A stretch of DNA of 64,000 nucleotides. It comes from an uncultured Gammaproteobacteria bacterium (GTDB lineage: Bacteria; Pseudomonadota; Gammaproteobacteria; Pseudomonadales; UBA5518). Each line of letters starts with the position of its first letter. Positions within the stretch are counted from its first letter, which is position 1. A program made the position numbers and the translations under genes. Below the pieces are notes generated by a model. It did not search any database, had not been told where the DNA came from, and saw only the letters and a list, made by a program, of their open reading frames with translations. Positions 1-64,000 of this stretch are shown one piece after another. Location: NCBI GenBank assembly GCA_903928015.1, contig CAIYPF010000065.1, positions 1-64,000 of the forward strand, written 5' to 3'.

Positions 1-889
1 CGGTCAGCAGACGTTCGGAGCCATCGGCCATCTGCACCCGGAACTCGCCACCGAGCAGCCGGAGCGTCGCCGGATCGAAGCGCAACCGGGGGCTCATCCC
101 CACAAGTGGTTCCCTCCGCCCGTCCGCGTGCTCATAGCCTCCCTGGATCCGCTCGTGCCGGAAACCCGGGCCGCTGTAGTTCAGGTAGTACTGGTGGAAG
201 GCATACGTGGAGCCGTCGGGACGCTGGAAGTACAGCGGGTTCCAGACCGCGAGCGCGCTGGGAACACGTCCGTCCATCGGGTCCGGCGCGAGATCAGGGA
301 TCCTCACGCCAACATCCGGGCGAATCCCCCAGCTGTGGTCACGCGTCATGATCCACTCGGACGGGCGGACCTCGATGCGCTTGCCTTCGACCTCCACCCA
401 GCCACGCGCAGTGCCCGTCTGGTGATAGCGGATCTGGCTCGCCGTGTGCCGGAAGCCATGCAGGTTTCGCCGGTCCTCCCGGTCCTCGAGCATGCAGGGG
501 ACGATACCGTCGAGTTCGAGTTCCCATGCGATCGGCTGGGTATCGGTAGCCGCCAGGGCGATGCGGATACGCTTCAGGGGCTCGAGCACCTGGTACTGCA
601 GCGGGCCAACATCCACCGAGTCGGGGTCACTGGCGAGCTCGCGGCTCGCCCGCACAGTCCACTGCTCACGCTGCCGCCCCACTCCGCCGTAGCCGTCGAC
701 GACATTACGGTTGGGATACTTGCCGAAGCCGAAACCAACCTGCAGAGACCCGTCGCGCGCCGCCGCCATGCCACAGACCTTCTCGGTCCAGGAGTAATCG
801 CTTTGCGAAACGGTGGCGAAGGTATCGACGATCTGGTGGTTGAAGAACTCGTCTGCCTTCAGCAGTGGCCCGATGCTGCCGTTGCTCAT
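1..889 (-). CDS. Lipocalin-like (AttH/CrtC-type) conserved protein, 3' end outside window
   Basis: The frame is open from an ATG at 889 through the window edge, giving 296 residues and no stop. The protein starts MSNGSIGPLLKADEFF and is rich in Trp, Tyr and beta-strand-like stretches. It carries RDHSWGIR near residue 175, resembling the D-x-SWG motif of the AttH/CrtC/Svf1 double-lipocalin superfamily, which includes carotenoid hydratases. Proteins of this look in terpenoid- and steroid-degrading bacteria are usually annotated only as domains of unknown function. It diverges from an SDR gene across 124 bases. Family membership is inferred from the motif and composition; substrate and activity are unknown. 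There is no signal peptide, so it is probably cytoplasmic. Confidence 0.7.
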   Translation of the reverse strand, partial: MSNGSIGPLLKADEFFNHQIVDTFATVSQSDYSWTEKVCGMAAARDGSLQVGFGFGKYPNRNVVDGYGGVGRQREQWTVRASRELASDPDSVDVGPLQYQVLEPLKRIRIALAATDTQPIAWELELDGIVPCMLEDREDRRNLHGFRHTASQIRYHQTGTARGWVEVEGKRIEVRPSEWIMTRDHSWGIRPDVGVRIPDLAPDPMDGRVPSALAVWNPLYFQRPDGSTYAFHQYYLNYSGPGFRHERIQGGYEHADGRREPLVGMSPRLRFDPATLRLLGGEFRVQMADGSERLLT

Positions 890-1013
890 GTAATGCACTC
901 TGCGATCCGTTCGGAGCGCACAGGATACCCGGGGGATCGGCACTACGCTTGCCGCCGATGCTCACACCCAACAGAATCGGCCGCCTGATACCTTCTTGCA
1001 TCCCGAGGACACC

Positions 1014-1757
1014 ATGCCCCGCTCCGTTCTGATTACCGGCGCCTCGAGCGGCATCGGCGAGGCGCTCGCGCGCGAGTACGCAACACGCGGCTGGCGGATT
1101 GCGCTCGTCGCGCGCCGTCAGGCGATGCTCGACACACTGGCGACCGAACTGCGCAGCCTGGGCGCACCGGAGGTCATCACCGCGGAACTGGATCTGCTCG
1201 ACACGGCGGCGATAGCGCCCTGTCTGGAGCGCGCCTCGGCGGCACTCGGGGGGTTGGACCTCGTCATCGCCAACGCGGGCGTGGCGAACTCCTTCGCTGC
1301 GGGACAGGGAAAGATCGCGGAAATGCAGCAAATGATCGGCGTGAACCTCACCGGAGCCTGCGCCACCATCGACGCCGCAGTGGCTGATTTCAGGCGCCGT
1401 GCCCACGCCGGTCAGGTTGTGGGCATCACATCGATGGCCCGCTACCGCGGCCTGCCACGCCTCGGCATCTACAGCGCCACCAAGGCCGGCCTGCACCGCT
1501 ACCTGCAGGCCACGCGAATGGAACACGCCAGCGCCGGCATACGGGTGACCGAACTGGCTCCGGGCTATATAGACACGCCCATGAACCGTGACATTCCCAA
1601 CCGTCCGTTTGTGGTGGGTGCCGCACGCGCGGCCCGGGACATGGCAGATCTGATCGAGCGCGGCGTGGATCAGGCCACCGTTCCGCGCTGGCCCTGGACC
1701 CTGATGGGACGGGTCATGCAGGTGTTGCCTGCGGCCATCGTGAGCCGCCTTACGTGA
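1014..1757 (+). CDS. Short-chain dehydrogenase/reductase (SDR)
   Basis: This is a 247-residue classical SDR, a cytosolic NAD(P)-dependent alcohol/ketone oxidoreductase. The cofactor motif GASSGIG lies at 9-15, NAG at 87-89, and the catalytic tetrad is N111, S140, Y153 and K157 (YSATK). The ATG at 1014 is preferred over an in-frame ATG at 996 because GAGG sits five bases upstream and the Rossmann fold starts directly. The stop overlaps the next gene's GTG start (GTGA), implying translational coupling with the membrane HEFGH protein. The C-terminal part, rich in aromatic and hydrophobic residues (WPWTLMGRVMQVLP), resembles SDRs that sit at a membrane. The substrate cannot be told from sequence. 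Confidence 0.9.
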   Translation: MPRSVLITGASSGIGEALAREYATRGWRIALVARRQAMLDTLATELRSLGAPEVITAELDLLDTAAIAPCLERASAALGGLDLVIANAGVANSFAAGQGKIAEMQQMIGVNLTGACATIDAAVADFRRRAHAGQVVGITSMARYRGLPRLGIYSATKAGLHRYLQATRMEHASAGIRVTELAPGYIDTPMNRDIPNRPFVVGAARAARDMADLIERGVDQATVPRWPWTLMGRVMQVLPAAIVSRLT

Positions 1758-2509
1758 CTACAGCCACCTGCCCGCGCTGCGGTCATCGTCCCGGACCTGC
1801 CGACCCCGACACGCATCCTGGCGTCTGTCCCGCCTGCGGTATCGCCTACGCCAAGTGGCTCGCGAGGCAGGCAGCGTCCGAACCTGAAGCAGATCGCGCA
1901 GAAACACTCGATACCGCATCCGGGCACGAAGGCAGCCTCGGCGAACGGCTGCGCGAACAACTGCTGCTTCCGCCCGACGGATCGGATCCGGACCGGACAG
2001 GCCTGCGTGAACTGCTGCTTGCAGCACTCGCTATCTGGACACTGTGGTTTGCCTCGGGCGGTATCGACTGGGAAGCCATCGGGGGCTCATTCCTGCACAG
2101 CGTCGATCTGGCGTTCCACGAATTCGGGCACCTGTTTTTCATGCCGTTCGGCAGAACCATGACGATCCTGGGCGGGAGCCTGTTCCAGTTCCTGCTGCCC
2201 GTGTCATTAGCGCTGTACTTTGCTGCGTGGCAACAGGACAACTTTGCCGCTGCCGTCGCCTCGTGGTGGGCCGGCCAGAACCTGGTGGATCTTTCGCCGT
2301 ACATCCGCGACGCCGAGTACCGTGGTCTCCCGCTGGTTGGCGGCAACGGGGAACAAAGCCACGACTGGGGCAATCTGCTCACGCAGTGGGAGGCGGTGGA
2401 CAGTTGTTACGCGCTGGCACGCGCGAGCTTCTGGCTGGGAATCCTCATGATGGCGGCAGCGCTGGCGTGGGGTGCGATGCTGCTGTGGCGGGTGCGATCA
2501 CCCCGCTGA
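1754..2509 (+). CDS. Zinc-ribbon membrane protein with HEFGH metalloprotease-like motif
   Basis: This 251-residue protein begins at a GTG inside the stop of the upstream SDR. Residues 6-28 form a zinc ribbon (CPRC then CPAC). A hydrophobic helix lies near 86-102, followed by HEFGH at 122-126 inside a second hydrophobic stretch, which is the HExxH arrangement of intramembrane or membrane metallopeptidases. The segment after it, GRTMTILGGSLFQFLLPV, is Gly-rich and membrane-like, followed by NLVDLSPYIRDA (176-187), where Asp could be a third ligand. One or two more helices end the protein near 226-246. I recall uncharacterised membrane proteins with a similar HExGH plus GGS-QxxLP pattern. Protease activity is inferred. 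Its stop almost touches the convergent gpmI stop. Confidence 0.75.
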   Translation: MTTATCPRCGHRPGPADPDTHPGVCPACGIAYAKWLARQAASEPEADRAETLDTASGHEGSLGERLREQLLLPPDGSDPDRTGLRELLLAALAIWTLWFASGGIDWEAIGGSFLHSVDLAFHEFGHLFFMPFGRTMTILGGSLFQFLLPVSLALYFAAWQQDNFAAAVASWWAGQNLVDLSPYIRDAEYRGLPLVGGNGEQSHDWGNLLTQWEAVDSCYALARASFWLGILMMAAALAWGAMLLWRVRSPR

Positions 2510-2510
2510 A

Positions 2511-4163
2511 TCAGCGCGGGGCCACCTCGAGCAGGCTCGGGCGCCACATCGCGGGGGCGCGCAAGCCCAGAAGGTGCAGCGTGGTCGCAGCAACGTTGGA
2601 CAGTCCGGCATCGGCATCCTGCCGGAGTCCGAGGCGCCCTCCGGTAACACGATCGTGCAGATACAGAGGAACAGGGTTCAGCGTGTGACTCGTTTTCGCA
2701 CGTATCCGTCCCTCCGCTGTCCGCGAAGTCGCTCCCGTCTTGCGATCGAGCTCGTACATCTCCTCCGCATTGCCATGGTCCGCGGTGATCAGGGCCACGC
2801 CACCCAGGGCATCGATGGCTGGCAGAAGGCGCGAAAGCGCCAGATCCACCGTTTCCACCGCCATGACGGCAGCGGCGAAATTGCCGGTATGACCGACCAT
2901 GTCGCCGTTGGCGTAATTGACGCGTGCGCTGCGGTAACGCCCCGTCTGCAATTCGGCGATCAGGGCATCGGTGATCTCTGCGGCTTTCATCCACGGGCGC
3001 TGTTCGAAGGGCACGCGGTCCGAGGGGATTTCGATCCACCGCTCGAAACGCTCGTCGAAGGGAGTGCTGCGGTTGCCGTTCCAGAAATAGGTGACGTGCC
3101 CGAATTTCTGCGTCTCCGAGATGGCGAGCTGGGAAACCCCCGCCCGGGCGAGGTGCTCGCCCATGGTGTCGCGTATCGCGGGCGGGGCCACAAGAAATCG
3201 TGCGGGGAGCTTAAGATCGCCGTCGTACTGAAGCATGCCGGCGAAAACAACCTTCGGCCTCGGACCACGTGCGAAGGCGGCGAGCGTCTCGTCCTCGAAG
3301 GCGCGCGTGATCTCGATCGCGCGGTCGCCGCGAAAGTTGAACAGCACTACCGAGTCACCGTCCCTGATGCGGCCAACGGGTCCGCTCCCATCGGCGATAA
3401 CGAACGCAGGCAGGTCCTGGTCGATGATGCCGGGCGCCGCCGACCGATGCGCCAGGACCGCAGACTCGGCATCGGGAAACCGCGCTCCCTCTCCATGCAC
3501 ATGCACGGCCCAGCCGCGAGCGACCATATCCCAGTCGGCCTCGTAACGGTCCATGGTGATCTGCATGCGGCCGCCGCCGCTGGCGATCAGGGCGTCGAAG
3601 TCAGGCGAGCGCAACCCGGCGAGAAAAGACTCGAAGGGGCGCAGGTAGTCGAGCGCGGAGGTCTCGGGCACATCGCGCCCGTCGAGCAACACATGAACGC
3701 GCACGCGCCGCACGCCGGCGCCACGGGCCGCCATCACCAAAGCGCGCAGATGCGCATCGTGGGAATGCACGTTGCCGTCTGAAAGCAATCCGATGAGATG
3801 CAGGGTGGCGCCATCGCGGGCGGCGTTGCCCGCCACTTCCTGCCAGGCGCTGCCACCGAAGATCGCTCCGCTCGCGATCGCATCGCTCACGAGCGCCGCA
3901 CCCTGCGCGTAGACCTGCCCCGATCCGAGCGCGTTGTGCCCGACCTCGGAGTTGCCCATGTCGTCGTCGCTCGGCATGCCTACCGCTGTTCCATGAGCGC
4001 GAAGCAGCACGCTCGGCGCCTCGGCAGCCAGTCGGTCAAGCGTGGGCGTCAGGGCCGCAGACACTGCGTTGCCCGCATCCTCGCGCCGCTGCCCCACACC
4101 GTCCATTACGACAGTGACGACGGGGCCCTGGACGCCGGCGAAATCAGGGATGCGGGAGAGCAT
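2511..4163 (-). CDS. gpmI: 2,3-bisphosphoglycerate-independent phosphoglycerate mutase
   Basis: This glycolytic/gluconeogenic enzyme interconverts 3- and 2-phosphoglycerate through a phosphoserine and two Mn ions. The alkaline-phosphatase-type first metal site is MDGVG (20-24), the nucleophile is S72 in MGNSEVGH, and the later metal sites include GDMVGHTG and ADHGN. Its 550 residues exceed the usual 510-515 of bacterial GpmI. Diagnostic stretches (AHGTAVG, IASGGGRM, ETQKFGHVTYFWNGNRS) resemble the long plant/trypanosomatid-type enzyme. Six bases separate it from the upstream luciferase-like gene, so the two are probably cotranscribed, an unusual pairing. The function is well supported; the subclass is from memory of family sequences. 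Confidence 0.95.
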   Translation of the reverse strand: MLSRIPDFAGVQGPVVTVVMDGVGQRREDAGNAVSAALTPTLDRLAAEAPSVLLRAHGTAVGMPSDDDMGNSEVGHNALGSGQVYAQGAALVSDAIASGAIFGGSAWQEVAGNAARDGATLHLIGLLSDGNVHSHDAHLRALVMAARGAGVRRVRVHVLLDGRDVPETSALDYLRPFESFLAGLRSPDFDALIASGGGRMQITMDRYEADWDMVARGWAVHVHGEGARFPDAESAVLAHRSAAPGIIDQDLPAFVIADGSGPVGRIRDGDSVVLFNFRGDRAIEITRAFEDETLAAFARGPRPKVVFAGMLQYDGDLKLPARFLVAPPAIRDTMGEHLARAGVSQLAISETQKFGHVTYFWNGNRSTPFDERFERWIEIPSDRVPFEQRPWMKAAEITDALIAELQTGRYRSARVNYANGDMVGHTGNFAAAVMAVETVDLALSRLLPAIDALGGVALITADHGNAEEMYELDRKTGATSRTAEGRIRAKTSHTLNPVPLYLHDRVTGGRLGLRQDADAGLSNVAATTLHLLGLRAPAMWRPSLLEVAPR

Positions 4164-4169
4164 CGTCGC

Positions 4170-5213
4170 TCAGCCGAGAAGGATGTCGGCAATGGCGCCG
4201 AGGTGTTCGGGCTGCCGGATGGCGAGGATCAGCGTTCCCACCCGCTCCTGACGTCCGAGTTCACGCCACTCGGCGGCGCGTTCGCGGATGCGGCCGAGCG
4301 GCCCGACCAGAGCGACCTCGTCGACCAGCGCATCCGGCACAGCTGCCACGGCCTCTTCCTTGCGTCCCGACAGGAAAAGATCCTGAATCTCGATCGCCGC
4401 GGCCTCGTAGCCCATGTCACGGGCGTAACGGTTGTAGAAATTCTTGTCTCGCGCGCCCATACCACCGATGTAGAGCGCCAGGTGCTCCTTGACCGGGCGG
4501 CGACAGGCGTCGACGTCATCGCCCACGACGACAGACACGGTGGGTGCGACATCGAAGGCCGCGCGGGTCTTGCCATCGGTGCGGGCTGCGAGTCCGGGCG
4601 CGATGTGCTGCTCCACGAGACCGACCTTTGCCGGTGACAACCAGATCGGGAATACACCGTCCGCCACCTCGGATGCCGCAGCGAGTCCGGCCGGCGTAAA
4701 ACTGGCGCAGTAGATCGGGATGCCGGGCGTGGCCTCCAGGATGCTCTTGAGCGGTTTGCCGAGACCCGAGGCACCGGGACCCCGATAGGGTAACTGGTAG
4801 ATCTCTCCGTCGAACTCGACCGGCCCGGCGCGCTCCATGATCAGGCGCATGATCTGGATGTACTCGCGCATCCGGGTGACCGGCTTGGCGTAAGGCACCC
4901 CGTGCCAACCCTCGACAACCTGCGGCCCCGAAGCCCCGAGCCCGATCAGGAAGCGATTGCCGGAAATCTGCGAGAGCGTCATGGCCGTCATCGCAGCGTT
5001 GGCCGGCGTGCGGGCGGGAATCTGCATGATCGCTGTACCGACGCGTATGCGCGTCGTCTGGGCGAGGAGCCAGGTGGCAATGGAAATGGCATCCGAACCG
5101 TAAGCCTCCGCCACCCACACGGAATCGAAGCCCACGGCCTCGGCCTGGCGCACCAGTTCGACGGGCACCACGGCCCGCTTGCCGCTGTAGCCAACGTTAA
5201 GTCCTATGCGCAT
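4170..5213 (-). CDS. LLM-class (F420- or flavin-dependent) oxidoreductase
   Basis: This 347-residue luciferase-like TIM barrel starts MRIGLNVGYSG and carries the family's early FDSVWVAEAYGSD segment and the ASGPQVVEGWHG loop, as seen in proteins annotated as F420-dependent LLM oxidoreductases. The sequence cannot separate F420 from FMN as cofactor. No F420 biosynthesis gene is visible here. An AGGA lies about nine bases before the ATG. It is the first gene of a two-gene unit with gpmI and diverges from prc across 127 bases. The substrate is unknown; relatives act on diverse organic compounds. Confidence 0.85.
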   Translation of the reverse strand: MRIGLNVGYSGKRAVVPVELVRQAEAVGFDSVWVAEAYGSDAISIATWLLAQTTRIRVGTAIMQIPARTPANAAMTAMTLSQISGNRFLIGLGASGPQVVEGWHGVPYAKPVTRMREYIQIMRLIMERAGPVEFDGEIYQLPYRGPGASGLGKPLKSILEATPGIPIYCASFTPAGLAAASEVADGVFPIWLSPAKVGLVEQHIAPGLAARTDGKTRAAFDVAPTVSVVVGDDVDACRRPVKEHLALYIGGMGARDKNFYNRYARDMGYEAAAIEIQDLFLSGRKEEAVAAVPDALVDEVALVGPLGRIRERAAEWRELGRQERVGTLILAIRQPEHLGAIADILLG

Positions 5214-5340
5214 GCTGGAGCTTCCTCAGACGGGGGGTTGAGAATTCACACCGCCCGCAGATACGCGGCCGGTGAAAGGCCGCCGGATTATCAGTAATAT
5301 CCCGGGCATTGTCATCGCCACCGGCCGCGTGCCCATCCAG

Positions 5341-7461
5341 ATGTCCAAAAGCCCCCGCCTCTACGCCCGGATACTCTTTCCGGCGCTGCTGCAGATCGCC
5401 CTGTCATTTCCGGTGCAGGCGCTCGCGCCGGAGCAGCCACTGGGTTATGACCGCCTGCAAAGCCTCACCACACTCGACATCATCGAGCGACTCGGGCGCC
5501 ACCACTACGCGAGGCTCCCGGTCGACGACAGCCTCTCGGGGCGGCTTCTCGACAACTACCTCGACAACCTGGACGGCTCGCACAGCGTCTTCCTGAAATC
5601 CGACATCGCGGAATTCGAGCCGCTGCGCACGCAGCTCGACGACGCGCTGCTCTCGGGGGACCTGGACGCCGGCTTCCGCATCTACCGTCGCTACCGGGAC
5701 CGTCTCGAGTCGCGCCTTGCCGGAATCGATGCCCGCCTGCCCGAACTTGTGAAGAGCATGGACTTCAGCAAGGACGAGGTCATGGTGATCGACAGGAGCA
5801 AGCTCGACTGGCCCGCCGATCAGGCCGCCGCAGATGCCGTATGGAGCCAGCAACTCAAGGCCAGCGTGCTCAGCCTGAAGCTCGCAGGCAAGCCGATGCC
5901 GGAGATCGAGAAGCTCCTCGCCAAACGCTACAAGGATCAGCTCCGCCGGGTGCGGCAGGTAAACAGCGAAGACGTCTATCAGCTGTACATGAACTCCTTC
6001 ACGGAGCTCTTCGACCCGCACACCAACTACCTCTCGCCGCGTAGCTCCGAGAACTTCAACATGAACATGCGCCTGTCCCTCGAGGGGATCGGCGCCGTGT
6101 TGCAGGCAGACGAGGAATTCACCCAGGTCGCAAGGCTGGTGCCGGCGGGCCCCGCCGCAAAACAGGGCCAGCTGCGAACCTCCGACCGCATCGTTGCGGT
6201 CGCTCAGGGTGACAGCGAGACCGTAGACGTCGTGGGCTGGCGCCTGGACGACGTGGTCGATCTCATCCGTGGGCCCAAGGGCAGCACCGTTAGGTTAGAG
6301 GTGCTTCGAGGCAGCGGAGCGGCAGAGCAGCGGATCACCATCAGCATCGTCCGCGAACAGGTCAAGCTCGAAGAGCAGGCGGCAAAAAGCGAAGTGCTCG
6401 AACTCGAAAGCGGTGGCGTCAAGCACAAGATCGGCATCATCGACGTACCTGCCTTCTACGCAGACTTCGAGGCCATGCAGCGCGGTGACCCCGACTTCCG
6501 CAGCACCACACGGGATGTCGCACGACTTCTGTCGGGCCTGCAGGAACAGAAGGTCGAGGGCGTCATCATCGACCTGCGAGACAACGGTGGCGGCTCGCTC
6601 GAGGAAGCCAACCAGCTGACGGGACTCTTCATCGAGTCAGGTCCGACGGTGCAGATCCGTCACAGCAACGAGCGTGTGGAGCGCAAGCAGAAGTTCCGCG
6701 ATGACTATTACTATTCCGGCCCGCTGCTGGTGCTCATCAACCGTCTGAGCGCCTCCGCATCCGAGATCTTCGCCGGCGCGATCCAGGACTACGGTCGCGG
6801 ATTGATCGTGGGTACGCAGTCTTTCGGAAAGGGAACGGTGCAGTCGCTGAGCGAACTGAACCACGGTCAACTCAAACTCACGGAATCGAAGTTCTACCGG
6901 ATATCCGGCGAGAGCACCCAGCACCGGGGTGTGGTTCCGGACATCGAGTTCCCCAGCCTCTACGACACCGACGAAGTCGGCGAAAGCGCGCTGCACCATG
7001 CCTTGCCCTGGGACCGTATCGCTCCCGTACGCCACCGGCTCTATCAGGACTACCAGCCAAATCTGGGCGTCCTGCGCGCACAGCACGAGGCCCGCGTCGC
7101 CAAGGATCCGGAATTCATCCACCTCGAGGGAGAGATCGCCGTTGCCCGCAAACGCAGCGCGGCGAACACCGTTTCCCTCTCGGAAAAAATCCGCATCGAT
7201 GAACGCAGCAAGCAGCGCGAAGAAGAACTCGCCCTGGAAAACGCGCTGCGCAAGGCCAAGGGCGAGGCCCTGCTCACATCGATGGACGAACTCGACGGCA
7301 AGAAGGACACCGCGCAAGCGGACGGCGAGGACGCTGATGAGACCGACAGCGCGGAACCCGAGCATCACGACCCTGCGAACGACGCCCTGCTATCGGAGTC
7401 AGGGCGCATCCTGCTGGATGCGATCGGCCTGGGCCGCCGTTTGGCGGCGACCCAGCACTGA
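5341..7461 (+). CDS. prc: Tail-specific periplasmic protease Prc (Tsp)
   Basis: The 706-residue product is a periplasmic S41 serine protease that degrades proteins with nonpolar C-termini and processes cell-wall enzymes. A signal peptide occupies about residues 1-26 (ending VQALA). A PDZ domain near 230-320 is followed by the protease core with the Ser/Lys dyad S472 (SASASE) and K497 (FGKGT), 25 residues apart as in E. coli Prc. The charged C-terminal region matches the Prc-specific tail domain. I chose the ATG at 5341 rather than one at 5272 because it puts the signal peptide at the N-terminus; no strong ribosome site precedes either. The gene is monocistronic and converges on gor. Confidence 0.95.
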   Translation: MSKSPRLYARILFPALLQIALSFPVQALAPEQPLGYDRLQSLTTLDIIERLGRHHYARLPVDDSLSGRLLDNYLDNLDGSHSVFLKSDIAEFEPLRTQLDDALLSGDLDAGFRIYRRYRDRLESRLAGIDARLPELVKSMDFSKDEVMVIDRSKLDWPADQAAADAVWSQQLKASVLSLKLAGKPMPEIEKLLAKRYKDQLRRVRQVNSEDVYQLYMNSFTELFDPHTNYLSPRSSENFNMNMRLSLEGIGAVLQADEEFTQVARLVPAGPAAKQGQLRTSDRIVAVAQGDSETVDVVGWRLDDVVDLIRGPKGSTVRLEVLRGSGAAEQRITISIVREQVKLEEQAAKSEVLELESGGVKHKIGIIDVPAFYADFEAMQRGDPDFRSTTRDVARLLSGLQEQKVEGVIIDLRDNGGGSLEEANQLTGLFIESGPTVQIRHSNERVERKQKFRDDYYYSGPLLVLINRLSASASEIFAGAIQDYGRGLIVGTQSFGKGTVQSLSELNHGQLKLTESKFYRISGESTQHRGVVPDIEFPSLYDTDEVGESALHHALPWDRIAPVRHRLYQDYQPNLGVLRAQHEARVAKDPEFIHLEGEIAVARKRSAANTVSLSEKIRIDERSKQREEELALENALRKAKGEALLTSMDELDGKKDTAQADGEDADETDSAEPEHHDPANDALLSESGRILLDAIGLGRRLAATQH

Positions 7462-7481
7462 GGCAGCGCCCCCGCAGCGCG

Positions 7482-8837
7482 TCAACCCACCGGTTCCCGC
7501 ATCGTCACGAACTCCTCTGCGGCGGTGGGATGGATGCCCAACGTCGCATCAAAGACCGACTTGGTCGCACCGGCCTGCAACGCCACAGCCAGTCCCTGGA
7601 TGATCTCGCCAGCGTCCGGGCCAAGCATGTGGACACCCAGTACACGATCGGTGTCTGCGTCCACGACGAGCTTCATCAATGTGCGTTCGGGATTTCCGCT
7701 CAGGGTGTTTTTCATCGCGCGAAAACCCGATTTGTAGATGAGCACGCGCGGATGCTTCGCGCGTGCCTCCTCCTCGCTCAATCCCACAGTGCCGATGCTT
7801 GGCTGACTGAACACCGCGGTCGGAATGTTCTCGAGCGGAACGCTTCTGGGCTCGCCCTTGAACAGGGTGCTGACAAGCGCCATGCCCTGCGCCAGGGCAA
7901 GCGGCGTGAGTTCCGGCCCACCGATGACGTCGCCCAAGGCATGGATAGAGGGAACACTGCTGCGATAGAAGGCATCGACAACGACAGCCCCGTCCGCCTG
8001 TAACGCCACCCCGCACTCTTCCAGACCGATGCCGTGGCTGTAAGGTCGGCGACCCGTGGCATAGAGCACAAGATCGGTGGACTCCTCGTGCCCGTCGCTG
8101 AAACGCAGCAGCAAGCTGCCATCGGCTTGCTTGTCCAACCGTTCGACGTCGGCCTGCAAGCGCAGCGCGATACCTTTCTGCGGCATCTCGGTAGCGAGTG
8201 CCGCACCGAGGTCGGCATCGAAGGCCCGCAGCAACTGCGTACCGCGATAGGCAAGCGTTGTCTGCACGCCAAGACCGTTGAGGATCCCGGCAAACTCGAC
8301 CGCGATGTAGCCACCACCCACGACAACCGCACGCCGCGGCAGATGCTCCAGATGGAACATCTCGTTCGAGGTGACCACGTGCTCGCGACCCGGAAAATCG
8401 GGGACGTAAGGCCAGGCTCCCGTGGCAACCAGCACGTGCCGCGCAGAGAAGCGCTGCCCGAGCACCTCGACCGAGTGCGGATCCGCGAGCCTTGCGCGAC
8501 CCTCGAAAATCCGCACGCCACGGCCTTCCAGGAGATTGCGGTACACCCCGTTCAGGCGACTGATCTCGCGATCCTTGTTGTCGCGCAGGCGCGACCACTG
8601 GAATTGCACATCGCCGGGATCCCATCCAAAGCCTGCGGCATCGCTGAAATCCTCGTGGTAATGCGCCGCATAGACAAAGAGCTTCTTGGGTACGCAGCCG
8701 ACGTTGACGCAGGTGCCGCCAAGGTAACGTTCCTCGGCTATCGCTACCTTTGCTCCCGCGGCAGCGGCCATGCGCGCACAGCGCACGCCGCCGGAGCCGG
8801 CGCCGATCACGAAGAGATCGAAGTCAAATTCCGTCAT
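7482..8837 (-). CDS. gor: Glutathione-disulfide reductase
   Basis: This 451-residue flavoprotein reduces oxidised glutathione with NADPH. The N-terminal FAD motif GAGSGG is followed by the redox-active disulfide in [13 protein letters not shown], and the C-terminal dimer-partner catalytic His lies in HPTAAEE. The second dinucleotide fold carries [13 protein letters not shown]. The start at 8837 has GAGG seven bases upstream and overlaps the end of cysG by 14 bases; an ATG further upstream would add 28 unrelated residues. Coupling to cysG suggests joint transcription from upstream genes. Confidence 0.95.
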
Positions 8838-10224
8838 CCCGGGTCCTCGATGAGCTTTGAAACCATGACAGTTGGTCGTGCAGGCTGACGACGCTCCCGA
8901 CGATCGTGAGCGTGGGGCCACGGATGTCGGTATTCAGCAGCAAACCGGGCATGTCCCGAAGGGTGGACACCAGCACGCGCTGGCCGGGCAGCGTTCCTTG
9001 CTGTACCAGCGCGATCGGCGTGGCGGGATCGGCGCCGTGAGCTACGAGCCTCTCGCAGATCTGCGGCAGGCCCACGCGTCCCATGTAAAAGACCAGAGTC
9101 TCGCGGGGTTGCAGCAAAGCGGCCCAGTCGAGATCGACCGTGCCGTCGCGCAGGTGTCCGGCGATGAAGCGAACCGACTGCGCATGATCGCGATGCGTGA
9201 GCGGAATTCCCGCGTAGGCGGCGCAACCGTTGGCTGCGCTTATTCCCGGAACCACCTGGAAAGGAATCCCTTCGGCCGCAAGTTGCTCGATCTCCTCACC
9301 GCCGCGACCGAAAATGAACGGATCGCCGCCTTTGAGGCGCAGCACACGCTTGCCCTCACGGGCCAGATCCACCAGCAGCCGGTTGATATCGGGCTGCGGC
9401 AGCGTATGTTCGCCGCGTCGTTTGCCCACGTAGATGCGTTCGGCATCGCGCCGCACCAGATCCAGCACTGCATCGCTGACCAGCCTGTCGAAAAGAACCA
9501 CGTCTGCGCTTTGCATCAGTCGAAAGGCGCGGAACGTGAGCAGGTCCGGGTCACCCGGACCTGCTCCGACCAGGAAGACCTCTCCGCAGGAGGTGTCGGC
9601 CTCGAATTCCCGCGCCATGAGAGCGTCTGCAGCCACCTCGTCACCGGCAAGCACACGCTCGGCCACGGGACCGTCAACAAGACGCTCCCAGAGCCGAAGA
9701 CGCATCGCGGCATCCGGAACAGCGGCGCGGATGCGGGGCCTGCGCGCCCCGAGATATGCGGCCAGCCTGCCGACACCCTCCGGCATCAACGTCTCGAGTT
9801 GGGCACGTATGCGCCGCGCGAGCACGGGCGCACGTCCTCCGGTGGAAAAGGCTGCGATAACGGGGGAGCGATCAAGGATGCTTGGCAGGATGAAATCGCA
9901 GAGCTCAGGGACGTCGGCCACGTTCACCGGAATGCGCAGGGCACGGGCCGCAGCGCAAACAGCGAGGTCCACTTCCTCGATCCCGGTTGCAACGAGGACC
10001 AGCGACTGCGTCGCCAGATGCGTCTCGTGGAAGGGCTCAAGGCAGACGCTTCCGCCACTCGCGCGCGCCAGCTCGGCAAGCTCGGGGATTACCGCCGGCG
10101 CCACAACATGCAGCTGCGCACCGGCGCGCACGAGCAGTTCACTCTTGCGAAGCGCCACTTTGCCGCCGCCGACCACCACGACCGCACGATCGCGCAGCTG
10201 CATGAAGACCGGCAAATAGTCCAT
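8824..10224 (-). CDS. cysG: Sirohaem synthase (trifunctional CysG)
   Basis: The 466-residue protein converts uroporphyrinogen III to sirohaem. The N-terminal dehydrogenase/ferrochelatase half has the NAD motif [11 protein letters not shown] (17-27) and [17 protein letters not shown] near 124-140, around the Ser equivalent to the E. coli phosphorylation site. The methyltransferase half starts near 215 with [15 protein letters not shown] and includes [13 protein letters not shown] and VVPGISAA. Both halves are complete. Sirohaem is the cofactor of sulfite reductase, and a sulfite reductase haemoprotein gene lies at 35345. It follows serS by nine bases and precedes gor with an overlap. Confidence 0.96.
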
Positions 10225-10233
10225 TCGATTGCG

Positions 10234-11532
10234 TCAGCCTGGCGCGAGAATCCGCTCCTGACCGCCCATGAACGGCCTGAGCGCGAGCGGCAACACCACG
10301 CTTCCATCGGACTGCTGCCCGTTCTCGAGCACAGCAATCATTGTCCGTCCGACAGCAAGCCCGGAGCCGTTCAGTGTGTGCAGCAACTCGGGCTTCCCGC
10401 TCAGCGGATTACGGAAACGCGCCAGCATCCTGCGGGCCTGGAAGTCGCCCATGTTCGAGCACGAGGAGATTTCCCTGTAGCGACCCTGACCGGGTAACCA
10501 GACCTCGAGATCGTAGGTTTTGCGCGAAGCAAAGCCCATGTCTCCACCGCACAGAAGCACTTTCCTGTACGGGAGTTCGAGCTGACGCAACACCGCCTCG
10601 GCATGGCCTGTGAGTTCCTCAAGCGCTGCATCCGAATCCTCGGGCCGCACCAGTTGCACCAGCTCGACTTTCTCGAACTGATGCTGCCGGATCATCCCTC
10701 TCTGGTCACGTCCGTAACTGCCCGCCTCGCTGCGGAAGCACGGGGTGTGGCTCACCATGCGGACGGGAAGCAGGCCTGCATTGTCCAGGATGGTGTCACG
10801 CGCGAGGTTGGTGACCGGGACTTCGGCGGTGGGAATCAGGTAGTAGCCCTGCTCCCCGTCCAGGCGGAACAGGTCCTCGGCGAACTTGGGCAACTGACCC
10901 GTTCCGAAGGCGGACGCCGTGTTCACCATGTAGGGAACGTAGACTTCCTCGTAACCGTGCTCGCGGGTGTGCAGATCCAACATGAACTGCCCGAGCGCGC
11001 GGTGCAGCCTGGCGAGCTCGCCACGGAGCACGACGAAACGCGCGCCGGTGAGTTTGGCCGCCGCATCGAAATCCATCGCCGAACGCCGCTCACCGAGCGC
11101 AACGTGGTCCTGCGGCGTGAAATCGAGCTCGCGTGGCGCACCCCAGCGCAGCACCTCCTGGTTCTGCTCTTCGCCTTCTCCATCGGGCACTTCGGGTGCC
11201 GGTGGATTGGGAATGGCGGCGAGGAAGGCATCGAGCGCGGAATGAAGCGCGTCGTTCTCTTGTGCAAGCGCGTCGAGGCGGGCGTTGATGTCGGCGATCT
11301 CGCGCCCCGCCTGCGCCTTGGCGTCTTCTACCGGAATCCCTTCACGCACCAGGTCCCCGATCCGCCGGGATGCTCGGTTGCGCGCGGCCTGGAGTTCCTG
11401 CGTCTCGACATCGAGTCGCTTCCGTGCATCCTCGAGTTCGCGATAACGCGGCGTATCGAGAACAAAACGTTTGCGTGCCAGTTCGCGGGCACAGCCCTCG
11501 GCATCACCGCGCAGCCACTTCACATCGATCAT
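10234..11532 (-). CDS. serS: Seryl-tRNA synthetase
   Basis: This 432-residue class II synthetase charges tRNA(Ser). The N-terminal third is the antiparallel coiled-coil arm that grips the tRNA long variable arm. The catalytic core shows TAEVPVTNL, motif 2 around [14 protein letters not shown], and motif 3 around [16 protein letters not shown]. The ATG at 11532 is chosen over one at 11619 because GGAGG lies eight bases upstream and MIDVKWLR is the usual SerS start. It sits in the crcB-serS-cysG-gor string on the minus strand. Confidence 0.97.
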
Positions 11533-11545
11533 CGGTCTTGCCTCC

Positions 11546-11932
11546 TCAGCCGCTCGCGGCCATGCGCGCGAGCCAGATTCCACACCAGGCCCCGCCCACG
11601 CAGAGCAGGACACTGCCAATCACATAGGCCAGCGCATCCGGGGCGCGGCCACTCTCCAGAAGGGTCACGGTCTCGAGAGAAAATGTCGAGAACGTGGTGA
11701 ATGCTCCAAGGAATCCGACCATCGCGATACTGCGCCAATCGGGGTGCAGGATCCCTCGTTCTGCAATCAGGACATACAGCACGCCGATCGCGATGGAGCC
11801 GACTGCATTGATGCCCAGCGTCCCGAAGGGAAATCGCGCGCCCCAGAAAGACTGGGCCAGATGTGAGAGCGCGAAGCGGGCGAGAGCACCCAGTGCGCCG
11901 CCTGCCGCCACAAACAGCACCTGACGCATCAT
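11546..11932 (-). CDS. crcB: Fluoride ion channel CrcB/Fluc
   Basis: This 128-residue, four-helix inner-membrane protein forms a dual-topology dimeric fluoride channel that removes toxic fluoride. Family hallmarks are [13 protein letters not shown] near the N-terminus, [10 protein letters not shown] with the pore Asn, and [13 protein letters not shown] with the Phe-box and central Na-site region. Its ATG overlaps the rarA stop (ATGA), so translation is coupled. No fluoride riboswitch is visible, as the gene lies inside an operon. Confidence 0.95.
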
Positions 11933-13263
11933 GTGCGCTTCCCCCGCGGATAGCGCTGCAACGCGCTGGCAGCATCACGTTCGCGCAAGCTGCGGAGTTT
12001 CTCGGCGATCTGTTTTTCGAGCCCGCGGTCCACCGGATGGTAGAAGCGCTTCTCCGCCAGCTCAGGCGGAAAATAATTCTCGCCAGCGGCATGCCCCTCA
12101 GGTTCGTCGTGGGCGTAGCGGTACTCGGCACCATGCCCCAACGACTTCATGAGCGCGGTGGGAGCGTTTCGCAGGTGAAGCGGCACCTCGACGCTGCCGC
12201 CCGCCTCCACCTCGGCACGGGCGGCCTTCCACGCCACATACACGGCATTGCTCTTGGCGGCGCACGCGAGATACGCCACAGCCTGCGCGATCGCCAGTTC
12301 ACCTTCGGGACTGCCAAGCCGCTCCTGCGTATCCCAGGCGTCAAGCGCTATGGACAGGGCTCGCGGGTCGGCGTTGCCGATATCCTCCGCGGCCATGCGA
12401 ACCACCCGGCGTGCGACATACAGCGGGTCACAGCCGCCATCGAGCATCCGCGCGAGCCAGTAGAGCGCTGCATCCGGCGAACTGCCACGCACAGCCTTGT
12501 GCAGCGCGCTGATCTGGTCATGGAAAACATCGCCGCCCTTGTCGAAGCGACGCGCATCGCCACCAAAGAGCTCGGCCAGCGCGGCGTCATCTATCACTCC
12601 GTCCCGGGCGAGATCCGCCGCCACCTCGAGAAGGTTGAGGGAGCGCCGGGCATCGCCGTCTGCGGCACGTGCGAGGCGCAGCAAGGACTCATCGTCGATG
12701 CTCAACAGCCTGTCGGCGAGCAGGCCGTCGGCTGACAGCGCGCGGCGCAACACCCTGGCGATATCCACCTCTGTCAGCGAACGCAGTTTGTACACCCGTG
12801 CGCGGGACAGCAGGGCGCTGTTCAATTCGAAGGACGGGTTTTCGGTGGTGGCGCCGACAAACACCACCGTGCCGTCTTCAACGTAGGGCAGGAAAGCGTC
12901 CTGCTGCCCCTTGTTGAACCGGTGTACCTCGTCGACGAAGAGAATGTTGCGACGCCCGCTCGCACGGCGCTCCGCCTGTGCGGCCTCGACCGCCGCGCGA
13001 ATGTCTTTCACTCCCCCAAGCACCGCGGAAATCGACTGGAAGTGCGCGTTGGTGGTCTCGGCCAGCATGCGTGCAAGGGATGTCTTGCCGACGCCAGGCG
13101 GCCCCCACAGGATCATGGAGTGCAGGGAACCGCTGCGAACGGCACGCCCCAGAGGCGTCTCCGGCCCGAGGATGTGCTCCTGCCCGATGAAATCCTCGAT
13201 GCTCCGCGGTCGCATGCGCGCGGCAAGCGGCACGTACGCCGGGGACGTGGCGGATTCATTCAT
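11929..13263 (-). CDS. rarA: Replication-associated recombination ATPase RarA (MgsA)
   Basis: This 444-residue AAA+ ATPase is a homologue of eukaryotic WRNIP1/Mgs1 and acts at stalled replication forks. Walker A is GPPGVGKT (54-61) and Walker B is FVDEVH with DEVH at 111-114; sensor motifs and the MgsA C-terminal tetramerisation domain follow. The length matches the family. It overlaps lolA by eight bases upstream and crcB by four downstream, the lolA-rarA order that is common in gammaproteobacteria. Confidence 0.96.
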   Translation of the reverse strand: MNESATSPAYVPLAARMRPRSIEDFIGQEHILGPETPLGRAVRSGSLHSMILWGPPGVGKTSLARMLAETTNAHFQSISAVLGGVKDIRAAVEAAQAERRASGRRNILFVDEVHRFNKGQQDAFLPYVEDGTVVFVGATTENPSFELNSALLSRARVYKLRSLTEVDIARVLRRALSADGLLADRLLSIDDESLLRLARAADGDARRSLNLLEVAADLARDGVIDDAALAELFGGDARRFDKGGDVFHDQISALHKAVRGSSPDAALYWLARMLDGGCDPLYVARRVVRMAAEDIGNADPRALSIALDAWDTQERLGSPEGELAIAQAVAYLACAAKSNAVYVAWKAARAEVEAGGSVEVPLHLRNAPTALMKSLGHGAEYRYAHDEPEGHAAGENYFPPELAEKRFYHPVDRGLEKQIAEKLRSLRERDAASALQRYPRGKRT

Positions 13264-13879
13264 CGCGGATTTCGTCTACCCCATCCGGGGCACGGAACGA
13301 GAATCGCGAAGGGTCGACCACAGCAACCGCGCGCACATCCGAAAAAGAGACCTCGGTGCGCTGCCCGAGACCATCTGTGATCTCCAGTCGCTCGAGACGT
13401 CCCTCGCGGAACTGCAGGGCAAGGCGAGAGAAAGGACTGCCATCGGCGCGCGGCAGCAGTTCGAAACGCTCGGCTGCAGCATCGTCGTGCGAGGTCTCTA
13501 TGCGATAGAGCTTGTCGACGGAAGCCACATCCCCCGCGAGCAGCATCGAGGGCACCTGGTCCGCGCGCTTGTCGAGCGGACGCACGACGACTTGCGCGAG
13601 ATCAGGGTCGTACTGCCAGACGGTCGTGCCATCAGAGACGACCAGTTGTTCAAAGGGAGGAGATGTTTCCCAGCGGAAGCGGCCGGGGTGAGCGAGGAGG
13701 ACACGACCCGAGGACTCCTGTATCAGGACGCCCTTTTCGTCTTTCAGTTGCTGGTTGAACCGGCCCTCGATGCTGCGCATCCCCCCGAGAAGTTCACCGA
13801 GACGCGCCACCGCCGCATCATCGGCGAGAGCGGGGAGGCCAAGCAGGCAGAGTACGGCGACAAACAGAGCACGCGACAC
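13256..13879 (-). CDS. lolA: Outer-membrane lipoprotein carrier LolA
   Basis: The 207-residue periplasmic chaperone shuttles lipoproteins from LolCDE to LolB. A signal peptide spans 1-19 (ending LPALA). The mature part shows the LolA beta-barrel pattern, including the IEGRFNQQLKDEKG strand, GRFRWETSPPFEQLVVSDG and a C-terminal LEITDGLGQRTEVSFSDV segment. It lies between ftsK (24 bases upstream) and rarA (overlap). Confidence 0.95.
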   Translation of the reverse strand: MSRALFVAVLCLLGLPALADDAAVARLGELLGGMRSIEGRFNQQLKDEKGVLIQESSGRVLLAHPGRFRWETSPPFEQLVVSDGTTVWQYDPDLAQVVVRPLDKRADQVPSMLLAGDVASVDKLYRIETSHDDAAAERFELLPRADGSPFSRLALQFREGRLERLEITDGLGQRTEVSFSDVRAVAVVDPSRFSFRAPDGVDEIRDE

Positions 13880-13903
13880 GGCAGCAGCACCTGTGGTGAG
13901 CCC

Positions 13904-16312
13904 TCAGCCGGACGGCGGGGGCGGTGCCAGGACCTCACGGCCGCCGTTGCTGTTCATGGCGCTGACGACACCGGCGGCCTCCATGGCCTCGATCATCCGG
14001 GCGGCGCGATTGTAGCCGATGCGAAGTTTGCGCTGCACCGCGGAGATGGATGCCTTCCGGCTTTCCGTGACAAAGCGAACGGCCTCGTCGTAGAGCCCGT
14101 CGCCCTCGGGATCCTCTTCTCCCGATGCCTCGCCAGGAAGCAGGCCGGAAGGCGAACTGCTGCCCTCCTCGAGAATGCCGGGCAGATAATTGGGGCCGCC
14201 GCTTTGCTGGCGCAACTCGGCAACCACACGGTGTACCTCGGCATCAGAGACGAAGGCGCCGTGGACCCGGATCGGCACACCGCTGCCCGGCGGCAGATAG
14301 AGCATGTCCCCGTGTCCGAGCAGTTGCTCGGCCCCACCCTGATCGAGGATGGTCCGGGAGTCGATCTTCGAGGACACCTGAAACGCCATGCGGGTCGGAA
14401 TGTTGGCCTTGATGAGGCCGGTGATAACGTCGACCGATGGCCTCTGCGTGGCGAGAATGAGGTGTATCCCTGCGGCCCGGGCCTTCTGGGCGATACGCGC
14501 GATCAATTCCTCCACCTTTTTGCCGACGATCATCATCATGTCGGCAAATTCGTCGATCACCACGACGATGGCAGGGAGCGTTTCGAGTGAGGGTGCCACC
14601 TGCTCGTCTTCGGGCACGAAGACGGTGGGCTCGGGCTTCCAGAAAGGATCGAGTATCGGACTTCCGGCTTCCTTCGCGTCAGTGATCTTCCTGTTGAAAC
14701 CGGCGAGATTACGCACCCCCATGGCGGCCATCAGCTTGTAGCGCCGCTCCATCTCGGCAACGCACCAGCGCAGCCCGTTCGCCGCGTCCTTCATGTCGGT
14801 TATCACGGGCGTGAGCAGGTGCGGGATGCCTTCGTAGACAGAAAGCTCGAGCATCTTGGGGTCGACCATGATGAGGCGCACGTCCTCGGCCGTCGATTTG
14901 TACAACAGGCTGAGAAGCATGGCATTCACGCCCACGGACTTGCCCGAGCCAGTGGTGCCGGCGACAAGCAGGTGAGGCATCCGCGCCAGGTCGACGACCA
15001 TGGGTTCGCCGGAGATGTCGTAGCCGAGCGCAAGCGAGAGCGGCGAACGCGATGCTTCGTAGGCCCGCGAGGCGAGCACATCGCCAAGCAACACCGTCTC
15101 GCGGTCCTCGTTCGGAATCTCGATCCCCACAACCGACTTGCCCGGGATGACCTCGACCACACGGACGCTCACCACCGCGAGCGATCGCGCAAGGTCCTTC
15201 ACCAGATTGCTGATGCGGCTGACCTTCACGCCAGCGGCAGGCTGTATCTCGAAACGCGTGATCACAGGGCCGGGAAGGACCGATACGACCTTGGCTTCGA
15301 TCCCGAAATCCGCGAGCTTTATCTCGAGCAATCGCGAAAGCCCTTCAAGCGCCTCCGCCGAATAACCACGTCGCTGGGATTTGTCAGCCATATCGAGCAG
15401 TGCAAGAGGAGGCAGCCCGCCTGCTCCCGCGGGAGGCGTGAACAGAGCACCCTGCTTTTCCCTCAGCACGCGCTCGCCGGGTTCCTTGCGCTTGATGGCA
15501 GCGACCCGGATCACAGGCTCCTCGACCTCGGACGGGAGTGCCTGCGGAGTGGCCTCGTCCAACTGGGGCTCGCGTCGGATGCGCCGCTTGCGCTCGGGTT
15601 CTTCTGCCTGCACCACTCTCACGACGGGGCTGCGGACAAAACCGGGCTCTGCTTGACGCTGTTGGCGGCGCTCCTCGAGTTGCGCGAGCAGCCATACCCG
15701 GGCCCGCCCCAACCAGACTAGCGTGTGCTCGCCCGTCCGCTCTGCGAGCCAGACCCAGGAGAGGTCGGTGAAGATCGTGAGCCCGAACAACATGAGAGCC
15801 ACGAGCAAGACTTCGCTTCCGGCCAGGCCAAATGCATCACTGCAGACCGAGGCAAGCGTCTCACCCAGCATCCCGCCGATGCCGAAGGGCAACAGCGAAC
15901 CCTCACTGCCCCGGATGGCCAGAATGCCGGTTGCCGCAAGCACAACGAGGGAGCAGCCCACTCCGCGGATCGAGATCACAAGCCAATCGATCTCGAAGGG
16001 TTCCTCGCGATCCCGAAGCAGCACCCAGGCACGAAATGCGAGAAGCACGGGAAGCAGGTACGACACGTAGCCGAAAAGCGAAAGCAGGACATCCGCGACC
16101 CAGGCACCTGTGGCGCCCCCGGCGTTGACGGTAGCGGCTCCGGCGCCAGTGGAGGACCAGCCCGGATCACTTAGGCTGAAGGTGCTGATGGCAAGCAACA
16201 GATAGGCTGCAAGAGCCACCAAGCCGATCACCACCCCTTCACGCATCCCGTGCTGCAGGGCCGTGGGCCCGCTGCGGGTCTGGATCAGTGATGCACCTCG
16301 CGTTCTCGACAC
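13904..16312 (-). CDS. ftsK: DNA translocase FtsK
   Basis: This septal translocase pumps chromosomal DNA to dif and activates XerCD. Counting from the GTG at 16312 the protein is 802 residues: four membrane helices near 26-46, 71-98, 110-133 and 164-190, a short charged linker to about 300, then the RecA-like motor with Walker A GTTGSGKS at 452-459 and [12 protein letters not shown] as Walker B. The winged-helix gamma domain that reads KOPS sequences occupies the last 70 residues. The linker is much shorter than in E. coli and like that of Pseudomonas. A GGAG nine bases before the GTG supports this start; an ATG at 16246 is the alternative. Open frame above the GTG shows no FtsK-like sequence. 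Confidence 0.93.
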
Positions 16313-16339
16313 GCCGTACTGCTCCGGAGGGGTGATTGA

Positions 16340-17407
<1,068 letters not shown>

Positions 17408-17422
17408 CGGGGCCTGTGCTGC

Positions 17423-18148
17423 GTGCGCCGTCTGAGCGTGCTGGGTGCTGACCCAGAGTCCTTCCCGCCGCTCGAAGAAGCCCTGCACGAGCCGAACGGA
17501 CTGTTGGCCATAGGCGGTGACCTCTCGGTGTCGCGGCTCAGGGCTGCGTACCGTCTGGGGATTTTCCCGTGGTTCGAGGAACCCGACCACATTCTCTGGT
17601 GGTCGCCTGAGCCTCGGGCAGTGATCTTTCCAGACGAACTTCATTTGTCGCGGAGCCTGCGCAAGCGCCTGAGGCAGGGGCCGTTCCGCGTGACTGCAGA
17701 CAGCGCCTTCGAGGCCGTCATGAGTGGCTGCGCCCAGTTGCGCGCGGGCAGCGGGGGCACATGGATCGGTTCGCGGATGCAACTGGCCTATTCAGCGCTT
17801 CATCGCGCCGGTCTCGCACATTCCATCGAGGTATGGGACGGCTGCGAACTCGTGGGGGGGCTCTACGGCGTAGCGCTCGGGAAGGTGTTTTTCGGGGAGT
17901 CGATGTTCGCCCGCGCGCCTGATGCATCCAAAATCGGCTTCGCCCACCTTGCCGCACAACTGCGCGAGTGGGACTTCGCCATCATCGACTGCCAGCAGGA
18001 CACCGAGCACATGAGGCGCTTCGGATCACGCTGCATTGCGAGGTCGGTGTTTCGGGATATATTAGCCGCCAACATCGACCTGCCGGGCGCCCCCTCGCCT
18101 TGGCATATAGAGCGGAGCGCAGACGACGAGGCATGGGTAACCCGGTGA
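17423..18148 (+). CDS. aat: Leucyl/phenylalanyl-tRNA-protein transferase
   Basis: This 241-residue cytosolic enzyme adds Leu or Phe from tRNA to proteins with N-terminal Lys or Arg, creating primary N-degrons. Family signatures include PNGLLAIGGDLS, YRLGIFPWF, ILWWSPEPRAV, GGLYGVALGKVFFGESMF and FAIIDCQQDTEHMRRFGS. A GTG at 17423 is the only start that keeps the whole family N-terminus. It overlaps bpt by 16 bases. The downstream clpA and clpS make the matching degradation machine. Confidence 0.96.
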   Translation: MRRLSVLGADPESFPPLEEALHEPNGLLAIGGDLSVSRLRAAYRLGIFPWFEEPDHILWWSPEPRAVIFPDELHLSRSLRKRLRQGPFRVTADSAFEAVMSGCAQLRAGSGGTWIGSRMQLAYSALHRAGLAHSIEVWDGCELVGGLYGVALGKVFFGESMFARAPDASKIGFAHLAAQLREWDFAIIDCQQDTEHMRRFGSRCIARSVFRDILAANIDLPGAPSPWHIERSADDEAWVTR

Positions 18149-18852
18149 CCTTGCTGGCGAACGTGCGAGTTTTCGCCACCTACCCGCACAACTGCAGCTA
18201 TCTGCCAGGCGAGCAGGCCACAACCCTGTTCGTGGATCCGAGCACTCCTCTGGATGCCCGTATCTACAGCCAGTTGTCTTACATCGGGTTCCGGCGCAGC
18301 GGCCCACATCTGTACCGTCCGCATTGCGCAGCCTGCAACGCCTGCGTTCCGGCGCGAGTGCCGGTCGCCAGCTTCAGCGCCAACCGTAGCCAGCGCCGTA
18401 TCCTTGCCCGCAACCAGGACCTGCGTATAGATGTCGTCGAGGACATTTCCTCGGACGAGCATTTCGGACTCTACAGCCGTTACATCTGCGGACGTCACAG
18501 CGACGGCGATATGTACCCTCCGGATCGGGAGCAGTTCAACTCCTTCCTCACGCGCGAATGGGGCACGACGCAATTCGTCGAGTTCCGTGATGGCGAATGT
18601 CTGATCGCCGTGGCGGTGCTGGACCGCCTGGAGAACGGTGTCTCGGCCATCTACACCTTCTACGAGCCCGACGCGTCTGCGCGAAGCCTGGGCAGTTTCG
18701 TGATCCTCTGGCAGATCGGCCTGGCCCGCGATCTCGGGCTCCCCGCTGTCTACCTCGGCTACTGGATCCGCAACTGCAGAAAGATGAACTACAAGACGCG
18801 CTTCAGGCCCATAGAGCTTCTCACCAACGGACATTGGATCCGCGTCGACTGA
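18133..18852 (+). CDS. bpt: Aspartate/glutamate leucyltransferase (Bpt, ATE-like)
   Basis: The 239-residue enzyme transfers Leu from tRNA to proteins with N-terminal Asp or Glu, extending the bacterial N-degron pathway. The family's cysteines are visible: C21 in ATYPHNCSYLPG and the cluster C65AAC68NAC71 near the N-terminus, followed by the GNAT-like acyltransferase core ending in YLGYWIRNCRKMNYKTRF. The ATG at 18133 lies within the end of aat; a GTG twelve bases later is possible but loses nothing recognisable. E. coli lacks this gene, while Vibrio and Pseudomonas have it. Confidence 0.95.
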   Translation: MGNPVTLLANVRVFATYPHNCSYLPGEQATTLFVDPSTPLDARIYSQLSYIGFRRSGPHLYRPHCAACNACVPARVPVASFSANRSQRRILARNQDLRIDVVEDISSDEHFGLYSRYICGRHSDGDMYPPDREQFNSFLTREWGTTQFVEFRDGECLIAVAVLDRLENGVSAIYTFYEPDASARSLGSFVILWQIGLARDLGLPAVYLGYWIRNCRKMNYKTRFRPIELLTNGHWIRVD

Positions 18853-18934
18853 TAAGCGGCAATCTTTGCCCTTCCTATTTGCCGTCGCGATAGGGCAGAA
18901 TCCGGCCCGCCCGTAACAGCAAGAGTGAGGCCGG

Positions 18935-19153
18935 ATGGCGAAGGAAGACGTTCTCGAGATGGATGGCGAGGTGGTCGACACCCTGCCCAACACGACGTTC
19001 AAGGTTCGCCTCGAGAACGGGCATGTGGTGATCGCCCACATCAGCGGCAAGATGCGCAAGCACTACATCCGCATCCTCACCGGCGACAAGGTCAAGGTCG
19101 AACTTACCCCCTATGACCTGAGCAAAGGTCGCATCACCTTCCGCGAACGCTGA
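18935..19153 (+). CDS. infA: Translation initiation factor IF-1
   Basis: This 72-residue OB-fold protein occupies the ribosomal A site during initiation. The sequence [20 protein letters not shown], with [17 protein letters not shown] and the ending KGRITFRER, is diagnostic. A purine-rich ribosome site (GAGTGAGG) precedes the ATG. It stands alone in an 80-base gap after bpt and ends just before a perfect palindrome facing clpA. Confidence 0.98.
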
Positions 19154-19163
19154 TTCCCTTCCG

Positions 19164-19188
19164 GAAAATGGGGTCAGGCCCCATTTTC
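19164..19188. terminator. Perfect 10-bp inverted repeat between infA and clpA (bidirectional terminator or REP-like element)
   Basis: The arms GAAAATGGGG (19164-19173) and CCCCATTTTC (19179-19188) are perfectly complementary around the 5-base loop TCAGG. The element sits between the convergent stops of infA and clpA, where its A-rich and T-rich edges let it act as a terminator in both directions. The core GGGGTCAGGCCCC also resembles the palindromic repeats mobilised by REP-associated (RAYT) transposases. Only this copy was noticed in the window. Confidence 0.75.
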
Positions 19189-19195
19189 AAGGCGC

Positions 19196-21472
19196 TTAGG
19201 CCACTTCGGCCTCAGGCACATCTGCTCTCACCGTCAGCTCTCCGTCTTCGACAGAGACCACCACGACACCGGCGCTCTTCTCGAGGGCGCCGAAAAGCAG
19301 GATCTCTGCAAGCGGCTTCTTGATGTACTCCTGGATCACGCGTGCCATCGGCCTCGCGCCCATCCTTTCGTCATAACCGCGCTCCACAAGCCAGTCACAG
19401 GCCTCGTCATCGATCTCGATCGTGACCTTGCGATCGGCGATCTGTGCCTGGAGTTCCGCAACGAACTTGGAAACGACCCGACGCACAACGGATTTGCCTA
19501 GCGCCCCGAACTGGATGATCGAGTCCAGACGGTTCCGGAACTCGGGTGTGAACATCTTCTTGACCGCCTCAAGGCCGTCCGTGCTCTGGTCCTGCTCCAC
19601 GAATCCGATCGACGCGCGGTTCATCTGCTCGGCACCGGCATTGGTGGTCATGACCAGAACCGTGTTGCGGAAATCGGCCTTGCGTCCGTTGTTGTCGGTA
19701 AGCGTGCCGTGATCCATGACCTGCAACAGCAGGTTGAACACCTCGGGGTGGGCCTTCTCGACCTCGTCGAGCAACAAGACGCTGTGGGGATGTTTGGTCA
19801 CGGCGTCTGTCAAAAGCCCGCCTTGATCAAAGCCGACGTAACCAGGAGGCGCACCGATAAGTCGGGAAACGGTGTGCCGTTCCATGTACTCGGACATGTC
19901 GAAGCGGATCAGCTCAAGCCCCAACGTCTTTGCCAACTGACGGCTGGCTTCCGTCTTTCCTACCCCGGTAGGGCCGGCAAACAGGAAGCATCCAATGGGC
20001 TTTTCCGGTGCCTTGAGGCCAGCCCGCGAGAGCTTTACCGCAGTAGCAAGAGCGTGCATCGCCTCGTCCTGCCCGAACACGGACTGGCGCAGATCCTCTT
20101 CAAGGGTCCGAAGGGCTTCCTTGTCGGAGGCAGAGACGTTTCGCGGCGGAATACGCGCAATCTTGGCGACGATATCTTCCATTTCTTTCACGCCGAGCAG
20201 CTTCTTGCGCCGCGACTCGGGCTGCAGGCGCTGATAGGCGCCGGCCTCGTCGATGACGTCGATCGCCTTGTCGGGCAGGAATCGATCGGTGATGTAGCGC
20301 GCCGAAAGCTCCGCTGCCGATTTGAGCGCTGCAGTGCTGTAGCGCAGCCCGTAGTGCTCCTCGAAGCGCTTGCGCAAACCCTTCAGTATCTCGAATGTCT
20401 CGGCCACGCTGGGCTCGTTGACATCAACCTTCTGGAAACGCCGGCTGAGCGCCCGGTCCTTGTCGAATATGCCGCGGAACTCCTGGAACGTCGTGGAACC
20501 GATGCAGCGGATATCGCCGGAACTGAGCAGGGGCTTCAACAGATTGGAGGCATCCATCACGCCGCCGGAGGCCGCTCCGGCCCCGATGATCGTGTGGATC
20601 TCGTCGATGAAAAGAATGGCGTGTTTCTTTTTCTTCAGTTCTGCCAGAAGGCCTTTCAGTCGCTTCTCGAAATCGCCGCGGTACTTGGTGCCCGCCAGCA
20701 ATGAGCCAAGGTCGAGCGAATAGACAACACCTGAGCGCAGCACATCAGGCACCTCCCCATCGACTATGCGCTTGGCCAAACCCTCGGCAATGGCTGTCTT
20801 GCCCACGCCGGATTCCCCGACGAGCAGTGGGTTGTTCTTGCGACGGCGGGCAAGAATCTGCGACACGCGCTCGAGTTCAGGCTCACGCCCTACAAGCGGG
20901 TCGATACGGCCGGCCCGTGCTTCATCGTTCAGATTGGTGGCATAACTCTGCAGCGGGCTCGCCTCGCCTTCCGCCGCCGGCCCCTGCTGCTCTTCCTCCG
21001 TCCCGCCTTCCGCAGAACCTGGACGCGGGTTGTCAGAGACTTTTGAAATCCCGTGGGTGATGAAATTGACCACGTCGATGCGAGCAATGTTCTGCTTCTT
21101 GAGCAGGAAGACCGCCTGGCTCTCTTGCTCGCTGAAAAGGGCGACCAAGACATTCGCCCCCGTGACCTCGGTCTTGCCCGAAGACTGGACGTGGAACACG
21201 GAACGCTGAAGAACACGCTGGAAGCCCAGCGTGGGTTCGGTCTCACGGTCCGTTTCGGACTCGGGAATGACGGGTGTGGTGGTCTCGACAAACTCGGAGA
21301 GTTCGCCGCTCAGCACGCTGATGTCTGCTCCGCAGGCCCGAAGTACCCGGGTGGCAGCCTCGTTCTCCAGGAGAGCGAGCAGCAGGTGCTCCACCGTCAT
21401 GTACTCATGCCGGCGGGACCTCGCCTGCTTGAAGGCGGTGTTCAAGTTGAATTCAAGGTCTTTGCTCAGCAT
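19196..21472 (-). CDS. clpA: ClpA, ATPase subunit of the ClpAP protease
   Basis: The 758-residue AAA+ unfoldase feeds substrates into ClpP. The Clp N-domain (1-145), where ClpS docks, is followed by an acidic/Gly-rich linker, AAA1 with Walker A GESGVGKT (219-226) and DEIH-type Walker B, and AAA2 with GPTGVGKT near 500 and the [10 protein letters not shown] segment. Length and order match E. coli ClpA. It lies 75 bases downstream of clpS on the same strand, so the two are probably cotranscribed. The clpP gene is not in the window. Confidence 0.97.
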
Positions 21473-21547
21473 CCTGGATCTCCTGATCTGCGGGGCAACC
21501 CGACAGCATCGACCGCCACAATCCCGTAACCCATAGCCCGCGAAGCC

Positions 21548-21892
21548 TCAGGCATCTCCGGCCGCCTCGATCTCGCAGAGCAAAGGGTGCTGGTGCTCGC
21601 GGGCATACCGGTTGACCTGCGCCGCCTTTGTCTCTGCGATGTCACGCGGGTAAGTGCCACAGGCAGCGCGCCCCTCGGTGTGCACCGCCAGCATGATGCG
21701 GGTGGCCTGCTCCCGCCCCATACCAAAAAACTGTTGAAGTACGTCGACCACGAACTCCATGGGCGTGTAGTCATCGTTCAGCATTACGACTTGGAACATC
21801 GGCGGGCGCTTGAGTTCCGGCGTTGTCTCCTGAACCAGCATGTCGCCATCCCGGCGAGGAGCGGTCTTCTGCGCCTGAGCCCTTGGTTCCAT
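21548..21892 (-). CDS. clpS: ClpA adaptor ClpS
   Basis: This 114-residue adaptor recognises N-terminal Leu, Phe, Trp and Tyr and hands the protein to ClpA. The binding-pocket region [17 protein letters not shown] and the helices with [14 protein letters not shown] and ETKAAQVN...HPLLCEIE are diagnostic. The start is uncertain: ATG at 21892 gives the usual length with a poor ribosome site, while ATGs at 21943 and 21937 would add 15-17 residues. It diverges from cspD. Confidence 0.95.
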
Positions 21893-22000
21893 AGAAATGC
21901 CAAGCCCGCGAATCCGTGTGACTACGCAACCCTTCATACGCATTGAGACTCTTTCATGGATTGCCCGCAGGTACAAGACAAACGCAATTCGCGCTCGCCC

Positions 22001-22029
22001 TTGACTCGCCCTTGCCGGGTCGGCTAAAA
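22001..22029 (+). promoter_or_regulatory. Sigma-70-type promoter for cspD
   Basis: A -35 box TTGACT (22001-22006) and a -10 box CTAAAA (22024-22029) are spaced by exactly 17 bases. Transcription would start near 22036, leaving a leader of about 75 bases before the cspD ATG. The match was found by eye. Confidence 0.6.
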
Positions 22030-22042
22030 AAAGACCAACGGC

Positions 22043-22096
22043 GCTCTCTAAAGAGCAGCCACACATAATGACAACAAGCGATGCCCTTAAAGGGCA
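22043..22096 (+). promoter_or_regulatory. Two perfect hairpins in the cspD leader
   Basis: GCTCT/AGAGC (22043-22047 with 22052-22056) would fold right after the predicted transcript start. TGCCCTT/AAGGGCA (22082-22088 with 22090-22096) forms a near-continuous 15-base palindrome ending 14 bases before the ATG. The first could protect the 5' end; the second could be an operator or a structure limiting ribosome access. Roles are inferred. Confidence 0.5.
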
Positions 22097-22110
22097 CTGG
22101 GATCGAAGCC

Positions 22111-22344
22111 ATGCATACGGGCATCGTCAAGTGGTTCAACAACGCCAAAGGTTACGGCTTCATCCTGCCGGACGAGGGTAGCGCAGAGGTCTTCGCGCAC
22201 TACTCCGCCATCGTCATGGAAGGCTACAAGACCCTGAGGGCCGGGCAACCTGTCAAATTCGAAGTTGAGGCCGGCCCCAAGGGGATGCACGCGGTGGCTA
22301 TAGAAGCCCTCGAGGGCATTTCGGTGTCGGCGTTCTCGGGTTGA
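22111..22344 (+). CDS. cspD: CspD-like cold-shock domain protein
   Basis: The 77-residue protein is a single cold-shock domain that binds single-stranded nucleic acid. RNP1-like KGYGFI (about 14-19) and RNP2-like VFAHYSAI are present. The extended C-terminus and its location facing clpS, next to icd, match CspD, a stationary-phase replication inhibitor in E. coli, rather than the CspA type. The ATG at 22111 starts [11 protein letters not shown]; an upstream ATG at 22081 lies in the leader hairpin and is unlikely. A leader of about 75 bases precedes it. Confidence 0.93.
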
Positions 22345-22351
22345 GCGAGAG

Positions 22352-22378
22352 GTGCTGCCCGGGAATACCGGGCAGCAC
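22352..22378. terminator. Convergent terminator between cspD and icd
   Basis: GTGCTGCCCGG (22352-22362) and CCGGGCAGCAC (22368-22378) pair perfectly over 11 bases around the loop GAATA. The stem can extend by two further pairs, one of them a G-T wobble. It lies between the two convergent stops, so it can end both transcripts, though no long T tract follows. Confidence 0.8.
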
Positions 22379-22388
22379 TTACCACTTC

Positions 22389-23642
<1,254 letters not shown>

Positions 23643-23703
23643 GTGTTTCTCCAGGAAAAATGAACTCGAGATCACTGGGCCGCTGGCGAGCCCACGCGGC
23701 CGG

Positions 23704-23712
23704 AGTATAGCA
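23704..23712 (-). promoter_or_regulatory. Extended -10 promoter of icd
   Basis: On the minus strand TGCTATACT combines a TGn extension with a TATACT -10 box. No good -35 hexamer stands 16-18 bases upstream, as is usual for extended -10 promoters. The leader to the icd ATG would be about 55-60 bases. The same nine bases occur before the DAHP synthase gene and before the 44-residue membrane protein gene. Confidence 0.55.
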
Positions 23713-23751
23713 TCGCCCAAGCCAACCTCAGGCCCCGCATTCGGACTAGCC

Positions 23752-24372
23752 GTGTCGTCTCCGATCATCCTTCTCAACAAGCCTTTCGGCGTTCTCAGCC
23801 AGTTCACGGATGAGGCTGGCCGGCCCACACTGGCGGGCCTGCTGCACGCGCCCGGTTTTCGTCCGGCGGGGCGCCTCGATGCAGACTCCGAAGGCCTGCT
23901 GGTGCTGTGCGACGACGGAGCCCTGCAGGCTCGAATCGCCTCACCCAGACACAAACTCCTTAAGACATATCGTGTTCAGGTCGAGGGAGAGATCGATCAG
24001 GCCGCAGCTACGCAGCTATGCAGGGGCGTCGCGCTGAACGACGGCCCCGCCCGGGCGGTATCAGCCAGACCCATAGCGGCTCCGCTGCTGTGGGAGAGAC
24101 ACCCCCCGGTGCGATTCCGCGCCCACATACCCACGAGTTGGCTCGAGATTGTGCTTGACGAGGGCCGCAATCGGCAGGTGCGCCGCATGACGGCCGCCGT
24201 GGGCTTCCCTACCCTCCGGCTTGTTCGCTGGCGAATCGGCCCCTGGTGCGTCGAGGGCCTGGCGCCCGGCGCGTGGCGCAGAGAGATCGCAGAACTTGGC
24301 GTCGCTGCCCACGGTCGCGGCCAGACATCGCAGAACGGCATAATGCGCCGCCCTCGGAGAGCACCCGCATGA
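23752..24372 (+). CDS. rluE: Pseudouridine synthase of the RluE type
   Basis: This 206-residue RsuA-family enzyme isomerises a uridine in rRNA; in E. coli RluE modifies 23S position 2457. The catalytic Asp is D43 in [11 protein letters not shown], with KTYRVQVEG and [25 protein letters not shown] following. The S4 domain of larger relatives is absent, as in RluE. The GTG at 23752 gives the natural start of the catalytic domain. Its stop overlaps the nudJ ATG. The exact rRNA target is inferred from family type. Confidence 0.88.
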
Positions 24373-24842
24373 GCACCGACATTCGCCCCTGGCTTCCACG
24401 CGTCACTGTTGCAACGGTGGTCTTCGAAAAGGGCCGCTACCTGCTTGTCGAGGAAATAGCCGAGACCGGACGCCCCGTATTGAATCAGCCTGCAGGGCAT
24501 CTGGAGCCCGGCGAATCACTTGCCGAGGCTGCTGTGCGAGAAACCCTCGAAGAAAGCGGCTGGCACGTGCAGATCGAAGCCCTTCTCGGGGCCTCTCTTC
24601 TCACCAATGCCATCACCGGCATCACTTACTACCGTACAACTTTCCTGGCACGCCCGCTGCGCCACGATCCGGAGCATGTGCTCGACAGCGAGATTCTCGG
24701 TCCACGCTGGATGAGCTACGAGGAGATCGTGGCGGACCTGTCGAAGCTCCGGAGCGAGTCGGTGCTGGCGACAATCGAGCAACACCGATCCGGCGTCAGC
24801 TTTCCCGCAGATACGTTCTTTTATCCCAGGCCCGCGACATGA
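24369..24842 (+). CDS. nudJ: Nudix hydrolase NudJ
   Basis: This 157-residue phosphatase carries a complete Nudix box ([23 protein letters not shown], written here only as its pattern Gx5Ex7REUxEExGU). E. coli NudJ hydrolyses nucleoside di- and triphosphates and the thiamin precursor HMP-PP. The ATG overlaps the upstream rluE stop and its own stop overlaps the mnmA ATG, so the three genes are translationally chained. The preference for HMP-PP versus other substrates cannot be read from sequence. Confidence 0.9.
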
Positions 24843-25927
24843 ACACCCGGGGGGAGTCTGTCATCGTCGGTCTGTCCGGTGGTGTGGATTCCGCGGTGAG
24901 TGCTTTCCTGCTGCTCGAGCAGGGTTATTCCGTCGAAGGCCTGTTCATGAAGAACTGGGACGAGGACGACGGCACCGAGTACTGCACCGCGAAGGCCGAT
25001 CTCGCCGATGCGCAAGCGGTGTGCGCCCAACTCGGGATCCGACTGCACACGGCCAACTTCGCCGCGGAGTACTGGGATAACGTCTTCGAGCATTTCCTCG
25101 CGGAGTACCGGGCCGGCCGCACGCCCAACCCCGACGTTCTCTGCAATCGCGAGATCAAGTTCAAGGTCTTCGCGGAGTACGCGGCCACGCTGGGGGCCGA
25201 CATGATCGCCACCGGCCACTATGCCCGGCTCGAGCGCGACGGCGGGCGGGTACGCCTGCTCACGGGCCTGGACGCCGGCAAAGACCAGACCTATTTCCTC
25301 CACGCTGTCGCCGGGAAGCAGCTGGAGCGATGCCTTTTCCCCGTTGGCGAACTGCCCAAGAGCGAGGTCCGCCGGATAGCAAGGGAGCGGGGCTTCGGCG
25401 TAGCGTCCAAGAAGGACAGCACGGGAATCTGCTTCATCGGGGAACGGCGCTTTGCCGACTTCCTGAAGCGTTACCTACCCGCCCTGCCGGGCGAGATACG
25501 CAGCGTCGATGGCAGAGTGCTCGGAAAGCACCATGGCCTGATGTACTACACCCTGGGCCAGCGACAGGGGCTGGGAATAGGAGGTGTGAGCGGGCTCGCA
25601 GAGGACGCGTGGTACGTGGTCGACAAAGACCTCTCATCCAACACGCTCCTCGTGGGCCAGGGCGCCATGCACCCTGCCCTTCTCTCGGCGGGGCTCGAGT
25701 GCTCTGGACTCCACTGGATCGACGGCTCGCCCGGGGAAGGTCCGTTGGCAGCACGGATCCGTTATCGCCAGGCTGATCAGGCTTGTACGCTGGAAGAGGT
25801 AGACCGTGGCCGCGGACATGTCCGCTTCACACAGCCCCAACGTGCCGTCACGCCGGGACAGTACGTCGTCTTTTATCAGGGGGAGCATTGCCTGGGGGGC
25901 GGCGTGATCGAGTCGCGAATCCCGTGA
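24839..25927 (+). CDS. mnmA: tRNA-specific 2-thiouridylase MnmA
   Basis: The 362-residue enzyme thiolates U34 of tRNAs for Lys, Glu and Gln. The PP-loop SGGVDS (13-18) binds ATP, and the two catalytic cysteines are C102 ([10 protein letters not shown]) and C198 (STGICFIGE). KDQTYFLH and the C-terminal beta-barrel domain are present. Its start overlaps nudJ and its stop overlaps the hflD GTG. The mnmA-hflD-purB order is standard in gammaproteobacteria. Confidence 0.97.
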
Positions 25928-26568
25928 AGCAAGCGCCCGACACACGCCTGAGGGACCAAGCCGTTGCGCTGGCTGCAGTCGTACAGTCAGCCCTGCTGGT
26001 CGACTTGCTGTCCAAGGAAGGGACTGCGCCTGCTGCTGGAATGCAGTCACTCGCGGATAGCCTGTTCCGTTTCGAATGGGAGCGCGTCGAAGACGTCTAT
26101 GGCGGATTACCTGCTATCAACAGGGGGCTGGAAGCGCTAGGGGACCTGCTGCAAGCCGGCAACACCACCGAGCACCGTGCGGCCCTGCGCTACACGCTGG
26201 CGATGCTTCACCTGGGCCGGCAGCTTGCCAGCGATCCAGCTCGCCTCGGCGCCATTCGCAACCGACTCGAGCACGCCGCGCTGAAGCAAGCGCACTTCAG
26301 CAGTCGCTTTGACGAGCTGGCCGCAAATCTGGCCGCGATCTACCAGGATTGCGTGAGCACGAAGCGCTACCGCATCCAGGTGAACGGGAGCGCGCGCCAC
26401 CTTCAGGATCCTCGGGTTGCCGAGCGCATACGTGCCCTGCTGCTGTGCGGGCTTCGCGCAGCCGTACTCTGGCGTCATCTGGGAGGCCGGCGACACAGAT
26501 TGCCTCTCGAGCGCCGGAAGCTGCTCGCTGCGGTTGCCGCATTGCATGAGCTATCATCGGCACCCTGA
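25924..26568 (+). CDS. hflD: High-frequency lysogenisation protein HflD homologue
   Basis: This 214-residue, largely helical protein matches the HflD family by position between mnmA and purB and by segments such as [19 protein letters not shown] and [20 protein letters not shown]. coli HflD is membrane-associated and binds phage lambda CII; its host function is poorly known. The GTG start at 25924 overlaps the mnmA stop. There is no signal peptide. Confidence 0.9.
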
Positions 26569-28005
<1,437 letters not shown>

Positions 28006-28009
28006 ACGC

Positions 28010-28504
28010 GTGGTACTTCCCAACACAGAGGGACGCCGGGAACTCGATTCCGCGGAAAACAAGGTCGCTGCCCTGACAGAGTTGCTGCGAGGGGCGGAGA
28101 GGATCGTCCGTATTCTGAGCGACGAACTCGAGCCGGCTCTGTTCGATCACCCGGATATCGCAGCGGAACTCTCGCGCCTCGCACGGCAGGGTCGTCAGTG
28201 TGAAGTCCGGATACTGCTGAAAAACAGCCAGCACCTGACGCGGCGCTCACACCGCATCGGCAACCTGCACCGAAGGCTGACGTCATCAGTCCAGATACGC
28301 AAACCTACGCGACTTCCCGATAACTTCTCGGCCAACTATGTCCTCATCGACGATTGCGGCGTGTATTTCATGCCGATGGAAGACGACAAGTTCTGCTTCC
28401 TGAACCCGAGCGACCGCCCGCTGGTGAAGCACTTCAGCCTGCAGTTCGATGATATGTGGGCCCGGGCCGTACAGGATCCGGAGTTACGGGTCATGCCTCT
28501 CTGA
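28010..28504 (+). CDS. PLD-like conserved protein (DUF7931 type)
   Basis: This 164-residue protein lacks a signal peptide. The pattern starting at RRELDSAENKVAALTELLRGA, followed by a segment like LEPALFDHPDIAAELSRLA and ending QFDDMWARAVQDPELRVMPL, resembles small proteins annotated as a phospholipase-D-like domain of unknown function. Canonical HxKxxxxD motifs are absent, so catalysis is doubtful. A GTG at 28010 is preceded by AGGAG seven bases upstream, better than any upstream start inside purB. Coupling to purB suggests cotranscription; the role is unknown. Confidence 0.8.
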   Translation: MVLPNTEGRRELDSAENKVAALTELLRGAERIVRILSDELEPALFDHPDIAAELSRLARQGRQCEVRILLKNSQHLTRRSHRIGNLHRRLTSSVQIRKPTRLPDNFSANYVLIDDCGVYFMPMEDDKFCFLNPSDRPLVKHFSLQFDDMWARAVQDPELRVMPL

Positions 28505-28530
28505 TCGCAGAAACCGGGGATTCCAGAATC

Positions 28531-29643
28531 ATGCGGCACCACCTCATTACGACAGCATTCCTCTGGGTTTTTCTTGCCGCGACTGCCGCGGCAGCCCCGC
28601 AAACCCGCAACGTGGTGCTGATCACTCTCGATGGCGTGCGGACGCAGGAGATGTTCGGCGGGCTCGATGAAATCATCGCGGCTCACTCGGCGATACAGCC
28701 TTACTCGGAGATCGAAACGATCCGTTCGCGCTTCATGGGTGCAACGCCCGAGACCCGCAGGGAAGCGCTGATGCCCGTGATGTGGAAGGAACTCGTGCCG
28801 CGCGGCGTCATCTTCGGCAACCGGGATCATGGCTCGGTGATGCGGGTAGAGAATCCGCACTGCTTCTCAGCCCCCGGATACACCGAGATGCTCACGGGGG
28901 CCCCACGCAAAGAGGTCACCAGTAACGACATCCGCCGGTACCCCTACATCACCGCTCCGGAAGTGCTCGCACGAAATCTCCAACTGCCCTTCGGCGCGGT
29001 TGCCCAGATCGGCTCCTGGGACGGATTTGCGTCCGCGGCCGCGAGCCGTGACGGACGGATCCTCACGACCGGGGGCTTCGATGCACTGCCTCCACGGCTC
29101 TCCACACCCGCCATCGACCAACTCGTCGCGCTGCGCAAGGATGTGCTCGGACTCTGGGAGGAAGGCAGCGAAGATGTCCTCAGCTTTCGCATCGCCGAAG
29201 CCTACCTCGGAGCACAACGGCCGAGGTTCTTGTGGATTGGCCTCGGCAATTCGGATGACTGGGCGCACGCAGACCGTTACGACAGATTGCTGGTATACCT
29301 CAATCGCGCAGACCGTCTGATCGGCGAGCTCTGGGCCAGTATTCAGTCCAGCGAACACTATCGTGACCGCACCACGCTGGTGGTCACCACGGATCACGGG
29401 CGTGGCATCAAGGGAAAAGACTGGTCGGAGCACGATTGCAGCATTCCGGGCAGCGAGTTCATTTGGGCACTGGTCCTCGGGCCCGACACCCCCGCCGTCG
29501 GCGAGGCGAGCAACACGCCGGAACTGCACCAGGGCCAGATCGCCGCGACACTGCTGCAGTATTTCCGGATACCGTCCTCGGCACTCGGGCCGCTGGCACG
29601 CCCCGCCCTTCCCGACACATTGATCGAGACAACGGCTCCCTGA
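28531..29643 (+). CDS. Exported alkaline-phosphatase-superfamily hydrolase
   Basis: This 370-residue protein starts with a signal peptide (about 1-21, ending TAAAA). The first metal/nucleophile site LITLDGVRTQEMFGG has D34 and probable nucleophile T38, and the distal site TTDHGRG has D288 and H289, as in type I phosphodiesterases, nucleotide pyrophosphatases and sulfatases. The His-rich ending and the LWIGLGNSDDWAHADRYD motif fit metal binding. It is probably a periplasmic phosphoesterase; the substrate is unknown. The gene follows the PLD-like gene by 26 bases and precedes a flavoprotein. Confidence 0.85.
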   Translation: MRHHLITTAFLWVFLAATAAAAPQTRNVVLITLDGVRTQEMFGGLDEIIAAHSAIQPYSEIETIRSRFMGATPETRREALMPVMWKELVPRGVIFGNRDHGSVMRVENPHCFSAPGYTEMLTGAPRKEVTSNDIRRYPYITAPEVLARNLQLPFGAVAQIGSWDGFASAAASRDGRILTTGGFDALPPRLSTPAIDQLVALRKDVLGLWEEGSEDVLSFRIAEAYLGAQRPRFLWIGLGNSDDWAHADRYDRLLVYLNRADRLIGELWASIQSSEHYRDRTTLVVTTDHGRGIKGKDWSEHDCSIPGSEFIWALVLGPDTPAVGEASNTPELHQGQIAATLLQYFRIPSSALGPLARPALPDTLIETTAP

Positions 29644-29675
29644 AGCCTCCTACACACGCACAAGGACACACCTGA

Positions 29676-31160
29676 GTGAGCGACTCCCGCACCATGGCAA
29701 CACGCCCTCGCCACATCTCCAGCGTCAGCGCCTGGGACTTCGAAACCGACGTTGCCGTCGCAGGCTTCGGCGGCGCCGGCGCCTGCGCGGCCATCGAGGC
29801 GCACGATCAGGGCGCCCGAGTGATGATCTTCGAACTGGCCAGCGATTCTGGGGGTTCCACCCGCCTGTCCAGCGCCGAGATCTACATGGGCGCGGGCACG
29901 CGCGTGCAGAAGGCCTGCGGCATCGAGGACAGCGTCGAGGACATGTTCAACTTCCTCATGGCATCGAACGGCCCCATCGCCGACGAAGCCAAGGTACGTG
30001 CTTACTGCGAGGGCAGCGTCGAGCACTTCGACTGGCTCACGCAGACACTGGGCGTGCCGTACAAGGACTCCGTCTATCCGCACCGCGCGATCATGGCGCT
30101 GACCGACGACTGCCTGCTGTACACCGGTAGCGAGAAAGCCTGGCCCTTCCCCGACGTCGCCCGACCCGCTCCGCGCGGCCACAACCTCCAGATCGAAGGC
30201 GATAACGGGGGGCCGCTTTTTGCGAGCATTCTCCGACGCAACGTCGAGGAGCGAGGCATCGCAGTGCACTTCGAAGCACGGGTACTCACGCTGATCACCG
30301 ATGACAGTGGCGCCGTACACGGCCTGGTGGTCCGCATCGACCAGCAGGAGAAGCTGGTGCGAGCGCGAAGTGGCGTAGTGCTTTGCTGCGGCGGCTTCGT
30401 GATGAATGAAGACATGCTGCGCAAACACGCCCCGATGCTGCTCGGCGCTTCCCAACCGATCGGCAATCCCGGTGATACCGGCAGCGGGATCCTCATGGGT
30501 CAAGGGGTTGGCGCCGCCGCGATAAACATGCACGAGGGCTTCGTCAGTGTGCCTTACTACCCGCCCGCCTCACTGACTCGGGGCATTTTCGTGAACGCAC
30601 AAGGCCAGCGTTTCATCAACGAAGACTGCTATCACGGTCGCGTAGGCTATTACTGCCTCCAGCAACCCGGTCAGCGCGTGTTCCTGGTGGCCAGCGCGGA
30701 CGACTTCGGCAGCTATCCGGAAGGGAGCTACCTGAACGCGCAGTTCGCCGGAACGGCAGAGGAATCAGTGGCAGAGCTCGAGGCAGAAATCGGGCTCCCC
30801 GAAGGCAGCCTGCAGCAGACGATCGCTTACTACAACAGCCACGCCGAGCGTGGTGAGGATCCGCTGTTCCACAAGGCAGCCGAGTGGACCACGCCGCTCA
30901 ACTTGCCGCTGGCTGCAATTGATTGCTCACCCGGGCGCGGAGCGTTTTACCCCTTCTTCACCCTTGGCGGCCTTGATACTCGCGTCACGGGCGAAGTCCT
31001 CACACCTGAAGGCGAAATCATTCCGGGCCTTTACGCCGCCGGGCGCACCGCCTGCGGCGTGCCCCGCACGGCGGCGGGCTACTGCAGCGGGATCTCGGTT
31101 GGAGACGCGAGTTTCTCTGGCCGCAAGGCCGGGCTCAGTGCCGCGAAAAGAACCTGCTGA
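29676..31160 (+). CDS. FAD-binding dehydrogenase (3-ketosteroid dehydrogenase / fumarate reductase flavoprotein family)
   Basis: This 494-residue flavoprotein has the dinucleotide motif AGFGGAGACAAIEA near 29-42, ending with acidic E53, then GGSTRLSSAEIYMGAG. The C-terminal flavin segment GLYAAGRTACGVPRTAAGYC matches the fumarate-reductase/KstD fold. Within it, the gene resembles proteins annotated as 3-oxosteroid 1-dehydrogenases or related enone reductases, but no catalytic tyrosine set can be assigned with confidence. The GTG at 29676 has AAGGA upstream; an ATG at 29694 is the alternative. An SDR converges on it four bases beyond the stop. Confidence 0.85.
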   Translation: MSDSRTMATRPRHISSVSAWDFETDVAVAGFGGAGACAAIEAHDQGARVMIFELASDSGGSTRLSSAEIYMGAGTRVQKACGIEDSVEDMFNFLMASNGPIADEAKVRAYCEGSVEHFDWLTQTLGVPYKDSVYPHRAIMALTDDCLLYTGSEKAWPFPDVARPAPRGHNLQIEGDNGGPLFASILRRNVEERGIAVHFEARVLTLITDDSGAVHGLVVRIDQQEKLVRARSGVVLCCGGFVMNEDMLRKHAPMLLGASQPIGNPGDTGSGILMGQGVGAAAINMHEGFVSVPYYPPASLTRGIFVNAQGQRFINEDCYHGRVGYYCLQQPGQRVFLVASADDFGSYPEGSYLNAQFAGTAEESVAELEAEIGLPEGSLQQTIAYYNSHAERGEDPLFHKAAEWTTPLNLPLAAIDCSPGRGAFYPFFTLGGLDTRVTGEVLTPEGEIIPGLYAAGRTACGVPRTAAGYCSGISVGDASFSGRKAGLSAAKRTC

Positions 31161-31163
31161 GCC

Positions 31164-31943
31164 TCAACGCTTCTCGAACTGCATAACGGCCTTCCACCAC
31201 AGGCGCGGCGCCAGGGCGTGCCACAGTTCGAGGAATTTTGCCTCGCCGGGGTAGATAGCCTTGCGACCTTTCTCGAGGCCGGCCTCGATCTGCGTGACGA
31301 TCTTGCCGGGGTCGCTGAGGCGACCGCTCTTGCGCGCTTCCCGCAGTGCCTGCGCAGCATCGGTATTCAGCGACTGCTCGATAAGGGGCGTGTTCACGGC
31401 AGGCGGCAGAACGACGGCGATCCGCAAGGCGGTGTGGGAGAGTTCGTTCGCGAGAGTCTCTCCGAGCACGTTCACGGCGGCTTTGGATGCGGCATATGCG
31501 CCCAGCTTGGGAGTGAGAGCCATGCCGGATATCGAGCCGAAAAGAATCACGTCACCCCGATTGCGCTCGATCATCCCAGGCACGACGGCACGGATCATGT
31601 GAAGCGTGCCGAAGTAGTTCACGTCCACGAGACGGCGCGCTTCCTCGAGCGAGGTATCCATCACCGCATAACTCGGCATGATGCCTGCCGCATGGGTCAG
31701 CCGGTCGATGGGCCCAAGTTCACGCTCGACCTCGGCCACCCGATCCTGAACCTGCTGCCAGTCCGCAACGTTGCAGCGCCAGGCCCTGATGTTGGGCGAT
31801 GCGGCAGCCGTCTCGGCGAGCGCATGCGCGTTCATGTCGAAGATGGCGACCTTGGCGCCCGCTGCAGCGAGCCGCAACGCAGCCACCTTGCCCATGCCAC
31901 TAGCGCCACCCGTAACCAGTGCGACCTTACCCGTAAATGCCAT
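31164..31943 (-). CDS. Short-chain dehydrogenase/reductase
   Basis: This 259-residue SDR carries GGASGMG (12-18), the acidic D36 after the second strand that favours NAD, N109, S137, Y150 and K154 (YAASK). The central NAG triplet is replaced by HAAG. GGAGG precedes the ATG by about eight bases, which rules out the 69-residue upstream extension. It is convergent with the flavoprotein and shares no operon with it. Extra C-terminal sequence (LWHALAPRLWWKAVMQFEKR) hints at membrane contact. The substrate is unknown. Confidence 0.9.
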   Translation of the reverse strand: MAFTGKVALVTGGASGMGKVAALRLAAAGAKVAIFDMNAHALAETAAASPNIRAWRCNVADWQQVQDRVAEVERELGPIDRLTHAAGIMPSYAVMDTSLEEARRLVDVNYFGTLHMIRAVVPGMIERNRGDVILFGSISGMALTPKLGAYAASKAAVNVLGETLANELSHTALRIAVVLPPAVNTPLIEQSLNTDAAQALREARKSGRLSDPGKIVTQIEAGLEKGRKAIYPGEAKFLELWHALAPRLWWKAVMQFEKR

Positions 31944-32111
31944 GCGAGGGCTCCTCCCGTGCTGCAACAGCCCGCAGTGTATCCCGCGCAGGAACCGCCT
32001 CAATGGCCGGGCAGACCAATGCGGGGTGACAAAACTCTCCGCGTTACGCAAGGATCCGGCGCGACGGCGGAACGGGGCCTGACACAAAACCTGCTTCCCG
32101 CTACCGGCTGT

Positions 32112-32120
32112 TGCTATGGT
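32112..32120 (+). promoter_or_regulatory. Possible extended -10 promoter of the tyrosine phosphatase gene
   Basis: TGCTATGGT (TGn plus TATGGT) stands 32 bases before the ATG at 32153. No convincing -35 box is spaced correctly. It resembles the TGCTATACT elements of other genes in the window, with a weaker -10. Confidence 0.35.
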
Positions 32121-32152
32121 TGAGACTTCCGTGAGAACTATGGAGTGCACTC

Positions 32153-32647
32153 ATGAGTGTGCGTGAACCCTGCATCCTCTATGTGTGCCTCGGCAATGTC
32201 TGCCGCTCACCCATGGCTGAAAGTGTTACCCGCAGAATGCTGATGGAAGGGTTCCCGGGCCGTGCCATCAGGGTCGAGTCGCGTGGCACAGCCGGGTTCA
32301 ATTCCGGTAAACCTGCGGATCCCCGGGCCATGGCTGCGCTGAGCGCGCATGGCTACGTGCTGGAAGGCCACGTCGCACGGCAGATATCCGACGAGGATTT
32401 TCTGGAGTTCGACCACATCATCGCAATGGACCGATCCAACCTGCACACACTCTCTGGCTGGTCCCCTGCGTGTTTCGCCGGCAGCCTCCGCCTGCTGCCG
32501 GGCGATTCCGGAACCGGGAGCCAGGAAGTACCAGACCCCTTTTACGGAGACCCGGGACAGTTCGAGCGTGTTCTGGGACTGCTGGAGCGAGGGATACGGG
32601 ACTTGCTGAACGAAATCACCGGTGCGCCTATGGAGTCGCACGCCTGA
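32153..32647 (+). CDS. Low-molecular-weight protein-tyrosine phosphatase
   Basis: This 164-residue cytosolic phosphatase has the P-loop C12LGNVCRS19 (CX5R) and the general acid D128 in VPDPFYGD. Bacterial members dephosphorylate protein tyrosine kinases such as Wzc, but no exopolysaccharide gene is nearby, so the substrate is open; arsenate reductases share the fold. The start at 32153 matches the conserved N-terminal strand ILYVCLGN. Transcription is independent of the divergent SDR, and an own promoter is followed by the DAHP synthase gene. Confidence 0.93.
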   Translation: MSVREPCILYVCLGNVCRSPMAESVTRRMLMEGFPGRAIRVESRGTAGFNSGKPADPRAMAALSAHGYVLEGHVARQISDEDFLEFDHIIAMDRSNLHTLSGWSPACFAGSLRLLPGDSGTGSQEVPDPFYGDPGQFERVLGLLERGIRDLLNEITGAPMESHA

Positions 32648-32674
32648 AGCCGGAACGAATGTGCCTCGGTGCCT

Positions 32675-32683
32675 TGCTATACT
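32675..32683 (+). promoter_or_regulatory. Extended -10 promoter of the DAHP synthase gene
   Basis: TGCTATACT (TGn at 32675-32677, TATACT at 32678-32683) lies 52 bases upstream of the ATG. The expected -35 region is poor. Downstream, CCCGG/CCGGG (32692-32696 with 32701-32705) followed by TTTTT could form a short hairpin in the leader, perhaps an attenuator, but it is weak. Confidence 0.55.
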
Positions 32684-32735
32684 CGGCCGGACCCGGGTTT
32701 CCGGGACCTTTTTCCCCTGAAGCAGTTCCCCTCGC

Positions 32736-33815
32736 ATGACTGACCGTTCCATCGAAAACCTTAACGTCGAGAACTTCGAAGGGCTCGTCACTCCCGACGA
32801 ACTCAAGCGCGAGGTGCCGCTACCCCAGGCTCTGCGCAGCACTGTGCTCGAAGCCCGATCCACGATACGTGACATCCTGGACGGAAAGGACCACCGGCTC
32901 TTCGTGGTGGTTGGACCCTGCTCCATCCACGACCCCGTGGCAGCACTCGACTATGCACAGCGGCTCGCTGGCCTCGCTCGCGAGATCGGCGACACGATCC
33001 ATGTCGTGATGCGCGTCTATTTCGAGAAGCCTCGGACCACCACAGGGTGGAAAGGCCTGGTGAACGACCCTTACCTGAACGACTCGTTCCGCATACAGGA
33101 CGGACTGCGCATCGCGCGGAAGCTGCTTGTGGACATAGGCGCACTCGGGCTGCCTACCGCAACTGAGGCACTCGACCCGATCTCGCCCCAGTACCTCCAG
33201 GACCTGATCAGCTGGTCAGCCATTGGCGCTCGCACGACGGAATCCCAGACTCACAGGGAGCTCGCGAGCGGGCTGTCCTGTCCAGTCGGGTTCAAGAACG
33301 GCACGGACGGCGGGCTCACGGTGGCCGTGAACGCGCTCAAGTCCGCACTGAGCCCGCACCGTTTTCTGGGAATAGACGAGACCGGCCGTGTGACCGTGGT
33401 GCATACCCGCGGAAACCGGCACGCGCACGTGGTGCTGCGAGGCGGCTCACAAGGTCCCAACTACGACTCGGTGCACATCGCGCTCGCAGAAAGGGAGCTT
33501 GCCAAGGCCGGGGTGCCGGGCGGGATCGTGATCGACTGCAGCCACGCCAACTCGAACAAGGACCCGGCGCTGCAACCGCTGGTGCTGGACAACGTGGCCA
33601 ACCAGATCGTCGAGGGCAATCGCTCGATCGTCGGGGTAATGCTGGAGAGCAATATCGAGGGCGGCAACCAGGCGATTCCCGCAGATCTGTCGTTGCTGCG
33701 CTACGGCGTCTCCGTGACCGATGGCTGCCTTGACTGGGAAAGCACCGCTGCCGCCCTGAGGGCCATGCGGGAGAAACTTCGCGATGTGTTGCCGCTGCGA
33801 CTCGGCAAGGACTGA
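32736..33815 (+). CDS. aroG: 3-deoxy-7-phosphoheptulonate synthase (class I)
   Basis: The 359-residue enzyme condenses phosphoenolpyruvate and erythrose-4-phosphate in the first step of aromatic amino-acid synthesis. Signatures include VVGPCSIHDPVAALDYA, YFEKPRTTTGWKGLVNDP, GARTTESQTHRELASG, and IVIDCSHANSNKDP. The N-terminal stretch (1-45) that carries regulatory contacts in AroF/G/H is present. Which amino acid inhibits it cannot be decided, so the symbol is by family only. It converges on nfuA. Confidence 0.93.
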   Translation: MTDRSIENLNVENFEGLVTPDELKREVPLPQALRSTVLEARSTIRDILDGKDHRLFVVVGPCSIHDPVAALDYAQRLAGLAREIGDTIHVVMRVYFEKPRTTTGWKGLVNDPYLNDSFRIQDGLRIARKLLVDIGALGLPTATEALDPISPQYLQDLISWSAIGARTTESQTHRELASGLSCPVGFKNGTDGGLTVAVNALKSALSPHRFLGIDETGRVTVVHTRGNRHAHVVLRGGSQGPNYDSVHIALAERELAKAGVPGGIVIDCSHANSNKDPALQPLVLDNVANQIVEGNRSIVGVMLESNIEGGNQAIPADLSLLRYGVSVTDGCLDWESTAAALRAMREKLRDVLPLRLGKD

Positions 33816-33875
33816 ACCGGGCCCGAGATCCCACCGCCCCTGAACCCGTCGTCTCCCGCGGGAGGGGAGCCTGAC

Positions 33876-34460
33876 TCAGGCGTAGTAGGCGTTTTCTCGC
33901 TTGCTGTGGTCTGTCACGTCGCGGACCTCTTTCAACTCGGGCAATTGCTCGAGAAGGCTACGCTCAACACCGTGCTTGAGCGTCGCGTCCACCATGCCGC
34001 AGCCCTGGCATCCACCGCCGAACTTGAGCACTGCTACCGGACCTTCGAGAATCTCGACAAGGCTGACCTCGCCACCGTGGGCGGCCAGCTGGGGGTTAAC
34101 CTCGTTGTACAGGATGTAATTGATCCGATCTTCGAGGGAGCTGTCAGCCCCCACCCGAGGGAGCTTCGCGTTGGGAGCCTTGATGGTGAGCTGCCCGCCC
34201 ATGCGGTCCTCGGCGAAGTCCACCAATGCGTCCTGAAGAAATGGAAGGCTGCGCCCCTCAAACCACGCCACGAAGCCACTGGGGAACTCGTGACGCTCGT
34301 CTTCCTCGCGTATATCTGCATCGCGGCAGTAGGCGATGCAGGTTTCTGCCCGGGGCGTACCCGGGTCGTTGATGAACACGCGGATACCCCGCACCTCGGC
34401 GTCCTGCTTTGCCAGCAGGCCAACAAGATAGTTCTGGGCAGATTCCGTGATCGTGATCAT
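33876..34460 (-). CDS. nfuA: Fe-S cluster carrier NfuA
   Basis: This 194-residue protein has an A-type-like N-terminal domain (1-90) and a Nfu domain with C151QGC154 that binds a 4Fe-4S cluster shared by a dimer. It delivers clusters to complex Fe-S proteins, likely useful for the sulfite reductase and KorC encoded nearby. In E. coli nfuA is controlled by IscR, and a matching site lies upstream here. It converges on the DAHP synthase gene. Confidence 0.96.
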
Positions 34461-34488
34461 TCGTCGGGCTCCGGTCTGTGGGCGAGCA

Positions 34489-34513
34489 ATATTCTAGTAA
34501 CACGCTCAGGTAT
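34489..34513 (-). promoter_or_regulatory. Candidate IscR type-1 site over the nfuA promoter
   Basis: Read on the minus strand, the 25 bases begin ATACCTGA and end TAGAATAT. Compared from memory with the type-1 IscR consensus they agree at about 19 positions by eye, including both outer ATA/TAT edges. The site overlaps TAGAAT, a good -10 box at 34496-34491, so a bound repressor would block transcription. The ATG of nfuA lies 28 bases downstream. Confidence 0.5.
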
Positions 34514-34717
34514 TAGCCACAGCGATAAGCATCTCCGTGCAGATCGACACGCCCGAGTAGCAGGGCATCACCGCGCGACCGCCAGGCATGGCGAACGACA
34601 ACGCCCCTTTTCTGTCTCGTCGCCATCCCGCCCCAGAGTGTAGGATTCACCGCCGCTGCTGGCCCAGGCCACGCGGAGTACCCTGAAGCCTCACCAGCCG
34701 AGCGAGATGGAACACCA

Positions 34718-34957
34718 GTGACCGAAACATCGCAGACCGAACGCGCAATCGAGAAACCTGACGCAAGCCCCGCGAAAATGAGCACCCGAAACGTGATCGC
34801 AAGCGTGCTATCGGCTGCCTTCGGCGTTCAAAGCTCGCGGAACAGGGAGCGCGATTTCAGTCAGGGACAGTACCGGCAATTCATCATTGCCGGCGTCATC
34901 TTCACGGTGCTGTTCGTGGCCACACTGGTGGTGGTCGTGAATCTGGTGCTGGATTGA
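34718..34957 (+). CDS. DUF2970 small membrane protein
   Basis: This 79-residue protein has a charged N-terminal half and one membrane helix (about 55-77). VLSAAFGVQSSRNRERDF followed by FIIAGVIFTVLFVATLVVVV is the DUF2970 pattern found in proteobacteria. Translation from a GTG at 34718 (GAGATGG about ten bases upstream) gives the full protein; an internal ATG at 34778 would remove 20 residues before the conserved part. The function is unknown. It runs convergent to the 44-residue membrane protein. Confidence 0.82.
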   Translation: MTETSQTERAIEKPDASPAKMSTRNVIASVLSAAFGVQSSRNRERDFSQGQYRQFIIAGVIFTVLFVATLVVVVNLVLD

Positions 34958-34976
34958 GGCTCCGGGAGCAGGCCGA

Positions 34977-35111
34977 TCAGTGGCCTGCAACCCAATACAC
35001 CATCGTCGCCACCGCGAGGGCCACCAGAAGGACTGCAGCGATGGAATCGGCCTTGCCGTCAGCGCGGAGCTCCGCGTCGGAAATGCCAGTGCCCTGATCT
35101 GCCTTGCTCAT
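34977..35111 (-). CDS. Very small single-helix membrane protein
   Basis: The 44-residue product starts MSKADQGTGISDAELRADGK and continues into one hydrophobic helix at 23-42. Evidence for a real gene is a GGAG ribosome site eight bases before the ATG and a TGCTATACT extended -10 promoter 48 bases upstream. I do not recognise a family. Location beside the sulfite reductase gene is divergent, so a link is speculative. Confidence 0.6.
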   Translation of the reverse strand: MSKADQGTGISDAELRADGKADSIAAVLLVALAVATMVYWVAGH

Positions 35112-35158
35112 GTACTCGTCTCCAGCGTCTGTGCGTTTGCCGCGCAAGCGGCGGCGCG

Positions 35159-35167
35159 AGTATAGCA
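35159..35167 (-). promoter_or_regulatory. Extended -10 promoter for the 44-residue membrane protein
   Basis: Minus-strand TGCTATACT is identical to the elements at icd and the DAHP synthase gene. The leader would be about 40 bases. It has no recognisable -35. Confidence 0.5.
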
Positions 35168-35344
35168 GCGGGTACCGTTGCACCGCCCCTGCCCCCGAGG
35201 CTTAGCACCAAAGAATCTTTGCGTATGAAAAAAACGTGCTTTTTGAAAGCGCCGACGATCTGATAACGTTCGGCCGCTTTGTCAGCAAGGACGCTCACGG
35301 CTTCTAGCCGTTACACCCCCAGCCACTGCCGCAGTATCCGATGC

Positions 35345-37015
35345 ATGTACCGCTACGACTCCTTTGACCAAAACATGCTCGCGGATCGCGTTGAGCAGTT
35401 CCGCGACCAGACCGCCCGCTATCTCCGGGGGGAATTGAGCGATGCGGAGTTTCGCCCGCTTCGTCTGCAGAACGGGCTCTACGTTCAGCGTCTGGCCCCG
35501 ATGCTCCGCGTGGCCATTCCCTACGGCATGCTTGAGAGCCGGCAACTGCGCATGCTGGCCCAGATTGCCCGGCGCTACGACAAGGGCTACGGACACTTCA
35601 GCACCCGCCAGAACATCCAGTTCAACTGGCCGCGGCTGGAAGATGTTCCCGAGATCCTCGCCGATCTCGCAACCGTCGATATGCACGCCATACAGACCAG
35701 CGGCAACTGCATCCGCAACGTCACCGCAGACCAGTACTCCGGCGTGGCCCGCGACGAAGTCGAAGACGCCCGCCCCTGGTGCGAACTCATCCGGCAGTGG
35801 TCCACCTTCCACCCCGAGTTCAGCTTCCTGCCCCGCAAATTCAAGATCGCCGTCAGCGGTTCGCGCAGCGACAGGGCTGCCGTGAAGGTCCACGACATCG
35901 GCCTGGAACTGCTCAAGAACGCCAATGGTGAAACGGGCTTCAGGGTTCTGGTCGGAGGCGGCCTGGGCAGGACGCCGCTGATCGGAACGGTAGTAAGGGA
36001 GTTCCTCCCCGCAGACGAACTGCTCTCCTACCTCGAAGCGATCCTGCGGGTGTACAACCGCGCAGGCCGGCGCGACAACATCTACAAGGCGCGCATCAAG
36101 ATTCTCGTAAAGGCTCTGGGCGAACAGGAGTTCAGCGCACGCGTGGAGCGGGAGTGGCAGGACATCCGCGGACGCATGGATCCCGTTGCTCCGGAGCGTA
36201 TGGCCCGCATCAAGGCCTGCTTCCCCTCACAGCCCTACGCCAGCATTGATGCGGCGGCGAGCAAGGACATCCTCACGCAGCAGCGAGCAGCAGACCGCGC
36301 CTTCGACCGCTGGCTCTCACGGAACGTGCTGGAACACCGCCAGCCTGGCTACGCGATCGTGACCGTGTCCCTCAAGCCCACGGGTATCGCGCCCGGCGAT
36401 GCCACCGACCACCAGATGGAAGTCGTCGCCGAGTTGGCGGATGCCTATTCCTTCGGCGAGATCCGCGTGACACACGAGCAGAACCTCGTGCTCGCGGACG
36501 TGCGTGAGGACAAGCTCCGGGAACTGTGGCATCGCCTGCGCGAAGCGGGACTCGCCACGCCGAACATCGGCCTTCTCACCGACATCATCTGCTGCCCGGG
36601 CGGGGACTTCTGCTCGCTCGCCAACGCCAAGTCCATACCCGTTGCAGAAGCCATACAGCGACGTTTCGACGACCTCGACTACCTCCACGACCTCGGCGAG
36701 ATCGAACTCAACATCTCGGGCTGCATGAATGCCTGCGGGCACCACCACGTGGGGCACATCGGAATCCTCGGGGTCGACAAGAAGGGCGCGGAGTTCTATC
36801 AGGTTCTGCTCGGCGGCAGCCAGGGTAACCAGGCCTCGCTGGCGACAATCCTTGGCCCGTCTTTCGCGCACGACGCCATACCCGACGTCATCGCGAAGAT
36901 CCTCGGCCTCTACGTTTCACGGCGAGAACAGGGAGAGACCTTCCTGGAGTTCACGCGCCGCGTCGGCATCGAACCCTTCCGCGAGAGCGTATATGCAAAA
37001 CCTGCTCAGCACTGA
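35345..37015 (+). CDS. cysI: Sulfite reductase haemoprotein (sirohaem/4Fe-4S)
   Basis: The 556-residue protein reduces sulfite to sulfide with six electrons. The Fe-S/sirohaem ligands form CX5C (C417, C423) and CX3C (C460, C464). The N-terminal half has the usual RVAIPYG...STRQNIQFNWP substrate region and NVTADQ. The length is that of the single-subunit enzymes annotated as CysI in Pseudomonas, while a nitrite reductase reading is less likely because the DUF934 partner follows. The ATG at 35345 starts MYRYDSFDQN; upstream ATGs add no family sequence. An A+T-rich stretch (35210-35275) is the probable promoter region. Confidence 0.92.
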   Translation: MYRYDSFDQNMLADRVEQFRDQTARYLRGELSDAEFRPLRLQNGLYVQRLAPMLRVAIPYGMLESRQLRMLAQIARRYDKGYGHFSTRQNIQFNWPRLEDVPEILADLATVDMHAIQTSGNCIRNVTADQYSGVARDEVEDARPWCELIRQWSTFHPEFSFLPRKFKIAVSGSRSDRAAVKVHDIGLELLKNANGETGFRVLVGGGLGRTPLIGTVVREFLPADELLSYLEAILRVYNRAGRRDNIYKARIKILVKALGEQEFSARVEREWQDIRGRMDPVAPERMARIKACFPSQPYASIDAAASKDILTQQRAADRAFDRWLSRNVLEHRQPGYAIVTVSLKPTGIAPGDATDHQMEVVAELADAYSFGEIRVTHEQNLVLADVREDKLRELWHRLREAGLATPNIGLLTDIICCPGGDFCSLANAKSIPVAEAIQRRFDDLDYLHDLGEIELNISGCMNACGHHHVGHIGILGVDKKGAEFYQVLLGGSQGNQASLATILGPSFAHDAIPDVIAKILGLYVSRREQGETFLEFTRRVGIEPFRESVYAKPAQH

Positions 37016-37493
37016 CGGGCGCGTCGCAGACGACGATTGGATCCTGCTGGAGAAGGAGACGCCACTTCAGGATGCGCCCGCCGGCGACCTCATCGTACCG
37101 CTGGCACTGTGGCGGGAATCCCGCGAAACACTGCTCGGCAGGGATGGGCGCATCGGTGTGCTCGTGTACTCCGACGAGCAGGTCGAGGAACTCGATGGAC
37201 AACTCGAGGGCTTGTCGATCATCGCACTCGATTTTCCCGTGTTCAGCGATGGCCGCAGCTACTCGAATGCGAGGATTCTGCGCGAGCGCATGCACTACCG
37301 GGGCGAACTCCGTGCGGTGGGAGATGTGCTGCGCGACCAGATTTTCCTGATGCGCCGCTGTGGCTTCGACAGCTTTGCGCTGCGCGCAGACAGACCGGCA
37401 AGTCTGGCCACAACTGCTCTAACAGACTTCCGCCACGCGTATCAACAGGCAACGATTGATCCGGGCACTCCGCTGCTCACGCGCAGCGACTGA
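36993..37493 (+). CDS. DUF934 protein, sulfite reductase partner
   Basis: This 166-residue protein belongs to DUF934 by its pattern IALDFPVFSDGRSYSNARILRER, MHYRGELRAVGDVLRDQIFLMRRCGFDSF. The family is almost always encoded just after cysI in gammaproteobacteria and is assumed to help sulfite reduction, perhaps as an electron-transfer or assembly factor; no mechanism is known to me. The start lies 23 bases inside cysI, so translation is coupled. Confidence 0.92.
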   Translation: MQNLLSTDGRVADDDWILLEKETPLQDAPAGDLIVPLALWRESRETLLGRDGRIGVLVYSDEQVEELDGQLEGLSIIALDFPVFSDGRSYSNARILRERMHYRGELRAVGDVLRDQIFLMRRCGFDSFALRADRPASLATTALTDFRHAYQQATIDPGTPLLTRSD

Positions 37494-37532
37494 ATCCAAG
37501 GAAAAAGCTCCGGATAACGCAGGCCCGCGCCA

Positions 37533-37967
37533 TCAGTCGATAGCACCGGCGAGCTCGATCTCGTTGCCATCAGGGTCCGCCACGAAGGCGTAGTGCACCG
37601 CTCCCTCGTACTCACTCAGTTCGTGCAAAACCTTTCCCCCGCCCGCTCGGCAGGCCTCGATCGCCTCGCGCAGGTTGCTCACCACGACCGTGAGGAAGCG
37701 CATGCCGGTGCGTGCATAAGCCCGCTCGGGCACCGCAGGCCTGATGTCCGCCCCCGGGCAGTGGATCAGCTTGATGAGCATGCCTCCCGCATGCAGCCGA
37801 TGCTGGAATCCCCGCGGCACGCCCAGATCCTGATTCCCTGACGGACTCGGGAAGTCCAGTCGCATTTGGTAGCCGAAGCCGAGAACGTCACGGTAAAAGC
37901 GCAGCATCTCCTCGGGTTTGGTCGTGATGATGGCGAGTTCGAGAGCGGGGTTCACGATCTGCAGCAT
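37533..37967 (-). CDS. VOC-family (glyoxalase/dioxygenase-like) protein
   Basis: The 144-residue protein repeats the beta-alpha-beta-beta-beta module twice: LELAIITTKPEEMLRFYRDVLGFG and MRFLTVVVSNLREAIEACRAGGG, ending with YAFVADPDGNEIELAGAI. The metal-ligand Glu near the C-terminus is kept. A GTG at 38000 with AGGG six bases upstream would add 11 residues and is an alternative start. The substrate is unknown. It runs opposite ygiQ with divergent spacing of 88 bases. Confidence 0.85.
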   Translation of the reverse strand: MLQIVNPALELAIITTKPEEMLRFYRDVLGFGYQMRLDFPSPSGNQDLGVPRGFQHRLHAGGMLIKLIHCPGADIRPAVPERAYARTGMRFLTVVVSNLREAIEACRAGGGKVLHELSEYEGAVHYAFVADPDGNEIELAGAID

Positions 37968-38055
37968 CGGAGGATTCTCAGTCGGTAGTTGGAGAGCCAC
38001 TTATTGCCCTGATCCGTGCGCGCAGCACGTCGGGTCGCCCGACTAGAATGCCAGC

Positions 38056-40221
38056 ATGCAGACAGCAAAGAACCTCTTCGGCTACCGGAAGTACTGGGCG
38101 AAACGCTTCGGTACCGCACCCTTCCTGCCAATGAACCGCGCCCAGATGGACGCGCTCGGCTGGGATTCCTGTGACGTGATTCTCGTCACCGGGGATGCCT
38201 ACATCGACCACCCGAGTTTCGGCATGGCCCTCGTAGGCCGTCTGCTGGAGGCACAGGGCTTCCGCGTAGGGATCATTGCGCAGCCCGACTGGCGCTCGGC
38301 AGACGCGTTTCGCGCGCTCGGGAAGCCGAACCTCTACTTCGGCGTCACTGCCGGCAACATGGATTCGATGGTCAACCGCTACACGGCAGACCGGAAAATC
38401 CGCTCTGATGATGCCTACACCCCAGGCGCCGAGGCCAACCGGAGACCGGACCGGGCCGTGATCGTGTATGCGCAACGTGCGCGCGAGGCTTTTCCGGAAG
38501 CCACCGTGGTGATCGGCTCCATCGAAGCGAGCCTGCGACGCATCGCCCACTACGATTACTGGTCGGATACGGTCCGCCGCTCCATCCTGCCCGACAGCAA
38601 GGCCGACATCCTTCTTTTCGGGAACGCCGAACGGGCTCTGGTGGAACTGACCCATCGCATAGCTTCAGGCGAAGCCGTGGCCGACATCCGCGACCTGCGC
38701 GGCACAGCCTTCATGGTGCCGCGTGGATGGAAGCCTGCACCGGACTGGGTCGAAGTCGACTCCACCGAGGTGGACGCACCGGGGCCGCTGATCCGCCACC
38801 CGGATCCATACGCAATGGAACCCGAGGTCTCAGCCAAGGCGACAGCGCCAGATGACGATGTACAACCCGTCAAGTTGCTCGGGCGGCCCGCACGGCGCGT
38901 GGATCGTGAACGCAGTGTTGTGCGCCTGCCCGGTTTCGAGCAGGTCAAGGACGACGAGGTCGCCTACGCGCACGCCTCGCGCACCTTCCACCTGGAGTCG
39001 AATCCCGGCAACGCCCGGCCGCTGGTGCAACGCCATGGCGAGAGGGATGTCTGGCTGAACGCCCCGCCCATACCTCTGACCACCGCAGAGATGGATGGCG
39101 TCTACGATCTCCCCTACCAGCGCGCTCCGCATCCCGACTACGGGGATGCGAAGATTCCCGCGTGGGACATGATCAGGTTCTCCGTGAACATCATGCGCGG
39201 CTGCTTCGGCGGCTGCACCTTCTGCTCAATCACCGAGCACGAGGGACGCATCATCCAGAGCCGCTCAGAGCGCTCGATCCTGCGCGAGATCGAAGAGATC
39301 CGTGACCGCACACCAGGTTTCACCGGCGTGATCTCGGACCTCGGCGGGCCGACCGCCAACATGTACCGCATCGCCTGCAAGACCCCGGAGATCGAGAGCG
39401 CCTGCCGCAAACTCTCCTGCGTGTACCCGGACATCTGCGAGAACCTCAACACCGATCATTCCTCTCTCATCTCGCTCTACCGCAAGGCGCGGGCGTTGCC
39501 GGGCATCAAGAAGGTGCTGATCGGATCGGGCTTGCGCTACGACCTGGCCGTGCGCTCGCCCGAATATGTGAAAGAACTGGTTCAGCATCACGTCGGGGGC
39601 TATCTCAAGATCGCACCCGAGCACACCGAGGAAGGCCCGCTCTCCAAGATGATGAAGCCGGGCATCGGCAGCTACGACCGCTTCAAGGAGATGTTCGACC
39701 GGTTCTCCAAAGAGGCGGGAAAGCAGCAGTACCTGATCCCCTACTTCATCGCAGCGCATCCCGGGACCGAAGACGAGGACATGCTTAACCTCGCCCTTTG
39801 GCTTAAGAAGAACGGCTTCCGGCTCGATCAGGTCCAGACATTCCTGCCCACGCCCATGGCACTCGCCACCACGATGTACCACACGCGCAAGAACCCGCTG
39901 AAACGGGTAAAGCGCGACAGCGAGGAGGTCGAAACCGTAAGGGCACTGAAGACCCGGCGGCTGTACAAGGCTTTCCTCCGTTATCACGACCCCGAGAACT
40001 GGCCGCTCCTGCGCGAGGCCCTGAAGCGCATGGGACGAGCCGATCTGATCGGCAACGGCAAGCGCCACCTTGTCCCCTCTTTCCAGCCGGCAGGCACGGG
40101 GCAGGCGCGGGACGCTCGCCGCGGAGCCACACCGGGTGGTCGGGCACAAGGACATGAGCAGCAGGCGCCGGCGTCCAGAGGCGCGCGCCCAGCGCGGCAG
40201 CGCGGTTTCAGGCCCTCATGA
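38056..40221 (+). CDS. ygiQ: YgiQ-family radical SAM protein
   Basis: The 721-residue protein combines a N-terminal UPF0313 domain (about 1-300) with a radical SAM core whose cluster ligands are C383, C387 and C390 (CFGGCTFC). Conserved stretches include [12 protein letters not shown] and [17 protein letters not shown]. The C-terminal tail (about 680-721) is Pro/Arg/Ala-rich and probably disordered. The reaction of YgiQ is not established. It precedes the acyltransferase module by 98 bases. Confidence 0.94.
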
Positions 40222-40319
40222 GTCATGCGCTGCCCGGATACCAGTATTCCCGTGTCGCGGCACGGGTGCTGGGCTAGACTCGGCCCGTTCCCACCGATTC
40301 GGCGCGCGGACTCGCATCA

Positions 40320-41294
40320 ATGGCGCGATTCATTCTTGGACACGCTTTCCGCTCTCTTGGCGATCGCAACCCGGGCGTGCAGCGCGCCCTCTTCCTGCTT
40401 GACCATGCGTTCTTCAGCGCACTGCTCTGGCTGATCCGTCTTTTACCGCCCGTACCCGCGGCACGTTTCGGCGCCCGTATAGGCGCCTTTCTCGGGCCGC
40501 GATTCAAGAAAAGCCGCGCCCTGGAGGAGAACTTCCGCGTGGCGCTTCCGGAGTTGGACGCCGCAGCCCGTCGAGACGCAGCTCGCGAGGCATGGGGCAA
40601 CGCAGGCGCGGTATTCGCCGAATTCGCGCATCTGGAGGCGATCTCGGATCCGCAAGGCGACGGCCTGGAGGTGCGGATTCTGGGCGAGATCGCCGCATTC
40701 ACGGATTCCACCAAACCGGCCATCTTCGTGCTGCCCCATCAGGGGAACTGGGAAATGTCCGGCGCCGCGATCGTGCGGCAAGGCGTTCCGCTCACCGCAG
40801 TGTATTCACCCCCAACCAACCCCTTGCTCGGCGAACTCCTTCGCAGATGGCGCATCCGTATCGGCTGCGAACTGATCGCGCGCGACGAAAGCATGCGCCC
40901 GATGATCAAGGCCTTGTCGTCGGGGCGTTCCCTCGGAATTGTGATGGACCGGCGCGTCGACAGCGGAAAACCCGTGATGCTGTTCGGCCATCCCAAGCCA
41001 ACCACGCTGGTCCCCGCACGCCTTGCCATACGGTATGGCTACGAGCTCGTGCCTATTCACGTCGAAAGACTGGGCCCGGCGCGTTTCAGGGTGAGCTTTC
41101 ACCCTCCGGTAGCCGTACCCGAGGGCGACGATGAACTGCAGCAAGCGCTGGAGATGACAGAGCAGCTCCATCGTCTCTTCGAGCAATGGATCCGCCAGTG
41201 CCCCGGCAGTTGGTTCGCCTCGAAACGGCTGTGGCCCAAAGAGACCTACACCTCCGCGGCCAAGGCCCCGGACACCAGGAGTGCAATGCCATGA
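40320..41294 (+). CDS. Lauroyl/myristoyl-type acyltransferase (LpxL/M family), with intact HX4E
   Basis: This 324-residue inner-membrane acyltransferase transfers acyl chains, in known members to lipid A, and is anchored by an N-terminal helix (about 28-46). The catalytic dyad is H140 and E145 in LPHQGNWEM, and the later family blocks around RPMIKALSSGRSLGIVMDRR and VPARLAIRYGYELVPIHVER are seen. It overlaps the next gene (ATGA). The acyl chain and acceptor are not set by sequence; phospholipid or ornithine-lipid acylation are alternatives to lipid A. Confidence 0.87.
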   Translation: MARFILGHAFRSLGDRNPGVQRALFLLDHAFFSALLWLIRLLPPVPAARFGARIGAFLGPRFKKSRALEENFRVALPELDAAARRDAAREAWGNAGAVFAEFAHLEAISDPQGDGLEVRILGEIAAFTDSTKPAIFVLPHQGNWEMSGAAIVRQGVPLTAVYSPPTNPLLGELLRRWRIRIGCELIARDESMRPMIKALSSGRSLGIVMDRRVDSGKPVMLFGHPKPTTLVPARLAIRYGYELVPIHVERLGPARFRVSFHPPVAVPEGDDELQQALEMTEQLHRLFEQWIRQCPGSWFASKRLWPKETYTSAAKAPDTRSAMP

Positions 41295-41920
41295 GCAACA
41301 GGCCATCGGCTCGCCACGAAGAAGCCTCGATACGGCTCTTCGAGAACAACTTCCTCGAAGCACTGACGCACGTGCACCCTATCGTGCCCCTGCTGTTCTG
41401 GTCACCGGTGGTGGCGTGGCTGCTGTGGAACTCGCGTTCATCCGACACGCTTGGGGCGGGCGGCATCGCACTTGCTGCCGTTGCGGGCGTGGCCGTATGG
41501 ACACTCAGCGAATACCTGTTGCACCGCTTCCTGTTCCACTTCAACGCGACCAGCCGTATCGGCAAATATCTGGTGTTCATGTTCCACGGCGTGCATCACG
41601 ACGCGCCGCGCGACAAATCCCGTCTGGTGATGCCGCCTGCGGGCGCCGTAATCGTGATGTTCTTCCTGTGGCAGCTGTTCGGGCTGGTCGTACCCGAGCC
41701 CTGGCTGGAGCCTTTTCTCGCATTCTTCATCGTCGGTTACCTCTGCTACGACTACATCCACTACGGCACGCACCATTTCCCGATGCGACATCCGGTGCTG
41801 CATTTCCTGAAGGTCTACCACCTGCAGCACCACCATGGCTCGAAGGGGCTTCGCTACGGTGTGAGCTCGCCTCTCTGGGATCACGTGTTCCGCACCTATC
41901 CGCCTGAGGGAGCGCGCTGA
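41291..41920 (+). CDS. Fatty-acid hydroxylase-superfamily membrane protein
   Basis: This 209-residue membrane protein carries the di-iron histidine pattern of the sterol desaturase/fatty-acid hydroxylase family: H78RFLFH83, H99GVHH103, H157YGTHH162 and H177LQHHH182, with four likely helices (near 33-47, 56-72, 117-134, 140-155). It resembles bacterial relatives of the fatty-acid 2-hydroxylase type. It starts in the stop of the first acyltransferase and is followed by a second, so it most likely hydroxylates an acyl chain of the lipid those enzymes build. The substrate is inferred from context. Confidence 0.85.
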   Translation: MSNRPSARHEEASIRLFENNFLEALTHVHPIVPLLFWSPVVAWLLWNSRSSDTLGAGGIALAAVAGVAVWTLSEYLLHRFLFHFNATSRIGKYLVFMFHGVHHDAPRDKSRLVMPPAGAVIVMFFLWQLFGLVVPEPWLEPFLAFFIVGYLCYDYIHYGTHHFPMRHPVLHFLKVYHLQHHHGSKGLRYGVSSPLWDHVFRTYPPEGAR

Positions 41921-41944
41921 ACCATCGCCAAGGGCTGGAGCACG

Positions 41945-42892
41945 ATGGCCGAGCACCTGTTGCTACCCAAACGCCTCGCCAGGGCTTTTCCCAGGCTGGG
42001 AGTCTTGGCGCAGCGCATGGAGTCGGGCTTCCTGCGCGCGCTGGTCGGGCTGCTCCGCATATTGCCGATAGCGTGCTCGTTCGCTCTTGCACGCGGGTGC
42101 ATGCGGATTCTCGGGCCCCTCACGCCGCTCTGGGACAAGGTCTCACGCAATCACGCAATCGCTTTCCCCGAACTCGGTGCAAGCAGTCGCAGGGCGCTGC
42201 GTCGCCAGACCTTTTCGCACCTTGGCGATGCCATCGCAGAACTGGTGCTCGCGCCAGATCTTTACGCGCCGGAAGACGAGCGCATCGAGTGGATTGCCGA
42301 CCCTTCCCTCCTGGACATCCTGGCGGAAGGAAGGCCGATGGTGATGGTCACGGGACACGTCGGCGCTTGGCAGCTCACCAACATGATCTCGCGCCACTGG
42401 GGTATCCCGCTCACCTCGCTGTACGCCGAAGAATCCAACCCGGGGCTCGCCGAACTGATGCTCGAACTTCGCAATGGCCTGGGTTGCCGTTGGCTCCCAA
42501 GCGCTGGCGGCATACGGACCCTGCTTGAGGAGCTGCGCGCGGGGCACTCCGTAGGGCTTGCCTGCGATACACGGATGGATCAGGGAGAGCCCGTTCAGTT
42601 CTTTGGTCATGCGGTGCTGAGCAACACCGTGCCCGCGCGGCTGGCCCTGCGGTTAGGTGCACCACTGGTGCCGGTTCTGGCCGAACGCCTGCCGGGGCAG
42701 CGCTACAGGATCAGCCTGCAGGCCCCTGTCACGGCACCGGATACAGCGCGATCCGCGAGCGAGCAAGCCCTGGAGATGACGGCAGCCATGATGGTCCGCT
42801 TCGAAACCTGGGTAAGGGACACACCCGCCGAGTGGATGTGTCTCTCGAGGCGCTTCACGAAGGAGCAGGACAAGGCCGCACGCTACCAGTAG
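41945..42892 (+). CDS. LpxL-like acyltransferase with HX4Q in place of HX4(D/E)
   Basis: This 315-residue protein is a second family member, only distantly like the first: GHVGAWQLTN holds H138 but position 143 is Gln, not Asp or Glu. Other blocks (TPLWDKVSRNHAIAFPELG, SVGLACDTRMDQGEPVQFFG, NTVPARLALRLGAPLVPV) are intact, so this is not decay. It may have a shifted chemistry, a different acceptor, or a non-catalytic role with the neighbours. It starts 24 bases after the hydroxylase stop. Its end overlaps the convergent mepK by ten bases. Confidence 0.83.
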   Translation: MAEHLLLPKRLARAFPRLGVLAQRMESGFLRALVGLLRILPIACSFALARGCMRILGPLTPLWDKVSRNHAIAFPELGASSRRALRRQTFSHLGDAIAELVLAPDLYAPEDERIEWIADPSLLDILAEGRPMVMVTGHVGAWQLTNMISRHWGIPLTSLYAEESNPGLAELMLELRNGLGCRWLPSAGGIRTLLEELRAGHSVGLACDTRMDQGEPVQFFGHAVLSNTVPARLALRLGAPLVPVLAERLPGQRYRISLQAPVTAPDTARSASEQALEMTAAMMVRFETWVRDTPAEWMCLSRRFTKEQDKAARYQ

Positions 42893-43434
42893 CGCACGCG
42901 CCCCGTATCGACGTGAATGAAGTTCGAGCTGGTGTAGAGCCCCACACCGCCCGATCGCATTCCCACCGCTGCCCGGTGCAACGCGCTCAGATCACAACCC
43001 GGCAAACGGATGTCGATCGCCTTGCCGAGCATGTGCATGCTCGACTGCGCAACGCCCGAGCTGTGCGAGCGCAGCATGGCGTTACTGGCTGGGGAGCGAT
43101 AACCGGAGATCACCTCGAAGTTCGCCTCTCGTCCGACCAGCGATTTGAGTCGTGCCAGAAGGTCCAGCAAGCGGGTATCGATGGCGTGCTCCAGATTGCT
43201 GCGATGATCGCGAAGCACATGGTTGATGTCGGCAAGAGCATCCGGAAGATAGCGGCCGTTCTCCCAGTACGGCACTCGCAGCCGCTCTCCGGTGTGGAGG
43301 TTGAGGAAGCCGAGTTCGCGTGCAGGCAAGGCAGCGAAGGCTCTCCCCGCTGCCGAGCAGGCCAGCGCTGCCCCGGCGGCCAGACGCAAGAAGCAACGAC
43401 GCGAGGGAGCGCCTATCCCGGTTTTATCGAGCAT
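42883..43434 (-). CDS. mepK: MepK/YcbK-like murein endopeptidase
   Basis: The 183-residue M15-type peptidase cleaves peptidoglycan cross-links; E. coli MepK acts on meso-DAP 3-3 cross-links. A Tat-type signal (SRRCFLRLAAG near 11-21) leads to LNLHTGERLRVPYWENGRY, ISGYRSPASNAMLR and the zinc ligands in HMLGKAIDI and NFIHVDTGRVRYW. The order and length match E. coli YcbK. It faces the lipid module tail to tail. Confidence 0.93.
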   Translation of the reverse strand: MLDKTGIGAPSRRCFLRLAAGAALACSAAGRAFAALPARELGFLNLHTGERLRVPYWENGRYLPDALADINHVLRDHRSNLEHAIDTRLLDLLARLKSLVGREANFEVISGYRSPASNAMLRSHSSGVAQSSMHMLGKAIDIRLPGCDLSALHRAAVGMRSGGVGLYTSSNFIHVDTGRVRYW

Positions 43435-43660
43435 CAGGATTTCCGGAAGAACAGATCAAGGGGCACCTTACGCGCCGCGGACGGCAGCGTAAACCCTGCT
43501 GGAGAGGCTATAGCGCAGGTCACTGCTGCTATGATCGCGGCCCTGACGTTGAACGTACAAAGGGCCATCACCCGGCCGGCGCGACCTGCCTGAGGCAACC
43601 CGGGCAAGACCTCCGGACGCAGGTGACAGAGCAACTTCGGAAGCCGGACTCTCAGCCACA

Positions 43661-45742
43661 ATGAAACACCGCTTTGATCTCGCAACAGTTCTGCTTCTTT
43701 CGTCCTGCCTCGCCCAGCACGTGTTTGCGGCCGAACTCGAGACTGTCGTCGTAACTGCGACCCGCGATACCCGCAACGCCGGTGCTCTGCCGTCCAGCCT
43801 GAGCGCCTTGAGTGCCGCCGAACTCCAGATGATCGGTGCCGTTCACATCAGTGAAGCGCTTGCCCGGGTGCCAGGCACCTGGATCAGCCGCGGCAACGGC
43901 CAGGAAAACCTCACGGCCATCCGCTCGCCGGTGTTCACCGGTGCGGGCAGTTGCGGCGCGTTCTATCTGGCTGAAGACGGCGTTCCGATCCGCCCCAGCG
44001 GCTTCTGCAATGTAAACGCGCTTTCGGAAGTGAATGGAGAGCAGGCAGAGCGCATAGAGGTGCTTCGCGGACCGGGGACAGCCGTGCACGGCGCCAACGC
44101 ACAGCACGGCGTCATCAACGTGATCACGCGAGCACCACCCCGAGATGGCACGGAGCGGGTAATCGCACTCGAGGCCGGGGCGAACGACTACACCCGGCTG
44201 CTGGGCCGACTCGGCGCGGGCGATGCGGATCAAGGCTGGCTTCTCACACTGAACGCCTCGCACGATGATGGCTACAAGAGGAGCTCGGGCTACGAGCAGC
44301 AGAAACTCGGTCTTCGCAACGACCTCGACTGGGACGGCGGGCATTTCTCCTCCCGTTACAGCTTCATGAATCTGGAACAGGACACAGCGGGCTTCATCAT
44401 CGGCGAGGGAAGCTACCGCCGCACCGACACCCGACGCGACAACCCGAATCCCGAATCCTTCCGCGACAACAGGGTGCACCGCTGGAGCGGTGAACTCCGG
44501 CTCGATGGCCCCGGCGAGAGCGAATTCACGCTTAGCCCTTACCTGCGCCACCAGGACATGCGATTCCTGCAGCACTTCCTGCTCGGCGAGCCGCTGGAGG
44601 AGAACGGCGTGGAGGCTGCAGGACTGCAGTCCGCGTGGACGACGCCCATGGGTTCGGAGTCGCGATTGAGTGCCGGCATCGACGGCGAGTGGGCTGAGGG
44701 CTGGCTCAAAGAAACCCAGGCTGCTGCGATACCCGGCAACAGCTCACTGCCCGCGGGCAGGCACTATGACTACCGCGTCGACAGCGCCATGACGTCTGCC
44801 TTCTCGCAACTCGAGTGGCAGGCCCTCCCCCGCACCCGCGTGCTGGCAGGCCTTCGACTCGAACGTCAGGGCTACGACTACGACAACCGCATGATCGACG
44901 GTGCGACACGGGACGATGGCAGCCCCTGCGGGCCGCCCGGCCGCCCGGCGCCCTGCCGCTATTCTCGCCCCGGAGACAGCCGTGACAGTTTCACCGAGTG
45001 GTCATGGAACGCAGGCCTGGTCCACTCACTGGGCGCGGACCAGGATCTGATCCTGAACGCGGGTCGGGGGTTCCGTCCGCCGCAAACAGCAGAACTCTAT
45101 CGCCTCCAGGCCGGGCAACTGACGACCGACATCCAGCCAGAACAGGCTGACAGCATCGAGGCGGGGCTGCGCGGCAGGTTTGGCCCCGCAGACTACTCGC
45201 TTGTCGCCTACGCCATGGAAAAGCACGAGGTCATCTATCAGGACGCTGACCGCCGCAACGTGAGCGGGGCTCGCACGAAGCACCGCGGCTTCGAGTACTC
45301 CGCAGGCTTGCAGCTGGGCGAAAGCTGGCGCCTCTCGGCGGACGGAACCGTGGCGGCTCACCGTTACGACAGTGCGGATCCGCTGCAGGGTCTGCCGGCC
45401 GGCACCGATATCAAGGGCAATGATATCGACACCGCGCCTCGCAATTTCTCGTCGGTGAGGCTGTCATGGGAGGCAAACAGCAAGACCAGCGCGGAACTGG
45501 AGTGGCAGCACATGGGTCGTTACTTCCTCGAACCCACCCAGAGCTTCGACTACCCGGGTCACGACCTGCTGCACCTGAGGGTACGGCATACGGTGGCGCC
45601 CGGCTGGTCTGTCACAGCCCGCCTCAGCAATCTGCTCGACGAGGACTACGCCGAGCGCGCTGACTATGCCTTCGGGGATTACCGCTATTTCGTGGGAGAG
45701 CCCCGCGAACTCTTCCTCGAGATCGCGTGGGAGCAACCCTAG
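43661..45742 (+). CDS. TonB-dependent outer-membrane receptor
   Basis: This 693-residue receptor has a signal peptide (1-23), a TonB box (ETVVVTATR near 27-35), a plug domain (to about 160) and a 22-stranded barrel ending in LFLEIAWEQP with an aromatic near the C-terminus. Four cysteines in the mature protein form two local pairs, C98/C116 in the plug and C423/C432 in a barrel loop, unusual for an outer-membrane protein. The ligand (siderophore, cobalamin or other) cannot be told. No riboswitch was seen in the 226-base upstream gap; TGCTATGAT at 43527 is a possible -10. Confidence 0.92.
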   Translation: MKHRFDLATVLLLSSCLAQHVFAAELETVVVTATRDTRNAGALPSSLSALSAAELQMIGAVHISEALARVPGTWISRGNGQENLTAIRSPVFTGAGSCGAFYLAEDGVPIRPSGFCNVNALSEVNGEQAERIEVLRGPGTAVHGANAQHGVINVITRAPPRDGTERVIALEAGANDYTRLLGRLGAGDADQGWLLTLNASHDDGYKRSSGYEQQKLGLRNDLDWDGGHFSSRYSFMNLEQDTAGFIIGEGSYRRTDTRRDNPNPESFRDNRVHRWSGELRLDGPGESEFTLSPYLRHQDMRFLQHFLLGEPLEENGVEAAGLQSAWTTPMGSESRLSAGIDGEWAEGWLKETQAAAIPGNSSLPAGRHYDYRVDSAMTSAFSQLEWQALPRTRVLAGLRLERQGYDYDNRMIDGATRDDGSPCGPPGRPAPCRYSRPGDSRDSFTEWSWNAGLVHSLGADQDLILNAGRGFRPPQTAELYRLQAGQLTTDIQPEQADSIEAGLRGRFGPADYSLVAYAMEKHEVIYQDADRRNVSGARTKHRGFEYSAGLQLGESWRLSADGTVAAHRYDSADPLQGLPAGTDIKGNDIDTAPRNFSSVRLSWEANSKTSAELEWQHMGRYFLEPTQSFDYPGHDLLHLRVRHTVAPGWSVTARLSNLLDEDYAERADYAFGDYRYFVGEPRELFLEIAWEQP

Positions 45743-45776
45743 GCCGGGCAATCGCCCGACCCAGGGAGCTGTATCG

Positions 45777-46829
45777 CTAACGCAAACCGGCGTTGATGCT
45801 GTCCAGCATCTTGCTGCCGGGACAGAGGTCCTTCTCCTGCATCGAATTGAGCGGCCGGGGCGAGGTTCCGAGAACCTTGTGCAGATCGGGCGCGTCCTTG
45901 TCGATATACAGCAGGCCGGTGAGCGTGCGTCCCGCCTGCTCGTGCTCGGCGATGGCGCGCAGCGCCGCCTGCGGATCCTCGATGTCGTACTCCTGACCCG
46001 AATCCTTGTGCAGACGGACAACCGAGCCGTCGTGCATACGCACCTCGAAGGTGGTGCCCGCCTCGTAGCTTGCCTTGATCTCGTCCCGAATGGGCACGAA
46101 ATCAACCGGAGCGGGATCGATGTGATCACGCACGTGGACGTAGCTCTTGGTGGAGCCGGTGTGGTTGTTGAACGTCACGCACGGTGACATGACATCCAGC
46201 AGCGCAAAGCCCTTGTGACTGAGCGCAGCCTGGATGAGAGGAACGAGCTGATGCCTGTCACCGGAGAAACTCCGCGCCACGAAGGTGGCACCCAACTGGA
46301 TCGCCAGACTCGCGAGATCGATGGCCTCGTAGGGGTTGCTTGCGCCCTTCTTGCTTTTTGATCCGCGATCCGCCGTGGCCGAGTCCTGACCCTTGGTAAG
46401 CCCGTAGCAGCCGTTGTTCTCGACGATGTAGGTCATGTTGAGGTTGCGGCGCACGACGTGCGCGAACTGACCCATTCCGATGGAGGCGGAGTCGCCATCG
46501 CCCGAAACCCCGATGTACACCAACTCGTTGTTGGCGAGGCTCGCACCGGTGGCAACCGAGGGCATGCGTCCGTGCACGGAGTTGAAACCGTGGGAGCGCC
46601 CAAGGAAATACGCCGGCGTCTTGGACGAGCACCCGATGCCGGACAGCTTGGCAATGCGATGGGGTTCCAGCGGAAGCCCGAAGCATGCCTCGATGATGGC
46701 TGCGCTGATGGAGTCGTGGCCGCATCCCGCACACAGCGTGGAGATGGAACCCTCGTAGTCGCGGCGCGTGTAGCCGAGGGGATTCGTGGGCGCGTCTGGG
46801 TGGCGGAAATTGGGACGCTGGTAGGTCAT
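45777..46829 (-). CDS. korB: 2-oxoglutarate oxidoreductase beta subunit (KorB)
   Basis: This 350-residue subunit binds thiamin pyrophosphate and a 4Fe-4S cluster. The N-terminal C33AGC36GH is followed by GIGCSSKTPAY, the TPP motif GDGDSASIGMGQF and the Mg-site region ENNGCYGLTKGQ. ATG at 46829 overlaps the korA stop. Together with KorA it decarboxylates a 2-oxoacid in a CoA-dependent, reversible, low-potential reaction. Assignment to 2-oxoglutarate follows subunit type and gene order, not a visible substrate residue. Confidence 0.9.
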   Translation of the reverse strand: MTYQRPNFRHPDAPTNPLGYTRRDYEGSISTLCAGCGHDSISAAIIEACFGLPLEPHRIAKLSGIGCSSKTPAYFLGRSHGFNSVHGRMPSVATGASLANNELVYIGVSGDGDSASIGMGQFAHVVRRNLNMTYIVENNGCYGLTKGQDSATADRGSKSKKGASNPYEAIDLASLAIQLGATFVARSFSGDRHQLVPLIQAALSHKGFALLDVMSPCVTFNNHTGSTKSYVHVRDHIDPAPVDFVPIRDEIKASYEAGTTFEVRMHDGSVVRLHKDSGQEYDIEDPQAALRAIAEHEQAGRTLTGLLYIDKDAPDLHKVLGTSPRPLNSMQEKDLCPGSKMLDSINAGLR

Positions 46830-48709
46830 GCCATGGTTCTCCCGGAACTGCTGCGTTTCTGCGCGATATCGGTGACGTTGGCACCGCCGAGGCGGCTGCG
46901 GATGTGTCCCGCAATATGCCGGGCGGTGATGGGCAAGCCGTCGTAGTTGACCACGGACACCAGTTTCTCCCGCGTCGCGCAATTGCTTTCGTTAAGAAGC
47001 AGGCGCCGCATCTGTCCGTCGCGGTTCTGCTCGATGACGAAGATGGTGTCGTGCTCGTCGATGAACTGCTCTACCTCGCGCGTGAACGGGAACGCCCTCA
47101 GGCGGAGCGCATCGATCGCGTAGCCCTCTTCCTCGAGGATCTCGAGCGCCTCGTAGGCAGGCGAGGCGGTCGTACCGAAGAACAGCGTGCCGATGCGCGT
47201 GGGTTGCGCCGCGGGCTTGATCTTGGGAGCCGGTACATAGCGCTTGGCTGTCTCGAACTTGAGCAGCAGGCGGTCCATGTTGCGCACGTAGGCGTCACCA
47301 TCCTCGGTGTAGATGGCATAGTCGTCACGCGAGGTACCCCGGGTCGTGAACGCACCCTTGGTGGGATGGGCTCCGGGCAGGGTGCGATACGTAATCCCGT
47401 CGCCGTCGACGTCGAGGTAGCGCCCGAAGCGGGACTGCAACTTGTCCAGGGCTTCGCCATCGAGCACCTTGCCCCTGTCGAAGCGGTAGGCGTCGTCGAA
47501 CTCGAGCGGGGGGGACATGCAGTCGTTCATGCCCAACTCGAGATCCGTAAGCATGATGACCGGGGTCTGCAGGCGCTCGGCAAGATCAAAGGCATTCACC
47601 GTGAGGCTGAAGCACTCTGCAGGCGTGGCCGGAAACAGCAATACGTGCTTGGTGTCGCCATGGGAAGCGTAGGCCGCCGCGAGGATATCGGACTGCTGCG
47701 TGCGGGTTGGCATGCCGGTTGATGGACCGGCGCGCTGCACGTCCACCAGAACGGTGGGAATTTCCGCGAAATAAGCCAGACCCAGAAATTCCCCCATGAG
47801 CGAGAGTCCGGGGCCGCTGGTGGCCGTGAACGAACGCGCCCCGTTCCAGGCGGCACCGATAACCATGCCGATAGCGGAAAGCTCGTCTTCGGCCTGCACC
47901 ACGGCATAGTTTTTCTGACCCGTACCGGGGTCGATCCGCATGCGTGTGCAATATCGCTCGAAGGCTTCCGCCACGGAGGTGGACGGCGTGATCGGGTACC
48001 AGGCCATGACGGTCGCCCCGCCGTACACAGCACCGAGTCCCGTCGCGGTATTGCCGTCCATCAGGATGTGGTCGACACCCGACATGTGAGGTGCAATGTC
48101 GCCACCACGCTTCACGCGGATGCCGAGCGGGCACTCGAAGTGCTTCATCGCGTAATGGTGTCCGAGCTCCAGCGCATGGATGTTGGGACTTACCAGTTTT
48201 TCCTTGCCTTTGAACTGGTCGGAAATCAGGTCTTTCAGCACCTGGAACTCGATCTCCAGGAGGGCCGACAACGCGCCCACGTAGATCATGTTCTTGAAGA
48301 GCAGGCGCTGCCGCGCATCGGTGTACTCGCGCAGGCAGATCTCGGTCAGAGGCAAACCGAGGTAGTTGATGTCATCGCGTACCAAACGGGGATCGATCGG
48401 CTTGGTCGAGTCGTACAGGAAGTAGCCACCTGGCTCCACGTCCTTCACGTCACGCTCCATGCTCTGCGGATTCACGCAGACCATGAGGTCCACTCCGCCC
48501 CTGCGTCCAAGGTAGCCCTTGTGGCTCACCCGCACCTCGTACCAGGTCGGCAGTCCCTGGATGTTCGAGGGGAAGATGTTCCGCGGGCTCACCGGAATGC
48601 CCATCCGGAAAATCGACTTGGCAAAAAGGCTGTTGGCGCTCGCCGAACCCGTGCCGTTGACGTTGGCGAATTTGACGACGAAATCGTTTACCGCTTGCTT
48701 GGCGCGCAT
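46826..48709 (-). CDS. korA: 2-oxoglutarate oxidoreductase alpha subunit (fused gamma-alpha, KorA)
   Basis: The 627-residue protein fuses the gamma domain (about 1-190, with GTGSASANSLFAKSIFRMG and LPTWYEVRVSHKGYLGRRGG) to the alpha pyrimidine-binding domains (AWYPITPSTSVAEAF, AEDELSAIGMVIGAAWNGARSF, SGPGLSLMGEFLGLAYFAE). The ATG at 48709 begins MRAKQAVNDFVVKF and overlaps the korC stop by 22 bases; frame above it is non-homologous. Length fits the two-subunit Kor enzymes. Confidence 0.92.
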   Translation of the reverse strand: MRAKQAVNDFVVKFANVNGTGSASANSLFAKSIFRMGIPVSPRNIFPSNIQGLPTWYEVRVSHKGYLGRRGGVDLMVCVNPQSMERDVKDVEPGGYFLYDSTKPIDPRLVRDDINYLGLPLTEICLREYTDARQRLLFKNMIYVGALSALLEIEFQVLKDLISDQFKGKEKLVSPNIHALELGHHYAMKHFECPLGIRVKRGGDIAPHMSGVDHILMDGNTATGLGAVYGGATVMAWYPITPSTSVAEAFERYCTRMRIDPGTGQKNYAVVQAEDELSAIGMVIGAAWNGARSFTATSGPGLSLMGEFLGLAYFAEIPTVLVDVQRAGPSTGMPTRTQQSDILAAAYASHGDTKHVLLFPATPAECFSLTVNAFDLAERLQTPVIMLTDLELGMNDCMSPPLEFDDAYRFDRGKVLDGEALDKLQSRFGRYLDVDGDGITYRTLPGAHPTKGAFTTRGTSRDDYAIYTEDGDAYVRNMDRLLLKFETAKRYVPAPKIKPAAQPTRIGTLFFGTTASPAYEALEILEEEGYAIDALRLRAFPFTREVEQFIDEHDTIFVIEQNRDGQMRRLLLNESNCATREKLVSVVNYDGLPITARHIAGHIRSRLGGANVTDIAQKRSSSGRTMA

Positions 48710-50481
48710 GCCTGTCCCGCCTTGGTCACGTTGTAGAGGAATTTCTGCATGTCCCACGCTGCGGTGGGGCAGCGCTCGGCGCAGAGGCCGCAATGCAGGC
48801 ACACGTTCTCGTCCTTGACCATGACCCGCGATGTCTGCACCAGCGTGTCGGACACGTACAGGTCCTGTTCCGCGTGTAGCGCCGGCGCCCTCAGGCCTGC
48901 GCGCAACACCGGCTCTTCGTCGTTGGCGATGAAGTTGATGCAGTCGACCGGACAGATATCGACACATGCATCGCACTCGATGCAGCGCGAGGTGGTGAAC
49001 ACCGTCTGCACGTCGCAGTTGAGGCAGCGCTGCGCCTCGGCCAGGGCGGTGCGGACATCGAACCCGAGTTCAACCTCGAGTTTGCGGTTCTTCAGCGTGA
49101 GCGCCGGGTCTGCGTGCGGGACCTTGAAACGGTGGTCGTCGGAGACCCCGTTGTCATAGCTCCATTCGTGCATCCCCATCTTCTGGCTGATCAGAGTGAC
49201 GCCGGGGGCCGGTCGCTCGCGTACATCCTGGCCACGACAGAACAGATCGATGGAAATCGCTGCCTGGTGCCCGTGTGCGACGGCGGTGATGATGTTCTTG
49301 GGACCGAGCGCAGCATCTCCGCCGAAGAAGACCTTCTCGTTGGTGCTCTGGAAGGTCTGCGGATCCACCACCGGCACGTCCCACTTGCCGAACTCCACAC
49401 CGATATCGCGCTCGATCCACGGGAATGCGTTTTCCTGGCCGATGGCAATCAGCGCTGCGTCACAAGGGAACTCCACCACCTCGCCCGTGGGGACAAGGCT
49501 GCGACGGCCTTTGTCGTCATAGCTGACTTCGACGAGGTCGAAGCTCATGCCCACAAGGCGGCCGTTCTCGTGAAGAAACGCGCGCGGTACGTGGTTGTTG
49601 ATGATCGGAATGCCCTCTGCCATGGCGTCTTCCTTTTCCCATGGCGAGGCTTTCATCTTGCTGAACTCGGAGCGGACGATGACCTTGACGTCCTCACCGC
49701 CCAGACGACGCGCGGTGCGGCAGCAGTCCATTGCCGTGTTGCCGCCACCGAGAACGATCACCCGCTTGCCGATGCTCTCGACGTGCTCGAAGGCAACGCT
49801 GGAAAGCCAGTCGATGCCGACGTGGATGGTTGCACCGGCTTCCTTGCGACCGGGGATATCGAGGTCGCTGCCGCGCGGCGCGCCCGTGCCAACAAAAATC
49901 GCGTCGTAATCCTGCGCCAGCACGGCGCGAAGGCTTTCGACGCGGTGATTGAGGAAGGTTGTCGCGCCCATGTCGATGATGAAACCGACTTCTTCATCGA
50001 GCACGCCCGGCGGGAGACGGAAGACAGGGATCTGACTGCGCATCATGCCGCCAGCCTTGGGCTGGTCGTCGAAGATCTCGATGTCATAGCCGAGGGGAAT
50101 CAGATCGCGAGCAACCGTAAGCGAAGAAGGTCCCGCGCCGACCAAGGCAATGCGCTTGCCGTTCTTGGTCTTGGGAGCCGACGGCATGCGTTCCGAGACG
50201 TCGCCCTTGTTATCAGCAGCGGCCCGCTTCAGGCGGCAGATTGCCACCGGGTCTGCCTCGATGCGGCCACGACGGCACGCAGGCTCGCAGGGCCGATCGC
50301 AGGTACGCCCGAGGATCCCCGGGAATACGTTCGACTCCCAGTTCACCATATAGGCGTCGGTGTAGCGCTCGGCAGCGATCATGCGGATGTACTCGGGCAC
50401 CGGCGTGTGGGCCGGGCAGGCGTACTGGCAGTCAACCACCTTGTGGAAATACTCGGGATCACCGATGTCGGTAGGCTTCAC
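48688..50481 (-). CDS. korC: GltD-like FAD/Fe-S oxidoreductase subunit (KorC)
   Basis: The 597-residue flavoprotein starts with the GltD-type Fe-S region (VDCQYACPAHTP and GRTCDRPCEPACRRG), followed by two dinucleotide folds (VGAGPSSLTVARDL, VLGGGNTAMDCCRTARRLGG) and two C-terminal ferredoxin-like clusters near 498-511 (CIECDACVDICP) and 558-570 (CLHCGLCAERCP). This subunit would link KorAB to NAD(P)(H), as in the Azoarcus evansii KorABC 2-oxoglutarate:NADP+ oxidoreductase that I recall. GTG is the start codon. The gene is first in the korCAB operon. Confidence 0.88.
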   Translation of the reverse strand: MKPTDIGDPEYFHKVVDCQYACPAHTPVPEYIRMIAAERYTDAYMVNWESNVFPGILGRTCDRPCEPACRRGRIEADPVAICRLKRAAADNKGDVSERMPSAPKTKNGKRIALVGAGPSSLTVARDLIPLGYDIEIFDDQPKAGGMMRSQIPVFRLPPGVLDEEVGFIIDMGATTFLNHRVESLRAVLAQDYDAIFVGTGAPRGSDLDIPGRKEAGATIHVGIDWLSSVAFEHVESIGKRVIVLGGGNTAMDCCRTARRLGGEDVKVIVRSEFSKMKASPWEKEDAMAEGIPIINNHVPRAFLHENGRLVGMSFDLVEVSYDDKGRRSLVPTGEVVEFPCDAALIAIGQENAFPWIERDIGVEFGKWDVPVVDPQTFQSTNEKVFFGGDAALGPKNIITAVAHGHQAAISIDLFCRGQDVRERPAPGVTLISQKMGMHEWSYDNGVSDDHRFKVPHADPALTLKNRKLEVELGFDVRTALAEAQRCLNCDVQTVFTTSRCIECDACVDICPVDCINFIANDEEPVLRAGLRAPALHAEQDLYVSDTLVQTSRVMVKDENVCLHCGLCAERCPTAAWDMQKFLYNVTKAGQACAPSKR

Positions 50482-50500
50482 TCTTTACTGACTCCGTGCC

Positions 50501-50541
50501 AAAAAAAATACTTGGCGGTACCGCCCCGGGAGCAACCCGGG
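50501..50541 (-). terminator. GC-rich hairpin and T8 tract between ligA and korC
   Basis: On the minus strand CCCGGG-TTGCT-CCCGGG (50541 to 50525) is followed by the palindrome GGCGGTACCGCC (50525-50514) and then TTTTTTTT (50508-50501). This fits a rho-independent terminator for the smc-zipA-ligA transcript. The T tract ends only 20 bases before korC, so it could equally act as an attenuator in the kor leader. Confidence 0.55.
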
Positions 50542-50632
50542 AGCCGGCGGCGCGAACCGGTCAATTGTATGACAAGCTCGGGAAATTCGCTCATCTGTAG
50601 AGGTGATGACGCGCCATGGAAAGCGCTGGCCA

Positions 50633-53633
<3,001 letters not shown>

Positions 53634-53681
53634 GGGTCAACTATAGATTGTTGGATGCCAGCGCGACCACGGTCTGCGCAC

Positions 53682-56600
53682 TCAAACCGTCTCCGCAAGT
53701 GCAACTGCCTCGTCCACGTCGACGCTCACCAGACGCGAAACACCTGGCTCCTGCATCGTGACGCCCATCAGGTGCTGCGCCATCTCCATGGTGATCTTGT
53801 TGTGGGTGATGACAATGAACTGCACGTGCTCTGACATTTCCTTCACCAGACGAGTGAATCGGCCCACGTTCGCATCGTCCAGCGGAGCATCGACCTCGTC
53901 CAGCATGCAGAACGGCGAGGGATTCAGCCGGAAGATCGAAAACACCAGCGAAATGGCGGTTAGCGCCTTTTCTCCGCCAGAGAGGAGGTGGATCGTGGCG
54001 TTACGCTTTCCCGGAGGGCGCGCCATGATCGTCACCCCGGTGTCGAGCAGGTCATCGCCGGTGAGCTCCAGATAGGCATGCCCGCCACCGAAGACTCTGG
54101 GGAACAGCTCCTGCAAACCGGCGTTGACCTTGTCGAAGGTCTCCTTGAAACGGGTCCGGGTCTCCCGATCGATCTTGCGGATGGCATTCTCGAGGGTGTC
54201 GAGGGCCTCCACCAGATCTGCGTTCTGGGCATCCAGATAGGTCTTGCGCTCGGACTGGGCGCGGTGTTCTTCGATTGCAGCGAGGTTGATGGGCCCCAAT
54301 CTGGCGATCTGCGCGGCAAGGCGCTCGAGCTGTGCCTGCCAGGCTGATTCTTCTGCCTCGGCAGGCAGTGACTGCAGGACCTCGGGCAAATCCGCTCCTG
54401 CGCGCTGGAGTTGCTCGAGCACACCTTCGAGCCGCACCTGCACCGACTGCAGCGAGAGACGCTCGCGCTCAAGACCCGAACGGACCGATTCCGCTTCCTG
54501 AGAAACCAGATGACGGAGCTTCTCTGACTCACGGAGTTCGTGCTCCACGCCCTGCACCGCGGCGCGGGCAGACTGGAGTTCGCGCTCGACTTCGAGCCGG
54601 CGGCCCAACTGCCCCTCGAGCGTGGCCTTCCCTTCCGCGATGGGCGTGGCGGTGGCTGCGATCTGCTCACCGAGGTGGCGACTGCGGTCCTCCAGCGTAT
54701 TGAACTGCCCCGTGATACGCACGATCGCTGCACGCAGGCCTTCGACCTGCGCCGCCAGCGACTCGCGCCGCATTGCGAGGCGGTGCGCCGACTCCCGGCT
54801 CTCGCGCGAGCGGGCTCTTGCGGCGTCAAGCGCCGAGCGGGCGCGCTCGCGGGATTCCTGCAGCTCTTCACGCCGCTGCGTGTCGTTGTGCATGGCATCG
54901 AGAGCGGTCTCGAGAAGTCCGCGCGCTTCCTGCAACGAGGCCCGCTGCGACTCGTGACGCTCGCGGTATTGGGATTGCTCGTTGCGGTTGCGCTCGGAAC
55001 GGAGCTCCATCTGCTCGAGACGCGCGGAACAGGCGCTGAGCGCCGAGCGTGCCTCGGTGTAACGGGCAGCGGCTGCTCTCTGTTCCTGCTGCAGGCCGAG
55101 AAGTTCTTCCTCTGCCGCACGCAGCGCGTCTCGGGCCTCCTCCTGCGCCGACTGACCGGCCGCCTCACGCTCGCGCATCATCTCGATCGATTGCTCGAGT
55201 TCGACGAGTTCGGCTGCACGCCGGATGACGCCCGCACGCGGATCGGCATCACGCGCCACACGAAGCCAGTCGCGGCCCAGCCAGATGCCATCAGGGGTGA
55301 TGACGGATTCACCCAGGCCAAGACCCGCGCGCAGAGCGAGCGCCTCTGCAAGGGACTCTGCAGCGAGCACGCCGCCGAGCAATCCGGACAGATCGAAATC
55401 CGCACGCACCTTGCAGAGCAATCTTCCCGACGGCGCGGAGTTACCGCCACCGGAACGAGGCGAGAAAAGCCCGAGTGTGCCGTCACCGAAAAGCGAAAGG
55501 GAGGGAGCCAGCGCGTCGATATCCGGCACGCAGACGGCTTCGAGATGCCGGCCGAGTACGGTTTCGACCGCGGCATCCCAACCCGCATCCACGGTAATGC
55601 GCTCGGCCAGACGACGCGAGGAACCCAGGTTCCGGTCCGCAATCCAGCCGGTGACTTTCTCGTCGCCCTGCCCCAGTGCGGCCTGTTGCAGTGCGCTCAA
55701 AGAGGCGAAGCGCCCCCGCTGCTCCTGCAGCTCGCCACGAACCTGGTCGAGCGCACTGTCGCGCGCGTTGATGTCGCGCCGGCCCGACTCGATACGCTGG
55801 CGTGCGCCATCGGCACGTTCCTGCCAGCTGCGGTTGATCTCCTCGAGTTCCATCACCCGCGCTTCACCGGCACCGCGTTCGGCCTCGAGGCCTGCGGTGT
55901 CGAGTTCGCGCAGCTCACGGGAGAGTTGCTCGATACGCTGCGCAGACTGCGCCATCGACTCCTCGAGCTGACGAATCCGCGACTGCTGCACGCCAACCTG
56001 CTGACGGGGCTGCTCGGCAGAGAGGTTGAAGGCGTCCCACTCGGACTGCAGGCGCTGCATGGACTGATCGGCAGTCTGCAGGGTGGACTGCACTTCCTCG
56101 TCCACACCCTCGGCAGCCTCGAGTGCGGGCAGGAGCTGCTCCTGTTCAGCCAACTGGCGGTCGAGCAGGGCCTGGTCGCTCCTCAGATGATCCTCGGCCT
56201 CCCGGTGGCTGCGCCGGGTCTGTTCGAGGTCGAGTTCGAACTGGCGAGCACGCTCGGTCTGCATCTGCACCGATTGCTCGGTGCGGGCGATCTCTGCGCC
56301 AACTGCGTAGTAGCGCTCCTGGATCGCGGACTGTATGGACGAGAGCTCCTGATAGCGCTCCCGCGATTTCTCCATCGAGGTCTCGATATGCGTGTGTCGC
56401 GCATTGACCTCGGCGAGCGACACTTCGCGCTCGAGAATGGAAACGCCGAGCCGCTGGGATTCCGCGTCAAGGCCTTTCCACCCGAGGGCGAGAAGCTGCG
56501 AGCGCAGCAGCCGCTCCTCGGCCTTCAACTCGCCATAGCGTTCGGCGGCGCTTGCCTGCCGTTTGAGGTGCTGAAGCTGGCGGTCGAGTTCCTCGCGAAG

Positions 56601-57188
56601 GTCCGTGAGTCGCTCGAGGTTCTCGCGTGTGCGGCGGATGCGGTTCTCGGTATCCCGGCGGCGATCCTTGTACCGGGAAATGCCCGCCGCCTCCTCGATG
56701 TAGACCCGCAGGTCCTCCGGCTTGGCTTCGATCAGGCGGGAGATCATGCCCTGCTCGATGATCGCGTAGCTGCGGGGGCCCAGGCCCGTGCCGAGGAAGA
56801 TATCGGTGATATCACGCCGACGGCAGCGGGCGCCGTTCAGATAGTAGTTGGACACGCCGTCGCGGCTCACGGTACGGCGGATGCCGATCTCGGCGTAGCT
56901 CGCGTACTCGCCGCCCAGTGTGCCGTCGGTATTGTCGAAGACCAGTTCGATGGAGGCCTGACCCAGCGGCTTGCGGCCGGTCGAGCCGTTGAAGATCACG
57001 TCCGCCATGGACTCGCCGCGCAGATGCTTCGCCGAGCCCTCACCGAGCACCCAGCGAACGGCGTCGATGATGTTGGACTTGCCGCAGCCGTTGGGGCCAA
57101 CGATCGAGCAGAGATTGCTGGGCAGCTTGACGGTCGTCGGGTCGACGAAGGTCTTGAAGCCGGCAAGCTTTATGGTTTTCAGTCGCAT
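53682..57188 (-). CDS. smc: Chromosome segregation SMC ATPase
   Basis: This 1168-residue condensin subunit has Walker A GPNGCGKS (31-38), two long coiled coils around a hinge (about 510-640), signature LSGGEKALTAISL, and Walker B MLDEVDAPLDD near the C-terminus. Such an SMC works with ScpAB, which are not in the window. It is the SMC type, not MukB, excluding the Enterobacteria-like branch. The start MRLKTIKLAGFKTFVDPT is exact. A 175-base gap separates it from the HD-GYP gene. Confidence 0.97.
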   Translation of the reverse strand: MRLKTIKLAGFKTFVDPTTVKLPSNLCSIVGPNGCGKSNIIDAVRWVLGEGSAKHLRGESMADVIFNGSTGRKPLGQASIELVFDNTDGTLGGEYASYAEIGIRRTVSRDGVSNYYLNGARCRRRDITDIFLGTGLGPRSYAIIEQGMISRLIEAKPEDLRVYIEEAAGISRYKDRRRDTENRIRRTRENLERLTDLREELDRQLQHLKRQASAAERYGELKAEERLLRSQLLALGWKGLDAESQRLGVSILEREVSLAEVNARHTHIETSMEKSRERYQELSSIQSAIQERYYAVGAEIARTEQSVQMQTERARQFELDLEQTRRSHREAEDHLRSDQALLDRQLAEQEQLLPALEAAEGVDEEVQSTLQTADQSMQRLQSEWDAFNLSAEQPRQQVGVQQSRIRQLEESMAQSAQRIEQLSRELRELDTAGLEAERGAGEARVMELEEINRSWQERADGARQRIESGRRDINARDSALDQVRGELQEQRGRFASLSALQQAALGQGDEKVTGWIADRNLGSSRRLAERITVDAGWDAAVETVLGRHLEAVCVPDIDALAPSLSLFGDGTLGLFSPRSGGGNSAPSGRLLCKVRADFDLSGLLGGVLAAESLAEALALRAGLGLGESVITPDGIWLGRDWLRVARDADPRAGVIRRAAELVELEQSIEMMREREAAGQSAQEEARDALRAAEEELLGLQQEQRAAAARYTEARSALSACSARLEQMELRSERNRNEQSQYRERHESQRASLQEARGLLETALDAMHNDTQRREELQESRERARSALDAARARSRESRESAHRLAMRRESLAAQVEGLRAAIVRITGQFNTLEDRSRHLGEQIAATATPIAEGKATLEGQLGRRLEVERELQSARAAVQGVEHELRESEKLRHLVSQEAESVRSGLERERLSLQSVQVRLEGVLEQLQRAGADLPEVLQSLPAEAEESAWQAQLERLAAQIARLGPINLAAIEEHRAQSERKTYLDAQNADLVEALDTLENAIRKIDRETRTRFKETFDKVNAGLQELFPRVFGGGHAYLELTGDDLLDTGVTIMARPPGKRNATIHLLSGGEKALTAISLVFSIFRLNPSPFCMLDEVDAPLDDANVGRFTRLVKEMSEHVQFIVITHNKITMEMAQHLMGVTMQEPGVSRLVSVDVDEAVALAETV

Positions 57189-57363
57189 CGGGAGTCCGCC
57201 AGAGGGGGTCTGTACGCCGCGCCCGCCTAGGCGCCGACCTACCCATGAACCAGTGGGCGAGTCTACCCGTTTCCCCTCGCCCGGGACACCCGGACCGCGG
57301 GTGCAACAGAGGGCTCAGGAACCGGGCAGCGCCCCCGCCGCCCGCCCTGGCAAGGCCGGGTGC

Positions 57364-58983
57364 TCAGGCCAGCACTGCCTCTTCGTCCACCTCGTCAATC
57401 TGGGCTTCATCAAGGAAGCGCTCCGCATAGCGGAGATAAACCTTGCTGCGCACGAAAACCTCGAAGATATCCGGGTCGATATGGCCGCCGCGTCGGAAAT
57501 TGCCGAGGATAGACAGCGCCTGCGAGAGCTTCATGCCCTTCTTGTAGGGACGGTCGCTGGCCGTAAGGGCCTCGAAAATGTCTGCGATGCCCATCATCCG
57601 CGCCTGCAACGACATCTGCTCGCGACTGAGCCCCTTGGGGTAACCCTTGCCGTCCATGCGCTCATGGTGGCCGCCCGCGTACTCGGGAACGTTCACGAGG
57701 TGCTTGGGCCAGGGCAGCCGCTCGAGCATCTTGATAGTCGCGACGATGTGGTAGTTGATGGTTTCACGCTCGGCCGCGGTAAGGGTGCCGGCGCGGATAC
57801 TGAGGTTCTCGATCTCGTCGGTGCTGAGGAAATCGGCGAGCACGCCGTCGGGGTTGCGCCAGCGGTGACCGGTGCCGATATCCCGCACCCTCTGCTGGTC
57901 TTGCGGATTCATTGCCTCGCCACCGATATTGCTGTGGCGCAGGAATTCCCGCTCCGCATCGAGGGCGCGCAAGGCCTCCTGGGACTCCCGGTGTATCTCT
58001 GCATCGTCGGCAACAGTCTCGCCGCGCGCGGCGGCGAGCTGGCGGCGCAGAGCAACGATCTCGACATCCCGCTTCAGCACCTCGTAACGGGTGTCCACCA
58101 AATGGATACGATCGAAAAGGGTCTGGAGCTTCGTCGCCTTGTCGACGACGTGCACGGGTGTGGTCACCTTGCCGCAGTCGTGGAGCATACCGGCGATCTT
58201 CAGCTCGTACCGGTCACGCTCGGTCATGTTGAAGACCGCAAGCGGCCCCTCGCCCACGGCATCAGCGGCCTCGGCGATCATCATCGTAAGTTCGGGCACG
58301 CGCTGGCAGTGACCGCCGGTGTAAGGCGATTTCTCGTCTATCGCGAGGTTGATCATGTTGATGAAGGACTCGAAGAGTTCCTCGAGTTGCCCGATCAGCT
58401 GGCGGTTGGTGAGAGCGATAGCCGCCTGCGAGGCAAGCGACTCCACCAGGCGCCGGTCGGCTTCGGAAAACGCGGCTACGTGCCCTTGCCCATCTGTGGC
58501 GTTGATGAGCTGCAGCACGCCGATGATCTGTTCCTCGTGATTTTTCATGGGGACAGTGAGGAATGAGCGGGATCGATACCCCGTACCCTCGTCAAAGCGG
58601 CGCGTTCCGGAAAAATCGAAGCCGCGCTCCGTGTAGGCGTCCTCGATGGTGACGGTCACGTCCCGGTTGACCGCATACGCCACCACGTTGCGCTCGTTGG
58701 GACTTCCGTCGGGATCGCGCAGGGGAATATCGGGAAAGCTGATCTCACGCCCGCTCGTGCCGCCCATGGAGATGGCGAGGGAATCGGTACGGATGATCTC
58801 GAAGCGCAGCGCACTGCCTTCCCCCACCACACGGTAGAGGGTTCCGCCGTCGGCCCGGGTGAGGTTCTTTGCCGCCACAAGAATACGTTCGAGCAGGGGA
58901 TTGATGTCCTGCTCGCGGGACAGCGCCACGCCGATCTCGTTCAGTTGCTCGAGACGACGGAAGAGGTCCTCGGTATTGTCCAC
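57364..58983 (-). CDS. GAF-HD-GYP cyclic-di-GMP phosphodiesterase-like protein
   Basis: The 539-residue protein holds a GAF sensor (about 10-195), then HD at 268-269 (GMLHDCGK), H412, and the full H439H440ExxD444GxGYP signature of active HD-GYP enzymes. About 170 residues separate HD from HHE, clearly more than in typical HD-GYP proteins, because of an insertion near 285-400 with a helical, charged character. It lacks a signal or membrane helix. It lies 75 bases downstream of ccmI, so it may be read from the ccm operon. Confidence 0.9.
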   Translation of the reverse strand: MDNTEDLFRRLEQLNEIGVALSREQDINPLLERILVAAKNLTRADGGTLYRVVGEGSALRFEIIRTDSLAISMGGTSGREISFPDIPLRDPDGSPNERNVVAYAVNRDVTVTIEDAYTERGFDFSGTRRFDEGTGYRSRSFLTVPMKNHEEQIIGVLQLINATDGQGHVAAFSEADRRLVESLASQAAIALTNRQLIGQLEELFESFINMINLAIDEKSPYTGGHCQRVPELTMMIAEAADAVGEGPLAVFNMTERDRYELKIAGMLHDCGKVTTPVHVVDKATKLQTLFDRIHLVDTRYEVLKRDVEIVALRRQLAAARGETVADDAEIHRESQEALRALDAEREFLRHSNIGGEAMNPQDQQRVRDIGTGHRWRNPDGVLADFLSTDEIENLSIRAGTLTAAERETINYHIVATIKMLERLPWPKHLVNVPEYAGGHHERMDGKGYPKGLSREQMSLQARMMGIADIFEALTASDRPYKKGMKLSQALSILGNFRRGGHIDPDIFEVFVRSKVYLRYAERFLDEAQIDEVDEEAVLA

Positions 58984-59058
58984 GGGATGCGCGCTCCTCG
59001 GATGGGTGTCCGCGGGAGCATAGGCGAGTCCAGCGCCCGGAAGAAAGACGCCGCGGGA

Positions 59059-60345
59059 TCAGAGCCTGCGATCGATGCGCACCGCCACCTGCTGAGCGCC
59101 CCCTGAGGTGCGAACCGGCCCGGCATCGCCCTCGAAGTCACCCGGCTGTGCAATGGGACCGCCGCTGCTCGAGACCCGCGCAACGACCCGCACCTCCGGG
59201 AAACCGGAAAGGCGCAGGCCCGGCGCCATCGCCATGCTGTCGTCCAGAATCACCGTCTTCGGCAGTTCGGACACAGGAAAGCGCGCAACGGCCAAAGGCA
59301 TCGGCGGGCCGGAGAGCGCTTTCGCAAATACAAAGACAGTGGTCCCGGGCGCTGCCTGCACGTCGGGAGCAAGCTCGACGTGCACCTCGAGGCGCGGCGC
59401 GCTGGCGGAGGCCGAGGCACTCACTTCGGGACCCGCGGGTGCTGCGGCGTGCGCAGGCAAGGGCGTGCCGTTGGCAGCGAGCCGCGCACGCGCGGCCTCG
59501 ACGCCCTCCCGAATGACAGTGGCATCAGGCGCGTCCGGAGGAAGGTTGGCGAGCAGTTTTTCCCAGGCCTCGACCGCACCGGCAAAGTTGCCTGACTGGA
59601 AGCGGTCCATGCCCAACAAGCCCAGCAGCGTGAGCTGGGCCGGGTCGATGGCAAGCGCCCGGTCGATGAGTTCCTGCACGGCCGGCGTGATCCGGCGACC
59701 GCCCGCCATGTACAGCGCCTGCGCGTACTGCGCGAGGATGGCTGAATCCTCCGGATAGATGGCAGCGACTTCGGCGTAGGTTGATGCCGCCTCGGGATAG
59801 CGCTTCTCGCCGGTGTAGACACGCGCGAGCAGGAACCGGTACGCGCCGTCTTCATCCTTGCGTCGCGCCTCAGCCTCGAGCAGCGGAAGCACCTGCACCA
59901 ACAACTCCTCGCGACTCTTCTCGTCCTGCGTTTGCTCGAGCCGGCCCAGCAGCCCGTCCAGCTGTTCTGCGCCCGAGGCGCCAAGCTCGCGGTAGCCGAC
60001 GAACGCGAGCAGCGGCAGTGCCAACGCCATACCGAGCAGCAGCCGGCGCCCGGCTCCCGGCGCACGATTGGCCACATGCGCGCCTTGGGATTCCGCATCC
60101 TGCAGCAGCCGACGCTCGATCTCGAGCAGCAGCGCCCGGTAGTCGGCTTCCGCCAGCGCGCCAGAGGCGTGAGACCGCTCCAGTTCCTCACGCTCGATGC
60201 GGTATGCCTCCAGATTCTGAACGCGCCGCGCTTCCATCTCGCCTGCCGGATCAGCAGCAACCGGGCGCCGCAACAGTGGCCAGGCCACAAAGCACGAAGC
60301 AAGCAATGCCAGGAAGGCAGAAAGCATCCAGAAAGCCGCATTCAT
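59059..60345 (-). CDS. ccmI: Cytochrome c maturation protein CcmI
   Basis: This 428-residue apocytochrome c chaperone has an N-terminal membrane pair (about 4-20 and 98-114) separated by a leucine-zipper-like loop, then TPR repeats (about 165-270) and a C-terminal beta-rich domain, FPVSELPKTVILDDSMAM. The start overlaps the ccmH stop. CcmI presents apocytochrome to CcmFH. The gene order ccmC-D-E-F-G-H-I is standard. Confidence 0.93.
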   Translation of the reverse strand: MNAAFWMLSAFLALLASCFVAWPLLRRPVAADPAGEMEARRVQNLEAYRIEREELERSHASGALAEADYRALLLEIERRLLQDAESQGAHVANRAPGAGRRLLLGMALALPLLAFVGYRELGASGAEQLDGLLGRLEQTQDEKSREELLVQVLPLLEAEARRKDEDGAYRFLLARVYTGEKRYPEAASTYAEVAAIYPEDSAILAQYAQALYMAGGRRITPAVQELIDRALAIDPAQLTLLGLLGMDRFQSGNFAGAVEAWEKLLANLPPDAPDATVIREGVEAARARLAANGTPLPAHAAAPAGPEVSASASASAPRLEVHVELAPDVQAAPGTTVFVFAKALSGPPMPLAVARFPVSELPKTVILDDSMAMAPGLRLSGFPEVRVVARVSSSGGPIAQPGDFEGDAGPVRTSGGAQQVAVRIDRRL

Positions 60346-60803
60346 CGCGGAGGCTCCTCGCCAAGAATACGGGCAAGACGACTGCGTTCGTCCTCACTGA
60401 GATCAGGCACTGTCGCCACGCGTGCGCGCGCGCGGCGAAGCATCAGCAACGCCACGACGATGCCCCCACCCAGCATGAGGGCGGGACCACCCCACAGGAG
60501 CCATGTACGCGGTTCGACACGCGGCTTGTACAGCACGTACTCGCCGTAACGCGTGACCATGAAATCGAGGATTTCATCGTCTGTTCGACCCTCACGCAGC
60601 AGGCGGTAAAGCTGGTCGCGCAGATCCAATGCAATTGGCGCATTGGAATCCGCAAGATTCTGGTTCTGGCACTTCGGGCAGCGAAGTTCGGCCGTGAACA
60701 TCAGGTAGCGATCGCGTTCCTCGGCAGAGGAGAAGTCTCGTGCCTCGATACCGGCGTGCGCGAGCGCGGACCACAGAAGGATCAGGACGAACAGGAATCT
60801 CAT
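60342..60803 (-). CDS. ccmH: Cytochrome c maturation protein CcmH
   Basis: The 153-residue membrane-anchored thiol protein helps reduce apocytochrome c. A signal peptide (1-17) leads to the redox motif LRCPKCQNQNLADS (C42 and C45) and a C-terminal membrane helix (about 101-122). The ATG at 60803 overlaps the ccmG stop; frame above it is antisense noise. Confidence 0.95.
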   Translation of the reverse strand: MRFLFVLILLWSALAHAGIEARDFSSAEERDRYLMFTAELRCPKCQNQNLADSNAPIALDLRDQLYRLLREGRTDDEILDFMVTRYGEYVLYKPRVEPRTWLLWGGPALMLGGGIVVALLMLRRARARVATVPDLSEDERSRLARILGEEPPR

Positions 60804-61336
60804 CGCCCGGACGCTCCGTTCTCGAGAGTCGAAAACGCAGGCTGGAGCACTCGCTGCCAGACACGCTCGTCCACGGGTCCCTGGTGCCGCAGGTGGACCA
60901 CGCCCGCGGCATCGATGAGATAGGTTTCCGGCGCACCGGTCACGCCCAGATCGAGCCCGAGGTGACCCGAAGGATCGAGAATGTTCGCCACATAGGGATT
61001 GCCCTTCTCGGCTATCCAGCGACGCGCCGCCGCAGGATCGTCCTTGTAGTTGATGCCATAGATGCGCACTCCGCGTCGGGCTAGCTCGTTCAGGTACGCG
61101 TGTTCTGCGGCACAACTCGGACACCACGTCGCCCACACATTCACCAGTGCGGGCGCGCCGCGCAGGTCCGTGTCGCTGATCGAAGCGCCGTCGAGGGTTG
61201 CTGCCGTGAACGCAGGGAGCGGGCGGTTCTCGAGGGCGCTGGGCATGTAGTTCGGATCCAGCGAAAGACCTCGCCAGAAAAGCAACGCAAGCGCAATGAA
61301 GACCAGAAGCGGAATGAACAAGCGCAGGCGCGACAT
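60800..61336 (-). CDS. ccmG: Cytochrome c biogenesis thiol:disulfide protein CcmG (DsbE)
   Basis: This 178-residue, N-terminally anchored thioredoxin-fold protein reduces cytochrome c cysteines in the periplasm. The membrane helix is at 5-22, the active site is WCPSC (C72, C75), and GVTGAPETYLID gives the family Pro loop. It starts four bases from the ccmF stop and overlaps ccmH. Confidence 0.96.
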   Translation of the reverse strand: MSRLRLFIPLLVFIALALLFWRGLSLDPNYMPSALENRPLPAFTAATLDGASISDTDLRGAPALVNVWATWCPSCAAEHAYLNELARRGVRIYGINYKDDPAAARRWIAEKGNPYVANILDPSGHLGLDLGVTGAPETYLIDAAGVVHLRHQGPVDERVWQRVLQPAFSTLENGASGR

Positions 61337-61339
61337 GGC

Positions 61340-63295
61340 TCAGCGAACCGGTTGCTGCGCGGAGGGCCGCCGGTAGCGGCGGTCGAACAAGGTAAGCGCA
61401 CCACCAGCGCCCATGAGGACACCGCCGATCCACAACCAGCGCACAAAGGGTTTGTGGTGGACCCGCACAGCCCAGGACCCGTCGCCGATCGGCTCGCCGA
61501 GCGAGACGTAGAGGTCTCTCAGGAAACCCGGCGCGATGCCGGCCTCGGTCATCACGTTCCCCATCTGGCTGTGGTAATCGCGCTTCTCGGCCTTGAGATG
61601 CCGGACGCGCTCCCCGGACACATTCTTCACGGTGAACTCCCCGCGCTCGGCGGAGTAGTTCGGGCCATCGACATGCCGCGTGCGAAGAAACGAGAACTCG
61701 TATGCGCCCAGCGTCACGCTGTCGCCGGCGCTCATGCGCACGTCGCGCTCATCGCTGTAGATGCTGGTCAGGCCAGCTCCCGCCATGGAGAACGCGAAAC
61801 CCACATGCGCCACGACCATTCCCCAGTAGGCAAAGCCGAGCATCGGGAGCGCGCGCAGACCTCCCCGTTCGCGCAGACGCTGGCGCAATCCCGCAACCAG
61901 AGTGGCCGCAAGCCATGCCGTCAAACCGGCCGTCAGTGCCGCGCCTGCGTGCCAGTGACCGGCATACGTGAAGGGAAAAGCGATGGCGATGACGAGGCAA
62001 CTGGCGGCAGGCACGGCGAGCATCGCGCGAAGGCTTGCACCGGAACTGTCCCTCCAGCGCATCAGCGGCCCCACGCCCATCGCCACTGCCAGCAGGCTCA
62101 TCAGGGGCACGAACATGAGATTGAAATACGGCGGCCCGACAGATATCCGCCCGAGGTCCATCGCGGAAACAACCAGTGGCGCCAATGTTCCGAGCAGCAC
62201 CGTGGCCATTGCGACCACAAGCAGAACGTTGTTCGCCAGCAATGCCGCCTCGCGCGAGAGCAGGGAGTATCCCGCGGGCCCCGAAGACTGGGGCGCACGA
62301 AGCGCATACAGAGTGAGCGAGCCACCCACCACAACGCCAAGGAAGGCAAGCACGAAACTTCCACGCTCCGGGTCGGTCGCAAAGGCATGCACCGAGGTGA
62401 GGATGCCTGACCTGACAAGGAAGGTGCCAAGCAGGCTGAGCGAGAAGGTCATGATCGCAAGCAGTACGGCCCAGCTTCGGAACAGGCCGCGCTTCTCGGT
62501 AACTGCAAGGGAATGCAGCAAGGCCGTACCCGCCAGCCACGGCATGAAAGACGCGTTTTCAACCGGGTCCCAGAACCACCAGCCACCCCAGCCGAGTTCG
62601 TAGTAGGCCCACCAGCTGCCGAGCGTGATGCCGACGCTGAGGAAAAGCCACGCTGCGGTGGTCCACGGACGGCTCCAGCGCGCCCAGGCCGTATCGAGCC
62701 TGCCGCTCCACAGCGCGGCAAGCGCAAATGAAAAAGCGACCGAGAATCCGACATAGCCCAGATAGAGCATGGGCGGATGCATCACGAGCCCGATGTCCTG
62801 GAGCAAGGGGTTCAGGTCACGCCCCTCTTCCGGCACGTTGGGGAAGCTGCGCAGGAAGGGATTGGAGGTGAGCAGAACGAAGAGGTGGAATCCGACGGCA
62901 ATCATTCCCATGACGGAAAGAACACGGGCACGCATCTCGATCGGCAGATCCTTTCCTATCAAGGCGACGGCGGAACTCCATCCCGCAAGGATCGTGAGCC
63001 AGAGCAGCATCGAGCCCTCATGGTTGCCCCACAGCGCACTGAACTTGTACCAGGCTGGCAGAAGTGTGTTCGAGTTGGTGGCTACAAGCCGGACAGAGAA
63101 ATCATCGGTCAGGAACGCGTGTGCAAGGCAGGCGAAAGAGACGAGCACAAACAGGAATTGCCCACAGGCAAGAGGCACGGCGGCGCCCGACCAGGCGCGG
63201 ACTCCCCGCAGCACGCCCGCCATGGGCAAGGCCGCCTGCGCGAGTGCCAGCCCGAACGCAAGGATGAGCGCGAAATGACCAAGTTCAACGATCAT
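61340..63295 (-). CDS. ccmF: Haem lyase subunit CcmF
   Basis: The 651-residue polytopic protein attaches haem to apocytochrome c together with CcmH. The WWD haem-handling motif GWGGWWFWDPVENASFMPW and roughly fifteen helices are visible. An ATG at 63295 is chosen (MIVELGHFALILAFGLALAQ); the in-frame ATG at 63322 adds nine residues within the overlap with ccmE. Confidence 0.96.
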   Translation of the reverse strand: MIVELGHFALILAFGLALAQAALPMAGVLRGVRAWSGAAVPLACGQFLFVLVSFACLAHAFLTDDFSVRLVATNSNTLLPAWYKFSALWGNHEGSMLLWLTILAGWSSAVALIGKDLPIEMRARVLSVMGMIAVGFHLFVLLTSNPFLRSFPNVPEEGRDLNPLLQDIGLVMHPPMLYLGYVGFSVAFSFALAALWSGRLDTAWARWSRPWTTAAWLFLSVGITLGSWWAYYELGWGGWWFWDPVENASFMPWLAGTALLHSLAVTEKRGLFRSWAVLLAIMTFSLSLLGTFLVRSGILTSVHAFATDPERGSFVLAFLGVVVGGSLTLYALRAPQSSGPAGYSLLSREAALLANNVLLVVAMATVLLGTLAPLVVSAMDLGRISVGPPYFNLMFVPLMSLLAVAMGVGPLMRWRDSSGASLRAMLAVPAASCLVIAIAFPFTYAGHWHAGAALTAGLTAWLAATLVAGLRQRLRERGGLRALPMLGFAYWGMVVAHVGFAFSMAGAGLTSIYSDERDVRMSAGDSVTLGAYEFSFLRTRHVDGPNYSAERGEFTVKNVSGERVRHLKAEKRDYHSQMGNVMTEAGIAPGFLRDLYVSLGEPIGDGSWAVRVHHKPFVRWLWIGGVLMGAGGALTLFDRRYRRPSAQQPVR

Positions 63296-63752
63296 TTCTG
63301 GCGCCTCCGCCCAGGGCGACACCTGGATCCGCTCCTTTCTTCAGTGCCTCGTGTACTTCGGGCGGCATGTAGTTCTCGTCGTGCTTGGCGAGCACCTGAT
63401 CGGCCTTGAATCGACCATTGGGAAGCAGTTCCCCTACAGCCACGACGCCCTTTCCCTCGGCAAAAAGGTCCGGAAGGATCCCACGGAAATCCACCTGCAG
63501 GTCGGCCTTGTTGTCCGTTACCCGGAATTCGAGGTCCAACCCGGACTCGGCGCGCTTCAGGCTTCCTGGCACCACCAGACCCCCGATGCGGATCGTCCTG
63601 CCCTCGGGGGCTTCACCCGCCGCAATCTGGGCCGGGGGATAGAAGAAATTCATGTTCTCGCTGAGCGCGCGGAAGATCAGCGCAGCGGCCGCGCTTGCAC
63701 CGACAACGATGAACGCCACGATCATCAGGCGCTGGCGACGCACAGGGTGCAT
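63285..63752 (-). CDS. ccmE: Haem chaperone CcmE
   Basis: The 155-residue periplasmic haem shuttle is anchored by one N-terminal helix (about 9-28) and binds haem covalently through H124 in HDENYMP, with Y128 as axial partner. Strand patterns such as IRIGGLVVPGSL and VDFRGILPDLFAEG match the OB-fold family. Confidence 0.97.
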   Translation of the reverse strand: MHPVRRQRLMIVAFIVVGASAAAALIFRALSENMNFFYPPAQIAAGEAPEGRTIRIGGLVVPGSLKRAESGLDLEFRVTDNKADLQVDFRGILPDLFAEGKGVVAVGELLPNGRFKADQVLAKHDENYMPPEVHEALKKGADPGVALGGGARNDR

Positions 63753-63755
63753 GGA

Positions 63756-63956
63756 TCAGATCTCCGGTGTTTCGGGCTTTTGAGCGCTGTCGATCCGCTG
63801 GCGCACGCGCCTGAGGACCCGCCCGCTACGGGCACGGGAGTCGATGGTCAGCGATACGACCACTACGAGCACGATGGCATAAGCCGACCACACGTAAGCG
63901 CCGTGCCCGGCCATGTGCCACAACTCGCCGAGAGAGCCGAAGTGCATCTGCGGCAT
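63756..63956 (-). CDS. ccmD: Haem exporter small subunit CcmD
   Basis: The 66-residue protein has a single helix (about 18-38) with GAYVWSAYAIVLVVVV and a positively charged tail, the CcmD layout. CcmD releases holo-CcmE from CcmABC. GGAGG nine bases before the ATG at 63956 decides the start over a TTG at 63965. Confidence 0.92.
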   Translation of the reverse strand: MPQMHFGSLGELWHMAGHGAYVWSAYAIVLVVVVSLTIDSRARSGRVLRRVRQRIDSAQKPETPEI

Positions 63957-63961
63957 GCCGA

Positions 63962-64000
63962 TCAACCTCCTGGCTCGGCAGCAAGGCCGCGTCCCAGCGC
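63962..64000 (-). CDS. ccmC: C-terminus of CcmC (partial, 5' end outside window)
   Basis: The last 12 codons ALGRGLAAEPGG and TGA are seen. Identity rests only on its place directly before ccmD in a standard ccm operon; the tail itself is not diagnostic. Confidence 0.5.
   Translation of the reverse strand, partial: ALGRGLAAEPGG

Follow-up and report, generated by a model that had tools for sequence, protein, structure and literature searches.

A conserved acyltransferase–hydroxylase–acyltransferase module predicted to tailor ceramide-based lipids in gammaproteobacteria, most of which appear to have lost lipid A

Which lipid is the target when two acyltransferases of the lipid A type enclose a fatty acid hydroxylase? 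The question is raised by three genes in a 64,000-nucleotide stretch of DNA (positions 1 to 64,000 of contig CAIYPF010000065.1, assembly GCA_903928015.1; hereafter the window) from an uncultured gammaproteobacterium of the order Pseudomonadales. The first, AT1 (40320..41294, + strand), encodes an LpxL/HtrB-family acyltransferase of 324 aa; the second (41291..41920, + strand) a membrane di-metal fatty acid hydroxylase of the FA2H/SCS7 type, 209 aa long and referred to below as FA2H; and the third, AT3 (41945..42892, + strand), another LpxL-family protein, of 315 aa. Against the curated cut-off of 22.3 bits, the Pfam model Lip_A_acyltrans (PF03279) scores 149.5 bits on AT1 and 116.2 bits on AT3, and FA_hydroxylase (PF04116) scores 60.8 bits on the middle gene (cut-off 31). 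The initial annotation had described a single operon that adds and then hydroxylates an acyl chain, perhaps on lipid A or an aminolipid. A module for acylation and hydroxylation is indeed what the two PF03279 proteins flanking a PF04116 hydroxylase predict from their families, and the genome neighbourhood survey that was to look for the same triplet elsewhere recovered it in several families.

The view of the triplet as one conserved operon is confirmed by its layout. An ATGA overlap joins the stop codon of AT1 to the start of the hydroxylase gene, a gap of 24 bp separates the hydroxylase stop from the AT3 start, and the gene order is kept across several families, so chance adjacency was ruled out. 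The list of open reading frames also offers an upstream ATG for the hydroxylase at 41186; the orthologues all begin at the position corresponding to 41291. Promoter and terminator scans found nothing. The genomes compared, designated here by G numbers with G000 for the window genome, are all drafts and many are metagenome-assembled (MAGs), including the source of two of the congener records. The order AT1-FA2H-AT3 is found in the congeners G004 and G005 (where a contig end cuts it) and in G045, G201, G517 and G725, and G235 carries an AT1-FA2H pair with no adjoining AT3. Two further congeners, G001 and G002, had been scored as lacking FA2H by the automatic search. This was dropped, as contig ends cut the triplet in these genomes: certainly in G001, where it lies in pieces at contig ends, and less surely in G002, where pieces of AT1 and AT3 are seen at contig ends and FA2H is not. 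Compared with G004, which has the closest fully sequenced triplet, the window proteins are 76-84% identical, with dN of 0.11-0.19 and dS of 1.1-1.9 for the three genes. These ratios far below 1 indicate from the sequences that purifying selection maintains all three.

The genes around the triplet were named from the appearance of their sequences. A YgiQ-type radical SAM gene lies 98 bp upstream of AT1, a DUF882-like gene lies downstream of AT3 on the opposite strand, and a TonB-dependent receptor-like gene occupies window positions 43661-45742, also downstream. The YgiQ-like and receptor-like genes are syntenic with the triplet in G004 (locus L008). The L008 record, CAMAXE010000001.1, is a MAG labelled Klebsiella pneumoniae, wrongly as to species, since it is clearly related to the window genome.

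The closest sequence in the PDB to the product of the middle gene is yeast SCS7 (4zr1, phmmer E 2.4e-29), and all ten histidines aligned with those of SCS7 are present (H244, H249, H268, H271, H272, H326, H330, H345, H348 and H349) and invariant among the orthologues. From the 4zr0 structure, we take these ten positions to be the di-metal ligands. An AlphaFold2 model of the protein (mean pLDDT 68.5) has SCS7 structures as its sole significant Foldseek matches: the top four are all 4zr0/4zr1 (E 2e-8 to 8e-8, TMq 0.69, rmsd 4.6-5.1), the best being 4zr0 at E 2.4e-8 and TMq 0.69. Since SCS7 is the closest solved relative by both sequence and fold, assignment to the OlsE or sterol-desaturase type was rejected. 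The window enzyme shares with the SCS7/FA2H proteins of yeast and mammals the hydroxylase core, the histidine ligands, the RLVMPP and GVSS-LWD motifs and the fold. It differs from them in being bacterial, in being apparently co-transcribed with acyltransferases and in having no cytochrome b5 domain, Pfam finding the hydroxylase domain alone in its 209 aa; its activity is predicted. LpxO and OlsC-type 2-hydroxylases, which hydroxylate acyl chains of outer-membrane lipids, are Fe/2-oxoglutarate enzymes unrelated to the FA2H type. The window enzyme is instead a His-rich membrane hydroxylase, and its distinctness from LpxO, proposed initially, is borne out by Pfam, which matches PF04116 alone and not the LpxO domain PF05118. 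SCS7 itself is the ceramide very-long-chain fatty acid hydroxylase of yeast, and ceramide fits its active site; myxobacteria possess functional FA2H homologues, and enzymes related to FA2H may dispense with the fused domain by using a separate cytochrome b5 (reviewed in PMC10002949).

More distant FA2H relatives (37%) are found on plasmids of Acidisoma (L123, 3824-7754) and Novosphingobium (pLA5; L122, 5026-6606). In both cases the gene adjoins an SDR gene, with LTA-synthase-family genes nearby and no LpxL genes in the vicinity, and in Acidisoma it also lies beside a BioF/Spt-like PLP enzyme and a glycosyltransferase. Judging by gene content, these loci are possibly another sphingoid-type lipid cluster.

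The flanking acyltransferases (ACYLTRANSFERASES) both belong to PF03279 and differ in the catalytic motif, HX4E in one and HX4Q in the other. AT1 has an intact HQGNWE (HX4E, as in 6/6 AT1 orthologues) and a DRRVDSG motif; AT3 retains a DTRMDQG motif and has HVGAWQ, with glutamine in place of the acid. Neither reaches the cut-off of any NCBIfam LpxL or LpxM equivalog. In a maximum-likelihood tree of PF03279 proteins whose bootstrap is not fully settled, AT1 forms one clade (98/93) and AT3 another (100/99), and the two share a branch (100/100) apart from the canonical LpxL proteins of the order. The nearest solved structures to AT1 are LpxM (5kn7) and PatA, and the AT3 model matches LpxM and PatA structures too. 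The PF03279 fold is common to these proteins, to LpxL/LpxM and to mycobacterial PatA, and AT1 shares the HX4E motif with them; the differences are the separate clade, the HX4Q of AT3 and a genome in which the lipid A pathway was not found.

The substitution calls catalysis by AT3 into question. In E. coli LpxL, the E137A change lowers activity by ~3000-fold, and in LpxM the catalytic histidine has a further contact with D192, and E127 forms a pair with R159 (PMC6286764). To judge from its residues, AT3 may be an enzyme of altered function or else a subunit that partners AT1. It is not a decaying pseudogene, a candidate rejected on the grounds that dN is much lower than dS (0.187 against 1.88 in the comparison with G004) and that the motif is invariant. 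A stricter form of the partner idea, in which AT3 is a non-catalytic pseudoenzyme and AT1 alone transfers acyl chains, would refine the preferred explanation given below and is not exclusive of it. It would agree with the strong purifying selection on AT3 and with the distribution of the motif, HX4Q in 9/9 proteins of the AT3 clade versus HX4D/E in the 30/30 other family members from the order. However, the Asp and Arg equivalent to D192 and R159 of LpxM are conserved in AT3, so some catalysis may persist, and two of the nine clade members are standalone paralogues, with no AT1 nearby in the case of G004 (contig C6). On these grounds the pseudoenzyme seems possible but on balance doubtful. The standalone paralogues lie outside any triplet at L098 (4272-5210, G004:C6) and L103 (3581-4606, G005:C295); a standalone AT3 paralogue is 42% identical to the window AT3 and shares HVGAWQ.

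What the module might act upon is suggested by the rest of the genome. All five genes of ceramide synthesis (spt, acpR, aasR, cerR and cerS) are present in the cluster L085 (G000:C143:123000-142900), on a different contig from that of the triplet (C65). Spt scores 590 bits against NF047599 (curated cut-off 500) and its best PDB matches are all serine palmitoyltransferase. The acyl carrier protein gene acpR was read directly from the sequence immediately upstream of spt, and L085 also encodes the fatty acyl-AMP ligase AasR, the epimerase CerR and CerS. AasR, CerR, CerS and Spt are 43-54% identical to proteins of the spt region of E. coli BL21, and the AcpR of G004 is 39% identical to its BL21 counterpart; the Caulobacter counterparts of the set are needed for ceramide synthesis (PMC11324152, PMC9386255). 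Further genes of L085 encode LptF, LptG, an MsbA-like ABC transporter, two ELM1-family proteins, a nucleotidyltransferase and a phosphoesterase. Genes resembling sulfotransferases and glycosyltransferases are seen there as well, and the gene content makes a glyco- or sulfo-sphingolipid pathway probable. The spt region of BL21 (L121 5283-13067, NC_012971.2) likewise has its own copies of lptG and lptF beside spt.

Ceramide clusters are already known from a few gammaproteobacteria, and those of Caulobacter crescentus and E. coli BL21 have the same spt, acpR, aasR, cerR and cerS, LptF/LptG beside spt, and a nucleotidyltransferase (PMC11324152, PMC9386255). In contrast, the descriptions of these clusters (ceramide, CPG2) mention neither an LpxL-family acyltransferase nor FA2H, and in Caulobacter the protein held responsible for hydroxylation is CC_0202, a desaturase/hydroxylase of the DesA family whose gene lies elsewhere in the genome (PMC11324152, PMC9386255).

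The triplet of the window genus lies apart from spt, as does the AT1-FA2H pair of G235. Elsewhere the two are contiguous. In G045 and G201, two genera of one family, aasR-cerR-AT1-FA2H-AT3 form an uninterrupted series on one strand, with 17 bp between CerR and AT1 in G045. In G517 and G725, members of another family found by a class-wide search, AT1-FA2H-AT3-ELM1 sits between msbA and cerS inside the spt cluster, and in G725 AT3 overlaps the ELM1-family gene. Two differing arrangements with ceramide genes imply an association that goes beyond shared descent of one locus, and membership of the triplet in a sphingolipid pathway is well supported by this genomic context.

It is therefore proposed that AT1-FA2H-AT3 is a tailoring module which probably 2-hydroxylates and O-acylates a ceramide-based outer-membrane lipid. 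Spt, AcpR, AasR, CerS and CerR would make (dihydro)ceramide, and the FA2H-type enzyme would hydroxylate its amide-linked acyl chain, C-2 being the likeliest position. AT1 would then move an acyl group from ACP onto a ceramide hydroxyl, be it the 2-OH just formed, the 3-OH of sphinganine or an OH of the head group, perhaps with AT3 beside it as a second acyltransferase or partner subunit. Such a sequence reverses the add-then-hydroxylate order first envisaged, and hydroxylation followed by O-acylation appears at least as likely. Hydroxylation and O-acylation together would yield a ceramide of three or more chains, nearer to lipid A in bulk, which the MsbA-like transporter and the Lpt machinery could carry to the outer leaflet. 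Multi-chain bacterial ceramides have a precedent in phosphoglycerol dihydroceramides with three aliphatic chains, which can be de-esterified to two (PMC3037954).

The main uncertainty of this scheme is the acceptor, which could be the acyl chain, the sphingoid base or, in a PatA-like manner, the head group. In the last case the trio would still belong to the sphingolipid pathway, with AT1 and AT3 acylating a sugar hydroxyl of the head group and FA2H acting separately on the N-acyl chain. In favour of this, the solved structures closest to AT1 and to the AT3 model include PatA, the AT3 gene of G725 overlaps one of the ELM1 family, and the cluster holds sulfotransferase-like and glycosyltransferase-like genes. 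But AT1 is strictly paired with FA2H, which suggests that both act at one site, and in G045 and G201 the trio comes directly after cerR; acylation of the head group with separate hydroxylation is thus considered unlikely. Still less probable is action on another aminolipid, such as ornithine or glycine lipids, with the nearness to ceramide genes being incidental: the separation of triplet and spt in the window genus would fit, but the two different contiguous arrangements in two families and the SCS7-type nature of FA2H, which is no distant member of the hydroxylase superfamily, speak strongly against it.

The remaining candidate, lipid A, depends on whether these bacteria make it. Searches of the window genome (97% complete) found no LpxC, LpxB or LpxK, control genomes giving matches as expected. 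Separate lpxL and lpxM genes, a check on which had been advised at the outset, are not present either: the genome has two PF03279 genes only, AT1 and AT3, which are thus its sole LpxL-family members. LpxC and LpxB are absent from four of the five congeners, including G004 (100% complete), and the genomes recorded without both are G000, G001, G002, G004, G005, G201 (99% complete) and G235; the congener G003 has LpxC, LpxB and Spt and lacks FA2H. An assembly gap affecting LpxC only was rejected, as three families are missing together and both LpxC and LpxB are missing from the complete G004. LptD is present in 11/11 genomes tested, the window genome included. From gene content, LPS appears to have been lost in the window bacterium, and the seven genomes listed are putative LPS-less gammaproteobacteria with Lpt machinery. 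Late acylation and hydroxylation of lipid A, with AT1/AT3 as LpxL/LpxM and the hydroxylase as an alternative to LpxO, can point to the family and structural matches of AT1 and AT3 (PF03279, LpxM, PatA), to the LptD and MsbA-like transporter encoded and to G045, which holds LpxC and LpxB plus the triplet, but it is the least probable reading of all, given the missing LpxC, LpxB and LpxK of the window genome, the lack of LpxC and LpxB in G004 and G201, the branch (100/100) that sets AT1/AT3 apart from canonical LpxL, and a linkage that is to ceramide genes in two families. The suggestion that lipid A is the substrate was accordingly given up as very unlikely on genomic grounds.

The association between module and lipid A loss was also seen in a profile of 392 genomes of the order, a sample to which G517 and G725 do not belong. 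A hydroxylase orthologue was found in 6/392 and LpxC was missing in 13/392; it was missing in 5/6 FA2H carriers versus 8/386 others (Fisher p 1e-7, a value that ignores kinship and overstates independence, since the carriers represent few lineages and the five LpxC-negative ones only about three). When the sample was limited to a completeness of 90% or more and a contamination of 5% or less, the counts were 4/5 carriers versus 3/347 others. Beyond the carriers recognised automatically, G001, with its cut triplet, and G002, with its pieces of AT1 and AT3, are also without LpxC. G159 (97% complete) is another LpxC-negative genome of the order. The co-occurrence of LpxC, LpxB and the triplet in G045 suggests that the module can precede the loss of lipid A and that it is not strictly an LPS substitute. 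The module as predicted belongs to gammaproteobacteria most of which have apparently lost lipid A, and since distant relatives carry the trio within their sphingolipid cluster, it probably decorates a sphingolipid that replaces LPS in the outer membrane.

A sphingolipid in an outer membrane lacking LPS has been established for sphingomonads, according to work cited in PMC11324152. Sphingolipid without LPS would be common to both cases; the hosts here are gammaproteobacteria, and the published descriptions of sphingomonads on which this comparison draws contain no acyltransferase module. In Sphingomonas, 2-hydroxylation is due to a P450 (PMC10002949). Searches of the open-access literature, with subscription papers mostly outside their scope, found neither LpxL-type acyltransferases in sphingolipid synthesis nor LPS-less gammaproteobacteria with sphingolipids. 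No such module was found in them, in line with the initial view of the triplet as undescribed. A bolder formulation, advanced tentatively and at somewhat less than an even chance, is that of a lipid A mimic: gammaproteobacteria that lost the Raetz pathway would have recruited diverged LpxL-type acyltransferases, AT1 and its HX4Q partner acting as a pair, together with a ceramide 2-hydroxylase, making acyloxyacyl ceramides of three or four chains for export by retained MsbA/Lpt-type systems.

If the proposal is true, the type of enzyme that finishes lipid A has been re-used on a sphingolipid scaffold, which would place LpxL-family enzymes outside lipid A metabolism. The lineages described here bear on how some Gram-negative bacteria manage without LPS and on what takes its place: they have apparently given up making lipid A, yet retain LptD and carry a predicted ceramide-bulking module. 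The triplet supplies candidate genes for a sphingolipid outer leaflet and points to sphingolipids as a possible cargo of Lpt and MsbA-type transporters. G045, with both the triplet and lipid A genes, offers an evolutionary intermediate.
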